From: Streptomyces sp. GSL17-111
GTDB taxonomy: Bacteria > Actinomycetota > Actinomycetes > Streptomycetales > Streptomycetaceae
Assembly (NCBI RefSeq): GCF_037911585.1
Contig: NZ_JBAJNS010000001.1
Location: forward strand, 5,069,501-5,133,500
Reading direction: 5' to 3'
Length of the DNA stretch: 64,000 nt
The translations under genes and the position numbers were made by a program. The notes beneath the pieces were generated by a model that made no database searches, was not told where the DNA came from, and worked only from the letters and a program-made list of their open reading frames with translations. The number at the start of each line of letters is the position of its first letter. Within the stretch, counting starts at the first letter, position 1. Below are positions 1 through 64,000 of the stretch, piece after piece.

Positions 1-141
1 AACGCCTTCGCGCACTTCGCGCTGGCGCGGACGTTGGAGCGCGCGGGGCGCACCGGCGAGGCCCGCCGTCACTTCCGTCTCGCCGCCGCGCTGGACCCGC
101 GTCCGGACTACGTCGAGGCCGCCCGGTTCGAGAGCTTCTGA
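1..141 (+). CDS. C-terminal end of a TPR-like protein (5' end outside window)
   Basis: The first 46 codons run in frame from base 1 to a TGA ending at 141. The peptide carries a tetratricopeptide-type helix pair: Ala, Leu and Ala-Arg spaced as in a TPR A helix, then Gly-Glu-Ala and a B helix ending Ala-Leu-Asp-Pro. The last repeat is followed by about 13 residues and the stop. TPR repeats mediate protein-protein contacts, but nothing visible tells which partner or process is involved. The start codon and any catalytic or regulatory domain lie upstream of the window. Confidence 0.6.
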   Translation, partial: NAFAHFALARTLERAGRTGEARRHFRLAAALDPRPDYVEAARFESF

Positions 142-241
142 CGCCGCCCGCCCGGCCGGTCGCCGTCTGACGACGCGTCCGGCCGGGCCCGGTGCCGGGG
201 TGTGGGCGCAAGGGGCCCTGCCCAGCACGGTCGGTGGCCGA

Positions 242-258
242 TAGGGTCGTCTCCCGTG
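242..258 (+). promoter_or_regulatory. TANNNT -10 element close to GTG start of the HNH gene
   Basis: TAGGGT at 242-247 is 8 nt from GTG 256, and there is no purine-rich Shine-Dalgarno in between. This fits a leaderless or nearly leaderless transcript and supports the GTG start. No good -35 is visible. Confidence 0.45.
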
Positions 259-969
259 ATATCGCGCCGCGTCTGTGCCACCAGTGTCCTCGTTCTCCTC
301 GCCACCACCTCCTGCACCGTCGATGACGTCACCGACGGCCGGACCCCCGTCACCGACGGGCAACCGGCCCTGGCCGCCCTCGACGACCTCACCGTCAAGG
401 GCCGCGCCGGACGGGACGGTTACGACCGCCGCAAGTTCGGCAGCCCCTGGCCCGACGTCGACGGCAACGACTGCGGCACCCGCGACGACATCCTCGCCCG
501 CGACCTCGACGACGTCACGCGGGACGAGGACGGCTGCACCGTCGAGGCGGGCACGCTCACCGAGGACCCCTTCACCGGCGAGACCATCGAATTCGAACGC
601 GGCGGCCCCAGCGAGGTCGACATCGACCACCTCGTGGCCCTCTCCGACGCCTGGCAGAAGGGCGCGCACACCTGGGAGCCGGCGAAGCGCATCGCCCTCG
701 CCAACGACCCCCTGAACCTGCTGGCCGTCGACGCCGGCGCCAACCGGCAGAAGGGCGACGCGGACGCCGCCACCTGGCTCCCGTCCCACAAGCCCTACCG
801 CTGCACCTACGCGGCCGCGCAGGTCGCCGTCAAGCAGAAGTACGAACTGTGGGTCACCGAGGCGGAGAAGGAAGCGCTGGCCCGCATCCTCGGCGACTGC
901 CCCGACACCGAACTGCCGCAGGGCGACGCCCCCACCACCGCACCCCCGGAGTTCTCCGCCCCCGACTGA
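256..969 (+). CDS. Secreted HNH endonuclease family protein (DUF1524/GmrSD C-terminal type)
   Basis: A 237-residue protein. I place the start at GTG 256 rather than upstream at 202, because TAGGGT (242-247) lies 8 nt before it and the protein then opens with a short basic stretch and a hydrophobic run ending in Cys. That makes a plausible but poor lipobox (Thr-Thr-Ser-Cys), so an exported nuclease, possibly a lipoprotein. The nuclease signature is the Asp-Ile-Asp-His-Leu-Val-Ala-Leu segment near residues 121-128, followed by Asn-Asp-Pro-Leu-Asn-Leu near 150 and Asn-Arg-Gln-Lys-Gly-Asp, the usual His-Asn-His/Asn arrangement of this family. Such small secreted HNH proteins are common in Streptomyces and are usually taken to be nonspecific nucleases. 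The substrate is not shown by the sequence. A strong hairpin follows at 1009-1047. Confidence 0.85.
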   Translation: MISRRVCATSVLVLLATTSCTVDDVTDGRTPVTDGQPALAALDDLTVKGRAGRDGYDRRKFGSPWPDVDGNDCGTRDDILARDLDDVTRDEDGCTVEAGTLTEDPFTGETIEFERGGPSEVDIDHLVALSDAWQKGAHTWEPAKRIALANDPLNLLAVDAGANRQKGDADAATWLPSHKPYRCTYAAAQVAVKQKYELWVTEAEKEALARILGDCPDTELPQGDAPTTAPPEFSAPD

Positions 970-1008
970 CGCCACCCCGGCCCGTCCCGTCCCGTTCCGG
1001 GACTCTTC

Positions 1009-1047
1009 CGCGCCACCCTCGCGGCGCCGGGCCGCGAGGGTGGCGCG
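1009..1047 (+). terminator. Strong hairpin terminator after the HNH gene
   Basis: A perfect 17-bp inverted repeat (1009-1025 pairing with 1031-1047, 5-nt loop) sits 40 bp beyond the HNH stop. It has no T tract, which is usual for Streptomyces terminators. The pirin promoter element starts 6 bp after it. Confidence 0.8.
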
Positions 1048-1065
1048 GCGTCGTAGGGTCGGGGC

Positions 1066-2040
1066 ATGAACGAGGACGCAGCGCAGACCGGACCGGCCGT
1101 GTACGCGTGCACGTTGGGGGCCGCCGAGGAGCCGGACAGCCTGCTCCTTCCGGGTCACGACGTACCGCTGGGCCGTTACACCACGGTGCGGCGGCTGCTG
1201 CCGCACCGCGAGCGGCGGATGATCGGCGCCTGGTGCTTCGCGGACCACTTCGGCCCCGACGACGTCGCCGAGCGCCCCGGCATGCAGATCGCACCCCACC
1301 CCCACACCGGGCTCCAGACCGTCACCTGGCTGGTGGAGGGCGAGATCGTGCACGCCGACAGCCTCGGCAGCCTGCAGCCGATCGTGCCGGGCGCCCTGAA
1401 CCTCATGACCTCGGGGCACGGCATCTCCCACTCCGAGCAGTCCCCGCCGGACCACCCGCCCGTGATGCACGGGCTCCAGCTGTGGATCGCCCTGCCCGAC
1501 GACGCCCGGCACCAGCCGCCGCGTTTCGAGCACCACGCGGACCTGCCGACCGTGCGGGACGGCGCGGCGACGGTGACGGTCGTCGTCGGCGAGCTGGCCG
1601 GTGCCCGGTCGCCCGCCCGGGTGCACAGCCCCCTCCTCGGCGCCGAGGTGAGCTTCGACGCCCCCGGCATCCTCCGGCTGCCCGTGGACCCCGCCTTCGA
1701 GACGGGGGCCCTGATCCTTTCGGGCAGGGCCACGGTCGCCGGGACGGAGCTCGCCCCCGGCGCCCTGCTCCACCTCGGCCAGGGCCGCACCGAGGTCACC
1801 GTCGAGGTCACGGAGCCGGCGCGGATCTTCCTGCTCGGCGGCACGCCGTTCGAGGAGCCGCTCGTCATGTGGTGGAACTTCGTCGGGCGCACCCACGAGG
1901 AGATCGTGCGCGCCCGGGACGACTGGGAGGCCGGTGGCCGCTTCGGCACGGTCGAGCACTGCGCCGACGCCCCGCTGCCCGCCCCCGCCCTCCCCACCGT
2001 CCGCCTCAAACCCCGGAGCCGCACCGGCGACACCCGCTGA
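1066..2040 (+). CDS. Pirin family protein
   Basis: A 324-residue bicupin. The N-terminal pirin motif is clear: His-Pro-His-Thr-Gly-Leu-Gln-Thr-Val-Thr-Trp near residues 77-87, then Gly-His-Gly-Ile-Ser-His-Ser-Glu near 118. These give the His/His/His/Glu metal set of the N-terminal cupin. The C-terminal half, including Gly-Gly-Thr-Pro-Phe-Glu-Glu-Pro and Trp-Trp-Asn-Phe-Val, is the typical pirin_C end. Pirins are cytosolic non-heme iron proteins; some have quercetin 2,3-dioxygenase activity and others act as redox-sensing cofactors, and the sequence does not separate these. ATG 1066 is chosen because TAGGGT (1054-1059) ends 6 nt upstream, suggesting leaderless expression. The gene is monocistronic and converges on the Mut7-C gene with an 18-bp gap. 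Confidence 0.93.
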   Translation: MNEDAAQTGPAVYACTLGAAEEPDSLLLPGHDVPLGRYTTVRRLLPHRERRMIGAWCFADHFGPDDVAERPGMQIAPHPHTGLQTVTWLVEGEIVHADSLGSLQPIVPGALNLMTSGHGISHSEQSPPDHPPVMHGLQLWIALPDDARHQPPRFEHHADLPTVRDGAATVTVVVGELAGARSPARVHSPLLGAEVSFDAPGILRLPVDPAFETGALILSGRATVAGTELAPGALLHLGQGRTEVTVEVTEPARIFLLGGTPFEEPLVMWWNFVGRTHEEIVRARDDWEAGGRFGTVEHCADAPLPAPALPTVRLKPRSRTGDTR

Positions 2041-2058
2041 CGGCTCGCGGAGCAGGCC

Positions 2059-2802
2059 TCAGTCCGCGTGCCGCAGTGCGCGTTCGGCGGCGGTCACGGT
2101 GGCTTCCAGCCGTGCGCCGTGTGCGCCGCGCCAGTACACGCGGGCGCAGGTTCGGCAGCGCGTGAAGGCGTCGTAGGTCCGCAGCGTCCCCGGTTCCAGT
2201 CGGTGGGCGACCTCGGCCTTGGCGACGGGGGCCAGCCGGCCGTTGCAGGCGGGGCAGCGTGTCCAGGGGGCGAGCGGCGGGGCGAACCGCTCCAGGACGT
2301 CGGTGAGTTGATCGTCGGGCCGGGTGCCGCGGACGAAGGCGCCCAGCCACAGGGCGCGGCGGCGGAGCAGGCCCCGGTCCTGGGTGAGCAGGACGCGGTG
2401 CTCGGCCCCGGAGCGGGCCACGAGCGCGGGGTCGTCGGCGTTGTTGGAGTAGGCGCTGTCGAGCCCGACCAGCCGCAGCCGACGCGCGAGCGCGCCGAGG
2501 TGGACGTCGACGAGGAAGCGGGGCGGACTCTCCGGCAGGGCCTGCGGGCGCGGCACGGCGCTGACGTCGACGAGGCCGCCGCCGGGCGGCCGGTGTGCGG
2601 GCGGCACGGGCTCGCCGTCCAGGGTCAGGCCGCCGACCTCGGTGAGCGGCACGCCGAGCGACTGCACGACGTGGCCGAGCGTGGAGGTCCGGTCGTACGG
2701 CACCCGCGGCCGTTCCCGGTCGCGGAAGCGGGGGGTCAGCAGGAAGCGCAGCTCCCCGGCGACGCGGAACTCCAGCTCGCCGCCGTCCGCCCGGTCGTTC
2801 AT
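2059..2802 (-). CDS. Mut7-C RNAse-domain protein with N-terminal ubiquitin-like domain
   Basis: A 247-residue protein beginning at ATG 2802 and reading leftward. Residues about 1-85 resemble the small ubiquitin-like Mut7-C-associated fold. Residues about 95-165 form the Mut7-C (PIN-like) RNAse module: Phe-Leu-Val-Asp-Val-His-Leu-Gly-Ala-Leu-Ala-Arg-Arg-Leu-Arg, Asn-Asn-Ala-Asp-Asp and Leu-Thr-Gln-Asp-Arg-Gly-Leu. A C-terminal zinc ribbon follows, CPAC near 183-186 and CRTC near 216-219. The family is presumed to act on RNA in the cytoplasm; targets are unknown. The gene lies 23 bp downstream of capA on the same strand and is probably co-transcribed with it, although the two products have no evident shared task. 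The much longer reading frame upstream of ATG 2802 is antisense-type open frame within capA and is not coding. Confidence 0.85.
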   Translation of the reverse strand: MNDRADGGELEFRVAGELRFLLTPRFRDRERPRVPYDRTSTLGHVVQSLGVPLTEVGGLTLDGEPVPPAHRPPGGGLVDVSAVPRPQALPESPPRFLVDVHLGALARRLRLVGLDSAYSNNADDPALVARSGAEHRVLLTQDRGLLRRRALWLGAFVRGTRPDDQLTDVLERFAPPLAPWTRCPACNGRLAPVAKAEVAHRLEPGTLRTYDAFTRCRTCARVYWRGAHGARLEATVTAAERALRHAD

Positions 2803-2825
2803 CGCGGGGTCCGGGGCACCGGGCC

Positions 2826-3995
2826 TCAGCGGCCCATGCGCAGCCCGTCCTCCTCGGCGCCCCGGCTCAGCGCGGCGTCCCGGATGACGTCCAGGGCCCG
2901 GGTGTAGAGGGCGTGGTCGGGCCGCTCCTTGAGGGCGCGGGGGAGGTTGACCACGCGCAGCGGGTCGTTGTCCATGACGTGCGGGACGAACTCCGCCGTG
3001 CGTACCCGCCAGGCTTCGCCCTCCCGCTGCGGCGGGGCGAAGGTGAAGCGGGCCGCCGAGCCCATCTGTCCGCGCGAGTCGTTCATGACGCCCGCCACCT
3101 GGTCGCCCATGCCGTACACGACCCAGGTGCCGTTGACCTTCTCGTAGGGCTGGGGGACGTGGACGTGGGTCCCGACGAGGAGGTCGATGGCGCGCCGTCC
3201 GTCCGCGCGGGCGGCGGTGAGCTCCTCGGCGAGGGCGAGCTGCCGGTCGTCGGGCGCCTCCTGGTACTCGGTGCCCCAGTGCATGCTCACCACGACGACG
3301 TCGGCTCCGGCCTTCCGGGCGGCGCGGGCGTCGGCGACGATCCGCTCGGGGTCGGTGAGGTTGACGAGGTGGGGCCGGTCCTCGGGGACGGGGATGCCGT
3401 TGGTCCCGTAGGTGTAGGCCAGTTGGGCGACCTGGGCGCCGCCGGCCTCCATGAGGGCGGGCCGGTCGCGTTCGGCCGCGCTGCGGGCGGAGCCGACGTG
3501 CCGGACACCGGCCGCGTCCAGGGCCTCCAGGGTCCGGGTGACGCCGTCGGCGCCGGCGTCGAGCGTGTGGTTGGAGGCGGTCGAGCAGGAGTCGTAGCCG
3601 GTCTCCGCGATGGCCTGGGCGACCTGCGGGGGCGTACGGAACATGGGGTATCCGCTGAACGGGCCGTCGTCCGCGCCCAGGACCGTCTCCAGGTGGCAGA
3701 TGGCCAGGTCGGCGCCGGCCACGACGGGTTCGGCCCCGGCGAGCATCCGGCGGAAGTCGTGGCCGCCCCCGGCGTCGGCGTCGGCGGCGGCCTGCCGGAT
3801 GACGGAGTCGTGGCTGAGGATGTCGCCGGTGGCGACCAAGGTGAAGGGTTCCCGCTCGTCGGTCGCGGAGGCCGGGGTACGGCCGCTCGCCGTCGTGGAC
3901 GGCTCGGCGCTGCCGCCGCCGCAGCCTGTGAGGGGGACCAGCAGGGCGAGGGCGACGGGCACGGTGGCCGCACGGCGTCGGGTGTGGTGCCTCAC
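2826..3995 (-). CDS. CapA family lipoprotein (PGA_cap metallophosphatase fold)
   Basis: A 389-residue exported lipoprotein. A basic N terminus and hydrophobic core end in the lipobox Leu-Thr-Gly-Cys (Cys near residue 25), followed by a Ser/Thr-rich linker. The rest is a CapA/PgsA-type calcineurin-like domain: Gly-Asp-Ile-Leu-Ser-His near 57, Cys-His-Leu-Glu-Thr near 100, Ser-Asn-His-Thr-Leu-Asp near 140, Met-His-Trp-Gly-Thr-Glu-Tyr near 235, and Gly-Thr-His-Val-His-Val-Pro-Gln near 280. The family name comes from poly-gamma-glutamate capsule synthesis, but no other pgs genes are here, so the true substrate is unknown. GTG 3995 has a GGAG 7 nt upstream. An AT-rich palindrome (4015-4046) lies just upstream, suggesting tight repression. 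The Mut7-C gene follows 23 bp later. Confidence 0.92.
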   Translation of the reverse strand: MRHHTRRRAATVPVALALLVPLTGCGGGSAEPSTTASGRTPASATDEREPFTLVATGDILSHDSVIRQAAADADAGGGHDFRRMLAGAEPVVAGADLAICHLETVLGADDGPFSGYPMFRTPPQVAQAIAETGYDSCSTASNHTLDAGADGVTRTLEALDAAGVRHVGSARSAAERDRPALMEAGGAQVAQLAYTYGTNGIPVPEDRPHLVNLTDPERIVADARAARKAGADVVVVSMHWGTEYQEAPDDRQLALAEELTAARADGRRAIDLLVGTHVHVPQPYEKVNGTWVVYGMGDQVAGVMNDSRGQMGSAARFTFAPPQREGEAWRVRTAEFVPHVMDNDPLRVVNLPRALKERPDHALYTRALDVIRDAALSRGAEEDGLRMGR

Positions 3996-4014
3996 AGTAC
4001 CGCTCCGTAGTCAT

Positions 4015-4046
4015 ATGAATATGATTAATAGGACAATCACATTCAT
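4015..4046. promoter_or_regulatory. AT-rich palindromic operator upstream of capA
   Basis: Twelve-base arms ATGAATATGATT (4015-4026) and AATCACATTCAT (4035-4046) form an inverted repeat with one mismatch and an 8-nt spacer. The surrounding 40 bp is strikingly AT-rich for this genome. It lies 20-51 bp upstream of the capA GTG, where a promoter and operator would be. Each arm resembles half of a Fur/Zur-family box (TGAA-ATGATT type), so a metal-responsive repressor is a reasonable guess only. Confidence 0.6.
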
Positions 4047-4159
4047 TGACGCGCGGCGGCACGTCCGAACACCGCCACACCCGGCGGATCGCCGGGATGG
4101 CGGTGCGGAACCACTCGTTCAGGCTCGGCCCGGGTCCTCGGCGGGATACCGGACGGGCG

Positions 4160-4936
4160 CTACGCCGGGTGCGTGACCCGGATCTTCGACTGCTGGTGCG
4201 GCAGCTCCTCCCAGTCGTCCATCGGGCGGGCCGTCAGCCCGTGCGACTCCGCGAGCCGGACGAGCGTCTCGGTGCGGTAGTAGAAGTCCTCCCGCAGGAC
4301 CTGGTGCTCGGCGCCGAGCGTCCGGTTGTAGGTGAAGTCGAAGAAGCCGCCGGGCGCCAGGACGCGGCCCACGTGCTTCAGGCACTCGTCGATCACCTGG
4401 ACGGGCGAGTGCGAGAAGACGCTGTGCGCGTGCACGACGGTGAAGTGACCGTCCGGCAGGTGCGCCAGCCGCAGGTCGTCGACCAGCGTCAGACACGGCA
4501 GTTTGGCCTGCAGCCCGTGCCGCACCAGCGTCTCGCGGGCCGAGAGGAGGATCTCGGGCGAGATGTCCATGCCGTGGTAGTGCGCGGGGTTCAGGTAGGC
4601 GATGAACAGCCGACCCGCCCGGAGGTTCCCGCAGCCGATCTCCAGCATCCGGTCGTCGGGGCTCAGGCCGTGCCGCACGAGGTAGTCGAACTGCATATCG
4701 CCCAGGGCCAGCCACCGTTCGTGCGTCGCGCTGCCGACCGCCGACTCGGGGTTGCGGGCGGTGTCGTCCTTCATCACCGCCCGGTAGTAGGCGACGTGGT
4801 CGCTGCCCGTCATCCGCCGCAGCCGTAGGTCGCGTACGTAGCGCCGCAGGTAGGGAGGTACCCGCGTCGGGTGCCGCAGGGCGTACTGGAGCCGGTGGGC
4901 CAGGGAGGAGCGGTCGGTGTGCAGTCGTCGGGACAC
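4160..4936 (-). CDS. Class I SAM-dependent methyltransferase
   Basis: A 258-residue soluble protein. The Rossmann motif I is Met-Leu-Glu-Ile-Gly-Cys-Gly-Asn-Leu-Arg-Ala-Gly (about residues 94-105), followed by Gly-Met-Asp-Ile-Ser (motif II) and a Val-Val-His-Ala-His-Ser-Val-Phe-Ser-His motif IV region. Leu-Ala-Pro-Gly-Gly-Phe-Phe-Asp-Phe-Thr matches the post-IV segment. An Arg-rich, probably helical N-terminal extension of about 60 residues precedes the domain. The acceptor substrate cannot be read from the sequence; similar proteins occur near surface-glycan genes, but no such neighbours are here. The GTG start at 4936 has only a weak AAAGG signal, and that signal lies inside the right arm of the 4942-4983 hairpin. 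PIG-L is transcribed divergently. Confidence 0.85.
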   Translation of the reverse strand: MSRRLHTDRSSLAHRLQYALRHPTRVPPYLRRYVRDLRLRRMTGSDHVAYYRAVMKDDTARNPESAVGSATHERWLALGDMQFDYLVRHGLSPDDRMLEIGCGNLRAGRLFIAYLNPAHYHGMDISPEILLSARETLVRHGLQAKLPCLTLVDDLRLAHLPDGHFTVVHAHSVFSHSPVQVIDECLKHVGRVLAPGGFFDFTYNRTLGAEHQVLREDFYYRTETLVRLAESHGLTARPMDDWEELPHQQSKIRVTHPA

Positions 4937-4941
4937 GGCAA

Positions 4942-4983
4942 GCGCCTTTCACCGGTGCGCGGGGGCGGACCGGTGAAAGGCGC
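4942..4983. promoter_or_regulatory. 15-bp inverted repeat covering the RBS of the methyltransferase gene
   Basis: Arms 4942-4956 and 4969-4983 are perfectly complementary with a 12-nt spacer. Read on the minus strand, the 3' arm contains the only Shine-Dalgarno-like stretch (AAAGGCG), ending about 7 nt before GTG 4936. The RNA hairpin would therefore mask translation initiation. It could equally be a DNA operator between divergent genes. Confidence 0.6.
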
Positions 4984-5045
4984 CCTCCGCGGCAGGGGCT
5001 GTGTGAGGATCGGTCGGGATGCGTAACGATCGACGGGAGGCCCAA

Positions 5046-5783
5046 GTGGCGGAAGAACTGGCGCAGATGCCCGAGGACTGGCAACGGGCCCTGGCCATCG
5101 TGGCCCATCCGGACGACCTGGAGTACGGGGCGGCCGCCGCCGTCGCGCACTGGACGGACGCCGGCAAGGAGGTCACCTACCTGCTGGTGACGCGCGGCGA
5201 GGCCGGGATCGACACCCTGCCGCCCGCCGAGGCCGCGCCCGTCCGGGAGGCCGAGCAGCGCGCCAGCGCCGCCGTCGTCGGGGTGCGGGACGTGGAGTTC
5301 CTCGACCACCGGGACGGCGTCATCGAGTACGGCGTCGACCTCCGCCGCGATCTGGCCGCCGCGATCCGGCGCCACCGGCCCGAGCTGGTCGTCACCCTCA
5401 GTTTCGACGAGACCTGGCCCGGCGGGTACTGGAACACCCCCGACCACAAGGCCGTCGGCCGGGCCACCCTCGACGCCGTCGCGGACGCCGGGAACCGCTG
5501 GATCTTCCCCGAACAGCTGGCCGACGGAGCCCTCCAGCGGTGGGACGGTGTGCGCTGGGTGGCCGTCACCGCGCCCACCGGGACCACCCACGTGCAGGAG
5601 GTCGGTGAACGGGACGTCGACCGGGCCGTCGCCTCGCTGGCCGAGCACCGGGCCTACCTCACCGCGCTCAGCGACGAGGACCCCGAGACCTACGCCCGCA
5701 CCTTCATCACCGGCGTCATGGACGGCCTCGCCGAGCGCACCGGCGGCCGCCGGGGCGTCGGTTTCCGCCTCCACCCCTGCTGA
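5046..5783 (+). CDS. PIG-L family N-acetylglucosaminyl-type deacetylase
   Basis: A 245-residue LmbE/PIG-L metalloenzyme. The zinc motif Ala-His-Pro-Asp-Asp is near residues 20-24 and a later ligand His is in Asp-His-Lys-Ala-Val-Gly-Arg near 138. The family removes N-acetyl groups from GlcNAc-type sugars or cleaves amide bonds, as MshB and Mca do in mycothiol metabolism. This protein is shorter than Mca and its substrate is not evident. I choose GTG 5046 because GGGAGG (5035-5040) lies 5 nt upstream; the alternative ATG 5019 has no ribosome-binding site. It stands alone, divergent from the methyltransferase, and converges on the MFS gene. Confidence 0.9.
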   Translation: MAEELAQMPEDWQRALAIVAHPDDLEYGAAAAVAHWTDAGKEVTYLLVTRGEAGIDTLPPAEAAPVREAEQRASAAVVGVRDVEFLDHRDGVIEYGVDLRRDLAAAIRRHRPELVVTLSFDETWPGGYWNTPDHKAVGRATLDAVADAGNRWIFPEQLADGALQRWDGVRWVAVTAPTGTTHVQEVGERDVDRAVASLAEHRAYLTALSDEDPETYARTFITGVMDGLAERTGGRRGVGFRLHPC

Positions 5784-5855
5784 GCGGGCCCGCCGCCCAG
5801 CGGAGCATGACGCCGCGCCGGGGCCCACGGCACCGGACCGGACGCGGCGCGGGGC

Positions 5856-7220
5856 TCAGTCGCCGGACGCCCGCCCGGTGCGGCCGAGCAGGGCCAGGGC
5901 CGCCACCGGCAGCAGCAGGGTGGCGGCCAGGGCGTTCAGCCAGCCGTACCCGGCCTGTGCGACGACGAGCCCCGCGAGCGCGCCGCCGACCCCGGCCGCC
6001 GCGTTCATCGTCAGGTCCGACAGGCCCTGCGCGGCGGCCCGGGCGCTCTGCGGCACCGAGTCGGTGAGCAGCGCGGAGCCGGCCACCAGCCCGGCGGACC
6101 AGCCGAGCCCCAGCAGGAAGAGACCGGCCGCGCTACGGGCGTGATCCCCGTCGGAGGTGCCCGCCAGGACCGTCGCACAGGCCAGCAGCCCCACGGCCAG
6201 CCCGATGACGGAGACCCGTCCGAGGCGGTCCGCCAGCCAGCCCATCACCGGCGAGAAGGCGTACATGCCGGCGATGTGCCCGCTGATGACGAGGCCGATC
6301 AGCTCCAGGTCGGCGCCGTGGTGGCTCAGGTCGACGGGGGTCATCACCATCACCGACACCATCACCGTGTGCGTGCCGGCGATGGCCACCAGGGCCAGGC
6401 GTGCCCGGGGCGAGGCGAGGACCGCCGCCCGGCCCGCGCGCAGGGAACGATCCCCGGCCCCGCCGCCGTCCGCCGAGGAGGTCGCCAGCGCACGGGCCGT
6501 CAGCAGCGGGTCGGGTCGCAGCAGGACCCAGACGAGGGCCCCGGCGACGAGGAAGATCACCGCCGCCCACAGGAACGGCCCGGCCGCCTCCGGCACGCCG
6601 AAGCCGGCCAGGCTGCGCCCGGCCGGGCCCGCCAGGTTCGGTCCCGCGACGGCGCCGAGCGTGGTGGCCCACACCACGAGGGAGATGGTGCGGGCGCGCC
6701 GCTCGGGTGCGGCCAGGTCCCCGGCGGCGAACCGGGCCTGCAGGTTGGCGGAGGACCCCGCGCCGAAGACCGCCATCCCGACGAGCAGGAGCGGGAAGTT
6801 CCTGATGACGGCCGCGGCCACCACCAGCGCGCCACCGGCAGCCGCCACGAGGTAGGCGAGGGCGAGCCCCGGACGTCGGCCGCGCCGGGCCATCAGCGCG
6901 GCGAACGGCAGCGAGAGCAGCCCGGTGCCGATCACCGAGGACGTCAGGGCCAGCCCGGAGAGCGCTTCCGAGCCGCTGATCTCCTGGGCCAGCACGGCGG
7001 CCAGCGCGATGCCCGTCGCCACGCCGAGGCCGCCGAGGACCTGGCTGAGGACCAGCACGAGCGTCGTGCGCCGCCGGATCTCCGCCAGCCGGGCGGCGTC
7101 CGGCACGGCGGGGACGGCGGGGCCGGGCGCGCCCTTGGCGAGGACGGGGGCGGTCGCGGATATCGCGGGCGGGTCGCCGGGGGACGCCGTGGCGTCGGCG
7201 GGTTCGAGGGGCGGGTTCAC
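5856..7220 (-). CDS. MFS transporter, probable drug or metabolite exporter
   Basis: A 454-residue membrane protein with about 12 hydrophobic helices split by a central loop near residue 230. A cytoplasmic N-terminal tail of roughly 50 residues is rich in Ala and Pro. The loop between helices 2 and 3 has Ala-Leu-Met-Ala-Arg-Arg-Gly-Arg-Arg-Pro-Gly, a version of the MFS Gly-X-X-X-Asp/Arg-Arg motif. The mirrored motif in the second half is Gly-Trp-Leu-Ala-Asp-Arg-Leu-Gly-Arg-Val. The overall pattern fits the drug:H+ antiporter branch; no substrate can be named. The start is GTG 7220. The alkyltransferase gene ends 30 bp upstream on the same strand, so the two may share a transcript. Confidence 0.9.
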   Translation of the reverse strand: MNPPLEPADATASPGDPPAISATAPVLAKGAPGPAVPAVPDAARLAEIRRRTTLVLVLSQVLGGLGVATGIALAAVLAQEISGSEALSGLALTSSVIGTGLLSLPFAALMARRGRRPGLALAYLVAAAGGALVVAAAVIRNFPLLLVGMAVFGAGSSANLQARFAAGDLAAPERRARTISLVVWATTLGAVAGPNLAGPAGRSLAGFGVPEAAGPFLWAAVIFLVAGALVWVLLRPDPLLTARALATSSADGGGAGDRSLRAGRAAVLASPRARLALVAIAGTHTVMVSVMVMTPVDLSHHGADLELIGLVISGHIAGMYAFSPVMGWLADRLGRVSVIGLAVGLLACATVLAGTSDGDHARSAAGLFLLGLGWSAGLVAGSALLTDSVPQSARAAAQGLSDLTMNAAAGVGGALAGLVVAQAGYGWLNALAATLLLPVAALALLGRTGRASGD

Positions 7221-7250
7221 ACCGGGCAGTGTGCCAGCAGGCCCCCCGGG

Positions 7251-7796
7251 TCAGAACAGGGGAGCGGGAAGCACCCCCTCCAGCGCGAGCAGGGTGCGCT
7301 TGGCCTCCAGACCACCGCCGAACCCGCCGATGCCGCCCCCCGCAGTGACGACGCGGTGGCACGGCACGACGACGGGCAGCGGGTTGGCGCCCATCGCCGC
7401 ACCGACCGCCCGGGCGGCCCCGGGCTCGCCGACGGCGTCGGCCAGGTCCTGGTAGGTGGCCACCGCACCGTACGGCACGGTGTCGGCCAGGGCGTGCAGC
7501 ACCCGCGCGGTGAAGCCGCCGGTCAGCGACCAGTCCAGCGGCACGCCGAAGACGCGCAGCCGACCGGCGAAGTACCCGTCGAGCTCCTGTGCGGCCCGGC
7601 GCAGCACCGGGTGCCCGGCCCGCTCGACGGGCTCGGCGCCGAGGTGCCCGCCCAGCCGCTCCAGGGTGCGCGGTACCGCCGGCCCGGCGGCGTGGAAGCC
7701 GACGGCCGCCAGCCCGGTGTCCGTGGCGAGGAGCAGCAGCGGGCCGACGGGCGCCGGCACCACCGTCCAGGCCGGCTGCGCGATCGTGGCGGTCAT
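7251..7796 (-). CDS. ogt: Methylated-DNA--[protein]-cysteine S-methyltransferase
   Basis: A 181-residue suicide DNA-repair protein that takes alkyl groups from O6-alkylguanine onto its own cysteine. The active-site segment Pro-Cys-His-Arg-Val is near residue 145, within Asn-Pro-Leu-Pro-Val-Val-Val-Pro-Cys-His-Arg-Val. It is preceded by the helix-turn-helix recognition part (Val-Pro-Tyr-Gly-Ala-Val-Ala-Thr-Tyr-Gln-Asp-Leu-Ala) and the Arg-Ala-Val-Gly-Ala-Ala-Met finger. The last third, Gly-Gly-Gly-Leu-Glu-Ala-Lys-Arg-Thr-Leu-Leu, is typical. I use ATG 7796 rather than the in-frame start 24 bp upstream, because the family begins here. It fits the DNA-repair content of the region but has no visible SOS or Ada-type site. 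Confidence 0.93.
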   Translation of the reverse strand: MTATIAQPAWTVVPAPVGPLLLLATDTGLAAVGFHAAGPAVPRTLERLGGHLGAEPVERAGHPVLRRAAQELDGYFAGRLRVFGVPLDWSLTGGFTARVLHALADTVPYGAVATYQDLADAVGEPGAARAVGAAMGANPLPVVVPCHRVVTAGGGIGGFGGGLEAKRTLLALEGVLPAPLF

Positions 7797-7830
7797 GGGG
7801 GCGAGCCTACGGCCCCCCACCGACCGTGCG

Positions 7831-8784
7831 TCAGCGCCAGTCCCCGGCTCCGTCCCCCGCGCTGACCGCGTCGCGGACGACGTCCGGGCGGTTGCTGATG
7901 ACGCCGTCGACGCCCAGGTCCGCCAGCCGCGCGGCCGTGGGGCCGTCGTCGACGGTCCAGGTGAACATCTCCAGCCGACGTCCGTGCGGGCCCCGCACAG
8001 CCTGCACCGCTTCGACGTACTCGGGCGTCACGGTGGTGTAGCGGGGGTTGATCTGGTCGGCGAACCGTGCGTACGCGGACAGCTCGTCGGGGTCCGGCGT
8101 GCCGAGGAAGCCGGTCTTCACGGCGGGCTTGAGCGCGTGCACCCGGCGCAGGGCGTCGGCGCTGAAGGACTGGACGATCAGCTGGCGGCGCACGTGGTAG
8201 GCGTCCAGCCACCCCTCCTCGCGCAGTGTGTCGAGGATGTCCTGCTCGATTCCGGGGTACAGCTCGGGCTTCTTGATCTCCAGCAGCAGCTTCTGGTGGT
8301 GGCCGGAGATCCGGTCCAGGAACTGCTTGAGCGTCGGCACCCGCTCGCCCTCGTACTGCGGGCCGAACCAGCTCCCGGCGTCCAGCCGGGCGATCTCGGC
8401 GGCGGTGAAGTCGGCGACGTTCCACGGCGCGCGGTCGGGGAAGACCTCCTCGACGTTCGTCGTCCGGCTCAGCGTCGGGTCGTGCAGCACGACGAGCTCG
8501 CCGTCCTTGGTGCGCTGGACGTCGTTCTCGACCCAGAGGATGCCCAGGTCACGTGCCTTGTCGACGGCGGCGAGCGTGTTCTCGGGGCTGTAGGCGGAGG
8601 CGCCGCGGTGCGCGATCGGCACGACGTCCTGTGCGGCGGCGGGGTGCCCGACCGCGTGGGCGGCCGGCGAGGGAAGGACCGGGTCCGCCAGGGGGGCGGG
8701 CCGGGCCGGGGCCGGGGCGGCGGTGAGCACGAGGGCGAAGGCACCCAGCAGTGGGCCGAGAAGGGCGGTGGGGCGAAGGGACAC
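7831..8784 (-). CDS. glpQ: Secreted glycerophosphodiester phosphodiesterase
   Basis: A 317-residue exported enzyme that hydrolyses deacylated phospholipids (glycerophosphodiesters) to glycerol-3-phosphate and an alcohol. A signal peptide covers residues about 1-28 (basic start, Leu/Ala-rich core, Ala-Pro-Ala cleavage region). The GDPD TIM-barrel starts with Ile-Ala-His-Arg-Gly-Ala-Ser near 57, then Glu-Asn-Thr near 67, the metal-binding Glu-Asn-Asp in Val-Glu-Asn-Asp-Val, and Val-Leu-His-Asp near 98. Lys-Leu-Leu-Leu-Glu-Ile-Lys-Lys near 163 is the next conserved strand. The intergenic region to uvrB contains a 10-bp inverted repeat (8811-8842) about 27-58 bp upstream of the start. No PHO box was recognised. 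Confidence 0.92.
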   Translation of the reverse strand: MSLRPTALLGPLLGAFALVLTAAPAPARPAPLADPVLPSPAAHAVGHPAAAQDVVPIAHRGASAYSPENTLAAVDKARDLGILWVENDVQRTKDGELVVLHDPTLSRTTNVEEVFPDRAPWNVADFTAAEIARLDAGSWFGPQYEGERVPTLKQFLDRISGHHQKLLLEIKKPELYPGIEQDILDTLREEGWLDAYHVRRQLIVQSFSADALRRVHALKPAVKTGFLGTPDPDELSAYARFADQINPRYTTVTPEYVEAVQAVRGPHGRRLEMFTWTVDDGPTAARLADLGVDGVISNRPDVVRDAVSAGDGAGDWR

Positions 8785-8810
8785 AGGGGCTCCTCACGTG
8801 AGGGACAGCG

Positions 8811-8842
8811 GCGACACCGCCCTGGTCAACGAGCGGTGTCGC
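8811..8842. promoter_or_regulatory. 10-bp inverted repeat between glpQ and uvrB
   Basis: GCGACACCGC (8811-8820) and GCGGTGTCGC (8833-8842) are perfect complements with a 12-nt spacer. The repeat is 27 bp upstream of the glpQ start on the opposite strand, in an operator or leader-hairpin position. The cognate regulator is unknown. Confidence 0.5.
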
Positions 8843-8957
8843 GTTGTGTCGACGTTCCGTCGCGCTGCGTCGGCAACGCGGCCGTGAGGAACCCTTTCCA
8901 GTGCGGGCGGCTTTGGCATGGGCGCCAAACGGGTGCCTGATGACGACGAGCTGAACG

Positions 8958-8980
8958 TTGTCAGTGCCGCGCCGTACCGT
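8958..8980 (+). promoter_or_regulatory. RecA-independent DNA-damage (PafBC-type) promoter of uvrB
   Basis: TTGTCAGTG at 8958-8966, an 8-nt spacer, and TACCGT at 8975-8980 match every specified base of the mycobacterial RecA-NDp consensus (TTGTCRGTG-N8-TANNNT) recognised with PafBC. The -10 ends 7 nt before ATG 8988, so the mRNA is probably leaderless. Confidence 0.88.
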
Positions 8981-8987
8981 GGGGAGC

Positions 8988-11132
<2,145 letters not shown>

Positions 11133-11307
11133 GGCGGGCCTGAAACGTCCGGGCCTGACGCGCGGTGCGGACGGGCCGGGTGTGGCCGGACTGTTGCAGG
11201 ACCGCCACAAACCGGGGGGATCCCCGTGCGCGCCGCGCACGGCACTGCGTAGGGTGCGAAGCGGCCTCCGCGCTCGTGGCGCGGTACACCACCGGAGAGG
11301 ACGAGAC

Positions 11308-11886
11308 GTGACGGTCAATCTGTCGAAGGGGCAGGCGATCAGCCTGGAGAAGGCCGCGGGGGGCTCCCTGTCCGCGGTGCGCATGGGCCTGGGCTGGCAG
11401 GCCGCGGCGCGGCGCGGCCTCTTCGGCCGGCGCAGCAAGGAGATCGACCTCGACGCCTCGGCGGTGCTGTTCGCCGAGCGGCAGCCCGTCGACGTGGTCT
11501 TCTTCCGTCACCTGCGCAGCGACGACGGCTCGGTGACCCACACGGGCGACAACCTGGTCGGCGGCGCGGGCCAGGGCGGGGACGACGAGGCGATCCTGGT
11601 GGACCTCCAGCGGGTGCCGGTCCACATCGACCAGATCGTCTTCACCGTCAACTCCTTCACCGGCCAGACCTTCGCCGAGGTCGAGAACGCCTTCTGCCGC
11701 CTGCTGGACGAGAACACCGCCACCGAGCTGGCCCGCTACACCCTGACCGGCGGCGGCTCCTACACCGCGCAGATCATGGCGAAGGTGCACCGGCAGGAGG
11801 GCGGCTGGTCCATGACCGCCATCGGCGCCCCCGCCGACGGCCGCACCTTCCAGGACCTGATGCCTGCCATCGCGCAGCACCTGTAG
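11308..11886 (+). CDS. TerD family stress protein
   Basis: A 192-residue single-domain TerD protein. It starts Met-Thr-Val-Asn-Leu-Ser-Lys-Gly-Gln at GTG 11308, with GGAGAGG (11294-11300) 7 nt upstream. Calcium-binding signatures are present: Asp-Leu-Asp-Ala-Ser-Ala near 50, and Thr-Gly-Asp-Asn-Leu followed by Gly-Asp-Asp-Glu-Ala-Ile near 78-93. TerD proteins are cytoplasmic beta-sandwich proteins tied to tellurite, oxidative and phage stress phenotypes; their biochemical role is unsettled. An unusual insertion of Arg/Gly residues (Ala-Arg-Arg-Gly-Leu-Phe-Gly-Arg-Arg-Ser) sits before the DxDxS motif. The next gene, 30 bp downstream, encodes a TerD-containing fusion, so the two probably act together. 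Confidence 0.92.
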   Translation: MTVNLSKGQAISLEKAAGGSLSAVRMGLGWQAAARRGLFGRRSKEIDLDASAVLFAERQPVDVVFFRHLRSDDGSVTHTGDNLVGGAGQGGDDEAILVDLQRVPVHIDQIVFTVNSFTGQTFAEVENAFCRLLDENTATELARYTLTGGGSYTAQIMAKVHRQEGGWSMTAIGAPADGRTFQDLMPAIAQHL

Positions 11887-11916
11887 AGACCGGACGTGGA
11901 CGAGGGGGAGCGGTCG

Positions 11917-13773
11917 ATGACGGCCGAGCTGGTGCGGGGACAGAACCACGCGCTGCCGGGTACGGACCTGACGGTCCACGTCGCGGCCGCACTCCCCGTC
12001 CTCGCCGGGATGACCCTGGCCGACGCGGACGGCCGCGGCCGCGAGGGCTGGCTCGTCCACGGCGACGCCCCGAGCCTCCCCGGGCTGGTCGCCCCCGGGC
12101 GCCCCGCGCCCGCGCACGACCTTGACCTCGACCTGGCCCGGCTGCCCGAGGGCGCCCACACGGTACGGGTCTGGCTCGCGCTCCCGCCCGGCGGGCCCGC
12201 CTCCTTCGCGGCGACGGGAGCGCCGCGCGTCGTCGTCGGCGACGCGGCCGGTGCCGGTCGGGTCGCCCACACCCTCAGCGGGCTCGCCGCCGAGACGGCC
12301 GTCACGGCCGTCGAGTTCTACCGCAGGGCGGGCGCGTGGAGGGTGCGCGCCGTGGGGCAGGGGTACGCGGGCGGGCTGGCGGCGCTGTGCGCCGACCACG
12401 GCCTCCCCGGTGCGGCGGCGCTCGCCCGCCGGGTCCTGGCGTCCTCGGTGGCGGCGACGCGCGCGCCCGCGCCGGTGCCGCGGGAGGAGTCCGCCGAGCC
12501 GCCCGGCCGCGTCGACTACCGCCACCCGCGCCGCGCGGCCCGGGCGCCGGTCGCCGACGCGGCCGTGGACGTCACGCACCCCGGCCGTCCGGCCGGACCC
12601 GAGCCCCGGCCGACCCCCGGCGGGCCCGACGCGCCGCCCCCGCCCGTCGCGGGGGACGCCTCGGGCTGGTCCATGGAGGAGCGGCTCCACAACCAGGTGT
12701 GGGGCATGTTCGAGGACCTGGCCCGCGCGGTCGCGGCCCACCGGAGCGCCGTCTCCTTCGCCGACGACCGGTTGGAGCGGGAGATCGACGAGGTGCTCGC
12801 CGACCCGGTCGGCCGCACCGGCCCGGCGGCCGAGCGGGCACGGGACCTGGCCCGTTCCCGGCACGGCGAGCTGACCGCCCGCGCCCGGGCCGTCCTCGAC
12901 CGGGACCTGGACCAGTTGACGGCCGAGGCCGCCGTGGTGGAACCGGCGCTCCCGCCGGCGTTCGCCCGGTGGGACAACCCGGTCTGGCACGGCTACCGCG
13001 TTCCCGAGCAGGCACCCCTGGCCCTGCGGTTGGGCGATCTGAGCCTGCCCGAGCGCATCGGCCTGCGCATCCCGATGCTGGTGCGGCTGCCGCTGGAGCG
13101 GGGGCTGTGGATCGACGCCGGCCGGGGCGACGGGCCGGCCGCCACCGTCCTGGACGCCGGGGAGCTGCGCCGCGAGGCCGGGCTGCTGGCGACGGCCGTC
13201 GCCGGACGGCTCCTCGCCGTGCACCCGCCGGGCCGCTTCACCGTGCGGGTCATCGACCCGGCTGGCTCGGCCGCGCACACGCTGCGTCCGCTGGTGGACT
13301 CGGGCGTGCTGCCGGAGCCGCCCGCACGGGGTGCCGCCGGGGTGGCGGCCGTCCTGGGCCGGCTGACCGAGCGGGTCGACCTCGTCCAGTTGGCCGTCCG
13401 CAACGGCGCCGCCGACGCGCTGCCGCCCGGCGTGGACACGAGCGAGCAGCTCCTCGTCGTCCACGACTTCCCGCACGGTTTCGACGACCGCGCCGTGACC
13501 CGGCTGCGGTACCTGGCCGACGAGGGCCCCTCGGTCGGCGTGCACCTGCTCCTGGTGGCGGACCGGGAGGACGCGGCCGAGTACGGCCCCCTCCTGGACC
13601 CGCTGTGGCGGTCCCTGCTGCGGATCACCCCCGTCCCCGACGACCATATCGCCGACCCGTGGGTCCGTCAGATCTGGACGTACGAGCCGCCGCACGTACC
13701 GCCGGGCAGCGCGATCCTGCCTCAGGTGCTCGGGACGCTCGCCGCCGCCCGCGCCCGTCCCGGACGCCGCTGA
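11917..13773 (+). CDS. TerD-like domain fused to an FtsK/EccC-like segment lacking a P-loop
   Basis: A 618-residue protein. Residues about 1-165 resemble a degenerate TerD fold, ending in Val-Glu-Phe-Tyr-Arg-Arg-Ala-Gly-Ala-Trp-Arg-Val-Arg-Ala-Val-Gly-Gln-Gly-Tyr. That stretch closely parallels the first domain of the 62-63 kb TerD gene, but the calcium-binding Asp motifs are missing. A Pro-rich linker follows (to about 245), then a helical segment, then about 260 residues resembling the region that precedes the ATPase core in Streptomyces FtsK/SpoIIIE-like proteins: Arg-Leu-Gly-Asp-Leu, Gly-Leu-Trp-Ile-Asp-Ala, Val-Arg-Val-Ile-Asp-Pro, Leu-Leu-Val-Val-His-Asp-Phe-Pro, Gly-Val-His-Leu-Leu-Leu-Val-Ala. 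No Gly-X4-Gly-Lys-Ser/Thr is visible. ATG 11917 follows GGGGGAG by 6-7 nt. Function is unknown; it is probably a scaffold working with the TerD protein encoded just upstream. Confidence 0.75.
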   Translation: MTAELVRGQNHALPGTDLTVHVAAALPVLAGMTLADADGRGREGWLVHGDAPSLPGLVAPGRPAPAHDLDLDLARLPEGAHTVRVWLALPPGGPASFAATGAPRVVVGDAAGAGRVAHTLSGLAAETAVTAVEFYRRAGAWRVRAVGQGYAGGLAALCADHGLPGAAALARRVLASSVAATRAPAPVPREESAEPPGRVDYRHPRRAARAPVADAAVDVTHPGRPAGPEPRPTPGGPDAPPPPVAGDASGWSMEERLHNQVWGMFEDLARAVAAHRSAVSFADDRLEREIDEVLADPVGRTGPAAERARDLARSRHGELTARARAVLDRDLDQLTAEAAVVEPALPPAFARWDNPVWHGYRVPEQAPLALRLGDLSLPERIGLRIPMLVRLPLERGLWIDAGRGDGPAATVLDAGELRREAGLLATAVAGRLLAVHPPGRFTVRVIDPAGSAAHTLRPLVDSGVLPEPPARGAAGVAAVLGRLTERVDLVQLAVRNGAADALPPGVDTSEQLLVVHDFPHGFDDRAVTRLRYLADEGPSVGVHLLLVADREDAAEYGPLLDPLWRSLLRITPVPDDHIADPWVRQIWTYEPPHVPPGSAILPQVLGTLAAARARPGRR

Positions 13774-13862
13774 GGGGCCGTCCGTTGCCGGGCCGCGCGT
13801 GCCGCGCCACCGGGCGCTCCTCCGTGCGGTATGTGACGTGGGCGACAACTCCGCCTGCGCGC

Positions 13863-13891
13863 TTGGTGATTCCTTGACCTCCCCTTAGGGT
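13863..13891 (+). promoter_or_regulatory. Probable terC promoter
   Basis: TTGGTG (13863-13868), a 17-bp spacer and TAGGGT (13886-13891) would start RNA near 13898, immediately before the riboswitch P1 helix at 13900. The placement, more than the weak -35, supports it. Confidence 0.5.
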
Positions 13892-13899
13892 GACATTTG

Positions 13900-14019
13900 C
13901 GGAGGGGAGTATTCCCACCTGCGATGTTCCCGTCAGTACGGGCCGACCGTTCGGCCCCGGGGCATCGGCCTGCGGCACTGCCCCGGGCGGAAGAGACCTC
14001 CGGCGACCACAGCCGGAGG
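13900..14019 (+). promoter_or_regulatory. yybP-ykoY (Mn2+) riboswitch with RBS-sequestering expression platform
   Basis: The family's invariant loop GGGGAGTA is at 13904-13911 and the closing AGAGACC at 13993-13999. The P1 helix pairs CGGAGG (13900-13905) with CCTCCG (13997-14002). The internal CTGC and CACTGCC segments also fit. Directly after the aptamer, CCTCCGGC (13997-14004) can instead pair perfectly with GCCGGAGG (14012-14019), which is the terC ribosome-binding site. The two helices share CCTCC, so ligand-stabilised P1 would free the RBS. The layout predicts translational ON control by manganese. Confidence 0.88.
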
Positions 14020-14027
14020 AGTGCTGC

Positions 14028-15032
14028 GTGGACGTAACCTGGACCACCTGGGCCGTGACGATTCTCGTTCTCTGTGCCCTCATCGCCGTCGACTTCTTCA
14101 TCGGCGGCCGCAAGCCCCACGAGGTCTCCATCAAGGAGGCCGGCATCTGGTCGGCCGTCTGGGTCGCCCTCGCCGTCCTGTTCGGACTCGGGTTGCTGCT
14201 GTTCGGCGACACGAAGTCCTCCGGTGAGTTCTTCGCCGGCTACATCACCGAGAAGTCGCTGAGCGTCGACAACCTCTTCGTCTTCGTCCTCATCATGGCG
14301 AAGTTCTCCGTACCCGCCATCTACCAGCAGCGGGTGCTGATGATCGGCGTGCTGATCGCGCTGGTGCTGCGCGCGGGCTTCATCGCCGCCGGCGCCGCGA
14401 TCATCTCCCAGTTCTCCTGGGTCTTCTTCATCTTCGGCGCCTTCCTCATCTGGACCGCGTGGAAGCTGATCGAGGAGGCCCGCGCCGACGAGACGGACGA
14501 GGAGTTCGAGGAGAACCGCTTCCTGAAGATGGTCGAGAAGCGCTTCCCGTCCACCGACCAGTACCACGGCACCCGCCTGACGATCGTGGAGAACGGGCGT
14601 CGTCTGATGACGCCGATGCTCATCGTCATGCTGGCCATCGGCACCACGGACGTCCTGTTCGCCCTGGACTCGATCCCGGCCATCTTCGGCCTCACTCAGG
14701 ACCCGTACATCGTCTTCACCGCCAACGCCTTCGCCCTGATGGGTCTGCGGCAGCTGTACTTCCTCATCGGCGGCCTGCTGAAGAAGCTCGTCCACCTCTC
14801 CTACGGGCTGTCCGTCATCCTCGGCTTCATCGGGGTCAAGCTCGTCCTGCACGCCCTGCACGAGCTCGGCGTCCACGTGCCGGTGATCAGCACCCCGGTG
14901 TCGCTCGGCGTCATCTGCGCGGTGCTGGTGGTCACCACCGTCACCAGCCTGATCGCCTCCAAGAAGCAGAGAGCGGCAGCGGCCGACGAGGCGGACCCGC
15001 AGGACAAGGACAGCGACGTCCCGGCGCGCTGA
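14028..15032 (+). CDS. terC: TerC family integral membrane protein, probable Mn2+ exporter
   Basis: A 334-residue membrane protein with about 8-9 hydrophobic helices and a charged cytoplasmic loop near residues 155-190 (Glu/Asp-rich, then Lys-Arg). The TerC family acidic intramembrane motifs are visible: Asp-Phe-Phe-Ile-Gly-Gly-Arg near 22, Ser-Val-Asp-Asn-Leu-Phe-Val-Phe near 83, and Thr-Thr-Asp-Val-Leu-Phe-Ala-Leu-Asp-Ser-Ile-Pro near 208. TerC/Alx relatives export manganese, and the yybP-ykoY element upstream supports that role here. GTG 14028 follows the RBS GGAGG (14015-14019) by 8 nt; a longer frame from 13890 would run through the riboswitch and is rejected. Its last 92 nt overlap an antisense reading frame. 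TerD genes lie just upstream, but transcription is probably separate. Confidence 0.95.
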   Translation: MDVTWTTWAVTILVLCALIAVDFFIGGRKPHEVSIKEAGIWSAVWVALAVLFGLGLLLFGDTKSSGEFFAGYITEKSLSVDNLFVFVLIMAKFSVPAIYQQRVLMIGVLIALVLRAGFIAAGAAIISQFSWVFFIFGAFLIWTAWKLIEEARADETDEEFEENRFLKMVEKRFPSTDQYHGTRLTIVENGRRLMTPMLIVMLAIGTTDVLFALDSIPAIFGLTQDPYIVFTANAFALMGLRQLYFLIGGLLKKLVHLSYGLSVILGFIGVKLVLHALHELGVHVPVISTPVSLGVICAVLVVTTVTSLIASKKQRAAAADEADPQDKDSDVPAR

Positions 15033-17433
15033 CGCCCGTCCTCGCAGACCGTCCGCCGACGCGCGGGCCGTGCGGGGCGCCCCCTGAACGACCGGACCGG
15101 AGCCCGGCCGCACCGCGCGGCCGGGCTCCGGCCGCGTCCGCGGCGGACTCCGGCGGGACGCCCGCGACGAGGTCGTCGAGGACCACCTCGCCCCGGTACC
15201 GCGCACCGCGCCGGGTCTCGGCCAGGTAGATCCGGCGCACCGCGAGCGGGTGCGCCGCGCGCGGGGGCACCTCGAACGTGAGCCGCCGCCAGCCCGTCCA
15301 CTCCACGTGCGGGCCGCGCAGGACGTGCCCCGCGCCCCGCGCGTCGGTCAGGTGCAGCGAGGGCCAGGCCCCGTGCCCGTCCCCGTACAGCCACAGGGTG
15401 AAGTGCCGGGCCCGGCCCGGCACCGGGATCGGCACCGGTGGTTCCGCGTACGCGGCCCGGGTGGCGGGGGAGCGGCTGAAGTCGTAGCGCATCCGCAGCC
15501 CCGGCCCGGTCCGCCCGGCCGGTTCCGGGACGACCGCCCCGGTGGCGCGGGCGCCGCTGAACCGCCAGTTCCCGGCGTCCGAGAAGTCGGCGACGGTGCG
15601 GTCGGTGAGGCCGGTGGTGACCGCGACCGTGGTCGTCCGGCCCGCCACGGACAGCTCCACCCGGCCGGACGCCGCACCGGTGCGCGCGGTGACGGTGAAC
15701 GTGCCGTCGGCCCGGTCGGGCGTCACGTCGAACAGCCTCGCGTCGTAGAACGGCGTCACGTCCTCGGGGGCGATGAGGGCGAGGGCCCCGTCGGCGTCCT
15801 GACCGACGAGCCCGAACGTCGCGCTGTCCCCTTCCGCCGTGAGCGCGACGCGGGCCGTGGTGGGCCGCAGCCGCTCCAGCGGGCCGAGCACCTCCAGCCG
15901 CGTCCCGCCCCGGACGAGCCCGGTACCGGGGTGGACCGAGGCCGCCGTCACCGTGACCCGGCCGGTCCGGTGGGCCCGGAACGTGCCGTCGGCGTCCACG
16001 GTTCCGAGGGCGGGCCGGGCGGAGCTCCACCGGGGGGTGCCGGTGGCGGGCCCGTAGGCCTCGTCGAAGGGCACGGCGCTCAGCCGCCGCGTCAGCCCGG
16101 GGAAGACCCGGTCCGTGCGGCCGCCGCTGCCGAGGGGGACGCCCGGCGTCCGCTCCGGCTCCAGCGCGGGCCGCACCCAGTAGCCGGCCGGTCGTCCGCT
16201 GCCCTGCGGCGCGGTGACCGCCAGCCCGTTCGGCACCGGCCGCTCGGCGCCGTCCGACGGCGCGTTCTCCACCCGGGGGCGCGCCGCACCGGGCTCGCGG
16301 GCCAGCAGCGTGGCGGAGCCGCCGCCGTCGAGGTTGAGGGCCTGGTAGGCGCCCAGGTCCCGCATCATGCGGCCGAGCGCGGTGAGGGTCACACCCCCGG
16401 ACGCCGCCTGGCGTCCGTCGACGGTGAGGAGGTGCAGGGTCCCGCCGTCGGCGGTGAGGCCGACGGCGGTCCTGGGCGCGGGGGCGTTGTTGGGCAGGCC
16501 CGTCCAGTCCCGGGGCTCGCCGTCGACGACCAGGGGCTCCCGGCCGCCGACCGCGGTGCGGGGCAGCGGCCCGCCGTCCCCGGCGCGGACCGCGTACCGC
16601 ACCGCCACCCGGTGCCCGGGGGCGAGGGCCGCCAGGGCGTCGGCTCCGGCCTCACGGCCGCGCAGGACGGTCGTCCCGGCGGGGACCGGCGCCGTGCCCG
16701 ACTCGTCGTGTGCGGCCACGACCACGCCGTCCGCCACCGTGACCTCGGCGGCGCGGGCGCCGTGCGTGGTCGGCGCCCGGTCGGCGCGGCCCCAGCCCGG
16801 TGTGTAGAGCCCGATGCCGTCCCGGGGGAGCTCGGCGGCGTTGTACCCGGCCAGCGGCCGCGTCCCCCGGGGCAGCCGGACGCTCCCCTCGAAGAGGAGC
16901 TCCAGGATGCGGCCCGCTCCCTGCGGCCCGAACCCCGCGACCCGGGACGGGCCCGGCCCACCCGACTGCGTCAGCCCGCCGTCGCGCAGCCCGGCCGAGA
17001 GGGGCGCACCGGTGCCGTTGATGTCGAAGAAGTCGGCGTTGACGGCCGCGACGGTGCGCCGTCCGGCGCCGGGGTCGTGGTGCGCCACCAGTGCGCTGAC
17101 GGTTTGCCGCCGCGTCACCTCCCCGGAGTCGAGGTAGTCGACGCGGAGCTCCCCGGTGAGGTCCACGCTCAGCCCGTCGCCCCGCACCCACTCCCCGGCA
17201 CGTGGCTCGCTGAACGAGGTGAGCGTCACGCCGGGCGCGACCGGTCGTTCGCTCCGCGCCGGGGCACGGCCCGGGTCCGCTCCGTCCGCCGCGCGCGGGA
17301 GGGCCGGGACGGCCGCCGCCGGGGCGGTTGCGGGACGGTCGGTCGTCGTCGTCGGCACCGCGAGCGCGGAACCGAGCAGCAGCGACGCCGCCGCACACAA
17401 CAGGGCGCGGGCCGTACGTCGGTGGAGCGTCAC
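14941..17433 (-). CDS. Secreted phosphodiester glycosidase (NAGPA-type) with run-on C terminus
   Basis: An open frame of 830 residues. A signal peptide (residues 1-26, ending Ala-Leu-Ala-Val-Pro) is followed near 75-420 by the NAGPA-type domain: Val-Asn-Ala-Asp-Phe-Phe-Asp-Ile-Asn-Gly-Thr-Gly-Ala-Pro, then Gly-Gly-Arg-Glu-Pro-Leu-Val, and Leu-Asn-Leu-Asp-Gly-Gly-Gly-Ser-Ala-Thr. The domain cleaves GlcNAc-type sugar phosphodiesters outside the cell. Bacterial Ig-like modules and a carbohydrate-binding-like domain follow, ending near Gly-Glu-Val-Val-Leu-Asp-Asp-Leu (about residue 754). The last 70 or so residues are low-complexity Gly/Arg/Pro sequence. They read through the terminator hairpin at 15097-15131 and into terC antisense, so the ancestral stop appears lost and the true protein may effectively end near nt 15170. 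The start codon is ATG 17433. Confidence 0.85.
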   Translation of the reverse strand: MTLHRRTARALLCAAASLLLGSALAVPTTTTDRPATAPAAAVPALPRAADGADPGRAPARSERPVAPGVTLTSFSEPRAGEWVRGDGLSVDLTGELRVDYLDSGEVTRRQTVSALVAHHDPGAGRRTVAAVNADFFDINGTGAPLSAGLRDGGLTQSGGPGPSRVAGFGPQGAGRILELLFEGSVRLPRGTRPLAGYNAAELPRDGIGLYTPGWGRADRAPTTHGARAAEVTVADGVVVAAHDESGTAPVPAGTTVLRGREAGADALAALAPGHRVAVRYAVRAGDGGPLPRTAVGGREPLVVDGEPRDWTGLPNNAPAPRTAVGLTADGGTLHLLTVDGRQAASGGVTLTALGRMMRDLGAYQALNLDGGGSATLLAREPGAARPRVENAPSDGAERPVPNGLAVTAPQGSGRPAGYWVRPALEPERTPGVPLGSGGRTDRVFPGLTRRLSAVPFDEAYGPATGTPRWSSARPALGTVDADGTFRAHRTGRVTVTAASVHPGTGLVRGGTRLEVLGPLERLRPTTARVALTAEGDSATFGLVGQDADGALALIAPEDVTPFYDARLFDVTPDRADGTFTVTARTGAASGRVELSVAGRTTTVAVTTGLTDRTVADFSDAGNWRFSGARATGAVVPEPAGRTGPGLRMRYDFSRSPATRAAYAEPPVPIPVPGRARHFTLWLYGDGHGAWPSLHLTDARGAGHVLRGPHVEWTGWRRLTFEVPPRAAHPLAVRRIYLAETRRGARYRGEVVLDDLVAGVPPESAADAAGARPRGAAGLRSGRSGGAPHGPRVGGRSARTGVSAPGRRCPCPAGPPRRPLPLSASWRRSGW
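15097..15131. terminator. Bidirectional hairpin terminator between terC and the glycosidase gene
   Basis: A perfect 15-bp inverted repeat (15097-15111 with 15117-15131, 5-nt loop) sits 64 bp after the terC stop. It is the obvious terC terminator, yet on the other strand it lies inside the open frame of the glycosidase gene. Confidence 0.8.
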
Positions 17434-17561
17434 GGACGCAGCGTCGCAGAGTGCGGTGGTGACGACGGCGCACGCGGGGCCGGACGCGGCGGGAAACCGC
17501 CCCCGTGGCGGTCACCGGCGCGACGTCAGCACCTGCTGGGCGCACCCGGCGTGCCCCGTGG

Positions 17562-18008
17562 TCAGCCGGCGACCAGTCCGTCGCCCTCCACCCGGACCGG
17601 GATCTCGGGCAGCGGTTCGCGGGCCGGTCCGGTGAGCACCTCGCCGGTCGTCGTGTCGAAGCTGCTGCCGTGGCAGGAGCAGACGATGGCCCGCTCCCGC
17701 AGGGCGAACATGGCGCAGCCCTCGTGCGTGCACACGGCGCTGAACGCCTTGTAACGGCCGGGTTCGGGCTGGGAGACGACGACCTTGGCGTCGCGGAAGG
17801 CGTGGGCGCCGCCCACCGGCACCTCGTCCGCGGTGCCCAGCTCCACGGGGGCCGTCGGCGTCGACGGCGGTGGTGTGGCGGGCTCGTCGGGGCGGCCGCA
17901 GCCGGAGAGGACGGATCCCCCGGCGGCCAGGGCCGCCCCGGCCGCCGCACCGCGGAGCGCGGTCCGACGGCGGGGGCGTCGCTGTTCGTCACGTGTCACG
18001 CGGGCCAC
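17562..18008 (-). CDS. Rieske (2Fe-2S) lipoprotein
   Basis: A 148-residue exported electron-transfer protein. A twin-arginine N terminus (Arg-Arg-Arg-Thr-Ala-Leu-Arg-Gly) and hydrophobic core end in the lipobox Leu-Ser-Gly-Cys, Cys near 37. That indicates Tat export of a folded cofactor protein followed by lipid anchoring. The Rieske cluster motifs are Cys-Thr-His-Glu-Gly-Cys near 92-97 and Cys-Ser-Cys-His-Gly-Ser-Ser-Phe-Asp near 110-118, giving the 2Cys/2His ligand set. The partner is unknown; it is not beside bc1 or oxygenase genes. It lies 12 bp downstream of uvrA on the same strand, so it may be expressed by read-through from uvrA, though a shared role is unlikely. Confidence 0.93.
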   Translation of the reverse strand: MARVTRDEQRRPRRRTALRGAAAGAALAAGGSVLSGCGRPDEPATPPPSTPTAPVELGTADEVPVGGAHAFRDAKVVVSQPEPGRYKAFSAVCTHEGCAMFALRERAIVCSCHGSSFDTTTGEVLTGPAREPLPEIPVRVEGDGLVAG

Positions 18009-18020
18009 CCTACGTGCGGC

Positions 18021-20990
18021 TCAGGAGCGCTTCGCACCGGCCTTGCGGGCTCGGGAGGTGGCGGCGGCCTTCTTGGCCGACGACTTCGCGGCGGCCTTCC
18101 TCGCCGGCTTCCGGCGCGCCGTGCCGCCGTTCACCGAGGCGTCGCTGACCCGCTCGCCCAGCAGGTCCCGCAGGAACTTGCCGGTGTGGCTGGCGGGGAC
18201 GGCGGCGACCTCCTCCGGCGTTCCCTCGGCGACGACCAGCCCGCCGCCGACACCGCCTTCGGGGCCCATGTCCACCACCCAGTCCGCCGTCTTGATGACG
18301 TCCAGGTTGTGCTCGATGACGATGACCGTGTTCCCCTTGTCGACCAGACCCTCCAGGACCGTGATCAGCTTGCGGATGTCCTCGAAGTGCAGCCCCGTCG
18401 TCGGCTCGTCGAGCACGTACACCGTGCGGCCCGTGGAGCGCTTCTGGAGCTCCGAGGCCAGCTTCACGCGCTGCGCCTCGCCCCCGGAGAGCGTCGGCGC
18501 GGACTGGCCCAGCCGCACGTACCCGAGCCCCACGTCGTTGAGGGTGCGCAGGTGCCGGGCGATGGCGGGAACGGCCTCGAAGAAGTCCATCGCCTCCTCG
18601 ATCGGCATGTCCAGCACCTCGGCGATGTTCTTGCCCTTGTAGTGGACCTCCAGCGTCTCCCGGTTGTAGCGGGCGCCGTGGCACACCTCGCACGGGACGT
18701 ACACGTCCGGCAGGAAGTTCATCTCGATCTTGATCGTGCCGTCGCCCGAGCAGTTCTCGCAGCGACCGCCCTTGACGTTGAAGGAGAACCGGCCCGGCAG
18801 GTAGCCGCGGACCTTCGCCTCCATCGTCTCGGCGAACAGCCGCCGCACGTGGTCGAACACCCCGGTGTAGGTGGCCGGGTTGGAGCGGGGGGTGCGGCCG
18901 ATCGGCGACTGGTCGACGTGCACGACCTTGTCGACCTGGTCGTCACCCGTCACCCGGGTGTGGCGGCCCGGCACCGCCTTGGCGCCGTTGAGCTCCCGCG
19001 CCAGGTGCGTGTAGAGGATGTCGTTGACCAGCGTGGACTTGCCGGAGCCCGAGACGCCCGTCACGGCGGTCAGGACGCCGAGCGGGAAGTCGACGTCGAT
19101 GTCGCGGAGGTTGTTCTCGCGCGCGCCCACGACCGTCAGCCTGCGGTCCGGGTCGGTCTCGCGGCGCTCCAGTGGGGTCGGGATCTGCCGCTTCCCGGCC
19201 AGGTACTGCCCCGTCATCGACTGCTCGTTGGTCAGGAGCTCGGCCAGCGGCCCGCTGTGCACCACCTTGCCGCCGTGCTCACCGGCGCCGGGCCCGATGT
19301 CCACGACCCAGTCGGAGGTACGGATGGTGTCCTCGTCGTGCTCGACGACGATCAGGGTGTTGCCCAGGTTCCGCAGCCGCACCAGCGTCTCGATGAGCCG
19401 GTGGTTGTCCCGCTGGTGCAGGCCGATCGACGGCTCGTCCAGCACGTACAGGACGCCCACCAGGCCGGAGCCGATCTGGGTCGCCAGCCGGATGCGCTGC
19501 GCCTCGCCACCGGACAGCGTCCCCGCCGCGCGGTTCAGCGAGAGGTAGTCCAGGCCGACGTCGACGAGGAAGCGCAGCCGCTCGTTGACCTCCTTGAGGA
19601 CCCGCTCGGCGATCTTCTTCTCCCGCGCGGTCAGCGTCATCTCCCGCAGGAAGTCGGCGCACTCGCTGATGGACATGGCCGCGACGTCCGCGATGGACCG
19701 CCCCTTCACCGTGACCGCCAGCACGATGGGCTTCAGCCGGGTCCCCTCGCAGGCCGGGCAGTGCACCTCGCGCATGTAGCCCTCGAAGCGCTCCCGGCTG
19801 GAGTCGGACTCGGCCTCCGAGTGCCGCCGCCGCACGAACGGCACCGCGCCCTCGAAGGCGGTCGTGTAGGAGCGCTCGCGTCCGTAGCGGTTGCGGTAGC
19901 TGACCTCGATCTGCGTGCGGTGGCCGTTCAGCAGGGCCTTCCTGGCCCGTTGCGGCAGCCCGGCCCAGGGGACGTCGGTGCGGAAGCCCAGCGCGTCGGC
20001 CAGGGCACCGATCAGCCGCCCGAAGTACTCCTTGTTGTGCCCGTGGGACCACGGGTGGATCGCGCCCTCGTCCAGCGACTTGTCCTCGTCGGGGACGATC
20101 AGCTCCGGGTCGACCTCCATGCGCGTCCCGATGCCGGTGCACTGGGGACAGGCGCCGAAGGGGGAGTTGAAGGAGAACGACCGCGGCTCCAGCTCCTCGA
20201 ACGACAGGTCGTCGTAGGGGCAGTACAGGTGCTCGGAGAACATCCGCTCACGCTGCGGGTCGTCCTCGTCGAGGTCGACGAAGTCGAGGATGACCATGCC
20301 GCCGGACAGCCCCAGCGCCGTCTCCACCGAGTCCGTCAGCCGCCGCTTGGCGCTGTCCTTCACGGTGAGGCGGTCGACGACCACCTCGATCGTGTGCTTC
20401 TCCTGCTTCCTGAGCTTCGGCGGGTCGGAGAGCTGGACCGTCCGCCCGTCGACGCGGGCCCGGCTGTAGCCCTTGGTCTGGAGATCCGAGAAGAGGTCCG
20501 CGAACTCGCCCTTGCGCTCGCGCACCAGCGGCGAGAGCACCTGGAACCGGCTGCCCTCCTCCAGGCCGAGCACCTTGTCGACGATGGCCTGCGGCGACTG
20601 CCGCGCGATGGGACGGCCGCACTCGGGGCAGTGCGGCTTGCCGATGCGCGCGAACAGCAGCCGTAGGTAGTCGTAGACCTCGGTGATCGTGCCGACCGTC
20701 GAGCGCGGGTTGCGCGAGGTCGACTTCTGGTCGATGGAGACCGCCGGCGACAGGCCCTCGATGAAGTCGACGTCCGGCTTGTCCATCTGTCCGAGGAACT
20801 GCCGTGCGTAGGACGACAACGACTCCACGTAGCGGCGCTGGCCCTCCGCGAAGATCGTGTCGAAGGCGAGCGAGGACTTCCCCGATCCCGAGAGCCCGGT
20901 GAAGACGATGAGGGAGTCGCGCGGGAGGTCGAGCGAGACGTTCTTCAGATTGTGCTCGCGAGCGCCACGGACGATGAGACGGTCGGCCAC
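18021..20990 (-). CDS. uvrA: Excinuclease ABC subunit A (UvrA)
   Basis: A 989-residue damage-recognition ATPase of nucleotide excision repair. It contains two ABC ATPase halves: Walker A Gly-Leu-Ser-Gly-Ser-Gly-Lys-Ser near 31 and Gly-Val-Ser-Gly-Ser-Gly-Lys-Ser near 650. Signatures are Leu-Ser-Gly-Gly-Glu-Ala-Gln-Arg in both halves, and Walker B is Val-Leu-Asp-Glu-Pro. Zinc modules are Cys-Pro-Glu-Cys-Gly-Arg, Cys-Pro-Ala-Cys-Glu-Gly-Thr-Arg, and Cys-Glu-Asn-Cys with Cys-Glu-Val-Cys. The C-terminal tail is Lys/Arg/Ala-rich, as in other Streptomyces. I choose GTG 20990 (Val-Ala-Asp-Arg-Leu-Ile-Val-Arg-Gly) over GTG 21002, because the latter overlaps the only Shine-Dalgarno-like sequence. A hairpin (21033-21058) and a candidate promoter (21095-21114) lie upstream. 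Confidence 0.98.
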
Positions 20991-21032
20991 GCCGATTGGC
21001 ACCTTTCGTGTGGAGTGGGGGTCCGGACGGCC

Positions 21033-21058
21033 GGCCCCCGTACCAGGGTATGGGGGCC
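21033..21058 (-). promoter_or_regulatory. Hairpin in the uvrA 5' leader
   Basis: GGCCCCC (21033-21039) pairs with GGGGGCC (21052-21058) and the inner TACC pairs with GGTA, making a compact stem-loop some 45-70 nt upstream of the uvrA start. If transcription starts near 21088 it is in the mRNA leader. Its function is unknown. Confidence 0.4.
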
Positions 21059-21094
21059 GCCGCCGGAATGTCTTCGGGATGCCGCTACCGCGAC

Positions 21095-21114
21095 CTTATA
21101 GCACGCACATTCGA
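21095..21114 (-). promoter_or_regulatory. Candidate uvrA promoter with degenerate SOS-like box
   Basis: On the minus strand, TATAAG (complement of 21095-21100) is a good -10 in an unusually AT-rich patch. Overlapping it at 21099-21114 is a degenerate match to the actinobacterial LexA palindrome (TCGAAC-N4-GTTCGA), agreeing at 9 of 12 specified bases. A clear -35 is absent. Only a modest case for LexA control. Confidence 0.35.
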
Positions 21115-21169
21115 TTTTCGGCCGTCCGTGGCTCGGTGGAGCCGACTTCACCCGAACGTGGGGCGGCGC

Positions 21170-21175
21170 TAGCGT
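21170..21175 (+). promoter_or_regulatory. Promoter -10 of the DinB-fold gene
   Basis: TAGCGT (21170-21175) is 17 bp after TTCACC (21147-21152) and 6 nt before ATG 21182, a leaderless arrangement. Confidence 0.55.
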
Positions 21176-21181
21176 TGGATC

Positions 21182-21943
21182 ATGACTTCGCCACAGCACG
21201 ACGTCGCCGCACTCCGGGAGTCCACCGACACGCTCCTGGCCGCGCTCGAGAAGCACGCCGACGGGCCCACCGGCCCGGACGCGCTGCTCACCGAGCCGTC
21301 CCGCCTGCCCGGCTGGACCCGGGGCCACGTCCTCGCCCACCTCGCCCGCAACGCCGACGCCCTCGTCAACGTGCTCGAAGGCCGGCCCATGTACGTCAGC
21401 GCCGAGGCGCGGGACGCCGACATCGAGCGGGACGCCCCGCGCCCCCTGCCCGCCCAGCTCGACGACCTGCGGGCCACCGCCCGGCGGCTGGACGAGGTCC
21501 TCGCCCGCTACGCGAGCGGCGGCGACGGCGGCGAAGACGCCTGGCAGAAGACCGTCGAACTCCGCAACGGCGTCACCGACCGTGCCGGCGCCATCCCCTT
21601 CCGCCGCCAGGTCGAGGTCGAGCTGCACCACCTCGACCTCGACCTCGGCCACGGCCCGGACGCCCTGCCGGCCGCCTTCACCGAGCGCCTGATCGCCTAC
21701 CTGGCCCGGCGCTTCTCCGGCAACGCCGAGGTCCCCGCCACCGAGCTGCGCACCGACGACGGCCGCTCCTGGCGCACCGGGCGGGCGGCGGAACCGGGCG
21801 GGCCCGACGGCCAGGGCGACGCCACCGGCCCCGTCGTCGTCACCGGCTCCGCCCGCGCCCTGGCGTGCTGGCTGGCCGGCCGCACCCCCGGCACCGGCCT
21901 CACGGCCTCCACCGGCACGCTGCCCGTCCTGCCACCTCTCTGA
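21182..21943 (+). CDS. Maleylpyruvate isomerase family mycothiol-dependent enzyme (DinB fold)
   Basis: A 253-residue cytosolic protein of the DinB/MDMPI_N superfamily. The N-terminal four-helix bundle carries the metal motif [16 protein letters not shown] near residues 41-56, with a further His pair in Glu-Leu-His-His-Leu-Asp-Leu-Asp-Leu near 150. A C-terminal MDMPI_C-like part completes the protein. Characterised relatives use mycothiol as cofactor or co-substrate, for example in maleylpyruvate isomerisation, but most Streptomyces paralogues are uncharacterised. It lies 82 bp upstream of an MBL hydrolase on the same strand, and the pair may form a small detoxification unit in the uvrA-uvrC interval. 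That pairing is inference. Confidence 0.88.
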
Positions 21944-22025
21944 CCGCCCACCTGCTCCGCCCACCCCACCGCCCGCCACCGGCCGCAGCCTCCACCGGCC
22001 GTGGCCTCGCCGTAGAGGAGTCCCC

Positions 22026-22682
22026 ATGTCCTACACCGGAAAGGTCACGGTCGGCGGCCCGGCCGACGTCCACGAGCTGGCCGATCTGATCATCTCCAAG
22101 GCCGCCGTCGGGCCCATGGACAACAACGCCTACCTGCTGCGTTGCCGCGCCACCGGCGAGCAGCTCCTCATCGACGCCGCCAACGAGTCCGGCACACTGC
22201 TCAGCCTCATCGGGGCCGACGGCATCACCGGGGTCGTCACCACCCACCGGCACGGCGACCACTGGCAGGCCCTCGCCGAGGTGGTCGAGGCCACCGGCGC
22301 GCACACCTACGCCGGCCGGGACGACGCCGAGGGCATCCCCGTCCCGACCGATGTGCCGCTCGCGGACGGCGACACCGTCTCCTTCGGCGCCGTCCGGCTG
22401 ACCGCCCGCCACCTCGTCGGCCACACCCCCGGCTCCGTCGCCCTCGTCTACGACGACCCCCACGGCCACCCGCACCTCTTCACCGGCGACTGCCTCTTCC
22501 CCGGTGGTGTCGGCAACACCTTCGGCAACCGGGACCACTTCGTCTCGCTGCTGCACGACGTGGAGACCAAGCTCTTCGCCGAACTCCCCGACGAGACGTG
22601 GGTCTACCCCGGCCACGGCGCCGACACGACGCTCGGCGCCGAGCGTCCCCACCTCGCCGAGTGGCGCGAACGCGGCTGGTGA
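22026..22682 (+). CDS. MBL fold metallo-hydrolase (glyoxalase II-like)
   Basis: A 218-residue metallo-beta-lactamase-fold hydrolase. The zinc motif is Thr-Thr-His-Arg-His-Gly-Asp-His-Trp near residues 73-81, a further ligand His is in [11 protein letters not shown] near 130, Asp in Thr-Gly-Asp-Cys-Leu-Phe near 155, and His in Tyr-Pro-Gly-His-Gly-Ala-Asp near 200. This is the glyoxalase-II/thioesterase pattern, so a thioester of a low-molecular-weight thiol is a plausible substrate in a mycothiol producer. ATG 22026 follows a GAGGAG by 5 nt. It is downstream of the DinB-fold gene and 75 bp upstream of uvrC. Confidence 0.9.
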
Positions 22683-22727
22683 CGGCCCGGTCCGGCCGGT
22701 CGCGGGGCGGGACGGGACGCACCCGCC

Positions 22728-22750
22728 CTGTCACCGTGCGCACGTAGGGT
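22728..22750 (+). promoter_or_regulatory. PafBC-type damage promoter candidate of uvrC
   Basis: CTGTCACCG (22728-22736) keeps the TGTC core and 6 of 9 bases of the RecA-NDp upstream element. After exactly 8 nt comes TAGGGT (22745-22750). As at uvrB, the -10 ends 7 nt before the ATG (22758), indicating a leaderless mRNA. Confidence 0.6.
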
Positions 22751-22757
22751 GGACGGC

Positions 22758-24743
22758 ATGGCAGACCCGTCCAGCTACCGGCCGTCGCCCGGGCAGATCC
22801 CGGAGTCCCCGGGCGTCTACCGCTTCCGTGACGAGCACCGCAGGGTGATCTACGTCGGCAAGGCCAAGAGCCTGCGGCAGCGGCTCTCGTCGTACTTCCA
22901 GGACGTGGCGAACCTGCACCCGCGCACCGCCACGATGGTGACGACGGCGGCCTCCGTGGAGTGGACGGTGGTCGGCACCGAGGTCGAGGCGCTCCAGTTG
23001 GAGTACACCTGGATCAAGGAGTTCGACCCCCGCTTCAACGTCAAGTACCGCGACGACAAGAGCTACCCGTTCCTCGCGGTGACGATGAACGAGGAGTTCC
23101 CCCGCGTGCAGGTCATGCGCGGCGCCAAGAAGAAGGGCGTGCGCTACTTCGGCCCGTACGGGCACGCCTGGGCCATTCGCGAGACGGTGGACCTGCTGCT
23201 GCGCGTCTTCCCGGTGCGCACCTGCAGCGCGGGCGTCTTCAAGCGCTCCGCGCAGATCGGGCGCCCGTGTCTGCTGGGGTACATCGGCAAGTGCGCGGCG
23301 CCGTGCGTCGGCCGGATCAGCGCCGAGGACCACCGCGACCTCGCCGAGGACTTCTGCGACTTCGTGGCCGGCCGCACCGGCACCTACCTGCGGCGTCTGG
23401 AGCAGCAGATGCACGAGGCCGCCGAGGAGATGGAGTACGAGCGGGCCGGGCGGCTGCGGGACGACATCGGGGCCCTGCGGCGGGCCATGGAGAAGCAGGC
23501 TGTCGTCCTCACCGACGCCACCGACGCCGACCTGGTCGCCCTCGCCGAGGACGAGCTGGAGGCCGCCGTGCAGATCTTCCACGTGCGCGGCGGGCGGGTG
23601 CGCGGTCAGCGCGGCTGGGTGACCGACAAGGTGGAGGCCCTCAGCAGCGCCGACCTCGTCGAGCACGCCCTCCAGCAGCTCTACGGCGAGGAGCACGGCG
23701 AGGCCGTGCCCAGGGAGGTGCTCGTCCCGGCGCTGCCGGAGCCGGTCGAGCCCGTCGCCGAGTGGCTGACCGGTCGCCGGGGGGCGCGCGTCAGCCTCCG
23801 CGTCCCCCAGCGCGGCGACAAGCGCGCTCTGATGGAGACGGTCGAGCGCAACGCGCAGCAGTCCCTGGCCCTGCACAAGACGAAACGGGCCTCCGACCTC
23901 ACCACGCGCTCCCGCGCCCTGGAGGAGATCGCCGAGGCGCTGGACCTGCCGTCGGCCCCCCTGCGCATCGAGTGCTTCGACGTCTCCCACCTCCAGGGCG
24001 ACGACGTCGTGGCCTCCATGGTCGTCTTCGAGGACGGGCTGGCCCGCAAGAGCGAGTACCGCCGCTTCCAGATCAAGTCCTTCGCCGGGCAGGACGACGT
24101 CCGCGCCATGCACGAGGTCGTCGGCCGCCGGTTCCGCCGCTATCTCGCCGAGCGCCGGGAGACGGGCGAGTGGGCGGTCCCGGAGGAGGACGACGAGCCG
24201 CTGGAGACGGGCTCGCGCACCGCCGACGGGCGGCCGAAGCGGTTCGCCTACCCGCCGCAGCTCGTCGTCGTGGACGGCGGTCAGCCGCAGGTCGCCGCCG
24301 CCCGCCGGGCCCTGGACGAGCTGGGCGTCGACGACGTCGCCGTCTGCGGGCTGGCCAAACGGCTGGAGGAGGTGTGGGTCCCGGGCGACGACGACCCGGT
24401 CGTGCTGCCGCGCAGCAGCGAGGGGCTCTACCTGTTGCAGCGGGTGCGCGACGAAGCGCACCGCTTCGCCATCCGCTACCAGCGCGGCAAGCGCTCCAAG
24501 GCGCTGAAGGAGGGTCCGCTGGACGCCGTGCCGGGCCTGGGCGAGGCCCGCAAGCAGGCGCTGGTGAAGCACTTCGGGTCGGTCAGGAGACTGCGCGCCG
24601 CCACCGTCGAACAGATCTGCGAGGTCCCCGGGATAGGCCGCAAGACCGCCGAGACCGTGGCTGCCGCGCTCGCCGGCTCGTCACGGCCCGTTCCCGCCGT
24701 CAACACCGCCACGGGCGAAATCATCGACGATGATGAACGGTGA
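22758..24743 (+). CDS. uvrC: Excinuclease ABC subunit C (UvrC)
   Basis: A 661-residue dual-incision nuclease of nucleotide excision repair. The GIY-YIG nuclease domain spans about residues 15-95 (Gly-Val-Tyr-Arg-Phe, then Ile-Tyr-Val-Gly-Lys-Ala-Lys-Ser-Leu). A four-Cys region (Arg-Thr-Cys-Ser-Ala-Gly and [13 protein letters not shown]) is near 155-182. The UVR motif that binds UvrB is near 220-250, then the RNase H-like nuclease with Glu-Cys-Phe-Asp-Val-Ser-His, and tandem helix-hairpin-helix motifs at the C terminus (Val-Pro-Gly-Leu-Gly; Val-Pro-Gly-Ile-Gly). ATG 22758 is preferred over GTG 22749 by family alignment and promoter position. Its stop at 24743 leaves 40 bp to the rapZ start chosen here, so weak coupling is possible. 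Confidence 0.98.
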
Positions 24744-24783
24744 GGGCGCACCCGCCCGCAGCACCGACACCGGGGGAGAGATC

Positions 24784-25728
24784 ATGGACCAGCAGCACAC
24801 GGAGAACGACACGGGAGCACACGTGAACGCGGGCACGCCGGCCGAGGGCAACGGCGCGGAGGACCTGACCGTCCCCGAGCTGGTCATCATCTCCGGCATG
24901 TCCGGGGCCGGCCGCAGCACGGCCGCGAAGTGCCTGGAGGACCTGGGCTGGTTCGTCGTGGACAACCTGCCCCCCGCCCTGATCCCCACCATGGTCGACC
25001 TCGGCGCCCGTTCCCAGGGCAACGTCGCCCGCATCGCGGTCGTCGTCGACGTCCGCGGCCGGCGCTTCTTCGACGCGCTCAAGGAGTCGCTGGCCACGCT
25101 GGAGGCCAAGCACGTCACCCGCCGCACCGTCTTCCTGGAGGCGTCCGACGACGCGCTGGTGCGCCGCTTCGAGTCCGTGCGCCGCCCGCACCCGCTGCAG
25201 GGGGACGGCCGGATCGTCGACGGCATCGACGCCGAGCGCGACCTCCTGCGCGAGCTGCGCGGCGACGCCGACCTGGTCATCGACACCTCCGGGCTCAACG
25301 TGCACGAGCTGCGCGCCAAGATGGACGCCCGGTTCGCCGGGGAGGAGGAGCCCGAGCTGCGGGCCACGGTGATGTCGTTCGGCTACAAGTACGGCCTGCC
25401 GGTCGACGCCGACCTCGTCACCGACTGCCGCTTCCTGCCCAACCCGCACTGGGTGCCCGAGCTGCGCCCCTTCACCGGCACCAGCCCCGAGGTCGCCGAC
25501 TACGTCTTCGACCAGCCCGGTGCCAAGGAGTTCCTGGACCGCTACGCGGAGCTGCTCCAGCTCATCGCCACCGGGTACCGCCGGGAGGGCAAGCGCTACG
25601 TCACGATCGCCATCGGCTGCACCGGCGGCAAGCACCGCAGCGTCGCGATGAGCGAGCGCCTGGGGCGGCGGTTGTCCGCCGAAGGGGTGGAGACGGTCGT
25701 CGTACACCGGGACATGGGACGCGAATGA
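24784..25728 (+). CDS. rapZ: RapZ-family nucleotide-binding protein (YvcJ/RNase adapter family)
   Basis: A 314-residue cytosolic NTPase of the YvcJ/RapZ family. Walker A is Gly-Met-Ser-Gly-Ala-Gly-Arg-Ser-Thr near residues 40-48, with Arg in place of the usual Lys; I recall this as common in actinobacterial members. Other signatures are Phe-Val-Val-Asp-Asn-Leu-Pro-Pro, Arg-Arg-Pro-His-Pro-Leu, Val-Met-Ser-Phe-Gly-Tyr-Lys-Tyr-Gly, and the C-terminal Ile-Ala-Ile-Gly-Cys-Thr-Gly-Gly-Lys-His-Arg-Ser-Val. In E. coli RapZ controls glmS small RNAs; in Gram-positives the role is less clear and the order rapZ-yvcK-whiA is conserved. ATG 24784 has GGGGGAG 5 nt upstream; ATG 24730 overlapping uvrC is the alternative. 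It ends in ATGA shared with yvcK. Confidence 0.95.
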   Translation: MDQQHTENDTGAHVNAGTPAEGNGAEDLTVPELVIISGMSGAGRSTAAKCLEDLGWFVVDNLPPALIPTMVDLGARSQGNVARIAVVVDVRGRRFFDALKESLATLEAKHVTRRTVFLEASDDALVRRFESVRRPHPLQGDGRIVDGIDAERDLLRELRGDADLVIDTSGLNVHELRAKMDARFAGEEEPELRATVMSFGYKYGLPVDADLVTDCRFLPNPHWVPELRPFTGTSPEVADYVFDQPGAKEFLDRYAELLQLIATGYRREGKRYVTIAIGCTGGKHRSVAMSERLGRRLSAEGVETVVVHRDMGRE

Positions 25729-26747
25729 GCGCGGTCACCGGCCGTTCGCTGCGGCTGCGCAGGCGCAGGCTCCTTCCCGGCAAGGGGCAGCCCAAGGTCG
25801 TCGCGCTCGGGGGCGGCATGGGGCTGTCCGCCTCGCTGACCGCCCTGCGGCGGATCACCGGTGACCTCACCGCCGTCGTCACCGTGGCGGACGACGGCGG
25901 CTCCAGCGGCCGGCTCCGCACGGAGCTGGACGTCCTTCCCCCGGGCGACCTGCGCAAGGCGCTCGCCGCGCTGTGCGGGGACGACGAGTGGGGCCGGACG
26001 TGGGCCCGCGTCGTCCAGCACCGCTTCGCGGGCTGCGGCGACCTGAACGGACACGCCGTGGGCAACCTGCTGATCGTCGCGCTGTGGGAGCAGCTGGGCG
26101 ATCACGTGGCCGCGCTCGACCTCGTCGGCAAGCTGCTGGGCGCACACGGCCGCGTCCTGCCCATGTCGGCCGTGCCGCTCCAGCTCCAGGCGCAGGTGCG
26201 CGGGCACGACCCGCACCGCCCCGACGAGACGAGCACCGTCGTGGGCCAGGCCACCGTCGCGCTCACCCCCGGCGAGGTGCGGGAGGTGCGGCTGGTCCCG
26301 GCCGACCCGCCCGCCGTCCCGGAGGCCGTGGAGGCCGTCCTGGACGCCGACTGGGTCGTCGTCGGGCCCGGCTCCTGGTTCTCCTCGGTGATCCCTCACC
26401 TCCTCGTGCCCGAGCTGCTCCAGGCCCTCACCGAGACGCGGGCGCGGCGCGTCCTGTCGCTGAACCTGGCACCCCAGCCCGGGGAGACGGCCGGCTTCTC
26501 CCCGCAGCGTCATTTGGAGGTTTTGGCCCGACACGCCCCTAAACTCGCTTTCGACGTCGTGCTGGCGGACCAGGATGCAGTCCCCGACCAGCAGAGTCTG
26601 CGCGAGGCCGCCGAGCGGCTGGGCGGCACGGTGGAGCTGGCGGCGGTGGCCGCGCAGGACAGCGACGCCCGCCACGACCCGGTACGGCTGGCCGCGGCGT
26701 ACGACCGTATTTTTCGGATGCACGGAAGGATCGGCCCATGGCGATGA
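25725..26747 (+). CDS. yvcK: YvcK/CofD family gluconeogenesis factor
   Basis: A 340-residue protein of the YvcK family. The N-terminal nucleotide-binding motif is [11 protein letters not shown] near residues 26-36, then [13 protein letters not shown] near 52. Pro-Pro-Gly-Asp-Leu-Arg-Lys and [11 protein letters not shown] follow, with [10 protein letters not shown] near 213. In Bacillus YvcK is needed for growth on gluconeogenic carbon and for cell morphology, and it binds UDP-sugars; it is not a true F420 enzyme. The start overlaps the rapZ stop as ATGA, and the stop overlaps the whiA start by 10 nt, so all three genes are translationally coupled. Confidence 0.95.
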
Positions 26748-27715
26748 CGGCAGCGGTGAAGGATGAGATCTCCCGGCTCCACGTGACCCGGACCTGCTGC
26801 CGCAAGTCGGAGGTCTCCTCCATGCTGCGCTTCGCGGGCGGGCTGCACCTGGTCAGCGGGCGCATCGTCATCGAGGCCGAGCTGGACACCGCCATCGCGG
26901 CAAGGCGGTTGCGCAGAGACATCGAGGAGATTTTCGGACACAAGTCCGACCTGGTGGTGATGGCTCCCGGCGGCCTCCGGCGCGGCAGCCGTTACGTCGT
27001 CCGGGTGGTTGCGGGCGGTGACCAGCTCGCCCGGCAGACCGGCCTCGTCGACGGCCGGGGCCGCCCGATCCGCGGTCTGCCACCGCAGGTCGTCTCCGGC
27101 GCGACGTGCGACGCGGAGGCCGCCTGGCGCGGCGCGTTCCTCGCCCACGGCTCGCTGACGGAGCCGGGCCGCTCGTCCTCGCTGGAGGTCACCTGCCCGG
27201 GCCCGGAGGCCGCGCTCGCGCTCGTCGGCGCGGCGCGCCGGCTGCAGATCGGCGCGAAGGCCCGCGAGGTACGGGGGGTGGACCGTGTCGTGGTCCGTGA
27301 CGGCGATGCCATCGGGGCGCTGCTCACCCGGCTCGGCGCGCACGAGTCCGTGCTGGCCTGGGAGGAGCGCCGGATGCGCCGGGAGGTCCGCGCCACCGCG
27401 AACCGGCTGGCCAACTTCGACGACGCCAACCTGCGGCGTTCGGCGCGCGCGGCCGTGGCGGCCGGCGCCCGGGTGCAGCGGGCGCTGGAGATCCTCGGGG
27501 AGGAGGTGCCCGAGCACCTGGCCGCCGCCGGGCGGCTGCGGATGGAGCACAAGCAGGCGTCGCTGGAGGAGCTGGGCGCCCTCGCCGACCCGCCGCTGAC
27601 GAAGGACGCCGTGGCCGGGCGCATCCGACGGCTGCTGGCGATGGCCGACAAGCGGGCCTCGGACCTCGGGCTGCCGGGCACGGAGTCCACGCTGACCGAG
27701 GAGATGGTCGGCTGA
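26738..27715 (+). CDS. whiA: Sporulation transcription regulator WhiA
   Basis: A 325-residue DNA-binding protein with an N-terminal, catalytically dead LAGLIDADG homing-endonuclease-like fold (residues about 1-220) and a C-terminal helix-turn-helix (about 235-325). It matches the family start [11 protein letters not shown] and the Cys-Cys-Arg-Lys-Ser-Glu segment. The HTH region includes [20 protein letters not shown]. In Streptomyces WhiA works with WhiB to trigger sporulation septation and to control ftsZ, ftsW and many other genes. It is the last gene of the rapZ-yvcK-whiA run, overlapping yvcK. I did not find a separate promoter within the coding overlap. Confidence 0.98.
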
Positions 27716-27815
27716 CGCCGGTCCGTCGCGGGGTCGCCGCCCCGGCGGGGCCCGGCGGGGGCCGGATCACCACGGCGCGGGGCCGGTCGATGTCACCGAC
27801 GCCACATCGGCGCGG

Positions 27816-28901
<1,086 letters not shown>

Positions 28902-28943
28902 GACCACCGCGGTCCGTCAGGCACCGAGAAGTAGTGACCGGAA

Positions 28944-28983
28944 CGAGGCCCGTGTGGCGCACCGGCGCGCCGCACGGGCCTCG
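28944..28983 (+). terminator. Hairpin between gap and pgk
   Basis: Sixteen-base arms (28944-28959 and 28968-28983) pair with one G-T wobble around an 8-nt loop. It can act as a partial terminator or mRNA-processing barrier, letting gap be made in excess over pgk and tpiA. Confidence 0.65.
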
Positions 28984-29025
28984 TGCCATGTCGCAGGGCC
29001 GAACTCCAAGGAGCCACATCACCAC

Positions 29026-30249
29026 ATGAAGACGATCGACGAACTCGTCACCGAAGGGGTCGCCGGGAAGCGGGTCTTCGTCCGCGCCGACCTCAACGTC
29101 CCGCTCGCGGGGGACACCATCACCGACGACGGCCGCATCCGCGCCGCCGTGCCGACGATCCTTAAGCTCGCCGGCGCCGGCGCGCGGGTGGTCGTCGCCT
29201 CGCACCTGGGCCGGCCGAAGGGCGCGCCCGAGGCGCGCTTCTCCCTCGCCCCCGTCGCGCGGCGGCTGGGCGAACTGCTGGCCGGCTCCGGCGGGGGCGC
29301 GGTGACGTTCGCCGCCGACACCGTGGGGGACAGCGCGAAGGCCACCGTCGCCGCTCTGGGCGACGGCGAGGTCACGCTGCTGGAGAACCTCCGCTTCAAC
29401 CCCGGCGAGACGAGCAAGGACGACGCCGAGCGCGCCGCCTTCGCCGACGAACTGGCCGCCCTCGCCGACGCCTACGTGGGCGACGGCTTCGGCGCCGTGC
29501 ACCGCAAGCACGCCTCCGTCTACGACCTGCCCGCACGGCTGCCGCACGCCGCCGGAGGGCTGGTCGCCACCGAGGTCGGGGTGCTGAAGCAGCTGACCGA
29601 CGACGTCAAGCGGCCCTACGCGGTCGTCCTCGGCGGCGCGAAGGTCTCCGACAAGCTCGCCGTCATCGAGCAGCTGCTGGAGAGGGCCGACCGCATCCTG
29701 ATCGGCGGCGGCATGGCCTACACCTTCCTCAAGGCGCAGGGCCACGACGTGGGCAACTCGCTGCTCCAGGAGGACCAGGTCCCGGCCGTCCGCGGCTACC
29801 TGGAGCGGGCGAAGGAGCGCGGGGTGGAGTTCGTCCTCCCCGTGGACGTCCTGGCCGCCGACACCTTCCCGGACCTGGCGACGAAGGCACCCGCGCACCC
29901 GGTGACGGTCGCCGCCGACGCCATCCCCGCGCACCAGCAGGGGCTGGACATCGGCCCCGAGTCGCAGAAGCTGTACGCGGCGAAGCTCGCCGACGCCGCC
30001 ACCGTCTTCTGGAACGGGCCCATGGGCGTCTTCGAGCACCCGGACTTCGCCGGGGGCACCCGGGCCATCGCCCAGGCGCTCACCGACAGCCCGGCCTTCA
30101 CGGTCGTCGGCGGTGGTGACAGCGCCGCGGCCGTGCGCACACTCGGCTTCGCCGACGACGCCTTCGGCCACATCTCGACCGGTGGCGGCGCCAGCCTCGA
30201 ATACCTCGAGGGCAAGACGCTCCCCGGCCTCGCCGCACTGGAGGACTGA
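29026..30249 (+). CDS. pgk: Phosphoglycerate kinase
   Basis: A 407-residue monomeric glycolytic kinase that makes ATP from 1,3-bisphosphoglycerate. Signatures are [12 protein letters not shown] near residues 16-27, Ser-His-Leu-Gly-Arg-Pro-Lys-Gly near 58, Asn-Leu-Arg-Phe-Asn-Pro-Gly-Glu near 121, Gly-Gly-Ala-Lys-Val-Ser-Asp-Lys near 205, and Trp-Asn-Gly-Pro-Met-Gly-Val-Phe-Glu near 328. Gly-Gly-Gly-Asp-Ser near 362 lies close to the C terminus. ATG 29026 is set by the family N terminus; its AAGGAG is rather far away (12 nt). tpiA starts 7 bp after the stop. Confidence 0.98.
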
Positions 30250-30255
30250 ACCACC

Positions 30256-31032
30256 ATGAGTTCCCGCACGCCCATCATGGCGGGCAACTGGAAGATGAAC
30301 CTCAACCACCTTGAGGCCATCGCGCACGTCCAGAAGCTCGCCTTCGCCCTCTCGGACAAGGACTACGACGGCGTCGACGTCGCCGTCCTGCCGCCCTTCA
30401 CCGACCTGCGCTCCGTGCAGACCCTGGTCGACGGCGACAAGCTGAAGATCACCTACGGCGCCCAGGACATCTCCGCGCACGACTCCGGCGCCTACACCGG
30501 CGAGGTCGGCGGCCCGATGCTGGCGAAGCTGAAGTGCAGCTACGCCGTCGTGGGCCACTCCGAGCGGCGGCAGTACCACCACGAGGACGACGCCCTGTGC
30601 AACGCGAAGGTCAAGGCGGCCTTCAAGCACGGCCTCACCCCGATCCTGTGCGTCGGTGAGGGCCTGGACGTCCGCAAGGCCGGTCACCACGTCCAGCACA
30701 CCCTCGCGCAGCTCGACGGCGCCCTCGACGACGTCCCCGCCGCCGACGCGGAGACCCTCGTCATCGCCTACGAGCCGGTGTGGGCCATCGGTACCGGCGA
30801 GGTCGCCACACCGGAGGACGCGCAGGAGGTCTGCCACGCGATCCGGGGACGTCTCGGCGAGCTGTACGACACCGAGCTGGCGGACAAGGTCCGCATCCAG
30901 TACGGCGGCTCGGTCAAGTCCGGCAACGTCGCCGCGATCATGGCGCAGCCGGACGTGGACGGCGCGCTCATCGGCGGCGCCTCCCTGGACGTGGACGAGT
31001 TCGTCAAGATCGTCCGCTTCCGCGACCAGTAG
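30256..31032 (+). CDS. tpiA: Triosephosphate isomerase
   Basis: A 258-residue TIM-barrel enzyme interconverting dihydroxyacetone phosphate and glyceraldehyde-3-phosphate. Active-site parts are Gly-Asn-Trp-Lys-Met-Asn near residue 10, the His of Val-Gly-His-Ser-Glu-Arg-Arg near 100, and the Glu of [12 protein letters not shown] near 172. The phosphate loop is Tyr-Gly-Gly-Ser-Val near 217 with Gly-Gly-Ala-Ser-Leu near 238. It is the third gene of the gap-pgk-tpiA unit, 6 nt after pgk, with its GGAGG in the pgk C terminus. A strong hairpin follows at 31076-31112. Confidence 0.98.
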
Positions 31033-31075
31033 CCCGCCGCCGGGCTGGGCCCGCGGGGCGTTCCCGTCGTAGGCT

Positions 31076-31112
31076 GTGCGGGACCGGATCACGCTGCGAT
31101 CCGGTCCCGCAC
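31076..31112 (+). terminator. Terminator-like hairpin between tpiA and secG
   Basis: A perfect 15-bp inverted repeat (31076-31090 with 31098-31112, 7-nt loop) lies 43 bp after tpiA. TAGGCT at 31070-31075 abuts its left arm and could be a secG promoter, in which case the hairpin would be at the 5' end of the secG mRNA. Confidence 0.7.
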
Positions 31113-31199
31113 CCCGGGCCCGCACCCACCGGTGCACCCGGCGCCGGAGCGGCGCCACCCCCACCGTCCGTTTTCCGTAGTCCGAGAGTTGGTCCAACC

Positions 31200-31433
31200 G
31201 TGGAACTGGGTCTGTCGATCGCCCTGCTCGTCTTCAGCGCGCTGCTGATGCTGCTGGTGCTGATGCACAAGGGCAAGGGCGGCGGCCTCTCCGACATGTT
31301 CGGCGGCGGCATGCAGTCCTCCGTCGGCGGCTCCTCGGTGGCCGAGCGCAACCTGGACCGCATCACCATCGTGGTCGGGATCATCTGGTTCGCGATCATC
31401 ATCGCCCTCGGCATCATGATGAAGTCCTCCTGA
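31200..31433 (+). CDS. secG: Preprotein translocase subunit SecG
   Basis: A 77-residue inner-membrane protein with two hydrophobic helices (about residues 3-20 and 51-72) separated by the conserved Gly-Lys-Gly-Gly-Gly-Leu-Ser-Asp-Met-Phe-Gly-Gly-Gly cytoplasmic loop. SecG is the accessory part of the SecYEG channel and helps SecA-driven export. GTG 31200 is the family start. The pgk-tpiA-secG order is widely conserved in Gram-positive bacteria, but here the terminator before it suggests its own promoter. Confidence 0.96.
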   Translation: MELGLSIALLVFSALLMLLVLMHKGKGGGLSDMFGGGMQSSVGGSSVAERNLDRITIVVGIIWFAIIIALGIMMKSS

Positions 31434-31469
31434 GGCGGTCCCCGCACCTCCCGGGCGGTGCCGCACCGC

Positions 31470-31499
31470 TGACAGGGACGCCACCTTGCTGCCTATCAT
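31470..31499 (+). promoter_or_regulatory. Candidate promoter upstream of the rbpA paralogue
   Basis: TGACAG (31470-31475) and TATCAT (31494-31499) are 18 bp apart, a good vegetative promoter by Streptomyces standards, about 100 nt before the gene. A second, ECF-like pair (GGGTAA near 31522-31527 and GTT at 31547-31549) lies nearer. Confidence 0.45.
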
Positions 31500-31605
31500 G
31501 AGGACCGCGTTCCACGTCGCGGGGTAACTCCCGGACGGGGACGCGCGTTGGGCCCTACGTACACTAGGGCGACTTCGCAGCACCTTGAGGCAGGGAGTTA
31601 CGACC

Positions 31606-31941
31606 GTGGCAGGTGGCAACGCGATCCGGGGCAGCCGGGTCGGGGCGGGGCCGATGGGCGAGGCCGAGCGCGGTGAGTCCGCGCCGCGCCTGCGCATCTC
31701 CTTCTGGTGCTCCAACGGACACGAGACCAAGCCGAGCTTCGCCAGCGACGCGCAGGTCCCCGACACCTGGGACTGCCCGCGCTGCGGCTTCCCGGCCGGC
31801 ACGGACCAGGACAACCCCCCGGACCCGCCGCGTACGGAGCCGTACAAGACGCACCTGGCCTACGTGCGCGAACGCCGGTCCGACGCGGACGGCGAGGCCA
31901 TCCTCGCCGAGGCCCTCGCCAAGCTCCGGGGCGAGATCTAG
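31606..31941 (+). CDS. RbpA-family RNA polymerase-binding protein
   Basis: A 111-residue protein with the RbpA layout: a basic N-terminal tail (Arg-Gly-Ser-Arg-Val-Gly-Ala-Gly), a central zinc-type fold with Cys-Ser-Asn-Gly-His near residue 35 and Cys-Pro-Arg-Cys near 55, and a C-terminal sigma-interacting helix region (Thr-His-Leu-Ala-Tyr-Val-Arg-Glu-Arg-Arg-Ser-Asp-Ala). RbpA stabilises RNA polymerase open complexes with the principal sigma factors. The main rbpA of S. coelicolor has a quite different sequence, so this is the paralogue type often found between secG and pgi. GTG 31606 has GGGAG 8-9 nt upstream. A 15-bp hairpin follows and carries the pgi -10. Confidence 0.88.
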   Translation: MAGGNAIRGSRVGAGPMGEAERGESAPRLRISFWCSNGHETKPSFASDAQVPDTWDCPRCGFPAGTDQDNPPDPPRTEPYKTHLAYVRERRSDADGEAILAEALAKLRGEI

Positions 31942-31950
31942 TCCTTCGTC

Positions 31951-31990
31951 CCCTATCGGGGCCGGATCGGCCCACCCGGCCCCGATAGGG
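31951..31990. terminator. Hairpin after the rbpA paralogue, overlapping the pgi -10
   Basis: A perfect 15-bp inverted repeat (31951-31965 and 31976-31990, 10-nt loop) begins 10 bp after the stop. Its right arm ends in TAGGG and, with the next T, forms TAGGGT (31986-31991), the best -10 for pgi. Terminator and promoter, or operator, share the same DNA. Confidence 0.7.
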
Positions 31991-32036
31991 TCGTGTCCGG
32001 CGGGGAACGGACGACAAGGATGGGCTGACAGCGCAG

Positions 32037-33695
32037 ATGAATGCAGCAGGCGCAACGTTCGGCGGACGACTGGACCGCTTGCCGGAATGGGCCGCACTGG
32101 CCGAGCACCGCGAGCGGCTGGGGGACGTGGGGCTGCGGGAGCTGTTCGACGCCGACCCCGGGCGCGGTGAGCGGTACCGGGTCCAGGTCGGCGATCTCCA
32201 CCTCGACTACGGCAAGCACCTCGTCACCGACGAGACACTGACGCTGCTCCGCGCCCTCGCGGAGGCCACCGGCGTCGGTGCGCTGCGGGACGCCATGTTC
32301 CGCGGCGAGAGGATCAACACCACGGAGGACCGCGCGGTCCTGCACACGGCGCTGCGCGCACCGCGCGACGCCGTCATCGAGACCGGCGGCCGGGACGTCG
32401 TCCCGGCGGTGCACGCCGTGCTCGACCGCATGAGCGCCTTCGCCGAACAGGTCCGTTCGGGGGCCTGGACGGGGCACACCGGCCGCCGCATCCGCACGGT
32501 CGTCAACATCGGGATCGGCGGCTCCGACCTCGGTCCGGCGATGGCCTACGAGGTCCTGCGCCCCTACACCGCCCGCGAGCTGGACTTCCGGTTCGTCTCC
32601 AACGTGGACGGCGCCGACCTGCACGAGGCCCTGCGGGACCTCGACCCGGCCGAGACGCTGTTCATCGTCGCGTCGAAGACCTTCACGACCATCGAGACCA
32701 TCACCAACGCCCGCGCGGCCCGCGACTGGCTGCTGCGCGGGCTGGACGCGGGCGGCGAGGCCGTCGCCCGGCACTTCGTGGCCGTCTCGACGAACGCCGA
32801 CGAGGTGGCGGCGTTCGGCATCGACACGGCCAACATGTTCGAGTTCTGGGACTGGGTCGGCGGCCGGTACTCCTACGACTCGGCCATCGGCCTGTCACTG
32901 ATGATCGCGGTCGGTCCGGAGCGGTTCCGGGAGATGCTCGACGGCTTCCACCTCGTCGACGAGCACTTCCGCACCGCGCCGCCCGAGGAGAACGCCCCGC
33001 TGCTCATGGGCCTGCTCGGCGTCTGGTACGGCGCCTTCTTCGACGCCCAGGCGCACGCGGTGCTGCCGTACTCGCACTACCTGGGCCGCTTCACCGCCTA
33101 CCTCCAGCAGCTCGACATGGAGTCCAACGGCAAGTCCGTGGACCGCGAGGGCCGGCCGGTGACCTGGCAGACCGGTCCGGTGGTGTGGGGCACGCCCGGC
33201 ACCAACGGGCAGCACGCCTACTTCCAGCTGCTGCACCAGGGCACGAAGCTCGTCCCCGCCGACCTCATCGGGTTCGCGGAGCCCGTCGCCGAGCTCGGCC
33301 CCCTGCGCGACCAGCACGACCTCCTCATGGCGAACCTCTTCGCCCAGGGACAGGCGCTGGCGTTCGGCAAGACGGCCGAGGAGGTGCGCGCCGAGGGCGT
33401 CGCCGAGGAGCAGGTGCCGCACCGGACGTTCCCCGGCAACCGGCCCACGACCACCATCCTGGCCACCGCCCTCACCCCCTCCGTGCTCGGCCAGCTCATC
33501 GCGCTGTACGAGCACAAGGTCTTCGTGCAGGGCGCGGTGTGGAACATCGACTCCTTCGACCAGTGGGGCGTCGAGCTGGGCAAGGTGCTGGCCAAGCGCA
33601 TCGAGCCGGCCCTGACGGAGGGCGCCGACGTGCCGGGGCTGGACGCCTCCACCTCGTCGCTCGTGGCCCGGTACCGGGCGCTGCGCGGACGCTGA
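32037..33695 (+). CDS. pgi: Glucose-6-phosphate isomerase
   Basis: A 552-residue cytosolic enzyme interconverting glucose-6-phosphate and fructose-6-phosphate, linking glycolysis with the pentose-phosphate genes 4 kb downstream. Signatures are [11 protein letters not shown] near residues 157-167, Val-Ala-Ser-Lys-Thr-Phe-Thr-Thr near 210, Asp-Trp-Val-Gly-Gly-Arg-Tyr-Ser near 274, Leu-Asp-Met-Glu-Ser-Asn-Gly-Lys near 360, and Gly-Thr-Asn-Gly-Gln-His near 390 for the catalytic His. A Lys in Asp-Gln-Trp-Gly-Val-Glu-Leu-Gly-Lys is near 520. Length is normal. ATG 32037 is set by family alignment; no strong ribosome-binding site is visible. Confidence 0.98.
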
Positions 33696-33700
33696 GCGCA

Positions 33701-33746
33701 CCCGGCCGGGGGAGCGGGCCCGTCGCGGCCCGGTCCCCCGGCCGGG
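33701..33746 (+). terminator. pgi terminator
   Basis: A perfect 13-bp inverted repeat (33701-33713 and 33734-33746, 20-nt loop that can itself fold) begins 6 bp after the pgi stop. The ctaA promoter follows within 35 bp. Confidence 0.7.
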
Positions 33747-33777
33747 ACCCTCGTGAAAACTCGCACAAGCACCCGCT

Positions 33778-33783
33778 TACCAT
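33778..33783 (+). promoter_or_regulatory. Leaderless-type -10 of ctaA
   Basis: TACCAT ends 6 nt before GTG 33790 and there is no Shine-Dalgarno in that gap. GTGAAA 17 bp upstream is a poor -35. Confidence 0.45.
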
Positions 33784-33789
33784 GGCTGG

Positions 33790-34797
33790 GTGCCGAACAT
33801 GCTCAAAGCCGCGCGTAACCCCCTCGCGTACGTCGCCAGCCGCTGGACGCCCACCCAGCGCACCCTCCAGCGGGCCACCCTCACCGCGGTGGTCATGAGC
33901 GTCGTCATCGTCGTCACCGGCGGCGCCGTCCGCCTGACGGGCTCCGGGCTGGGCTGCGACACGTGGCCCAAGTGCACCGGCGACAGCCTCATCGCCACCC
34001 AGGAGATGGGTCTGCACGGCGCCATCGAGTTCGGCAACCGCATGCTGACCTACGTCCTGTGCGCCGCCGTCGGCTGGGCGATCGTCGCCGCCCGCAGCAC
34101 CGAGCCGCGCCGCCGGGGCCTCACCCGGCTGGCCTGGACGCAGTTCTTCATCGTCGTGGCCAACGCGGTGCTCGGCGGCATCACCGTGCTCACCGGGCTG
34201 AACCCCTACTCCGTCGCGGGGCACTTCCTGCTGGCCACCGCGCTGATCACCGTCACGGTCGTCACCTGGCACCGGGCCCGGGAGGGCGACGGCCCGCCGC
34301 GTCCGCTCGTCGGCCCCCGGGTCCGGCAGCTCGGGGCCGCGCTCCTGGTGGCCTCGGGGGTGCTGATCGTGGCCGGCACGGTCGTCACCGGCGCCGGTCC
34401 GCACGCCGGTGACAGCAGCGACGTGCCCCGCATCCCGCTGGACTGGGACTCCGTGACCCGGGTGCACGCGGCGGCCGCCTGGCTCGTCGTCGCCCTGACG
34501 CTGGCCCTGTGGGCGTTCCTGCGGGTCGTGGACGCCCCCGACGGGCCCCGGGCCCGCACCCGTGACCTCACGGTCGTGCTCGCCTCGCAGATCGTCGTCG
34601 GCTACGCGCAGTACCTGACGGACGTGCCGGAACTGCTCGTCGCCGTGCACCTGCTCGGCTCGACCCTGGTGTGGATCGCCGTCCTGCGCGTCGTGCTCTC
34701 CCTGCGCGAGCGCGGCACGGCACCGGCGGTGGCCGCGCCCCCCGAGGCGGCGGACCGGACCACTGCCAGGCCCGAGGCTCCGGTCCCCAGCGCATAG
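33790..34797 (+). CDS. ctaA: Heme A synthase (COX15/CtaA family)
   Basis: A 335-residue membrane protein with about eight hydrophobic helices. It oxidises the C8 methyl of heme O to give heme A for the aa3 cytochrome oxidase. Typical segments are Val-Val-Thr-Gly-Gly-Ala-Val-Arg-Leu-Thr-Gly-Ser-Gly-Leu-Gly-Cys-Asp-Thr-Trp-Pro-Lys-Cys near residues 40-61, the heme-ligand His region His-Gly-Ala-Ile-Glu-Phe-Gly-Asn-Arg near 77, His in Gly-His-Phe-Leu-Leu near 145, and His near 220 and 285. The paired Cys of the first extracytoplasmic loop is present. GTG 33790 has TACCAT (33778-33783) 6 nt upstream, which suggests leaderless expression; ATG 33799 is an alternative. It converges on a small hypothetical gene. 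Confidence 0.95.
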   Translation: MPNMLKAARNPLAYVASRWTPTQRTLQRATLTAVVMSVVIVVTGGAVRLTGSGLGCDTWPKCTGDSLIATQEMGLHGAIEFGNRMLTYVLCAAVGWAIVAARSTEPRRRGLTRLAWTQFFIVVANAVLGGITVLTGLNPYSVAGHFLLATALITVTVVTWHRAREGDGPPRPLVGPRVRQLGAALLVASGVLIVAGTVVTGAGPHAGDSSDVPRIPLDWDSVTRVHAAAAWLVVALTLALWAFLRVVDAPDGPRARTRDLTVVLASQIVVGYAQYLTDVPELLVAVHLLGSTLVWIAVLRVVLSLRERGTAPAVAAPPEAADRTTARPEAPVPSA

Positions 34798-34814
34798 CGG
34801 GGCGGCGAGGAGCC

Positions 34815-34864
34815 GGGATCGCGCCGCACACCGGCCGGGGCCGGCGGAGGTGCGGCGCGATCCC
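34815..34864. terminator. Bidirectional terminator between ctaA and the hypothetical gene
   Basis: A perfect 15-bp inverted repeat (34815-34829 and 34850-34864) lies between convergent stops; its spacer also folds as CCGGCC with GGCCGG. It can end transcripts from both sides. Confidence 0.8.
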
Positions 34865-34872
34865 CGCGCTGC

Positions 34873-35238
34873 TCACGGGTTGGCGGGGCCGCCGATCTGC
34901 ATTCCGGCCATCCGGCTCCACTCGTACGGGCCGGTGCGGACCTTGGCGGCCATCTCCCCGTCGAACGTCTCCCGGACGGTGATCCCGGCCCGCTCCACGG
35001 CCTGCTCCGCGACGGCGTGGCTGGTGGCCACGAGGTCGCCCCAGCCGCCGTCCGCGCCGACGAGGACGATCCGCACGCCGCGCTGCCCGAGGTAGGCCAG
35101 CTGGCCCTCGGCGCTGCCGCCGTGGCGCTGGGCGAACGCGGTGATCTGCTTGGCCAGCCGCGCGGCCTGCCGCTGCGCCTTGCCGTCCGCCGCGCTCTCG
35201 TGCGGCGCGGGGGTCTCGCTGCTCTGCGTCTCTGCCAT
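34873..35238 (-). CDS. Conserved hypothetical protein
   Basis: A 121-residue soluble protein that I do not recognise functionally. The N-terminal 25 residues are Ser/Glu/Ala-rich and probably disordered. A basic helix follows (Gln-Arg-Gln-Ala-Ala-Arg-Leu-Ala-Lys-Gln-Ile-Thr-Ala-Phe-Ala-Gln-Arg-His-Gly-Gly), then an alpha/beta-looking segment Val-Arg-Ile-Val-Leu-Val-Gly-Ala-Asp-Gly-Gly-Trp-Gly-Asp-Leu-Val. There are no cysteines, membrane segments or known catalytic motifs. Codon use matches the neighbours and the stop is paired with a proper terminator, so it is a real gene. It sits between ctaA and ctaB; ctaB's terminator separates it from the latter. Start: ATG 35238. Confidence 0.75.
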   Translation of the reverse strand: MAETQSSETPAPHESAADGKAQRQAARLAKQITAFAQRHGGSAEGQLAYLGQRGVRIVLVGADGGWGDLVATSHAVAEQAVERAGITVRETFDGEMAAKVRTGPYEWSRMAGMQIGGPANP

Positions 35239-35294
35239 ACGCCCAGGCTACCGCCGGGTAGGCCAGCAGGTCACCGTGGGTCGCGCCACGGTTT

Positions 35295-35343
35295 CCGCGC
35301 CCCACCGCATCACCCCGGGCCGGGGTGATGCGGTGGGGCGCGG
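35295..35343 (-). terminator. Very long hairpin terminator of ctaB
   Basis: Arms 35295-35316 and 35322-35343 give a perfect 22-bp stem with a 5-nt loop, 37 bp beyond the ctaB stop in the direction of transcription. It is the longest perfect stem I found in the window. Confidence 0.85.
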
Positions 35344-35379
35344 TGCGTCAGGGTGGGAACAGGTCGGTGCGGGAAGGGG

Positions 35380-36342
35380 TCAGCGCAGGAAGGGGTCGAT
35401 GGCGACGGCGGCGAAGAGGATCGTCACGTAGGTGATCGACCAGTGGAACAGCCGCATCTCCTTGAGCTTGGTCCCCGTGACGCCGGCCTTCGCGCGGGAC
35501 TGGAGGGAGTGGGCCTCCCACAGCCACCAGCCGCCGGCGGCCAGGGCGACGGCCGTGTAGAACCAGCCCACGTACCCCAGGGGGTACAGGGCCAGCGACA
35601 CGGCCACCATGACCCAGCTGTACCAGACGATCTGCCGGGCCACGACGCGGTTCGACGCGACGACGGGCAGCATCGGCACGCCCACCCGCGCGTAGTCGTC
35701 CTTGACCTTCATCGACAGCGGCCAGTAGTGCGGCGGCGTCCAGAAGAAGATGACGAGGAACAGCACGACGGCCGCCCAGCTGACCTCGTTCGTGACCGAC
35801 GACCAGCCGATCAGGACGGGCATGCAGCCCGCGATCCCGCCCCACACGATGTTCTGCGCGGTACGCCGCTTGAGCAGCATCGTGTAGACGACGACGTAGA
35901 AGAGGAGAGCGCCCAGGGAGAGTGCGGCCGAGAGCCAGTTGACCAGCAGGCCGAACCACAGCGTCGAGCCGACGGCGAGCGTCAGGCCGAAGACCAGCCC
36001 CTCGCGGGGGGAGACCAGGCCGGTGACGAGCGGCCGCTGCGCGGTGCGGGTCATCAGGGCGTCGATGTCCCGGTCGATGTACATGTTCAGGGCGTTCGCC
36101 CCACCGGCCGACAGGTAGCCGCCGACACAGGTCCACAGCACGAGCAGCAGGTCGGGAACGCCCTGCGCCGCCAGGAACATCACCGGAATGGTGGTGGTGA
36201 GCAGCAGCTCGATGATGCGGGGCTTGGTGAGGGCCACGAACGCCTTCACCCGCGCCATGACCGGCGGGCCCGACTGCGTCTCGCCGCCGGGGGCAGGCGC
36301 GATACTCCCCGCGGGACGGGATTCGACGGCCGTCACGAACAC
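35380..36342 (-). CDS. ctaB: Heme O synthase (protoheme IX farnesyltransferase)
   Basis: A 320-residue UbiA-superfamily prenyltransferase with about nine hydrophobic helices. It adds a farnesyl group to heme B to make heme O, the substrate of CtaA encoded nearby. The Asp-rich motif [15 protein letters not shown] is near residues 85-99, and a second region, [10 protein letters not shown], near 218. The N-terminal 30 residues are a hydrophilic extension. ATG 36342 is used. It is divergent from tkt across a 398-bp gap. Confidence 0.96.
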
Positions 36343-36740
36343 CCCTGATCACAAGCGACATCCGCGGCTCACACCGCAGTGGGAACAAGCGAGGGCCGGA
36401 CGACGCGTCCGGCGGCGTCTCGCACGTACCACGCCACTTTAGACGGCAGCCGTACGTGGCCCGACTGCGGGGGGTGGCCGTGTTGGGCCGGTATGCGCCC
36501 GGCCGCGTGGGAGGCCGTTCCCGGCGGGAGGCCGCCCTTCCCGCCGGCGAGCGGCCTCCCGCACGGCCCGGTGGGAAATATCGGGGCGAACGTGAGGGTT
36601 CCCCCGGCACGGGGTAACCGGCATCGTGACCGCGGGCCGAACACCGGCGGGCAGCCGACGCGGGCGACGGTAGGCTCGGCAGCGCGCGGTGAGGGACAGG
36701 TCACCGGCTTTTCGTATGCGGAGAGGAGCCCTGAGCCAGG
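36343..36740. other. 398-bp intergenic region between ctaB and tkt
   Basis: This divergent spacer carries no convincing gene. It contains a perfect 12-bp hairpin (36524-36535 with 36551-36562) roughly in the middle. A probable tkt promoter -10, TAGGCT, is at 36671-36676, and a purine-rich GGAGAGGAG is about 12 nt before the tkt GTG. Short open frames crossing it are G+C artefacts. The ctaB promoter should be near 36360-36440, but I could not pick it with confidence. Confidence 0.55.
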
Positions 36741-38825
36741 GTGAGCACCAAGCCGACCACCACAGAAGCCGACACATTCGCATGGACGGAGCTGGACCAG
36801 CGGGCCGTGGACACCGTACGGGTCCTGGCGATGGACGCCGTCCAGAAGGTGGGCAACGGCCACCCGGGCACGGCGATGAGCCTGGCCCCGGCGGCTTACG
36901 TCCTGTTCCAGAAGCTGATGCGGCACGACCCCGCCGACTCGCACTGGACGGGCCGCGACCGCTTCGTTCTCTCCGTCGGGCACTCCAGCCTGACGCTCTA
37001 CATCCAGCTCTACCTGGCCGGGTACGGCCTGGAGCTGGAGGACCTCAAGGCCTTCCGCACCTGGGAGAGCAAGACCCCGGGCCACCCGGAGGTGCACCAC
37101 ACTGTCGGCGTCGAGACGACGACGGGTCCGCTCGGCCAGGGCATCGGCAACGCCGTCGGCATGGCCATGGCCGCCCGCTACGAGCGCGGCCTGTACGACC
37201 CGGAGGCGCCCGAGGGCACCTCCCCGTTCGACCACACGATCTGGGTCCTGTGCGGTGACGGCGACCTCCAGGAGGGCGTGGCCGCCGAGGCCTCCTCGCT
37301 GGCCGGGCACCAGAAGCTCGGCAACCTCGTGATGCTGTGGGACGACAACCACATCTCCATCGAGGGCGACACCGAGACGGCCGTCTCCGAGGACACCCTG
37401 AAGCGGTACGAGGCCTACGGCTGGCACGTCCAGCGCGTCGAGCAGGCCGCGAACGGCGACCTCGACCCCGAGGGCCTGTACGAGGCGCTGAAGGCGGCCC
37501 GGGAGGAGACCTCCCGCCCCTCGCTCATCGCCGCCCGCTCGATCATCGCCTGGCCCGCGCCGAACGCGCAGAACACCGAGGCCTCGCACGGCTCGGCGCT
37601 CGGCGCCGAGGAGGTCGCCGCCACCAAGCGCGTCCTCGGTTTCGACCCCGAGGCCGACTTCGCCGTCGAGGACGCCGTCCTCGCGCACACCCGGCAGGCC
37701 CTGGAGCGGGGCAGTGCGGCCCAGGCCGCCTGGCGGGAGCGGCTGGACGCCTGGCGCGCGGCGAACCCCGAACGTGCCACCACCTGGGAGCGCATCCGCG
37801 ACCGGCAGCTGCCCAAGGACTGGCGCGAGGCCCTGCCGACGTTCGAGCCGGGCAAGGACGTGGCCACCCGCAAGGCGTCCGGTGCCGTGCTCAAGGCCCT
37901 CGGTGAGGTGCTGCCGGAGCTGTGGGGCGGTTCCGCCGACCTCGCCGGGTCGAACAACACCACGATCGCCGAGACCTCGTTCCTCCCGATCGGCAACAAG
38001 CTGCCCGGCGCCGACCCGTACGGCCGCACCGTGCACTTCGGCATCCGCGAGCACGCCATGGGCTCGGTCATGAACGGTGTCGCCCTGCACGGCAACACGC
38101 GCATCTACGGCGGCACGTTCCTGGTGTTCTCCGACTACATGCGGCCCGCCGTGCGGCTCGCGGCGCTGATGAAGACGCCGGTCACCTACGTCTGGACGCA
38201 CGACTCGATCGGTCTGGGCGAGGACGGCCCCACGCACCAGCCCGTCGAGCACCTCTCCGCGCTGCGGGCCATCCCCGGCCTCAACATGGTCCGGCCCGCC
38301 GACGCCAACGAGACGGCGACGGTGTGGGCCGAGATCATGGAGCGGCACGCGATCCACCCCGCGCCGCACGGCCTCGCCCTCACCCGGCAGAACGTGCCCA
38401 CCTACGAGCCGAACCCCGACGCGGCCAAGGGCGGCTACGTCCTGCTGGAGGCCGAGGGCGGCAGCCCGGACGTCCTCCTCATCGCGACGGGTTCCGAGGT
38501 GCAGCTCGCCGTCGAGGCGCGCGAACAGCTGGCCGCGCGGGGCGTGCGGGCCCGCGTCGTCTCCATGCCGTGCGTGGAGTGGTTCGAGGAGCAGGACCAG
38601 GAGTGGAAGGACGCGGTGCTGCCCCCGGCCGTCCGGGCCCGAGTGAGCGTCGAGGCGGGCGTGGCCCAGTCCTGGTACCGATACCTCGGGGACGCCGGCC
38701 GAGCGGTGTCGCTGGAGCACTTCGGTGCCTCCGCCGACTACAAGACGCTCTACCGCGAGTTCGGCCTCACCAGTGAGGCGGTGGCGGCCGCCGCCCACGA
38801 GTCCATCGAAGCCGCAGCGCGCTGA
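36741..38825 (+). CDS. tkt: Transketolase
   Basis: A 694-residue thiamine-diphosphate enzyme moving two-carbon units between pentose-phosphate sugars. N-terminal signatures are [10 protein letters not shown] near residues 33-42 and Gly-Pro-Leu-Gly-Gln-Gly-Ile-Gly-Asn near 127. The ThDP/Mg site Gly-Asp-Gly-Asp-Leu-Gln-Glu-Gly-Val is near 171-179. The Pyr domain has Gly-Ile-Arg-Glu-His-Ala-Met-Gly near 433 and [14 protein letters not shown] near 488. It leads the tkt-tal-zwf-opcA-pgl operon. GTG 36741 is the family start. A TAGGCT 65 bp upstream is the likely promoter. Confidence 0.98.
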
Positions 38826-38865
38826 CGCACTGCCCGACAAGCGACAAGCAGGAGATGCAATTCCT

Positions 38866-39984
38866 ATGACAGACGCACTCAAGCGCCTCTCCGACGAGGG
38901 CGTCGCGATCTGGCTGGACGACCTGTCGCGCGAGCGCATCACGTCCGGCGGCCTCGCCGAGCTGATCGACCAGCAGCACGTCGTCGGCGTCACGACCAAC
39001 CCGTCGATCTTCCAGAAGGCGATCTCCCAGGGCGAGGGGTACGAGCAGCAGCTCACGGACCTCGCCGCCCGCCGCGTCTCCGTCGAGGAGGCGCTGCGGA
39101 TGATCACCACCGCCGACGTGCGGGACGCGGCGGACATCCTCCGTCCCGTGTACGAGGCGACCGGCGGCCGGGACGGCCGGGTCTCCATCGAGGTCGACCC
39201 CCGGCTGGCCCACCACACCCGGCCGACCGTCGCCGAGGCGCGGCAGCTCGCCTGGCTCGTCGACCGGCCCAACACCCTGATCAAGATCCCCGCCAGCCTG
39301 GCCGGGCTCCCCGCGATCACCGAGACCATCGCCACCGGCATCAGCGTCAACGTCACGCTGATCTTCTCGCTGGAGCGCTACCGCCAGGTGATGGACGCCT
39401 ACCTGACGGGGCTGGAGCGGGCCGACGCGAAGGGTCTGGACATCTCCCGGATCCACTCGGTGGCGTCGTTCTTCGTCTCCCGCGTGGACAGCGAGATCGA
39501 CAAGCGGCTCGACGCGCTGGGGACGGAGGAGGCCACGGCGCTGCGCGGCAAGGCCGCCCTCGCCAACGCCCGGCTGGCCCACCAGGCGTACGAGGAGGTC
39601 ATCGCCTCCGACCGGTGGAAGGCGCTGGAGGCCAAGAACGCCAACGTGCAGCGTCCCCTGTGGGCCTCCACCGGTGTGAAGGACCCGGCCTACCCGGACA
39701 CCCTCTACGTCACCGAGCTGGTCGCGCCCCACACCGTCAACACGATGCCGGAGCCCACCCTGGACGCCACGGCGGACCACGGGAAGATCACCGGTGACAC
39801 CGTACGCGGCACCTACGAGCAGGCGCGCGCGGACCTGGACGCCATCGAGGCACTCGGCATCTCCTACGACGAGGTCGTGCGGCTGCTGGAGGACGAGGGC
39901 GTCGAGAAGTTCGAGAAGTCCTGGACGGACCTGCTCACCTCCACCGAAGCCGAGCTCAAGCGTCTCGCCCCGAAGGAGGCGTAA
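38866..39984 (+). CDS. tal: Transaldolase (actinobacterial type)
   Basis: A 372-residue TIM-barrel enzyme transferring a three-carbon dihydroxyacetone unit between sugar phosphates. The Schiff-base Lys is in Asn-Thr-Leu-Ile-Lys-Ile-Pro-Ala-Ser near residue 143. Also typical are Thr-Thr-Asn-Pro-Ser-Ile-Phe near 43, [10 protein letters not shown] near 161, and [11 protein letters not shown] near 201. Its length fits the longer actinobacterial and cyanobacterial group. ATG 38866 has AGGAGA about 10 nt upstream. It sits 40 bp after tkt and 5 bp before zwf. Confidence 0.97.
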
Positions 39985-39989
39985 GGACG

Positions 39990-41537
39990 GTGACGAGCCC
40001 CGCAGCAGGCCAGGCCCAGGACGGCAATCCGCTGCGTGACGCACAGGACCGGCGGCTCCCGCGCATCGCGGGGCCGTCGGGCCTGGTCATTTTCGGCGTC
40101 ACGGGAGACCTGTCCCGCAAGAAGCTCATGCCCGCCGTGTACGACCTCGCCAACCGCGGGCTGCTGCCGCCGGGCTTCTCGCTCGTCGGTTTCGCACGCC
40201 GCGACTGGCAGCACGAGGACTTCGCGGACGTCGTGCACGAGGCCGTCAAGGAGCACGCCAGGACGCCGTTCCGGGAGGAGGTCTGGCAGCAGCTGGCCCA
40301 GGGCATGCGGTTCGTGCCCGGCGTCTTCGACGACGACACGGCGTTCGACACGCTGAAGACGACCATCGAGGAGCTGGACAAGGCCCGGGGCACCGGCGGG
40401 AACTTCGCCTACTACCTGTCCGTCCCGCCCAAGTTCTTCCCCACGGTCGTGCAGCAGCTGAAGAAGCACGGCCTGTCCGACGCGCCCGAGGGCTCCTGGC
40501 GGCGCGCCGTCGTCGAGAAGCCCTTCGGCCACGACCTGACGAGCGCCCAGGAGCTCAACGAGGTCATCCACGGCGTCTTCCGCGCCAGCCAGGTCTTCCG
40601 CATCGACCACTACCTGGGCAAGGAGACGGTCCAGAACATCCTCGCCCTGCGGTTCGCCAACACCATGTTCGAACCGCTGTGGAACCGCTCCTACGTCGAC
40701 CACGTGCAGATCACGATGGCCGAGGACATCGGCATCGGCGGCCGGGCCGGCTACTACGACGGCATCGGCTCGGCCCGGGACGTCATCCAGAACCACCTCC
40801 TCCAGCTGCTGGCCCTCACCGCGATGGAGGAGCCGTCCTCCTTCGACGCCAAGGCGCTGGTCACCGAGAAGCTGAAAGTGCTCAACGCCGTCCGGCTCCC
40901 CGCCGACCTGGGCAAGCACACCGTGCGCGGCCAGTACACGGCCGGCTGGCAGGGCGGCCAGAAGGTGCTCGGCTACCTGGAGGAAGAGGGCATCAACCCG
41001 AAGTCCAAGACGGACACCTACGCCGCGATCAAGCTGGAGATCGACAACCGGCGCTGGGCGGGCGTGCCGTTCTACCTGCGTACGGGGAAGCGGCTGGGCC
41101 GCCGGGTCACCGAGATCGCCGTCGTCTTCCAGCGCGCCCCCTACTCGCCCTTCGACACCACCGACACCCAGGAGCTGGGGCAGAACGCCCTGGTCATCCG
41201 GGTACAGCCGGACGAGGGCGTCACGATCCGGTTCGGCTCCAAGGTGCCCGGCACCTCCATGGAGATCCGGGACGTGACGATGGACTTCGCCTACGGCGAG
41301 TCGTTCACGGAGTCCAGCCCGGAGGCCTACGAGCGGCTGATCCTGGACGTGCTGCTCGGCGACGCGAACCTCTTCCCGCGCCACCAGGAGGTCGAACGCT
41401 CCTGGGAGATCCTCGACCCGATCGAGGAGCACTGGGAGCGGCACGGCAAACCCGAGCCCTACACCGCCGGGACCTGGGGCCCCAAGGCGGCCGACGAGAT
41501 GCTGGCACGCGACGGCAGGAGCTGGCGGCGCCCATGA
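39990..41537 (+). CDS. zwf: Glucose-6-phosphate 1-dehydrogenase
   Basis: A 515-residue NADP-dependent enzyme that commits glucose-6-phosphate to the oxidative pentose-phosphate path. The nucleotide motif Phe-Gly-Val-Thr-Gly-Asp-Leu-Ser-Arg-Lys-Lys is near residues 34-44, Glu-Lys-Pro-Phe-Gly-His-Asp near 175, and the active-site segment Arg-Ile-Asp-His-Tyr-Leu-Gly-Lys-Glu-Thr-Val-Gln-Asn near 205. A cofactor-loop Arg-Thr-Gly-Lys-Arg is near 365. The GTG start 39990 lies 5 bp after tal. The stop overlaps the opcA start as ATGA, which indicates coupled production with its assembly factor. Confidence 0.98.
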   Translation: MTSPAAGQAQDGNPLRDAQDRRLPRIAGPSGLVIFGVTGDLSRKKLMPAVYDLANRGLLPPGFSLVGFARRDWQHEDFADVVHEAVKEHARTPFREEVWQQLAQGMRFVPGVFDDDTAFDTLKTTIEELDKARGTGGNFAYYLSVPPKFFPTVVQQLKKHGLSDAPEGSWRRAVVEKPFGHDLTSAQELNEVIHGVFRASQVFRIDHYLGKETVQNILALRFANTMFEPLWNRSYVDHVQITMAEDIGIGGRAGYYDGIGSARDVIQNHLLQLLALTAMEEPSSFDAKALVTEKLKVLNAVRLPADLGKHTVRGQYTAGWQGGQKVLGYLEEEGINPKSKTDTYAAIKLEIDNRRWAGVPFYLRTGKRLGRRVTEIAVVFQRAPYSPFDTTDTQELGQNALVIRVQPDEGVTIRFGSKVPGTSMEIRDVTMDFAYGESFTESSPEAYERLILDVLLGDANLFPRHQEVERSWEILDPIEEHWERHGKPEPYTAGTWGPKAADEMLARDGRSWRRP

Positions 41538-42562
41538 ACATCGACCTCACCCACACCACCTCGGGCCAGATCAACGCGGCGCTGGTCAAGGCCCGCCGGG
41601 CCGCCGGCTTCCCGGCCGTCGGCATGGTCCTCACCCTCGTCGTCGTCACCGACGAGGGCAACCACTACGACGCGCTCAAGGCCGCCAGCGACGCCTCCCG
41701 CGAGCACCCCTCCCGCATCCTCGTCGTGATCCGCCGACCCGGCCGCTCCCCCCGGGACCGCGCCCAGGCCCGGCTCGACGCCGAGGTGCGGCTCGGTGGC
41801 GAGACCGGCACGGGCGAGACCGTCCTGCTGCGGCTGCACGGCGAGCTGGCGGGCCACGCCTCCAGCGTCGTGCTGCCGCTGCTCCTGCCGGACGCGCCCG
41901 TCGTCGTCTGGTGGCCCGAGGACAGCCCGGCCGTGCCGTCGAAGGATCTGCTGGGCGCCCTCGCCCAGCGGCGCATCACCGACGCCGCCCGCACCGAGGA
42001 CCCGGCCGGCACGCTCGCCCGCCGGGCGGAGACCTACGCGCCGGGGGACACCGACCTGGCCTGGACCCGCATCACGCCCTGGCGCAGCGTCCTGGCGGCG
42101 GCGATGGACCAGCGGGGCGTCGGGCAGCAGCAGATCACCGTCACCGGCGCCGTCGTCGAGGGCGAGGAGCACAACCCCAGCACGGAACTGCTGGCCCTGT
42201 GGCTGGCCGACCGGCTGGGCGTCCCGGTGACGCGGTCCCTGTCCGAGGGCCCCGGCATCACGGCCGTCCGGCTGGCCACGCCCGAGGGCGAGATCTGCCT
42301 GGACCGGCCCGACGGACGGCTGGCGCTGCTCGCCGTGCCGGGGCAGCCGGACCGGCACGTCGCCCTTCACCGCCGCACCACGGCGGAGCTCATCGCCGAG
42401 GAGCTGCGTCGCCTCGACCCGGACGAGGCCTACCACCACGCCCTGTGCCACGGCCTGGCCAACCTCGGTGCCGAGAAGGCGCCGGACGGGCCGTCCGACC
42501 CGCCCGCCGCCGGCCCGGAACCACGGCGCAAGACCCCCGCACGAAAGGCCGCCGCACGATGA
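41534..42562 (+). CDS. opcA: Glucose-6-phosphate dehydrogenase assembly protein OpcA
   Basis: A 342-residue protein of the OpcA family, which in cyanobacteria and actinobacteria is needed for oligomerisation or redox activation of Zwf. Typical segments are Met-Asn-Ile-Asp-Leu-Thr-His-Thr-Thr-Ser at the N terminus, Val-Val-Trp-Trp-Pro-Glu-Asp-Ser-Pro near 125, Asp-Leu-Ala-Trp-Thr-Arg-Ile-Thr-Pro-Trp-Arg near 175, and Asn-Pro-Ser-Thr-Glu-Leu-Leu-Ala-Leu-Trp-Leu-Ala near 215. The C-terminal 40 residues are Pro/Lys/Arg-rich and probably disordered. It overlaps zwf and pgl by 4 nt each (ATGA), so stoichiometry is likely set by translational coupling. Confidence 0.96.
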   Translation: MNIDLTHTTSGQINAALVKARRAAGFPAVGMVLTLVVVTDEGNHYDALKAASDASREHPSRILVVIRRPGRSPRDRAQARLDAEVRLGGETGTGETVLLRLHGELAGHASSVVLPLLLPDAPVVVWWPEDSPAVPSKDLLGALAQRRITDAARTEDPAGTLARRAETYAPGDTDLAWTRITPWRSVLAAAMDQRGVGQQQITVTGAVVEGEEHNPSTELLALWLADRLGVPVTRSLSEGPGITAVRLATPEGEICLDRPDGRLALLAVPGQPDRHVALHRRTTAELIAEELRRLDPDEAYHHALCHGLANLGAEKAPDGPSDPPAAGPEPRRKTPARKAAAR

Positions 42563-43338
42563 CCCTCGCACCCCAGGTCGTCGTCCACCGCACCAAGGAC
42601 GAGATGGTGCGGGCCACGGCGGCCCGCCTCGTCACCACGCTCGTCGCCGCCCAGACCGACCGGGGCACCGCCTCCGTCGTCCTGACCGGCGGGCGCAACG
42701 GCATCGCCCTGCTCGACGCCGTGGCCGCCTCACCCGCTCGGGACGCGATCGACTGGGGCCGTCTGGACGTGTGGTGGGGCGACGAGCGCTTCCTGCCCGC
42801 CGGTGACCCGGAGCGCAACGAGACGCAGGCCCGCGCCGCCCTGCTGGACGCCGTCCCGCTCGACCCGGCCCGTGTCCACCCGATGGAGCCCTCCGGCGGC
42901 ACCTTCGGCGACGACGCCGACGCGGCGGCGGCCGGGTACGCGGCCGAGCTGGACGCCGCGTCGCTGCCGGAGGACCACGGCCCGGTGCCGTCGTTCGACG
43001 TGCTGCTGCTCGGCGTGGGGCCCGACACGCACGTGGCGTCCCTGTTCCCCGAGCAGCCGGGGGTGCGGGAGACGGAGCGCACGGTCGTGGGCGTCCACGG
43101 CTCGCCCAAGCCGCCGCCCACCCGGGTGTCCCTGACGCTGCCCGCCATCCGGGCGGCCCGCGAGGTGTGGCTGCTGGCGGCGGGGGAGGACAAGGCGCGG
43201 GCCGTGGCGGTGGCCCTCACCGGAGCCGGCGAGGTGCAGGCCCCGGCGGCCGGCGCGTACGGCCGGTCGCGCACCCTGTGGCTCCTGGACGACGCGGCCG
43301 CCGCCCGGCTTCCGGAAGGCTTCCGGGCCCGGTCCTAG
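42559..43338 (+). CDS. pgl: 6-Phosphogluconolactonase
   Basis: A 259-residue member of the glucosamine-6-phosphate isomerase/6PGL superfamily; it hydrolyses 6-phosphogluconolactone made by Zwf. Conserved parts are Leu-Thr-Gly-Gly-Arg-Asn near residues 41-46, Trp-Trp-Gly-Asp-Glu-Arg-Phe-Leu-Pro near 72-80, Asn-Glu-Thr-Gln-Ala near 89, and Leu-Leu-Gly-Val-Gly-Pro-Asp-Thr-His-Val-Ala-Ser-Leu-Phe-Pro near 150. It is the last gene of the operon, starting inside the opcA stop (ATGA), and converges on an ABC permease gene with a 31-bp gap. No separate terminator hairpin is obvious there. Confidence 0.97.
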   Translation: MTLAPQVVVHRTKDEMVRATAARLVTTLVAAQTDRGTASVVLTGGRNGIALLDAVAASPARDAIDWGRLDVWWGDERFLPAGDPERNETQARAALLDAVPLDPARVHPMEPSGGTFGDDADAAAAGYAAELDAASLPEDHGPVPSFDVLLLGVGPDTHVASLFPEQPGVRETERTVVGVHGSPKPPPTRVSLTLPAIRAAREVWLLAAGEDKARAVAVALTGAGEVQAPAAGAYGRSRTLWLLDDAAAARLPEGFRARS

Positions 43339-43369
43339 GGCGTTCCGCCGAGGTGCGCGGTCCCGGTCC

Positions 43370-44152
43370 TCACTCCCAGCGGAAGAAGCGGGCGGCGGCG
43401 GTCAGGGCGACCACCGCCCAGGCCGTGAGGATGCCCAGCTCGGCCCAGGGCAGCCCGGCACCGTGCTGGAGGACGGCGCGCAGTCCGTCGGCGAGGGCGG
43501 TCACCGGCAGCAGGGCGAGGACGTCCTGCGCCGCCTGCGGGAACCGCTCCAGCGGCACCACGACGCCGCCCCCGAGCAGCAGCAGGATGAAGACGAGGTT
43601 CGCCGCCGCCAGCGTCGCCTCCGCGCGCAGGGTGCCCGCCATGAGCAGGCCCAGCCCGCTGAAGGCCGCCGTGCCGACGACGAGCAGCAGCGCCACGACG
43701 GCCCAGTTGCCGTCCGGTGACCAGCCGAGCGCGAACGCCACGGCGCTCAGCAGGGCGACCTGGAGCACCTCGATGCCGACCACGGCCGCCGTCTTCGCCG
43801 TCATCAGGCCCCAGCGGGGCAGCGGCGAGCTGCCGAGCCGTTTGAGGACGCCGTAGCGGCGCTCGAAGCCGGTGGCGATGGCCTGCCCGGTGAAGGCCGT
43901 GGAGAGCACGGCGAGAGCCAGCACCCCCGGGGCCACGAAGTCGACCCGCTCCCCGCCGTCGACCGGCAGGTCCACGACGTCCACGCCGCTGAACAGCACG
44001 AGCAGCAGGGTGGGGATGACGACGGTGAGCAGGAGCTGCTCACCGTGGCGCAGCGCCATCCGCAGCTCCAGGGCCGCCTGGGCGGCGATCATCCGTCCGG
44101 CGGGCGCGGCCCCGGGGGCGGGGGTGTGCGTGCCCGTGGCGATCTCGCTCAC
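43370..44152 (-). CDS. ABC-2 type transporter permease
   Basis: A 260-residue membrane protein with about six hydrophobic helices and a short cytoplasmic N terminus, typical of ABC-2 permeases. Its start at 44152 overlaps the stop of the ATPase gene by 4 nt (GTGA), so the two form an export complex. The conserved Leu-Lys-Arg-Leu-Gly-Ser-Ser-Pro-Leu-Pro segment near residue 105 is common in DrrB/NodJ-like permeases. The exported compound is unknown. Such a pair commonly sits upstream of sufR in Streptomyces, as I recall, but no functional link to Fe-S assembly is visible beyond the shared divergent region. Confidence 0.92.
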   Translation of the reverse strand: MSEIATGTHTPAPGAAPAGRMIAAQAALELRMALRHGEQLLLTVVIPTLLLVLFSGVDVVDLPVDGGERVDFVAPGVLALAVLSTAFTGQAIATGFERRYGVLKRLGSSPLPRWGLMTAKTAAVVGIEVLQVALLSAVAFALGWSPDGNWAVVALLLVVGTAAFSGLGLLMAGTLRAEATLAAANLVFILLLLGGGVVVPLERFPQAAQDVLALLPVTALADGLRAVLQHGAGLPWAELGILTAWAVVALTAAARFFRWE

Positions 44153-45075
44153 GACCGCAGCTCCTTACCGGTCAGCTCCAGGAAGACGTCCTCCAGCGTG
44201 CGGCGCTCGACGGCGATGCGGTCGGGCAGCACGCCGTTCTGCGCGCACCAGGACGTGACGGTGGCGATGAGCTGCGGGTCGACCGTGCCGTGCAGCCGGT
44301 AGGCGCCCGGTGTGACCTCCACCGCGGCCGTCCGGGGCGGCAGCGCCTTCAGCAGCGAGGCGAGGTCGAGTCCGGGGCGGCCGGAGAAGCGCAGGGTGTT
44401 CTCGGCGCCGCCCCGGCACAGCTCCTCGGGGCTGCCGTGGGCGACGACCCGGCCGGCGTCGACGATCGCCACGGCGTCCGCCAGCTCCTCGGCCTCGTCC
44501 ATGTGGTGGGTGGTGAGCACGCAGCTGACGCCGTCGGCGCGCAGCTCCCGCACCAGGTCCCAGGTCGCGCGGCGGGCCTGCGGATCGAGGCCCGCCGTGG
44601 GTTCGTCCAGGAAGACCAGCTCGGGTCGGCCGACGACGGCCATGGCCAGGGCCAGCCGTTGCTGCTGGCCCCCGGAGAGCCGCCGGTAGGACGTCCGGCC
44701 GCAGGAGCCGAGCCCGAGGCGTTCGACGAGCGCGTCGACGTCGAGCGGGTGGGCGTACAGGGCGGCCATGTGCCGCAGCATCTCCCCGGCCCGCACACCC
44801 GGGTAGACGCCGCCGCTCTGGAGCATCACCCCGATCCGCGGCCGCAGCGCCGCGCCGTCGGCCACGGGGTCGAGCCCGAGGACCCGCACCGTGCCGGCGT
44901 CGGGTCTCCGGTAGCCCTCGCAGATCTCGACGGTGGTCGTCTTGCCGGCGCCGTTGGGGCCGAGCACGGCCGTGACGGTGCCGCGTTCCACGGTCAGGTC
45001 GAGGCCGTCCACCGCCGTCGTCCCGCCGTACCGCTTGACCAGCCCCGCGACCTCGACGGCCGCCTTCTCGTGCAT
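44149..45075 (-). CDS. ABC transporter ATP-binding protein
   Basis: A 308-residue cytoplasmic ATPase subunit. Walker A is Gly-Pro-Asn-Gly-Ala-Gly-Lys-Thr-Thr near residues 37-45, the Q loop is Met-Leu-Gln-Ser-Gly-Gly near 85, the signature Leu-Ser-Gly-Gly-Gln-Gln-Gln-Arg-Leu-Ala near 134, Walker B Leu-Val-Phe-Leu-Asp-Glu-Pro-Thr-Ala-Gly-Leu-Asp near 157, and the switch His in Thr-Thr-His-His-Met near 191. It belongs to the DrrA/CcmA-like branch that energises ABC-2 exporters. I use ATG 45075 (Met-His-Glu-Lys) rather than the GTG 72 bp upstream. The divergent sufR gene and an iron-box-like palindrome 82 bp upstream may regulate both sides. Confidence 0.94.
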   Translation of the reverse strand: MHEKAAVEVAGLVKRYGGTTAVDGLDLTVERGTVTAVLGPNGAGKTTTVEICEGYRRPDAGTVRVLGLDPVADGAALRPRIGVMLQSGGVYPGVRAGEMLRHMAALYAHPLDVDALVERLGLGSCGRTSYRRLSGGQQQRLALAMAVVGRPELVFLDEPTAGLDPQARRATWDLVRELRADGVSCVLTTHHMDEAEELADAVAIVDAGRVVAHGSPEELCRGGAENTLRFSGRPGLDLASLLKALPPRTAAVEVTPGAYRLHGTVDPQLIATVTSWCAQNGVLPDRIAVERRTLEDVFLELTGKELRS

Positions 45076-45156
45076 ACGGGCCAGTCTAGGAAGCGCCGGG
45101 GAGTGCCGACGCCCCGGGGGCCGCGCCGCCCCGAGGCCGTCGGGCACCCTGCGCGA

Positions 45157-45172
45157 GTAAGGCTTGCCTTAC
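45157..45172. promoter_or_regulatory. Iron-box-like palindrome between the ABC exporter and sufR
   Basis: GTAAGGC and GCCTTAC form a perfect 7-bp inverted repeat with a 2-bp centre (45157-45172). The AAGGC/GCCTT core resembles DtxR/IdeR/DmdR1 iron boxes. It lies 82 bp before the ABC ATPase start and 72 bp before the sufR start, so an iron-dependent repressor could act on either or both. Confidence 0.55.
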
Positions 45173-45195
45173 GTGATGCACCCCATTGCCGCAGG

Positions 45196-45247
45196 TCACA
45201 ACCGGGCTTGCCGCCCCTCGCCGAATTACGCAACAATGGCGTTGTGA
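45196..45247 (+). promoter_or_regulatory. sufR promoter and probable autoregulatory operator
   Basis: TTGCCG (45208-45213) and AACAAT (45232-45237) are 18 bp apart, and the -10 ends 6 nt before GTG 45244. A CAAC-N6-GTTG palindrome (45231-45244) covers the -10 to the start codon. A second inverted pair, TCACAAC (45196-45202) and GTTGTGA (45241-45247), brackets the promoter. Such TGTGA-type halves resemble reported SufR sites. Confidence 0.6.
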
Positions 45248-46047
45248 AAAACACGGGAGACGCGCAGACGACGCGGGAGCCGGTCGAGGCCCCCGCGCTC
45301 GCGAGTGCGCCCGCCGCGCTGGAGGAGCAGCACGGCACCCGTCATCGCGTGGCCCGCTCCATCCTCGACCACGGCCCGTCCACCGCGGCGGAGCTGGCGG
45401 TGCGGCTGGAGCTCACGCAGGCCGCCGTACGGCGCCACCTCGACGCGCTGGTCGCCGAGGGCACCGCGGAGGCCCGCGCCCAGCGGGTCTACGGGCACCG
45501 GGGGCGCGGCCGTCCCGCCAAGGTCTTCGCACTCACCGACGGCGGTCGGGACGCGTTCGACCAGGCCTACGACGAACTCGCCGTCGACGCCATGCGCTGG
45601 ATAGCCCGCATGGCCGGTGGCGGCGAGCAGGGCGAGGCCGCCGTCGCGGCGTTCGCCCGGGCCCGGGCGAACGCCCAGGCCGAGCGGTACCGCGCGCGTC
45701 TGGAGGGTTCGGCCCCCCGGGACCGCGCGCGTGTGCTGGCCGAAGCGCTCTCGGAGGACGGGTACGCTGCTACGGCACGCAGTGCCCCTGCCTCGACCGG
45801 CGAGCAGCTCTGTCAGCACCACTGCCCGGTGGCGCACGCCGCCGAGCGGTTCCCGCAGCTGTGTGAGGCGGAGACCGAGGTCTTCTCCCGCCTGCTCGGC
45901 ACCCACGTGCAGCGCCTGGCCACCATCGCGCACGGCGACGGGGTGTGCACCACCTTCGTCCCGCGAGCAGACGGGCCCGCGCTGACCTCTGAGACCACCG
46001 CACACGCAACAGCTTCTGCAAGCACCGCCGGGAGGAACCCCGCATGA
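45244..46047 (+). CDS. sufR: SufR-type [Fe-S]-binding transcriptional repressor of the suf operon
   Basis: A 267-residue regulator. The winged helix-turn-helix (residues about 35-105) includes [20 protein letters not shown]. The wing [10 protein letters not shown] is near 84-93. The C-terminal half has the cluster ligands Cys-Gln-His-His-Cys-Pro-Val-Ala-His near residues 189-197 and a further Cys near 207, as expected for a cluster-sensing SufR. Holo-SufR is known to repress suf genes when clusters are plentiful. GTG 45244 is chosen from promoter position; a longer upstream frame is antisense to the ABC gene. The stop overlaps the sufB ATG as ATGA, so it is the first gene of the operon. Confidence 0.95.
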
Positions 46048-47465
46048 CGCTCCCCACGGAGACCGCCCACCCCGAGCTGGAAGGGCTGGGCAACTACGAG
46101 TACGGCTGGGCCGACAGTGACGCGGCCGGAGCGGCCGCCAAGCGCGGCCTCTCCGAGGAGGTCGTCCGCGACATCTCCGGCAAGAAGTCCGAGCCGGACT
46201 GGATGCTCAAGCTCCGCCTCAAGGGCCTGAAGCTCTTCGACAAGAAGCCCATGCCGAACTGGGGCTCGGACCTCTCGGGCATCGACTTCGACAACATCAA
46301 GTACTTCGTGCGGTCCACCGAGAAGCAGGCCCAGTCCTGGGAGGACCTGCCGGAGGACATCAAGAACACCTACGACCGCCTCGGCATCCCGGAGGCCGAG
46401 AAGCAGCGCCTGGTCGCCGGTGTGGCCGCGCAGTACGAGTCGGAGGTCGTCTACCACCAGATCCGCGAGGACCTGGAGCAGCAGGGCGTCCTCTTCCTGG
46501 ACACCGACACCGCGCTGCGCGAGCACCCGGAGATCTTCCAGGAGCACTTCGGCACGGTCATCCCGGCCGGTGACAACAAGTTCGCCGCGCTGAACACCGC
46601 CGTGTGGTCCGGTGGCTCCTTCATCTACGTGCCGCCGGGCGTGCACGTCGACATCCCGCTGCAGGCCTACTTCCGGATCAACACCGAGAACATGGGCCAG
46701 TTCGAGCGGACGCTGATCATCGTCGACGAGAACGCCTACGTGCACTACGTCGAGGGCTGCACCGCCCCGATCTACAACTCCGACTCGCTGCACTCGGCGG
46801 TCGTGGAGATCATCGTGAAGAAGGGCGGCCGCTGCCGCTACACGACGATCCAGAACTGGTCGAACAACGTCTACAACCTGGTCACCAAGCGTGCGGTGGC
46901 CTACGAGGGCGCGACCATGGAGTGGGTCGACGGCAACCTCGGCTCCAAGGTGACGATGAAGTACCCGGCCGTCTACCTGATGGGCGAGCACGCCAAGGGC
47001 GAGACGCTGTCCGTCGCCTTCGCCGGTGAGGGCCAGCACCAGGACGCCGGGGCCAAGATGGTCCACATGGCGCCGAACACCTCCTCCAACATCGTCTCCA
47101 AGTCGGTGGCCCGGGGCGGTGGCCGCACCTCCTACCGCGGTCTCATCGAGATCGCCGAGGGCGCGGAGAACTCCAAGTCCAACGTGCTGTGCGACGCGCT
47201 GCTGGTGGACACGATCTCCCGCTCCGACACCTACCCCTACGTCGACGTCCGCGAGGACGACGTGACGATGGGCCACGAGGCGACCGTCTCCAAGGTCAGC
47301 GACGACCAGCTCTTCTACCTGATGAGCCGGGGCATGGCCGAGGACGAGGCCATGGCGATGATCGTGCGCGGTTTCGTCGAGCCGATCGCCAAGGAGCTCC
47401 CCATGGAGTACGCCCTGGAGCTGAACCGGCTGATCGAGCTGCAGATGGAGGGCGCGGTCGGCTGA
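46044..47465 (+). CDS. sufB: Fe-S cluster assembly protein SufB
   Basis: A 473-residue scaffold subunit of the SufBC2D complex, on which iron-sulfur clusters are built. Family blocks are [13 protein letters not shown] near residues 50-62, Asp-Phe-Asp-Asn-Ile-Lys-Tyr-Phe near 82, Val-Tyr-Val-Pro-like Ile-Tyr-Val-Pro-Pro-Gly-Val near 195, Tyr-Val-Glu-Gly-Cys-Thr-Ala-Pro near 236, and the C-terminal Ser-Arg-Gly-Met-Ala-Glu-Asp-Glu-Ala. The Cys of Glu-Gly-Cys-Thr and that of Leu-Cys-Asp-Ala-Leu match conserved Cys positions. There is no intein; length is standard. Start ATG 46044 overlaps the sufR stop. Confidence 0.98.
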
Positions 47466-47491
47466 CGCCGGCCGTCCCGCCCGTCCCGCAG

Positions 47492-47516
47492 CGCTCGGCG
47501 GCGTCAGAGCCGAGCG
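47492..47516 (+). promoter_or_regulatory. Small hairpin between sufB and sufD
   Basis: CGCTCGGC (47492-47499) pairs with GCCGAGCG (47509-47516) in the 85-bp sufB-sufD spacer, the longest gap inside the operon. It could stabilise the upstream mRNA or attenuate; the evidence is structural only. Confidence 0.35.
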
Positions 47517-47550
47517 TGCCCAGACCCGAGAAAGAGAACCAGTAGTAGCC

Positions 47551-48723
47551 ATGGCTGAGGCTCAGACAAACCCGGCGGGCAACACCGCCATCGCGGTGGC
47601 CGCCGAGTCCACCGTCGCCACCCGGATGAGCGCACCGCCCTCGTTCGACGTGGCGGACTTCCCCGTGCCGCACGGCCGCGAGGAGGAGTGGCGCTTCACC
47701 CCGCTGGAGCGGCTGCGCGGGCTGCACGACGGCAGCGCCGAGGCGTCCGGCGGCCTGAAGGCCGAGATCTCCGCGCCCGACGTCGTCACCGTCGAGGCCG
47801 TCGGCCGGGACGACGCCCGGCTCGGCCGGGCCGGCAAGCCGGTGGACCGGGTCGCCGCGCAGGCGTTCAGCTCCTTCGAGAAGGCCACCGTCGTCACGGT
47901 GCCGAAGGAAGCGGTGCTGGAGGAGCCGATCCGGGTCGGTCTGCACGGCGAGGGCGGGGTGTCCTACGGGCACACCGTCTTCGAGCTGGGCGCCTTCGCC
48001 GAGGCCGTCATCGTCATCGACCACACCGGTGACGCCGTGCGCGCCGCCAACGTGGAGTTCGTCCTCGGGGACAACGCCAAGCTCACCGTCGTCTCCGTGC
48101 AGGACTGGGCGGACACGGCCGTGCACTGCTCGCAGCACAACGCCCTGGTCGGCCGGGACGCGAGCTTCAAGTCCGTCGTCGTCACCTTCGGCGGCGACGT
48201 CGTGCGGCTGCACCCCCGGGTCAGCTACGCGGGCCCCGGCGGTGAGGCCGAGCTGTACGGCCTGTACTTCACCGACGACGGCCAGCACCAGGAGCACCGC
48301 CTGTTCGTCGACCACGACGCGCCGCACTGCCGCAGCAACGTGGCCTACAAGGGCGCGCTCCAGGGGCAGGACGCGCACGCGGTGTGGATCGGCGACGTCC
48401 TGATCCGCAAGGCCGCCGAGGGCACCGACACCTACGAGCTGAACCGCAACCTCGTCCTCACCGACGGCGCGCGGGTCGACTCGGTGCCGAACCTGGAGAT
48501 CGAGACCGGTGAGATCCAGGGGGCCGGGCACGCCTCGGCCACCGGCCGGTTCGAGGACGAGCAGCTGTTCTACCTGATGGCGCGCGGCATCCCCGCCGAC
48601 GAGGCCCGCCGCCTCGTCGTGCGCGGCTTCTTCGCCGAGCTGGTCCAGCAGATCGGTCTGCCCGACCTCCAGGAGCGCCTGCTCGCCAAGATCGACGAAG
48701 AGCTGGAAGCGTCGGTGGCATGA
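47551..48723 (+). CDS. sufD: Fe-S cluster assembly protein SufD
   Basis: A 390-residue subunit of the SufBC2D scaffold, related to SufB. N-terminal features are Phe-Pro-Val-Pro-His-Gly-Arg-Glu-Glu-Glu-Trp-Arg-Phe-Thr-Pro near residues 36-50. The beta-helix core includes His-Thr-Val-Phe-Glu-Leu-Gly and Leu-Thr-Val-Val-Ser-Val-Gln-Asp-Trp, with Gly-Leu-Tyr-Phe-Thr-Asp-Asp-Gly-Gln-His and His-Asp-Ala-Pro-His-Cys-Arg-Ser-Asn near 250. The C-terminal helix contains Met-Ala-Arg-Gly-Ile-Pro-Ala-Asp-Glu-Ala-Arg-Arg-Leu-Val-Val-Arg-Gly-Phe. It lies 85 bp after sufB with a small hairpin between them. The stop overlaps the Rieske gene start as ATGA. Confidence 0.97.
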   Translation: MAEAQTNPAGNTAIAVAAESTVATRMSAPPSFDVADFPVPHGREEEWRFTPLERLRGLHDGSAEASGGLKAEISAPDVVTVEAVGRDDARLGRAGKPVDRVAAQAFSSFEKATVVTVPKEAVLEEPIRVGLHGEGGVSYGHTVFELGAFAEAVIVIDHTGDAVRAANVEFVLGDNAKLTVVSVQDWADTAVHCSQHNALVGRDASFKSVVVTFGGDVVRLHPRVSYAGPGGEAELYGLYFTDDGQHQEHRLFVDHDAPHCRSNVAYKGALQGQDAHAVWIGDVLIRKAAEGTDTYELNRNLVLTDGARVDSVPNLEIETGEIQGAGHASATGRFEDEQLFYLMARGIPADEARRLVVRGFFAELVQQIGLPDLQERLLAKIDEELEASVA

Positions 48724-49052
48724 GCGGATACGTGAAAGTCGCGAGCCTCGGCGAGCTGGAGGACGACACCCCGAAGCGGGTGGACGTCGACGGCACGCCG
48801 GTCTCGCTCGTGCGCACCGAGGGCGAGGTGTTCGCGATCAACGACATCTGCTCGCACGCGAACGTCTCCCTCTCGGAGGGAGAGGTGGAGGACTGCGCCA
48901 TCGAGTGCTGGCTGCACGGCTCCAGCTTCGACCTGCGCACCGGCAAGCCCTCGGGTCTCCCCGCCACGCGACCCGTCCCCGTGTACCCCGTAAAGATCGA
49001 AGGAGACGGCCCGGACGCGGCCGTGCTCGTCTCCGTCACCCAGGAGTCCTGA
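48720..49052 (+). CDS. Rieske-type ferredoxin of the SUF operon
   Basis: A 110-residue soluble [2Fe-2S] protein of the non-heme-oxygenase ferredoxin class. The ligand motifs are Cys-Ser-His near residues 43-45 and Cys-Trp-Leu-His-Gly-Ser-Ser-Phe-Asp near 62-70, giving 2Cys/2His. There is no signal peptide, so it is cytoplasmic, unlike the Rieske lipoprotein at 17.6 kb. It overlaps sufD by 4 nt and is 6 bp before sufC, so it is an integral part of the actinobacterial suf operon. A role in supplying electrons for cluster assembly is plausible but not shown by the sequence. Confidence 0.93.
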   Translation: MSGYVKVASLGELEDDTPKRVDVDGTPVSLVRTEGEVFAINDICSHANVSLSEGEVEDCAIECWLHGSSFDLRTGKPSGLPATRPVPVYPVKIEGDGPDAAVLVSVTQES

Positions 49053-49058
49053 AGCCCC

Positions 49059-49823
49059 ATGGCCACCCTTGAGATTCACGACCTGCACGTGTCCGTCGAC
49101 ACCGACAGCGGACCCAACGAGATCCTGCGCGGCGTCGACCTGACCGTGAAGCAGGGCGAGACCCACGCCATCATGGGCCCGAACGGCTCCGGCAAGTCCA
49201 CCCTCGCCTACTCCCTGGCGGGTCACCCGAAGTACACCGTCACCGGTGGCACCGTCACCCTCGACGGTGAGGACGTCCTGGAGATGTCCGTGGACGAGCG
49301 GGCCCGCGCCGGCCTCTTCCTCGCCATGCAGTACCCGGTCGAGGTCCCCGGTGTCTCCGTCTCCAACTTCCTGCGCACCGCCGCCACCGCCACCCGCGGT
49401 GAGGCCCCGAAGCTGCGCACCTGGGTGAAGGAGGTCAAGGAGGCCATGCAGCGGCTCTCCATGGACCCGGCCTTCGCCGAGCGCAACGTCAACGAGGGCT
49501 TCTCCGGTGGCGAGAAGAAGCGTCACGAGATCCTGCAGCTGGAACTGCTGAAGCCGAAGATGGCGATCCTCGACGAGACCGACTCCGGTCTGGACGTCGA
49601 CGCCCTGCGCGTCGTCTCCGAGGGTGTCAACCGGGTGCGCGAGAGCGGCGAGGTCGGCACGCTGCTGATCACGCACTACACGCGCATCCTGCGCTACATC
49701 AAGCCCGACCACGTCCACGTGTTCGCCAAGGGCCGCATCGCCGAGTCCGGCGGTCCGGAGCTGGCCGACAAGCTGGAGGCCGAGGGCTACGAGCAGTACG
49801 TGAAGGGGGGTACGACTTCGTGA
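49059..49823 (+). CDS. sufC: Fe-S cluster assembly ATPase SufC
   Basis: A 254-residue ABC-type ATPase that drives the SufBC2D complex; it is not a membrane transporter. Walker A is Gly-Pro-Asn-Gly-Ser-Gly-Lys-Ser-Thr near residues 38-46, the Q loop is Ala-Met-Gln-Tyr-Pro near 88, the modified signature Phe-Ser-Gly-Gly-Glu-Lys-Lys-Arg near 148, Walker B Met-Ala-Ile-Leu-Asp-Glu-Thr-Asp-Ser-Gly-Leu-Asp near 168, and His in Leu-Ile-Thr-His-Tyr near 206. The Thr-Asp in place of Pro-Thr after Walker B is typical of SufC. The stop overlaps the sufS GTG (GTGA). Confidence 0.98.
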   Translation: MATLEIHDLHVSVDTDSGPNEILRGVDLTVKQGETHAIMGPNGSGKSTLAYSLAGHPKYTVTGGTVTLDGEDVLEMSVDERARAGLFLAMQYPVEVPGVSVSNFLRTAATATRGEAPKLRTWVKEVKEAMQRLSMDPAFAERNVNEGFSGGEKKRHEILQLELLKPKMAILDETDSGLDVDALRVVSEGVNRVRESGEVGTLLITHYTRILRYIKPDHVHVFAKGRIAESGGPELADKLEAEGYEQYVKGGTTS

Positions 49824-51088
49824 CGTCCTCCCGTCCCGGGCTCCCCGGCCTCCTCGACACCGAGGCGATCCGCAAGGACTTCCCCATCCTGGATCGGCAG
49901 ATCCACGACGGGAAGCGGCTCGTGTACCTGGACAACGCGGCGACCTCGCAGAAGCCGCGCCAGGTGCTCGACGCGCTGAACACCTACTACGAGCGGCACA
50001 ACGCCAACGTCCACCGCGGTGTGCACGTCCTCGCCGAGGAGGCCACGGCCCTGTACGAGGGCGCGCGGGACAAGGTCGCCGCTTTCGTCAACGCTCCCAG
50101 CCGCGACGAGGTGATCTTCACCAAGAACGCCTCGGAGTCGCTGAACCTCGTGGCGAACATGCTCGGCTGGGCGGACGAGCCCTACCGGGTGGACCACGAG
50201 ACCGAGATCGTCATCACGGAGATGGAGCACCACTCCAACATCGTGCCGTGGCAGCTGCTCGCGCAGCGCACGGGCGCGAAGCTGAAGTGGTTCGGGCTGA
50301 CCGACGACGGCCGGCTCGACCTGTCCAACCTGGACGAGATCATCACGGAGAGGACCAAGGTCGTCTCCTTCACGCTGGTCTCCAACATCATGGGCACGGT
50401 CAACCCGGTCGAGGAGATCGTCCGCCGGGCGCAGGAGGTCAACGCGCTCGTCGTCGTCGACGCCTCGCAGGCCGCGCCGCACATGGTGCTGGACGTGCAG
50501 GCCATACAGGCGGACTTCGTCGCCTTCACCGGCCACAAGATGTGCGGCCCGACCGGCATCGGCGTGCTCTGGGGACGCCAGGAGCTGCTGGAGGACCTGC
50601 CGCCCTTCCTCGGCGGCGGCGAGATGATCGAGACCGTCTCGATGCACTCCTCCACCTACGCCCCCGCGCCGCACAAGTTCGAGGCGGGGACGCCGCCGAT
50701 CGCCCAGGCCGTGGGCCTCGGCGCGGCGGTGGACTACCTCAGCGGCATCGGGATGGACGCCATCGCCGCGCATGAGCACGCCCTCACCGGGTACGCCGTG
50801 CAGCGGCTCCGGGACGTTCCGGACCTGCGGATCATCGGCCCCGGTACGGCCGAGGACCGGGGTGCGGCGATCTCGTTCGTGCTGGGCGACATCCACCCGC
50901 ACGACGTCGGCCAGGTGCTGGACGAGCAGGGCATCGCCGTCCGGGTCGGCCACCACTGCGCCCGGCCCGTGTGCCTGCGCTACGGAATTCCCGCGACCAC
51001 GCGAGCGTCGTTCTATCTGTACTCCACACCGGCCGAGGTCGACGCCCTGGTCGAGGGCCTGGAGTACGTTCGGAACTTCTTCGGATGA
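49820..51088 (+). CDS. sufS: Cysteine desulfurase SufS
   Basis: A 422-residue class II PLP-dependent cysteine desulfurase, the sulfur donor of the SUF system. The N-terminal signature is Val-Tyr-Leu-Asp-Asn-Ala-Ala-Thr-Ser-Gln-Lys-Pro near residues 35-46. The PLP Lys is in Ala-Phe-Thr-Gly-His-Lys-Met-Cys-Gly-Pro-Thr-Gly near 239. The persulfide Cys is in Arg-Val-Gly-His-His-Cys-Ala-Arg-Pro-Val-Cys near 379. Glu-Met-Glu-His-His-Ser-Asn near 135 carries the catalytic His. It begins at GTG 49820 inside the sufC stop and is followed 13 bp later by sufU, its expected sulfur acceptor. Confidence 0.98.
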   Translation: MTSSRPGLPGLLDTEAIRKDFPILDRQIHDGKRLVYLDNAATSQKPRQVLDALNTYYERHNANVHRGVHVLAEEATALYEGARDKVAAFVNAPSRDEVIFTKNASESLNLVANMLGWADEPYRVDHETEIVITEMEHHSNIVPWQLLAQRTGAKLKWFGLTDDGRLDLSNLDEIITERTKVVSFTLVSNIMGTVNPVEEIVRRAQEVNALVVVDASQAAPHMVLDVQAIQADFVAFTGHKMCGPTGIGVLWGRQELLEDLPPFLGGGEMIETVSMHSSTYAPAPHKFEAGTPPIAQAVGLGAAVDYLSGIGMDAIAAHEHALTGYAVQRLRDVPDLRIIGPGTAEDRGAAISFVLGDIHPHDVGQVLDEQGIAVRVGHHCARPVCLRYGIPATTRASFYLYSTPAEVDALVEGLEYVRNFFG

Positions 51089-51101
51089 GGGTGGCTGACT
51101 C

Positions 51102-51569
51102 GTGAAGCTGGACTCCATGTACCAGGAAGTGATCCTGGATCACTACAAGAACCCGCACGGACGTGGCCTGCGCGACGGCGACGCCGAGGTGCACCACGTG
51201 AACCCGACCTGCGGGGACGAGATCACGCTGCGGGTGCGCTACGACGGTGACACCGTCGCCGACGTCAGTTACGAGGGTCAGGGGTGTTCGATCAGCCAGG
51301 CCAGCGCCTCGGTGCTGAACGAGCTGCTGGTCGGCAAGAACCTGGCCGAGGCCCGGCGCGTCCAGGAGACCTTCCTGGAGCTGATGCAGTCCAAGGGCCA
51401 GCTGACGCCGGACGACGCGATGGAGGACGTCCTGGAGGACGCGGTCGCCTTCGCCGGGGTCTCGAAGTACCCCGCCCGGGTGAAGTGCGCGCTGCTCAGC
51501 TGGATGGCCTGGAAGGACGCGACGGCCCAGGCGCTGGGCGAGTCCCCCGTTAAGGAGAAGACGGCATGA
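51102..51569 (+). CDS. sufU: SUF system sulfur-transfer protein SufU
   Basis: A 155-residue NifU/IscU-like protein that accepts persulfide sulfur from SufS through a Zn-bound Cys site. Conserved Cys are in Asn-Pro-Thr-Cys-Gly-Asp-Glu near residue 33-36, Gly-Gln-Gly-Cys-Ser-Ile-Ser-Gln-Ala-Ser near 64, and Val-Lys-Cys-Ala-Leu-Leu-Ser-Trp-Met-Ala-Trp near 128. An insertion between the second and third Cys is the SufU hallmark. Start GTG 51102 precedes Lys-Leu-Asp-Ser-Met-Tyr-Gln-Glu-Val-Ile-Leu-Asp-His-Tyr. The stop overlaps the sufT ATG (ATGA). Confidence 0.97.
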   Translation: MKLDSMYQEVILDHYKNPHGRGLRDGDAEVHHVNPTCGDEITLRVRYDGDTVADVSYEGQGCSISQASASVLNELLVGKNLAEARRVQETFLELMQSKGQLTPDDAMEDVLEDAVAFAGVSKYPARVKCALLSWMAWKDATAQALGESPVKEKTA

Positions 51570-51907
51570 CCGAGACGACCGAAGCAGGCGTGGCCAAGCC
51601 GGCCAGCGAGGAAGAGGTCCACGAGGCGATGATGGACGTCGTCGACCCCGAGCTGGGCATCGACGTCGTCAACCTCGGCCTGGTCTACGGGGTCCACGTG
51701 GACGAGGACAACACGGCCACGATCGACATGACGCTGACGTCCGCGGCCTGCCCGCTGACCGACGTCATCGAGGACCAGGCGAAGTCCGCGACCGAGGGCA
51801 TCGTCAAGGAACTCAAGATCAACTGGGTCTGGATGCCGCCGTGGGGTCCGGACAAGATCACCGACGACGGCCGCGAGCAGCTGCGCGCCCTCGGCTTCAA
51901 CGTCTGA
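51566..51907 (+). CDS. sufT: Metal-sulfur cluster assembly factor (MIP18/DUF59, SufT-like)
   Basis: A 113-residue MIP18-family protein helping Fe-S cluster maturation or delivery. Characteristic parts are Val-Val-Asp-Pro-Glu-Leu-Gly-Ile-Asp-Val-Val-Asn-Leu-Gly-Leu-Val-Tyr near residues 27-43 and Met-Thr-Leu-Thr-Ser-Ala-Ala-Cys-Pro-Leu near 57-66, with the conserved Cys, and Trp-Met-Pro-Pro-Trp-Gly-Pro-Asp near the C terminus. It is the last gene of the suf operon, coupled to sufU by ATGA and closed by a strong bidirectional hairpin. Confidence 0.96.
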   Translation: MTETTEAGVAKPASEEEVHEAMMDVVDPELGIDVVNLGLVYGVHVDEDNTATIDMTLTSAACPLTDVIEDQAKSATEGIVKELKINWVWMPPWGPDKITDDGREQLRALGFNV

Positions 51908-51936
51908 TCCGGTGCGGGGGTCTCCCCGCCCGGCGC

Positions 51937-51973
51937 CCGGTGCCCCGGTCCGCAGCGCGGACCGGGGCACCGG
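51937..51973. terminator. Bidirectional terminator between the suf operon and the VOC gene
   Basis: A perfect 17-bp inverted repeat (51937-51953 and 51957-51973, 3-nt loop) lies 30 bp after sufT and 21 bp beyond the stop of the convergent VOC gene. Confidence 0.85.
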
Positions 51974-51993
51974 TGCGTCCCGGCCGGGGGCCG

Positions 51994-52407
51994 TCACGGC
52001 GTGGCGTACTGCTCGGCGTAGTCGGCGCTCGGCGCGATGGGCGTGATGACGTCGACGAGGACGCCGTCGGGGTCGGCCACGATGAAGTGCCGCTGCCCGA
52101 AGTCCTCGCTGCGCAGCTCCAGGGCGGCCGGCAGTCCGGCGCGGACGACGAGGCGTTCCCACTCGGCGTCGACGTCGTCGACCTCGAAGTTCAGCAGCAG
52201 TCCCTGGACGGGCCGGCGGTGGCCCTCCGGGAGGGTGGGGTGCGTCGCGTCGAGGAGTGCCAGCTCGTAGGCCGGTTCGCCGGGCCGTCGCAGGCTCACG
52301 TACCAGTCCGCCTCGAACGTCACCTCGAAGCCCATGAGGCGGGTGTAGAAGTCGCGCGAGGCGCTGAGGCGGGAGGTGCAGATCACGGGATAGAAGCTGG
52401 TCAGCAT
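51994..52407 (-). CDS. VOC (glyoxalase/bleomycin-resistance) family protein
   Basis: A 137-residue protein with two beta-alpha-beta-beta-beta modules. N-terminal features are [20 protein letters not shown], and the C-terminal half has [19 protein letters not shown]. This fold binds small ligands or metals and serves as lyase, dioxygenase or resistance protein; the metal-site residues are incomplete, so a binding or sequestering protein is possible. ATG 52407 has GGAG 8 nt upstream. Its promoter is covered by two operators shared with the divergent TetR gene, so it is very likely that regulator's target. Confidence 0.9.
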
Positions 52408-52423
52408 GGCGTTCACTCCTTCG

Positions 52424-52438
52424 CATACCTTGGGTATG
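52424..52438. promoter_or_regulatory. TetR-type operator 1
   Basis: CATACC-TTG-GGTATG, a perfect 6-bp inverted repeat with a 3-bp centre. It lies just downstream of the predicted VOC transcription start and matches operator 2 in both arms. Confidence 0.8.
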
Positions 52439-52447
52439 TCAAGTTCG

Positions 52448-52476
52448 ACGCTATGCGCATACCATCGGTATGTCAA
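52448..52476 (-). promoter_or_regulatory. Consensus promoter of the VOC gene
   Basis: On the minus strand TTGACA (complement of 52471-52476), a 17-bp spacer and TAGCGT (complement of 52448-52453) form an almost ideal vegetative promoter. Operator 2 fills the spacer and touches the -35, so repressor binding would exclude RNA polymerase. Confidence 0.75.
52458..52472. promoter_or_regulatory. TetR-type operator 2
   Basis: CATACC-ATC-GGTATG, the same 15-bp palindrome as operator 1, spaced 34 bp centre to centre. It overlaps the first possible ATG (52470) of the TetR gene and the VOC promoter -35. Confidence 0.8.
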
Positions 52477-53081
52477 AGGAGAGGGTGACGCGTGTGGGGA
52501 CGGTGCGGGCACGGCAGCGGGACCGGACCCGCCGGGCGCTGCTGGACGAGGCCCGGCGGCTGTTCGCGGAGCGGGGCTACGCGGCGGTCGGGCTGGCGGA
52601 CGTCGTCGCGGCGGCCGGAGTGACCAAAGGGGCCCTCTACCACCACTTCGACGGCAAGGCCGACCTCTTCCGGGCCGTCCTGGCCGAGGTGCAGGAGGAG
52701 GTGGGGGACCGCGTCGCCGCCTCGGCCGACGCCGAGCCCGACCCGTGGGACCGGCTGACGGCGGGCTGCGCGGCGTTCCTCGACGTCACCGCGAGCCCCG
52801 GCGTCCAGCGGATCATGCTCGTCGACGGGCCCGCCGTGCTGGGCTGGCACACCTGGCGCACGATGGACGAGGCCGCGTCCGCCCGGCACCTGCACGAGGC
52901 GCTGGCCGATCTCGTCGCGCGGGGCGTCCTCCCCGACCAGCCCGTCGCCCCGCTGGCCCGGCTGCTGTCCGGCGCCATGAACGAGGCGGCCCTGTGGCTC
53001 GCGGACAGCGCCGATCCCGGCGACCTCGCCGACACCCAGCGCGCGCTGGAGCGGCTGCTGGCCTCCCTGCGCCACTCCTGA
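52470..53081 (+). CDS. TetR/AcrR family transcriptional regulator
   Basis: Up to 203 residues. The N-terminal HTH (about residues 19-65) includes [15 protein letters not shown] and [17 protein letters not shown], the standard TetR pattern. The C-terminal ligand-binding half is helical with no recognisable specificity. The first in-frame ATG, 52470, overlaps operator 2; GTG 52494, behind AAAGGAGAGG, may be the true start. It is divergent from the VOC gene, and the twin operators imply it represses both itself and VOC. The SMR efflux gene 51 bp downstream may be part of the response but has its own -10. Confidence 0.92.
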
Positions 53082-53119
53082 CGCCACGAGCCGCGGTCCT
53101 CGCCGCGCGCGGTGATCCG

Positions 53120-53125
53120 TACGAT
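53120..53125 (+). promoter_or_regulatory. Leaderless-type -10 of the SMR gene
   Basis: TACGAT (53120-53125) ends 7 nt before ATG 53133; no Shine-Dalgarno is present between them. Confidence 0.45.
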
Positions 53126-53132
53126 CGGCGGC

Positions 53133-53456
53133 ATGGTGTACTTGACGCTCGGAGCGGCGATTCTCGCCGAGGTGCTGGCCACGACCTCGATGAAGTTCAG
53201 TGACGGCTTCACCCGGCTGTGGCCCTCGCTGGGGACGGTCGTCGGCTACCTCATCGCGTTCGTGCTCCTGGCGCAGGCGCTCAAGACGATGTCCGTCGGC
53301 ACCGCCTACGCGATCTGGGCCGGGGTCGGCACCGCCGCCGTGGCCACGATCGGCATGGTCTTCATCGACGAACCGGTGACGTTCACCCGGATCCTGGGCA
53401 TCGCGCTGGTGGTCGTCGGCGTCGTCGTCCTCAACCTCGGCGGCGGCGCCCACTGA
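53133..53456 (+). CDS. Small multidrug resistance (SMR/EmrE-type) efflux protein
   Basis: A 107-residue membrane protein with four hydrophobic helices. The essential membrane Glu is in Ala-Ala-Ile-Leu-Ala-Glu-Val-Leu-Ala-Thr-Thr near residue 14. Conserved residues include Lys-Phe-Ser-Asp-Gly-Phe near 22-27, Ala-Tyr-Ala-Ile-Trp-Ala-Gly-Val-Gly-Thr near 59-68 and Phe-Ile-Asp-Glu-Pro-Val-Thr near 80. SMR proteins export cationic drugs or guanidinium as dimers using the proton gradient. ATG 53133 gives the family length. A TACGAT ends 7 nt upstream, suggesting leaderless expression. It follows the TetR gene on the same strand and converges on RNHCP genes with a terminator between. Confidence 0.93.
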   Translation: MVYLTLGAAILAEVLATTSMKFSDGFTRLWPSLGTVVGYLIAFVLLAQALKTMSVGTAYAIWAGVGTAAVATIGMVFIDEPVTFTRILGIALVVVGVVVLNLGGGAH

Positions 53457-53467
53457 GTACCCGCCCA

Positions 53468-53501
53468 GGGGCCACCCGCCGGTCCTCCGCCGGGTGGCCC
53501 C
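53468..53501. terminator. Bidirectional terminator after the SMR gene
   Basis: An 11-bp perfect inverted repeat (53468-53478 and 53491-53501, 12-nt loop) lies between convergent genes. Confidence 0.7.
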
Positions 53502-53506
53502 GCTCC

Positions 53507-53935
53507 CTACAGGGCCATGAGGGTGCGGCCGGCCCGGGCGGTGTCCCGGAGCGGCCTGAGCGCCATCCGCACCAGGGCGAGGGCGTTGTCGTCGCCCGCG
53601 ATGCGGTTCACGCCGAGCTCCCCGCAGCTCAGGCACCGGTGGACGATCATCCACTCACCGTCCGGCCGGGTGCTCAGCGCCAGCGGCTCCATGCGTCCCC
53701 GGCAGCCGGACGCACGGTCGCCGGGGACCCGGCGGTCGACGTGCCGACTGGTGAGGCAGTGCGGGCAGTGGTTGCGGTGGACGGTGCCCGGAGCGGTGAG
53801 GGACACCTCCAGGCGGCAGTGAACGCACCGGAAGGCGTCGGCCCGGTGGCCTCCCGAGCCGTGCAGGACGTCCTTGTGCCGCTGGGGGCGGCGGTCCGCC
53901 CCGCCCCGCCCGCGTGACGGATTGCGTCGTGGCAT
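53507..53935 (-). CDS. RNHCP domain zinc-ribbon protein (paralogue 1)
   Basis: A 142-residue protein. The core has Phe-Arg-Cys-Val-His-Cys near residue 36, the name-giving Arg-Asn-His-Cys-Pro-His-Cys near 54-60, Ser-Arg-His-Val-Asp, Gly-Cys-Arg-Gly-Arg-Met near 78, and His-Arg-Cys-Leu-Ser-Cys-Gly near 99-105. These are paired Cys motifs for zinc, and Asp-Asp-Asn-Ala-Leu-Ala-Leu-Val-Arg-Met follows. The basic N terminus (Arg/Gly/Pro-rich) is probably disordered and might bind nucleic acid. Function is unknown for the family. ATG 53935 has GGGGAG 8 nt upstream; GTG 53965, overlapping the neighbour's stop, is the alternative. It is co-directional with a paralogue directly upstream. Confidence 0.88.
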   Translation of the reverse strand: MPRRNPSRGRGGADRRPQRHKDVLHGSGGHRADAFRCVHCRLEVSLTAPGTVHRNHCPHCLTSRHVDRRVPGDRASGCRGRMEPLALSTRPDGEWMIVHRCLSCGELGVNRIAGDDNALALVRMALRPLRDTARAGRTLMAL

Positions 53936-53961
53936 GGTTGCTTCTCCCCTTCCCCGCCGCG

Positions 53962-54324
53962 TCACAGGCTGCCGAGGGCTTCGAGCGGGAACGGCGGTTG
54001 GGCGAGCGGGCGAACCGCCATGCGCATGAGGATGAGCTGGTTGTCGTCGGGCTGGACGGGGCCGGCGGTCAGCTCGTCGCAGCGCACGCAGCGGTGCACG
54101 ACCTGCCAGTCACCCGTGCGCAGCACGGCGATGGCGATCGGCGTCATCCGCCCCCGGCAACGGCTCGGCCCGCCCTCCAGGTGATCGGTGACGTGCCGGG
54201 AGTGCAGGCAGGAGGGGCAGTGTTCACGCCGTGCGCCGTCGGCGGCGGCCGTGGTGACGGTGAGGCCGCACCACGCGCAGGTGAAGGTGTCGATCGTGAG
54301 GGTGTTGTGCGGTTTGTTGGACAC
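53962..54324 (-). CDS. RNHCP domain zinc-ribbon protein (paralogue 2)
   Basis: A 120-residue paralogue of the downstream gene, with the same order of motifs: Phe-Thr-Cys-Ala-Trp-Cys near residue 15-20, Arg-Arg-Glu-His-Cys-Pro-Ser-Cys near 34-41 (Glu replacing the Asn of RNHCP), Ser-Arg-His-Val-Thr, Ser-Arg-Cys-Arg-Gly-Arg-Met, His-Arg-Cys-Val-Arg-Cys, and Pro-Asp-Asp-Asn-Gln-Leu-Ile-Leu-Met-Arg-Met. GTG 54324 follows AAGGAG at 8-9 nt. The two genes are 26 bp apart and surely one transcript, formed by tandem duplication followed by clear divergence. Role unknown. Confidence 0.87.
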   Translation of the reverse strand: MSNKPHNTLTIDTFTCAWCGLTVTTAAADGARREHCPSCLHSRHVTDHLEGGPSRCRGRMTPIAIAVLRTGDWQVVHRCVRCDELTAGPVQPDDNQLILMRMAVRPLAQPPFPLEALGSL

Positions 54325-54665
54325 CCGGGATGCTCCTTGCTGGGAAAGCCGGTGATGACAGCAAGAGCCGGCCGAGCGGTCCTCGACGGGAGGCCGCGCA
54401 CCACGGCTTCCACGGGGAAGCGCGGGGCGAGGCGGTACGGGCGCCGCAGCGGGCGTCCACCGCGCCACGGGGAGCCGTGGCGGCGGGACGGTGCTATGCG
54501 GCGTGGCGAGGCGCGCTCGGCGCGGTGCGGGGCATCAAGACACTACTCCTCAGGGCCACCGGCCCGGTGGACGACAGGGGGCGCCGCCCACCGTAGCCAC
54601 ACCGCGCGGCGGCGGCCACGGGTTTTCCCGGCCGCCGGTGAGCGTGCCCGGCGGGCCCGACGCCG
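54325..54665. other. 341-bp intergenic region upstream of the RNHCP pair
   Basis: It separates the RNHCP genes from the XRE-cupin gene, all on the minus strand. I see no convincing gene; an 88-codon plus-strand frame here has no family features and is probably a shadow. The region holds several short GC-rich inverted repeats (around 54461-54482 and 54555-54574) and a possible minus-strand -10, TAGTGT (complement of 54539-54544), which would give the RNHCP mRNA a leader of about 200 nt. Confidence 0.4.
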
Positions 54666-55268
54666 TCAGTCCCGCGCCCGGGGGCGGGCCCGCAGGTGGG
54701 CGCGTTCGCCCTGGCGGCCGAAGAGGCTGAGCAGCTCCACCGGTTCGGCGCCCGACGCGGCGAACCAGTGCGGCAGCCGGGTGTCGAACTCGGCGGCCTC
54801 ACCGGGAGTGAGCTCCATGTCCCGGTCGCCGAGGACGAGCCGCAGCCGCCCGTTGAGCACGTAGAGCCACTCGTAGCCCTCGTGCGTCTGCGGATCGGGC
54901 TCGCGGTGGCCGGTGGCGCCGGGGAGCACCATCTTGTACGCCTGGATGCCCCCGGCCCGGCGGGTCAGCGGCACGCTCGTGATGCCGCCGTGGGTCACCG
55001 GCCGCAGGTGGATGCGCGGATCACCGGTGGGCGGCGCGTCGACCAGCTCGTCCAGGGTGACGCCGTGCGCCCGGGCCAGCGGGAGCAGCAGCTCCAGGCT
55101 GGGCCGCCGCGACCCCGACTCCAGCCGGGAGAGCGTGCTGACGGAGATGCCGGTGCGCGCGGCGAGCTCGGCCAGCGTCGTGTCGCGGTGCCGCCGCAGC
55201 GCCCGCAGCCGGGGCCCGACCGCGTCCAGTGCCTGCCCGAGGTCGTCGCCGTCTTCCGTGGAGGCCAT
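54666..55268 (-). CDS. XRE-family regulator with C-terminal cupin sensor
   Basis: A 200-residue regulator. The HTH spans residues about 18-75: Leu-Arg-Ala-Leu-Arg-Arg-His-Arg-Asp-Thr-Thr-Leu-Ala-Glu-Leu-Ala-Ala-Arg-Thr-Gly, then Val-Ser-Thr-Leu-Ser-Arg-Leu-Glu-Ser-Gly-Ser-Arg-Arg-Pro-Ser. A cupin_2 domain follows (about 105-185) with His-Glu-Gly-Tyr-Glu-Trp-Leu-Tyr-Val-Leu-Asn-Gly and Leu-Pro-His-Trp-Phe near the end. Such proteins sense a small ligand through the cupin barrel. ATG 55268 is the start; a longer frame from 55346 crosses the operator. It is divergent from a flavoprotein gene and repeated TTTGCC sites between them are likely its operators. Confidence 0.93.
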   Translation of the reverse strand: MASTEDGDDLGQALDAVGPRLRALRRHRDTTLAELAARTGISVSTLSRLESGSRRPSLELLLPLARAHGVTLDELVDAPPTGDPRIHLRPVTHGGITSVPLTRRAGGIQAYKMVLPGATGHREPDPQTHEGYEWLYVLNGRLRLVLGDRDMELTPGEAAEFDTRLPHWFAASGAEPVELLSLFGRQGERAHLRARPRARD

Positions 55269-55276
55269 GGGGTCAG

Positions 55277-55303
55277 TTTGCCAGATCGGCAAGGAGGTTT
55301 GCC
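55277..55303. promoter_or_regulatory. Repeated TTTGCC operator between the XRE-cupin and flavoprotein genes
   Basis: TTTGCCA occurs at 55277-55283 and again at 55298-55304, 21 bp apart (two helical turns). The first copy also forms an inverted repeat with GGCAA (55288-55292). It lies 9 bp upstream of the regulator start and 45 bp upstream of the flavoprotein start, a fitting place for dual control. Confidence 0.6.
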
Positions 55304-55347
55304 AGCCCCTGCGGCGGCGCGCATCGTCGGCCGTGGAGGTGGTCACG

Positions 55348-56331
55348 ATGACCGAGGAACTGAGCGACTCCTACGACGTGGTGGTGCTCGGCGGCGGCGC
55401 CGCGGGGCTGAGCGGCGCGCTGATGCTGGCCCGCGCGCGCCGGTACGTGCTGGTGCTGGACGCCGGTGCGCCCCGCAACGCCCCGGCCGAGGGCGTGCAC
55501 GGGCTGCTGGGACGGGAGGGCGTGCCGCCCGGCGAGCTGCTGCGGCGCGGCCGGGAGGAGGTCGGCCGGTACGGCGGCCGGGTGGTGTCGGCGGAGGTCC
55601 TGGCCGTGACCCGCGAGGCCGACGGCTTCCGGGTGACGCCGGCCGCCGGGCCGACCGTCCGTGCGCGCCGCGTCCTGGTCGCCACCGGCCTCGTCGACGG
55701 GCTGCCTCACGTCCCGGGGCTGCGCGAGCGCTGGGGCCGCGACGTCCTGCACTGCCCCTACTGCCACGGCTGGGAGGTGCGGGACCGGGCCCTCGGCGTC
55801 CTCGGCTGCGGCCCGCTCTCCGTGCACCAGGCGCTGCTGCTGCGCCAGTGGAGTGACGACGTCCTCTTCCTCCCGCACACCATGCCGCCACCGAGCGGGG
55901 AGGAGGCGGAGCGGCTGGCGGCGCGGGGCGTGCGCGTCGTGCCGGGCGAGGTGACGTCCGTCGAGGTCGCCGAGGACCGCCTCGTCGGAGTCCGGCTGGG
56001 TGACGGCACCCGCGTCGGCCGGGACGCGCTCGCCGTCGCGCCCCGCATGGAGGCCCGCGCCGCCTTCCTGGCCGGGCTCGGCCTGAAGCCCGTGGAGCAC
56101 CCCTCGGGGGCCGGCGAGCACCTGCCCGTGGACGCCACCGGCCGCACCGACGTGCCGGGCGTCTGGGCGGCGGGCAACGTCACGGACCTGTCCGCCCAGG
56201 TCGGCGGCGCCGCGGCCGCCGGAGCCGCGGCGGCGGCGCAGATCAACGCCGACCTCGTCGCCGAGGAGACCCGCCGGGCCGTCGAGGCCCACCGCGCCTC
56301 CCGCCCGGCGGGCCCCGGGCGGCGGGGCTGA
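55348..56331 (+). CDS. NAD(P)/FAD-dependent oxidoreductase, thioredoxin reductase-like
   Basis: A 327-residue flavoprotein. The FAD motif Val-Val-Val-Leu-Gly-Gly-Gly-Ala-Ala-Gly-Leu-Ser-Gly-Ala is near residues 10-23 and the redox pair Cys-Pro-Tyr-Cys-His-Gly-Trp-Glu near 134-141. The NADPH-binding region (Leu-Gly-Val-Leu-Gly-Cys-Gly-Pro-Leu-Ser) is near 147, and the second FAD motif Val-Trp-Ala-Ala-Gly-Asn-Val-Thr-Asp near 271. The Cys-Pro-Tyr-Cys-His-Gly-Trp form marks the group of TrxR-like proteins that are not canonical thioredoxin reductases; their electron partners are uncertain. No thioredoxin gene is adjacent. ATG 55348 follows GGAGG by 7 nt. The divergent XRE-cupin protein probably controls it. 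Confidence 0.92.
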   Translation: MTEELSDSYDVVVLGGGAAGLSGALMLARARRYVLVLDAGAPRNAPAEGVHGLLGREGVPPGELLRRGREEVGRYGGRVVSAEVLAVTREADGFRVTPAAGPTVRARRVLVATGLVDGLPHVPGLRERWGRDVLHCPYCHGWEVRDRALGVLGCGPLSVHQALLLRQWSDDVLFLPHTMPPPSGEEAERLAARGVRVVPGEVTSVEVAEDRLVGVRLGDGTRVGRDALAVAPRMEARAAFLAGLGLKPVEHPSGAGEHLPVDATGRTDVPGVWAAGNVTDLSAQVGGAAAAGAAAAAQINADLVAEETRRAVEAHRASRPAGPGRRG

Positions 56332-56381
56332 GCGGCCGGTCACTGGGCGAGACCGGTTCGCGGGGCGGCGGCGGGGAACGT

Positions 56382-56387
56382 TAGGTT
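56382..56387 (+). promoter_or_regulatory. Leaderless-type -10 of dapD
   Basis: TAGGTT ends 6 nt before ATG 56394, and the gap (CTCCCC) lacks any Shine-Dalgarno. Confidence 0.5.
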
Positions 56388-56393
56388 CTCCCC

Positions 56394-57383
56394 ATGACCG
56401 AAGCAGCCACCACCCGTACCACCGGCGCCGTCGCCGCCGGGCTCGCCACCGTCACCGCCGACGGCACCGTCCTCGACACCTGGTTCCCGCGCCCCGAGCT
56501 GGCCGACGCCCCCGGCCCGGCCGGTACCGAGCGGCTGAGCGCCGAGCAGGCCGCCGAACTGCTGGGCGAGGCCGCCCCGCGTGCCCTCGGCCCGGACCCG
56601 CTGCGGGGCGTGGAGACCGTCGCGGTGCGGACCGTCATCGACTCGCTGGACGCGAAGCCCGCCGACGCGCACGACGCCTACCTGCGGCTGCACCTCATCA
56701 GCCACCGCCTGGCCCGCCCGCACGGGCTGAACCTGGACGGCGTCTTCGGGCTGCTGGCCAACGTCGCCTGGACGAGCCTCGGGCCGGTGCCGGTGGACCG
56801 GTTGGAGGACGTGCGGCTGGCCGCGCGCGCCGAGGGCCGTCAGCTCAACGTCACCAGCGTCGACAAGTTCCCCCGCATGACGGACTACGTCATGCCGAAG
56901 GGCGTGCGCATCGGGGACGCCGACCGGGTGCGGCTCGGGGCCCACCTCGCCGAGGGCACCACCGTCATGCACGAGGGCTTCGTCAACTTCAACGCCGGCA
57001 CGCTCGGCACCTCCATGGTCGAGGGCCGCATCAGCGCGGGCGTCGTCGTGGGGGACGGCTCCGACATCGGCGGCGGCGCCTCGATCATGGGGACGCTCTC
57101 CGGCGGCGGCAAGCAGCGCATCACCATCGGCGAGCGCTGCCTGCTCGGGGCCGAGGCGGGCATCGGCATCTCGCTGGGCGACGACTGCATCGTGGAGGCC
57201 GGCCTCTACGTCACGGCGGGCACGCGCGTCAGCCTGCCGGACGGTCAGGTCGTCAAGGCGCTGGAGCTGTCCGGTGTCACCAACCTGCTGTTCCGCCGCA
57301 ACTCCACCAGCGGCGCCGTGGAGGCCCTGCCCCGCAGCGGCTCCTGGGGCGGCCTGAACGAGGCCCTGCACAGCCACAACTGA
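56394..57383 (+). CDS. dapD: 2,3,4,5-Tetrahydropyridine-2,6-dicarboxylate N-succinyltransferase
   Basis: A 329-residue trimeric left-handed beta-helix enzyme of lysine and meso-diaminopimelate synthesis, succinylating tetrahydrodipicolinate. The C-terminal half carries hexapeptide repeats from about residue 165 on ([10 protein letters not shown], [21 protein letters not shown]). Met-Val-Glu-Gly-Arg-Ile and [15 protein letters not shown] follow. The N-terminal half and length fit the actinobacterial DapD type. TAGGTT 6 nt before the ATG suggests leaderless expression. A 19-bp hairpin terminates it. Confidence 0.97.
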
Positions 57384-57404
57384 GCAGCGGCGGCGGCCCG
57401 TTCC

Positions 57405-57447
57405 CGGCCCCGGTGCCCGGCCCGTGCGGGGCCGGGCACCGGGGCCG
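57405..57447 (+). terminator. dapD terminator
   Basis: A perfect 19-bp inverted repeat (57405-57423 and 57429-57447, 5-nt loop) lies 21 bp after the stop and touches the -10 (TACGCT, 57449-57454) of the next gene. Confidence 0.85.
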
Positions 57448-57448
57448 T

Positions 57449-57454
57449 TACGCT
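57449..57454 (+). promoter_or_regulatory. Leaderless-type -10 of the EI24 gene
   Basis: TACGCT ends 7 nt before ATG 57462 and directly abuts the dapD terminator, leaving the -35 inside the hairpin. Confidence 0.5.
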
Positions 57455-57461
57455 GGCGGCC

Positions 57462-58316
57462 ATGAGTGATCTCGCAACGGGGGCGCGCTGCCTGGGCAAG
57501 GGGCAGGGCTGGGTCGCGCGGAACGGCCGATGGTACGGGTTCGGCCTGATCCCGGCCGCCATCGCCCTCGTCCTCTACCTGGCCGCCCTGGTCGCGCTCG
57601 GGGTGTACGCCGGGGACATCGCGCAGTGGGCCACGCCGTTCGCCGACGACTGGGGCGCGGCGTGGCGGACGGCGCTGCGCGTCTCGGTCGGCGTCATCCT
57701 CTTCGCGGGCGGGCTGCTGCTCGCCGTCCTCACCTTCACCGCCGTGACGCTGCTCATCGGCGACCCCTTCTACGAGAAGCTCTCCGAGAAGGTCGAGGAG
57801 GACGAGGGCGGCTGCCCCGCCGGGTCGGACCGGCCGCTGTGGCGCGAGCTGTGGATCTCGGCCTGCGACAGCCTCTACGTGCTGATGTGGGCGCTGGTCT
57901 TCGCGATCCCGCTGTTCCTGCTGGGCTTCGTGCCCTTCGTCGGGCAGACGGTCGTTCCCGTGGTCGGCCTGTGTGTCTCCGGCTTCTTCCTCACCGTGGA
58001 GCTGTCGTCGGTGGCGATGCAGCGGCGCGGGCTGCCCGTGCGGGAGCGGATGCGGGTGCTGCGCCGGCGCAAGGCGCTGGTCCTCGGGTTCGGCGTGCCG
58101 CTGGCCGCCGCGTTCCTCGTGCCGTTCGTCGCCGTCTTCCTGATGCCGGGGGCGGTGGCCGGGGCCACGCTGCTCGCCCGCGACGTGCTGGGCGAGGGGG
58201 CGCGCCCGCGCCCCGCGCCCGGCGACGGCGCCGCAGGGCCGGGGCCCTACGGGCCGCCCGTCACGGCGCCGTACGGGTCCGGCGGCCCCCAGGGACGGCC
58301 GGGCCCGTACGGGTGA
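57462..58316 (+). CDS. EI24 domain-containing membrane protein (CysZ-like)
   Basis: A 284-residue protein with about six hydrophobic stretches: residues 27-48, 75-100, 135-160, 163-185, 205-230, plus a shorter one. It is of the EI24/CysZ family; CysZ in enterobacteria imports sulfate. Typical is the cytoplasmic segment Gly-Asp-Pro-Phe-Tyr-Glu-Lys-Leu-Ser-Glu-Lys-Val-Glu near residues 103-115. No cys genes are nearby, so a sulfate role is not supported here. The tail is Pro/Gly-rich and probably disordered. ATG 57462 has TACGCT 7 nt upstream and no Shine-Dalgarno, indicating a leaderless mRNA. It converges on the nuclease gene with a 15-bp gap. Confidence 0.88.
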   Translation: MSDLATGARCLGKGQGWVARNGRWYGFGLIPAAIALVLYLAALVALGVYAGDIAQWATPFADDWGAAWRTALRVSVGVILFAGGLLLAVLTFTAVTLLIGDPFYEKLSEKVEEDEGGCPAGSDRPLWRELWISACDSLYVLMWALVFAIPLFLLGFVPFVGQTVVPVVGLCVSGFFLTVELSSVAMQRRGLPVRERMRVLRRRKALVLGFGVPLAAAFLVPFVAVFLMPGAVAGATLLARDVLGEGARPRPAPGDGAAGPGPYGPPVTAPYGSGGPQGRPGPYG

Positions 58317-58331
58317 CCCGCTGTCGCCCCG

Positions 58332-60170
58332 TTACGGGCGGAAGCGGATGACCTGCGGGTCGTGGTCGCTGCTCTGGTCGGCGAACTCGGCGTTCGTGTG
58401 CACGATGTCGTAGTCGTGGCGGCGGATGCCGGGGGAGACCAGCGTCTGGTCGAGCACCTGCGCGTTGCCCTGGTAGACGTAGGTGTAGCGCTCCTCGGCC
58501 GGAAGCGAGTACACCGCGCTGGAGAGGACGCCGCCGTCCGTCAGCGCCTCGGTGGTCGGGGAGAACTCGAAGTCGTTGATGTCGCCGAGCACGACCACCT
58601 TCGCCTTGCGCTGCACCGCCAGCACGTCCTTGACGAAGGTGTTGACCACCTCGGCCTGCCGCACCCGCTGCTCCTCGGAGAACCGGGTCGGCGGCTGGAA
58701 GCGGGAGTGCAGGCTCTGGTCCCCGCCCTTGGACGCGAAGTGGTTGGCGACGACGATCACCGGACGGCCGCGGAAGCGGAACTCGCCCGCCAGCGGCTTG
58801 CGGCTGTCCTCCCAGGCCACGTCGAGCGGGTCGATCCGGCCGGGGGAGAGGGTCAGGGCGGCCTTGCCGCGCCGCTTGAACACCTCCGTGGCGGTCGTCG
58901 CGTCGCCCTCGCCCCGGTCCACGAACGACACCCGGTGGGGGTTGAAGAGGAAGACGTTGCGGATGTTGCCGCCGGGCTGGCCGCCGTCCTCCTTGTCCTG
59001 CGGCGCGATGCCGCGCCACGCGTAGCGCGGGCCGCCCGCCGCGACGATGGCGTCGGTGAGCTTGCGCAGCGTCGCGTCGGCCGTGACCGTCCCGTCGTCC
59101 GTGGGGCCGGAGTCGTCCTGGATCTCCTCCAGGGCGACGATGTCGGGCGCGGCCAGGTTCCGCACGATGCCCTCCGCGAGGCGGTCGAACGTGGCCTGCG
59201 GGTCGCCGGGGTCGAGGTTCTCGACGTTGTAGGTGGCCACGGCCAGCTCGTGCCGGCGCTGCGCGCGCGTCTCCTCCCGGCGCAGCCCTCCGTCCGTCAC
59301 CCGGCCCAGCTCGCGGGCGGCCAGCAGGTAGCCGCCGAACTGGTCGTAGTCGAGCGGGCCCTCGCCGGCGGACAGGCGGTCGCCGGTGTCGGCGGTGGGG
59401 AACGGGCGCTCGGAAATCGGAGTCAGCGACGTGACCTTCAGCCGGCCGGAGTTCTGCTCGTCGTAGCCCCCGTACCGGGTGCCGCCCCGCGCCGTCCGGT
59501 TCTGCTCCGGCTCGATGCTCACCCACAGGTCGTGGTACGGGGAGGTGGCTCCGACGACGCGCACGTCGTCGACGCGGACGTTCATGCCCTCCCAGGACTC
59601 GTAGCGGTCCAGCGCGTACCGGCCCGGTCGCAGGCGCAGGTCCTCGATGCCGCCGTCGGCGGCGTCGCCGCGCGGTGCGTACCGCTCGGGCACGGCGTCC
59701 TCGTCGAGCACCTCGGGGGCGGGCAGCGGGAGGCCGGAGGAGACGACGGTGACGTCGGCGCCGGATATCTGCGTCACCGACTGGTTGCCCGAGCCGGTAC
59801 CGCCGTAGTAGTACTCCCCGACCCGGCCGCTGACGCGCACCGCGTCGCCCGGGCGGACCGTGGGCGTGCTGCCGGTGAAGACGAAGACGCCTTCGCTGGT
59901 GGCCGGATCGCCGTCACCACGCGGGTCCTGGAACCAGAACCCGCGCGAGCCGTACGGCCGGACGCCGGTCACCACGCCGGGGACGTCGGCGACCTGGCGG
60001 CCGACGAGCGGGCTGATCCGGGTGTCGCCCTGGATGTCGTGGATGCGCACGGCGGAGGCCCCGCCGGGTTCGGACGCCGAGGCGTTCGCCCCGAGCAGCG
60101 TCGAGGTCACGGCCGCGACGGTGAGTGCGGCCAGCGTGACGGTGGGCCGGGAGAGGTGTCGAGTGGTCAA
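58332..60170 (-). CDS. Secreted endonuclease/exonuclease/phosphatase family protein (ExeM/NucH-like)
   Basis: A 612-residue exported nuclease-like protein. A signal peptide covers residues about 1-32 (ending Ala-Ser-Ala). An OB-fold-like domain with Arg-Ile-His-Asp-Ile-Gln-Gly-Asp-Thr-Arg and Gly-Val-Val-Thr-Gly-Val near 42-75 runs to about 300. The EEP catalytic domain begins at Val-Ala-Thr-Tyr-Asn-Val-Glu-Asn-Leu near 310, with Asp-Ile-Val-Ala-Leu-Glu-Glu-Ile-Gln near 345. Asn-His-Phe-Ala-Ser-Lys-Gly near 475, Gly-Asp-Ile-Asn-Asp-Phe near 525, and Ser-Asp-His-Asp-Pro near 602 complete it. It likely degrades extracellular DNA or RNA for nutrients. A TACGCGCGTA palindrome is 45-54 bp upstream of the start. 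Confidence 0.93.
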   Translation of the reverse strand: MTTRHLSRPTVTLAALTVAAVTSTLLGANASASEPGGASAVRIHDIQGDTRISPLVGRQVADVPGVVTGVRPYGSRGFWFQDPRGDGDPATSEGVFVFTGSTPTVRPGDAVRVSGRVGEYYYGGTGSGNQSVTQISGADVTVVSSGLPLPAPEVLDEDAVPERYAPRGDAADGGIEDLRLRPGRYALDRYESWEGMNVRVDDVRVVGATSPYHDLWVSIEPEQNRTARGGTRYGGYDEQNSGRLKVTSLTPISERPFPTADTGDRLSAGEGPLDYDQFGGYLLAARELGRVTDGGLRREETRAQRRHELAVATYNVENLDPGDPQATFDRLAEGIVRNLAAPDIVALEEIQDDSGPTDDGTVTADATLRKLTDAIVAAGGPRYAWRGIAPQDKEDGGQPGGNIRNVFLFNPHRVSFVDRGEGDATTATEVFKRRGKAALTLSPGRIDPLDVAWEDSRKPLAGEFRFRGRPVIVVANHFASKGGDQSLHSRFQPPTRFSEEQRVRQAEVVNTFVKDVLAVQRKAKVVVLGDINDFEFSPTTEALTDGGVLSSAVYSLPAEERYTYVYQGNAQVLDQTLVSPGIRRHDYDIVHTNAEFADQSSDHDPQVIRFRP

Positions 60171-60440
60171 GTGCGGTCCCTCCGGGACGGGATGGGGGTG
60201 GTGCGGGGGACTTCTACGCGCGTAAAAATCGCCCAGAGCTGGGACGATGTCAAGGCACGCGGAGTGGCCCGGAACGGGCGGACCGGTGAACCCGGGGCGA
60301 TGCGCGCGTTCGGGCGAGGACCGGCCGACGCGGCGCTAGGCTGGTTCACCGGCTGACAACTGCCGCGCACCACCGGGGCTCCTGTCCCTCACCGTGCGTA
60401 CCGTCCACCCTTCCGCTTCCCGCTGAGGAGCCCGACGCCG
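60171..60440. other. 270-bp divergent intergenic region with palindrome
   Basis: It holds a 10-bp palindrome TACGCGCGTA (60215-60224) followed by an A-run, in operator position for the nuclease gene. Single GTTCACC-type heptamers occur in opposite orientations (60285-60291 on the minus strand and near 60341-60347 on the plus strand). A -10 candidate, TAGGCT, is just upstream of the latter. A tandem PHO box is not formed. Confidence 0.45.
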
Positions 60441-61979
60441 ATGACCGGTGACGACCGTCCGCCCATGCCGCCCGTGCGGCTGCCCGCCGAGGCAGAGCTG
60501 GCCCGGGACGCGCTCGCCGTGCCGCTGCTGAACCGGGCCGTGGCGCTCGCCCGGTGGGCCGGTGACGGCGTGCGCCTGACGGTGGGCGGCGAGCTCCCGG
60601 AGGCGAGGGTCGCCGAAGCGCTCGACCTGCTCGGTTTGGACGCCACACCGGACGGGCGCGAGGAGCTCGCCGACGCCTGGCAGGTCGCCACCGAGACGGG
60701 GCTGGCCGCCGTCGTGCCCGCCGAGGACGCCGACGCCGACGCCGACGCGGGACCGGTCGACGACGCGGCGGCGGGAGAGGTGGCGGTCACCGGGGAGAGC
60801 GTGAAGCTGCTCACCTCCGGCGGCCCCGCCGACGTCCTGGACCTGTGGCGCGACGTGTGGCAGGTGGCCCTCAGCCTCGCGGCCCTGCGTCCCATGGAGG
60901 AGTTGCTGGCCGACGCGCTGGCGGACGCGGCCGGTGCGGACGGCACGCTCGACCCCGAGGCCTTCGACCCCCGGACGCTGGAGGGTGAGGCCGAGGAGTC
61001 CGCCGACCTGCTCGACGACGCGCTCGGCAACCTCTACCTCCTCACCGCCACCGACCCGTCGCTCGCCTCGGGCGCCATGGTGCCGCTGCCGGTGCTCGCG
61101 GCGTCACTCGTCCTGCCCGACGACCCCGACGGCACGCAGCAGCCCTCCGACGCCGTCCTGGAGGAGGTCTCGGACGTGATGATGCGGCTGGACGGACAGT
61201 TGCGCGGCCTGGAGGCGGCCGGGGCGATCGAGTACCGCCCGATGGACGAGGAGTTGCTCCAGGAGGCCGACGAACAGCCGCTGCCCACACAGGAGGTGGA
61301 GGACGAGGAGCTGTCGCGGTACGGCATGGTCCGCCTCACCGCACTGGGCGTGCACGGGGAGCGGGCCCGGCTGCTGCAGGCGGGGTTCACCGCACCCCTC
61401 GTCGGCGACCTGAAGGAGGCGGACGCGGCGGCCCTGCTCGGCGCGGCGTCCGGCTACCCCGAGGAGCTGGCCCAGGCGGAGCTCGAGCAGTGGCTCGTGG
61501 GTCGTCCCGTCCCGGAGGCCGCCGAGGAGCTGCTCAGCGCCGCACGGGGGGCCGACGCCCTGGCTCCGCGCCGCCGGCTGCTGTGCCAGCAGGGGCTCGC
61601 GCTGGTCGGGGCCGAGGCCGAGCCCGCCCTGCGCGCCGTGCTGCCCGACGCCGAGCTCGGCGGGCTCGCCCGGGTGTGGCTGGCCGAGCGGGGCGCGCGG
61701 GACGTGCCGCCGCCCGACGAGGAGCTGATCTTCTGGCTCACCGTCGACACCCTCGCCGCCCAGCTGGACCCCGGGGACCCCACGGCCGCCTCCCCGGAGC
61801 TGAGCGAACTGATGGCCGGGCTCGTGGCCCAGCACAGCGGGTTCTTCGAGAAGGCGTGGCGCGTCGACCATCCGGCCACGGCGCAGGTGCTGGAGGCCAT
61901 GGCCCGGGTGCATCCCGACCGGACGGCCGCCAAGGCGGCCCGCAAGGCCGCCTACAAGGCCCGCTCCCGCCGCGCCTGA
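60441..61979 (+). CDS. Conserved hypothetical acidic helical protein
   Basis: A 512-residue soluble protein whose function I do not recognise. It is strongly acidic, helical and Ala/Leu/Glu-rich, without signal peptide, membrane segments or conserved catalytic motifs. A low-complexity Asp-Ala repeat (about residues 95-105) is encoded by a tandem GACGCC microsatellite near 60727-60747. The C-terminal third resembles HEAT-like helical repeats (Leu-Ala-Arg-Val-Trp-Leu-Ala-Glu-Arg-Gly-Ala). It ends in a Lys/Arg/Ala tail (Lys-Ala-Ala-Arg-Lys-Ala-Ala-Tyr-Lys-Ala-Arg). ATG 60441 follows GAGGAG by about 10 nt. I know similar proteins as common in Streptomyces, but no role is established to my knowledge. 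Confidence 0.8.
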   Translation: MTGDDRPPMPPVRLPAEAELARDALAVPLLNRAVALARWAGDGVRLTVGGELPEARVAEALDLLGLDATPDGREELADAWQVATETGLAAVVPAEDADADADAGPVDDAAAGEVAVTGESVKLLTSGGPADVLDLWRDVWQVALSLAALRPMEELLADALADAAGADGTLDPEAFDPRTLEGEAEESADLLDDALGNLYLLTATDPSLASGAMVPLPVLAASLVLPDDPDGTQQPSDAVLEEVSDVMMRLDGQLRGLEAAGAIEYRPMDEELLQEADEQPLPTQEVEDEELSRYGMVRLTALGVHGERARLLQAGFTAPLVGDLKEADAAALLGAASGYPEELAQAELEQWLVGRPVPEAAEELLSAARGADALAPRRRLLCQQGLALVGAEAEPALRAVLPDAELGGLARVWLAERGARDVPPPDEELIFWLTVDTLAAQLDPGDPTAASPELSELMAGLVAQHSGFFEKAWRVDHPATAQVLEAMARVHPDRTAAKAARKAAYKARSRRA

Positions 61980-61987
61980 GCCGGGGA

Positions 61988-62021
61988 GCGGTGGCGGTGC
62001 CGGGTACGGCACCGCCACCGC
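61988..62021. terminator. Bidirectional terminator between hypothetical and TerD genes
   Basis: A perfect 14-bp inverted repeat (61988-62001 and 62008-62021, 6-nt loop) lies between the convergent stops. Confidence 0.85.
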
Positions 62022-62027
62022 ACGCGG

Positions 62028-63221
62028 TCAGAGGGCCTGGCCGCCGGGCTTGAGCAGGGAGCGGGCGGTGCGGGCGTCGAGGAACTGCCCGAGCGCCGTC
62101 ATCTCCCACTCGCCGGAGAACTGCCGGACGAACTTGGCCATGAGGACGGCCGTGCGCGGCTCGGACTCCGTGAGGTCGAAGCGCACCAGCTCCTGGCCGC
62201 CGGTGTCGAGCAGCCGGCAGTACGCCTTGGCCACCTGGCTGAACTTCTGCCCCCGGTAGGAGTTCACGGTGAAGACCAGCCCCGTGACCTCGGGCGGCAG
62301 GCCGTCCAGGTGCACGGTGATCGTCTCGTCGTCCCCCGCTCCCTCTCCGGTGAGGTTGTCGCCGGAGTGCTGGATCGCGCCGCGCAGGATGTTCAGCTTG
62401 CCGAAGTAGCAGACGTCGATCGGCTTGCGGTTGGCGTCGTAGGCGATGACCGAGGCGTCCAGGTCGATGTCCCGGCCCCGGTAGGCGGGCTCCCAGCCGA
62501 GCCCCATGCGCAGGGCGCCGAGCACCGGACGGTCGTTCTTGACCAGGGAGACCGTCTCGTTCTTCCGCAGGTCGACGCGGCCCTTGTCCAGGTTGATCTT
62601 CCCCGCGCCCGGAGCGGGCGGTGCGGGCTGGGCCGGGGGCGGCGGCGCGGGGGCCGCCTGCTGGGCCGGTGGTGCGGGCGGTGCGGGCTGGGCCGGGGCC
62701 GGCGGGGCGGCGGGGGCCGGCTCCTCGACGGTGACCCCGAAGTCCGTGGCGATGCCCGCCAGACCGTTCGCGTACCCCTGGCCGACGGCCCGCACCTTCC
62801 AGCCGCCGCCGCGCCGGTAGACCTCCACCAGGACCAGCGCCGTCTCCGGACCGAGCTGCGGCGGGGTGAACGTCGCCACCACCGCGCCGGACGCGGCGTC
62901 CCGCACCGTGCCGGTCGGCTCCGTCCCCGCGAAGGTGGCCCCCGGAGCGTCCAGGCTGGCGGTGACGACCACCTTCTCGATCTCGGCGGGGACGGCGGCC
63001 GTGTCGACGGTGATGGTGTCCGTACCGCCACCGCCACCGCCGCTGTGCGAGACCCCCGGGGCGGAGGGCTGGTTGTAGAAGACGAAGTCGGCGTCGGAGC
63101 GCACCTTGCCGTCGGCGGTGATCAGCAGGCCCGACACGTCCAGCCGCACCGGTGCGGCGACGTCGACGGCCACCCGGGCCGCGGAGAGGGGCAGGTTCGA
63201 GCCAGGAGTCATTGCGGTCAT
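62028..63221 (-). CDS. Two-domain TerD family protein with Pro/Ala linker
   Basis: A 397-residue stress protein. Residues about 1-175 are a first TerD domain; it ends Val-Glu-Val-Tyr-Arg-Arg-Gly-Gly-Gly-Trp-Lys-Val-Arg-Ala-Val-Gly-Gln-Gly-Tyr, like the TerD part of the 11.9 kb fusion. A Pro/Ala/Gln-rich linker (about 180-215) is encoded by repeated DNA. The second TerD domain has complete Ca-binding motifs: Asp-Ile-Asp-Leu-Asp-Ala-Ser near 255 and His-Ser-Gly-Asp-Asn-Leu-Thr-Gly-Glu-Gly-Ala-Gly-Asp-Asp-Glu near 287-301. Proteins of this kind are linked with tellurite and other stress resistance. It lies between a terminator and the sortase gene on the same strand; ATG 63221 or ATG 63212 may be used. 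Confidence 0.92.
   Translation of the reverse strand: MTAMTPGSNLPLSAARVAVDVAAPVRLDVSGLLITADGKVRSDADFVFYNQPSAPGVSHSGGGGGGTDTITVDTAAVPAEIEKVVVTASLDAPGATFAGTEPTGTVRDAASGAVVATFTPPQLGPETALVLVEVYRRGGGWKVRAVGQGYANGLAGIATDFGVTVEEPAPAAPPAPAQPAPPAPPAQQAAPAPPPPAQPAPPAPGAGKINLDKGRVDLRKNETVSLVKNDRPVLGALRMGLGWEPAYRGRDIDLDASVIAYDANRKPIDVCYFGKLNILRGAIQHSGDNLTGEGAGDDETITVHLDGLPPEVTGLVFTVNSYRGQKFSQVAKAYCRLLDTGGQELVRFDLTESEPRTAVLMAKFVRQFSGEWEMTALGQFLDARTARSLLKPGGQAL
62614..62698. repeat. 25-bp direct repeats in the TerD linker
   Basis: The same 25-bp G+C-rich unit occurs at 62614-62638 and 62674-62698, exactly 60 bp apart, separated by related sequence. It encodes Ala-Gln-Pro-Ala-Pro-Pro-Ala-Pro in the interdomain linker, so linker length could vary by recombination or slippage in frame. 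Confidence 0.8.
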
Positions 63222-63293
63222 GCCCGTCGTAACGACCGGCCGAGCGGCACGGTTCCTCCGGGGTGGCGACCGGGACCGGGCCAGGACGCCGAG

Positions 63294-63980
63294 TCAGCCC
63301 GGCGTACGGGCGGCCGCCGTGGTGGTGTCGGGGGTGACGGTGATGGCCGTCAGATGGCCGTAGACGACCACGTTGCCCAGGTAGCCCTCCGTGCTGGAGT
63401 AGCCGCCGCCGCAGGTGATGAGCCGTATCTCGGCGCGCTCGGAGGGGCCGTAGACCTTGTCGTCCGGGAAGGCGTCCCGGTCGTGGACCTCTATGGCGTG
63501 GATGCGGAACTCGGCAGTCAGCCCGTCCACCCGGTCCACGGAGACGGTGTCCCCCTTCGTGAGCGCCCCGAGGCCGTAGAAGACACTCGGACCCGCCGCG
63601 TTGTCGACGTGCCCGGCGATGATGGCCGTCCCCCGGGAGCCGGGTGTCGCCCCGCCCTGGTACCAGCCGGTGAGGTTCACGGCGTCCTGCGGGGGCACCT
63701 CCAGGCTGCCGTCCTCCTCCAGGCCGAGCGGCATGACGGCCGCGTCGACCCGGACGCCGGGTATGCGCACCCGCACGGGCTCCGCGGGCGGCAGCGGCAC
63801 GATGGCGCCCGAGCCGGCGGCGGTCTCCGGGCGTTCGGAGGGAGCGACGGCCTGCTCGGGCGTGGGCTGCGGGGGCAGCTCCTCCTGCGGGCTGTGGTCG
63901 ATGAGCCACACTCCGGCGCACAGTCCGACGGCCGTCAGGGTCGCGGCGATCGTCTCGCGGCGGCGCTGTGCTCGGTCCAT
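63294..63980 (-). CDS. Class F sortase, catalytic Arg apparently absent
   Basis: A 228-residue membrane-anchored or secreted protein with an N-terminal hydrophobic segment (about 10-27), a Pro-rich linker to 66, then a sortase beta-barrel. The class F motifs are Arg-Ile-Pro-Gly-Val-Arg-Val-Asp-Ala near 72-80, the His of Ile-Ala-Gly-His-Val-Asp (His124), and the Cys of Leu-Ile-Thr-Cys-Gly-Gly (Cys190). Sortases join cell-wall proteins to peptidoglycan. After Cys190 no Arg occurs until the last four residues; the place near Glu198-Gly199, where I expect the catalytic Arg, lacks it. No sorting substrate is encoded in the window. ATG 63980 has GGAGG 5 nt upstream. Confidence 0.9.
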   Translation of the reverse strand: MDRAQRRRETIAATLTAVGLCAGVWLIDHSPQEELPPQPTPEQAVAPSERPETAAGSGAIVPLPPAEPVRVRIPGVRVDAAVMPLGLEEDGSLEVPPQDAVNLTGWYQGGATPGSRGTAIIAGHVDNAAGPSVFYGLGALTKGDTVSVDRVDGLTAEFRIHAIEVHDRDAFPDDKVYGPSERAEIRLITCGGGYSSTEGYLGNVVVYGHLTAITVTPDTTTAAARTPG

Positions 63981-64000
63981 CGCGTCCTCCGGCGGGTCCT

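Follow-up and report, generated by a model that had tools for sequence, protein, structure and literature searches.

The terC gene of Streptomyces sp. GSL17-111 lies on the plus strand of the window, the 64,000-nucleotide stretch of DNA that was analysed, and its leader is directly preceded on the 5′ side by two TerD-domain genes (11182–13773). The 334-residue product contains a TerC domain (Pfam PF03741, E 2.1e-53; 181.2 bits against a curated cut-off of 27.8) and is 37% identical to E. coli Alx. We read the terC leader as an alx-type yybP-ykoY Mn2+ riboswitch that acts on translation, with a probability of roughly 0.9. The leader was analysed with R1, a covariance model trained solely on Streptomyces terC leaders, 27 of which were aligned over their full length (the genus alignment). 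The features of the locus are as follows:

13863–13868, plus strand: probable −35 element TTGGTG, aligned with the conserved TTTACC block of 51 Streptomyces leaders
13886–13891, plus strand: probable −10 element TAGGGT (TANNNT)
13899–14027, plus strand: whole leader ahead of terC, a probable yybP-ykoY (Mn2+) riboswitch in a translational ON arrangement
13899–14004, plus strand: predicted Mn2+ aptamer (yybP-ykoY, alx-type), from RNAalifold, pair counts and the R1 match to E. coli alx; 106.8 bits with R1, of which it is a member by construction
13900–13905, plus strand: P1.1 5′ arm CGGAGG, partner 13997–14002 (CCTCCG), with class-wide compensatory changes
13906–13911, plus strand: L1 5′ strand GGAGTA, invariant in the genus alignment
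13913–13915, plus strand: P1.2 5′ arm, partner 13989–13991, from pair counts in genus and class
13922–13932, plus strand: P3 5′ arm, partner 13958–13967, with compensatory changes
13933–13939, plus strand: L3, predicted Mn-binding loop UCAGUAC, its UCA invariant in the genus alignment and matching UCA41AUUC of L. lactis
13940–13945, plus strand: P3.1 5′ arm, partner 13952–13957, with compensatory changes in 4 of 6 pairs (genus)
13969–13972, plus strand: P4 5′ arm, partner 13984–13987, from pair counts in genus and class
13992–13996, plus strand: L1 3′ strand AGAGA, invariant in the genus alignment
13997–14004, plus strand: switch strand CCTCCGGC, either P1.1 3′ arm or anti-Shine-Dalgarno, from the sequence and class covariation
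14012–14019, plus strand: Shine-Dalgarno (SD) arm of the OFF hairpin, GCCGGAGG, with a ligand-free pairing probability of at least 0.99
14028–15032, plus strand: terC, GTG start

A preliminary description of this DNA had proposed a complete yybP-ykoY signature ahead of terC, and both motif strands can indeed be read directly, GGGGAGTA at 13904–13911 and AGAGACC at 13992–13998. The L1 motif, GGGGAGUA (13904–13911) with the 3′ GAGACC (13993–13998) that closes P1, is invariant in the 27 genus leaders. The P1 pairing, previously given as GGAGG with CCTCC, is recovered as the six-base-pair P1.1. The 5′ boundary given there has to be moved, as position 13863 sits on the probable −35 box, outside the RNA. 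TANNNT occurs at an equal offset in 43 of the 51 Streptomyces leaders, with the TTTACC block 17 nt 5′ of it, and this box predicts a transcript start near 13898–13900, at the first base of P1.1. A candidate pairing of CTCCCC (13881–13886 region) with GGGGAG was rejected, as it lies 5′ of the predicted transcript start.

Unguided RNAalifold on the 27 leaders returns P1.1, P3 with the 7-nt internal loop L3, P3.1 and P4. In the genus alignment 97.6% of pair cells are paired and 9 pairs are compensated, a level reached by none of 500 shuffles, with the count scored on a structure named after the RNAalifold fold had been seen. Across the actinomycete class, 95.3% of cells are paired and 23 of 29 pairs, P1.1 included, are compensated among 62 R1 matches, whose alignment was fitted to the R1 model and leans toward the assumed structure. 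P1.1 varies little within Streptomyces because it overlaps both L1 and the SD complement; its covariation comes from other genera. P1, P3/P3.1 and P4 are thereby backed by covariation around a junction that has no P2 helix, and three-way-junction members of the yybP-ykoY class are on record (review PMC9495176). A 3-bp GGA/UCC mini-hairpin placed by RNAalifold within L1 was dropped for P1.2, which covaries across the class.

A match to the Rfam model RF00080 had been expected, with its absence named as grounds for refutation, and on this point the preliminary description was not borne out: an Rfam 15 scan of the window, at the gathering score and at E 10, returned no RF00080 match and nothing else relevant. 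The same model finds no match in Mn-responsive E. coli alx at E 10, scores the E. coli mntP riboswitch at 42.3 bits, under its cut-off of 45, and gives matches in 7 of 296 actinomycete-class genomes, none above the cut-off. Since RF00080 misses alx and underscores mntP, we regard the absent match in the window as a false negative from a test without power. RF00080 is dominated by an ACAUAC consensus, which L3 of the terC leader does not follow. R1 matches 175 of the 296 genomes, in 67 of 114 genera, as well as genomes in other classes of the phylum, and also picks up alx-like leaders of proteobacterial TerC genes. It matches E. coli alx with 42.4 bits (E 6.5e-8 in 6.3 kb) and, with scores of 36 to 52 bits, also recovers every one of the seven sub-threshold RF00080 matches in the class, which gives two independent ties of the terC leader to the known riboswitch class. 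The gene context is likewise one of manganese: among 60 fetched R1 matches outside the window (59 in other genera, 1 in Streptomyces), the gene on the 3′ side is TerC in 53 and UPF0016/GDT1 in 2, both Mn homeostasis families. Homology to Mn-responsive alx, class-wide covariation and gene context together uphold the assignment as a Mn-type aptamer.

The riboswitch type itself is known, and an actinomycete terC with a yybP-ykoY leader has been known since 2013 from C. glutamicum, where the cg2157 (terC) leader was assigned by Rfam at 49.1 bits and its transcript observed (PMC3890552); its likeness to the present leader is one of annotation. That annotation rested on an older RF00080 version, and the current Rfam 15 model misses nearly all actinomycete members. 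More than half of the actinomycete genomes sampled carry the terC subtype, to which the current model is blind, and genome annotations therefore probably lack these riboswitches. In the openly accessible literature searched, we found no description of a Streptomyces terC riboswitch. A terC RNA motif has reportedly been published under its own name; a literature search for a separately named motif returned solely telomerase TERC.

The switch strand also pairs with the terC ribosome-binding site exactly as previously claimed: CCTCCGGC (13997–14004) and GCCGGAGG (14012–14019) form 8 Watson-Crick base pairs around a 7-nt loop, GACCACA (14005–14011), with the SD core GGAGG (14015–14019) 8 nt from the GTG at 14028. 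P1.1 (13997–14002) and the anti-SD:SD hairpin (13997–14004) thus compete for one strand. CGGAGGGGAGTA is identical across 51 distinct Streptomyces terC leaders, as the search pattern required, and this identity, together with the retention of aptamer and SD hairpin in the 27 aligned leaders, argues that the pairing is not due to chance. The compactness that had been called unusual is real, the loop of the SD hairpin measuring 7 nt here and mostly about 30 nt in relatives. The mutual exclusion of the two pairings, also proposed before, is supported by the common strand and by triple covariation: across the class, the 5′ arm varies in concert with the switch strand and the SD, the three reading, for example, CGGAGG/CCTCCGGC/GCCGGAGG, CGAGG/CCTCGAAC/GTTCGAGG, GAAGG/CCTTCGGC/GCCGAAGG and CAAGG/CCTTG/CAAGG. 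With their own partners, P1.1 helices average 5.46 bp (shuffled 4.70, sd 0.08) and SD helices 6.21 bp (shuffled 4.95, sd 0.16), each longer than in all 500 shuffles. Ligand-free folding with the aptamer helices held gives the OFF hairpin an advantage of about 5.6 kcal/mol. This three-way covariation offers clean mutants for a translational Mn switch.

P1.1 is the helix stabilised by Mn2+ in the yybP-ykoY class (PMC6754395, PMC9190785), and the arrangement therefore predicts that translation is ON with Mn2+. At low Mn2+, 13997–14004 would pair with the Shine-Dalgarno and keep terC silent; at high Mn2+, L1 and L3 would dock around the ion, held by N7 of A13935 and phosphates, and stabilise P1.1, which would then occupy the switch strand, free the SD and allow TerC to be made, and the product may in turn lower cytosolic Mn2+ or move it towards export. 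A13935 is invariant in the genus alignment and is the counterpart of L. lactis A41, whose N7 contacts Mn2+ in the ion-bound structure (PMC6754395), and of X. oryzae A48. The L. lactis yoaB riboswitch (PDB 4Y1I) resembles the UCANYAC of terC leaders in its L3, UCA41AUUC, yet it is transcriptional and has a four-way junction with P2. E. coli alx (TerC family, Mn2+/pH) shares the GGGGAGUA/GAGACC L1, a GUCAUUACG-type L3 and a TerC-family gene on the 3′ side, but it has AAAGG as P1.1 and a longer leader, whereas in Streptomyces the switch strand pairs directly with the terC SD over a 7-nt loop and the transcript probably starts at P1.1. Reporters of E. coli alx and mntP respond to Mn2+ (PMC9603457). 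If this reading holds, Streptomyces terC is placed under RNA-based manganese control.

A real aptamer could control chiefly transcription, for instance by making a Rho site accessible when OFF, and SD pairing would then play a secondary part; the L. lactis and X. oryzae relatives, which are transcriptional switches (PMC6754395, PMC9190785), give precedent for this. An intrinsic terminator was considered and rejected, since no U-run follows the SD hairpin and intrinsic termination is thus unlikely; moreover, the SD itself is a covariation partner of the switch strand, and we consider predominantly transcriptional control improbable. Doubt of another kind concerns the ligand. A leader that counts Mn2+ among several effectors and mainly detects pH or a different divalent ion has some precedent: in alx, the nearest characterised relative, alkaline pH acts as a second input whose effect adds to that of Mn2+ (PMC9603457), and in the mgtA member from S. 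pneumoniae the affinity for Ca2+ exceeds that for Mn2+ (review PMC9495176). Against this, the terC leader retains the Mn-sensing adenosine, and RNAs of its class also stand ahead of dedicated Mn exporters, which makes such a sensor rather unlikely. A conserved hairpin that binds no ligand and merely sets a low terC translation rate would agree with the high stability of the SD hairpin by itself in silico, but it leaves the L1/L3 conservation, the P3/P4 covariation and the alx homology unexplained and is hardly credible. A translational Mn2+ switch is the reading that we retain.

The host genome carries a second predicted Mn riboswitch on the minus strand (G000:C1, about 4588021–4588129; L001 1454–1562), ahead of a UPF0016/GDT1 gene whose identity is confirmed by Pfam. 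It has L1, the architecture and an SD-like pairing of the switch strand in common with the terC leader and scores 36.8 bits with R1, but its L3 is the canonical GUCGACAUAC instead of GUCAGUAC, its P1.1 is GAAGG and it reaches 22.9 bits with RF00080, under the cut-off. This difference recurs more widely. TerC leaders have L3 of the form GUCANYxC (103 scored motif hits; of three unclassified TerC-linked hits, one has a variant L3 and two lie within genes), and UPF0016 hits have GUC[AG]ACAYRC in 36 of 36. Proteobacterial TerC leaders carry the UCANYxC-type L3 with small variants; the ACAYRC type or a close variant is found ahead of mntP of E. coli and Comamonas and GDT1 of Acinetobacter, Pseudoalteromonas, Hydrogenophaga, Embleya and Nonomuraea, and L3 of Azospirillum mntP is close to that type. 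In Actinomycetes as in Proteobacteria, the L3 type thus tracks whether the regulated gene belongs to TerC or to GDT1/MntP. It is possible, though doubtful, that the two subtypes stay tied to gene family across both groups and differ in the Mn2+ threshold or the metal/pH selectivity that they set, so that exporters are staggered within the cell; if switch and gene descended together, the split would need no functional tuning. The split makes tuned Mn set-points directly testable.

A role of TerC in Mn handling is well supported by analogy with characterised homologs. TerC of V. parahaemolyticus lowers cell Mn (PMC13274385), and so does Alx, as cited in PMC10550928. The TerC proteins of B. subtilis also metalate exported enzymes, and a Mn riboswitch in turn controls B. 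subtilis meeY (ykoY) (PMC10550928). Mn export may be the main role of TerC in this Streptomyces, with metalation of exoenzymes as a live alternative (PMC10550928).

Five of the 60 fetched R1 matches precede other genes. One encodes a PGPGW membrane protein and one a GreA/GreB-like protein; the other three products have no Pfam match, two of them being alike, with a single one standing for both in the Pfam scan. All five genes are possible new members of a Mn regulon. Genomes G210, G166, G173, G244 and G388 have at least two R1 matches, and in the pairs fetched both matches lie ahead of TerC paralogues.
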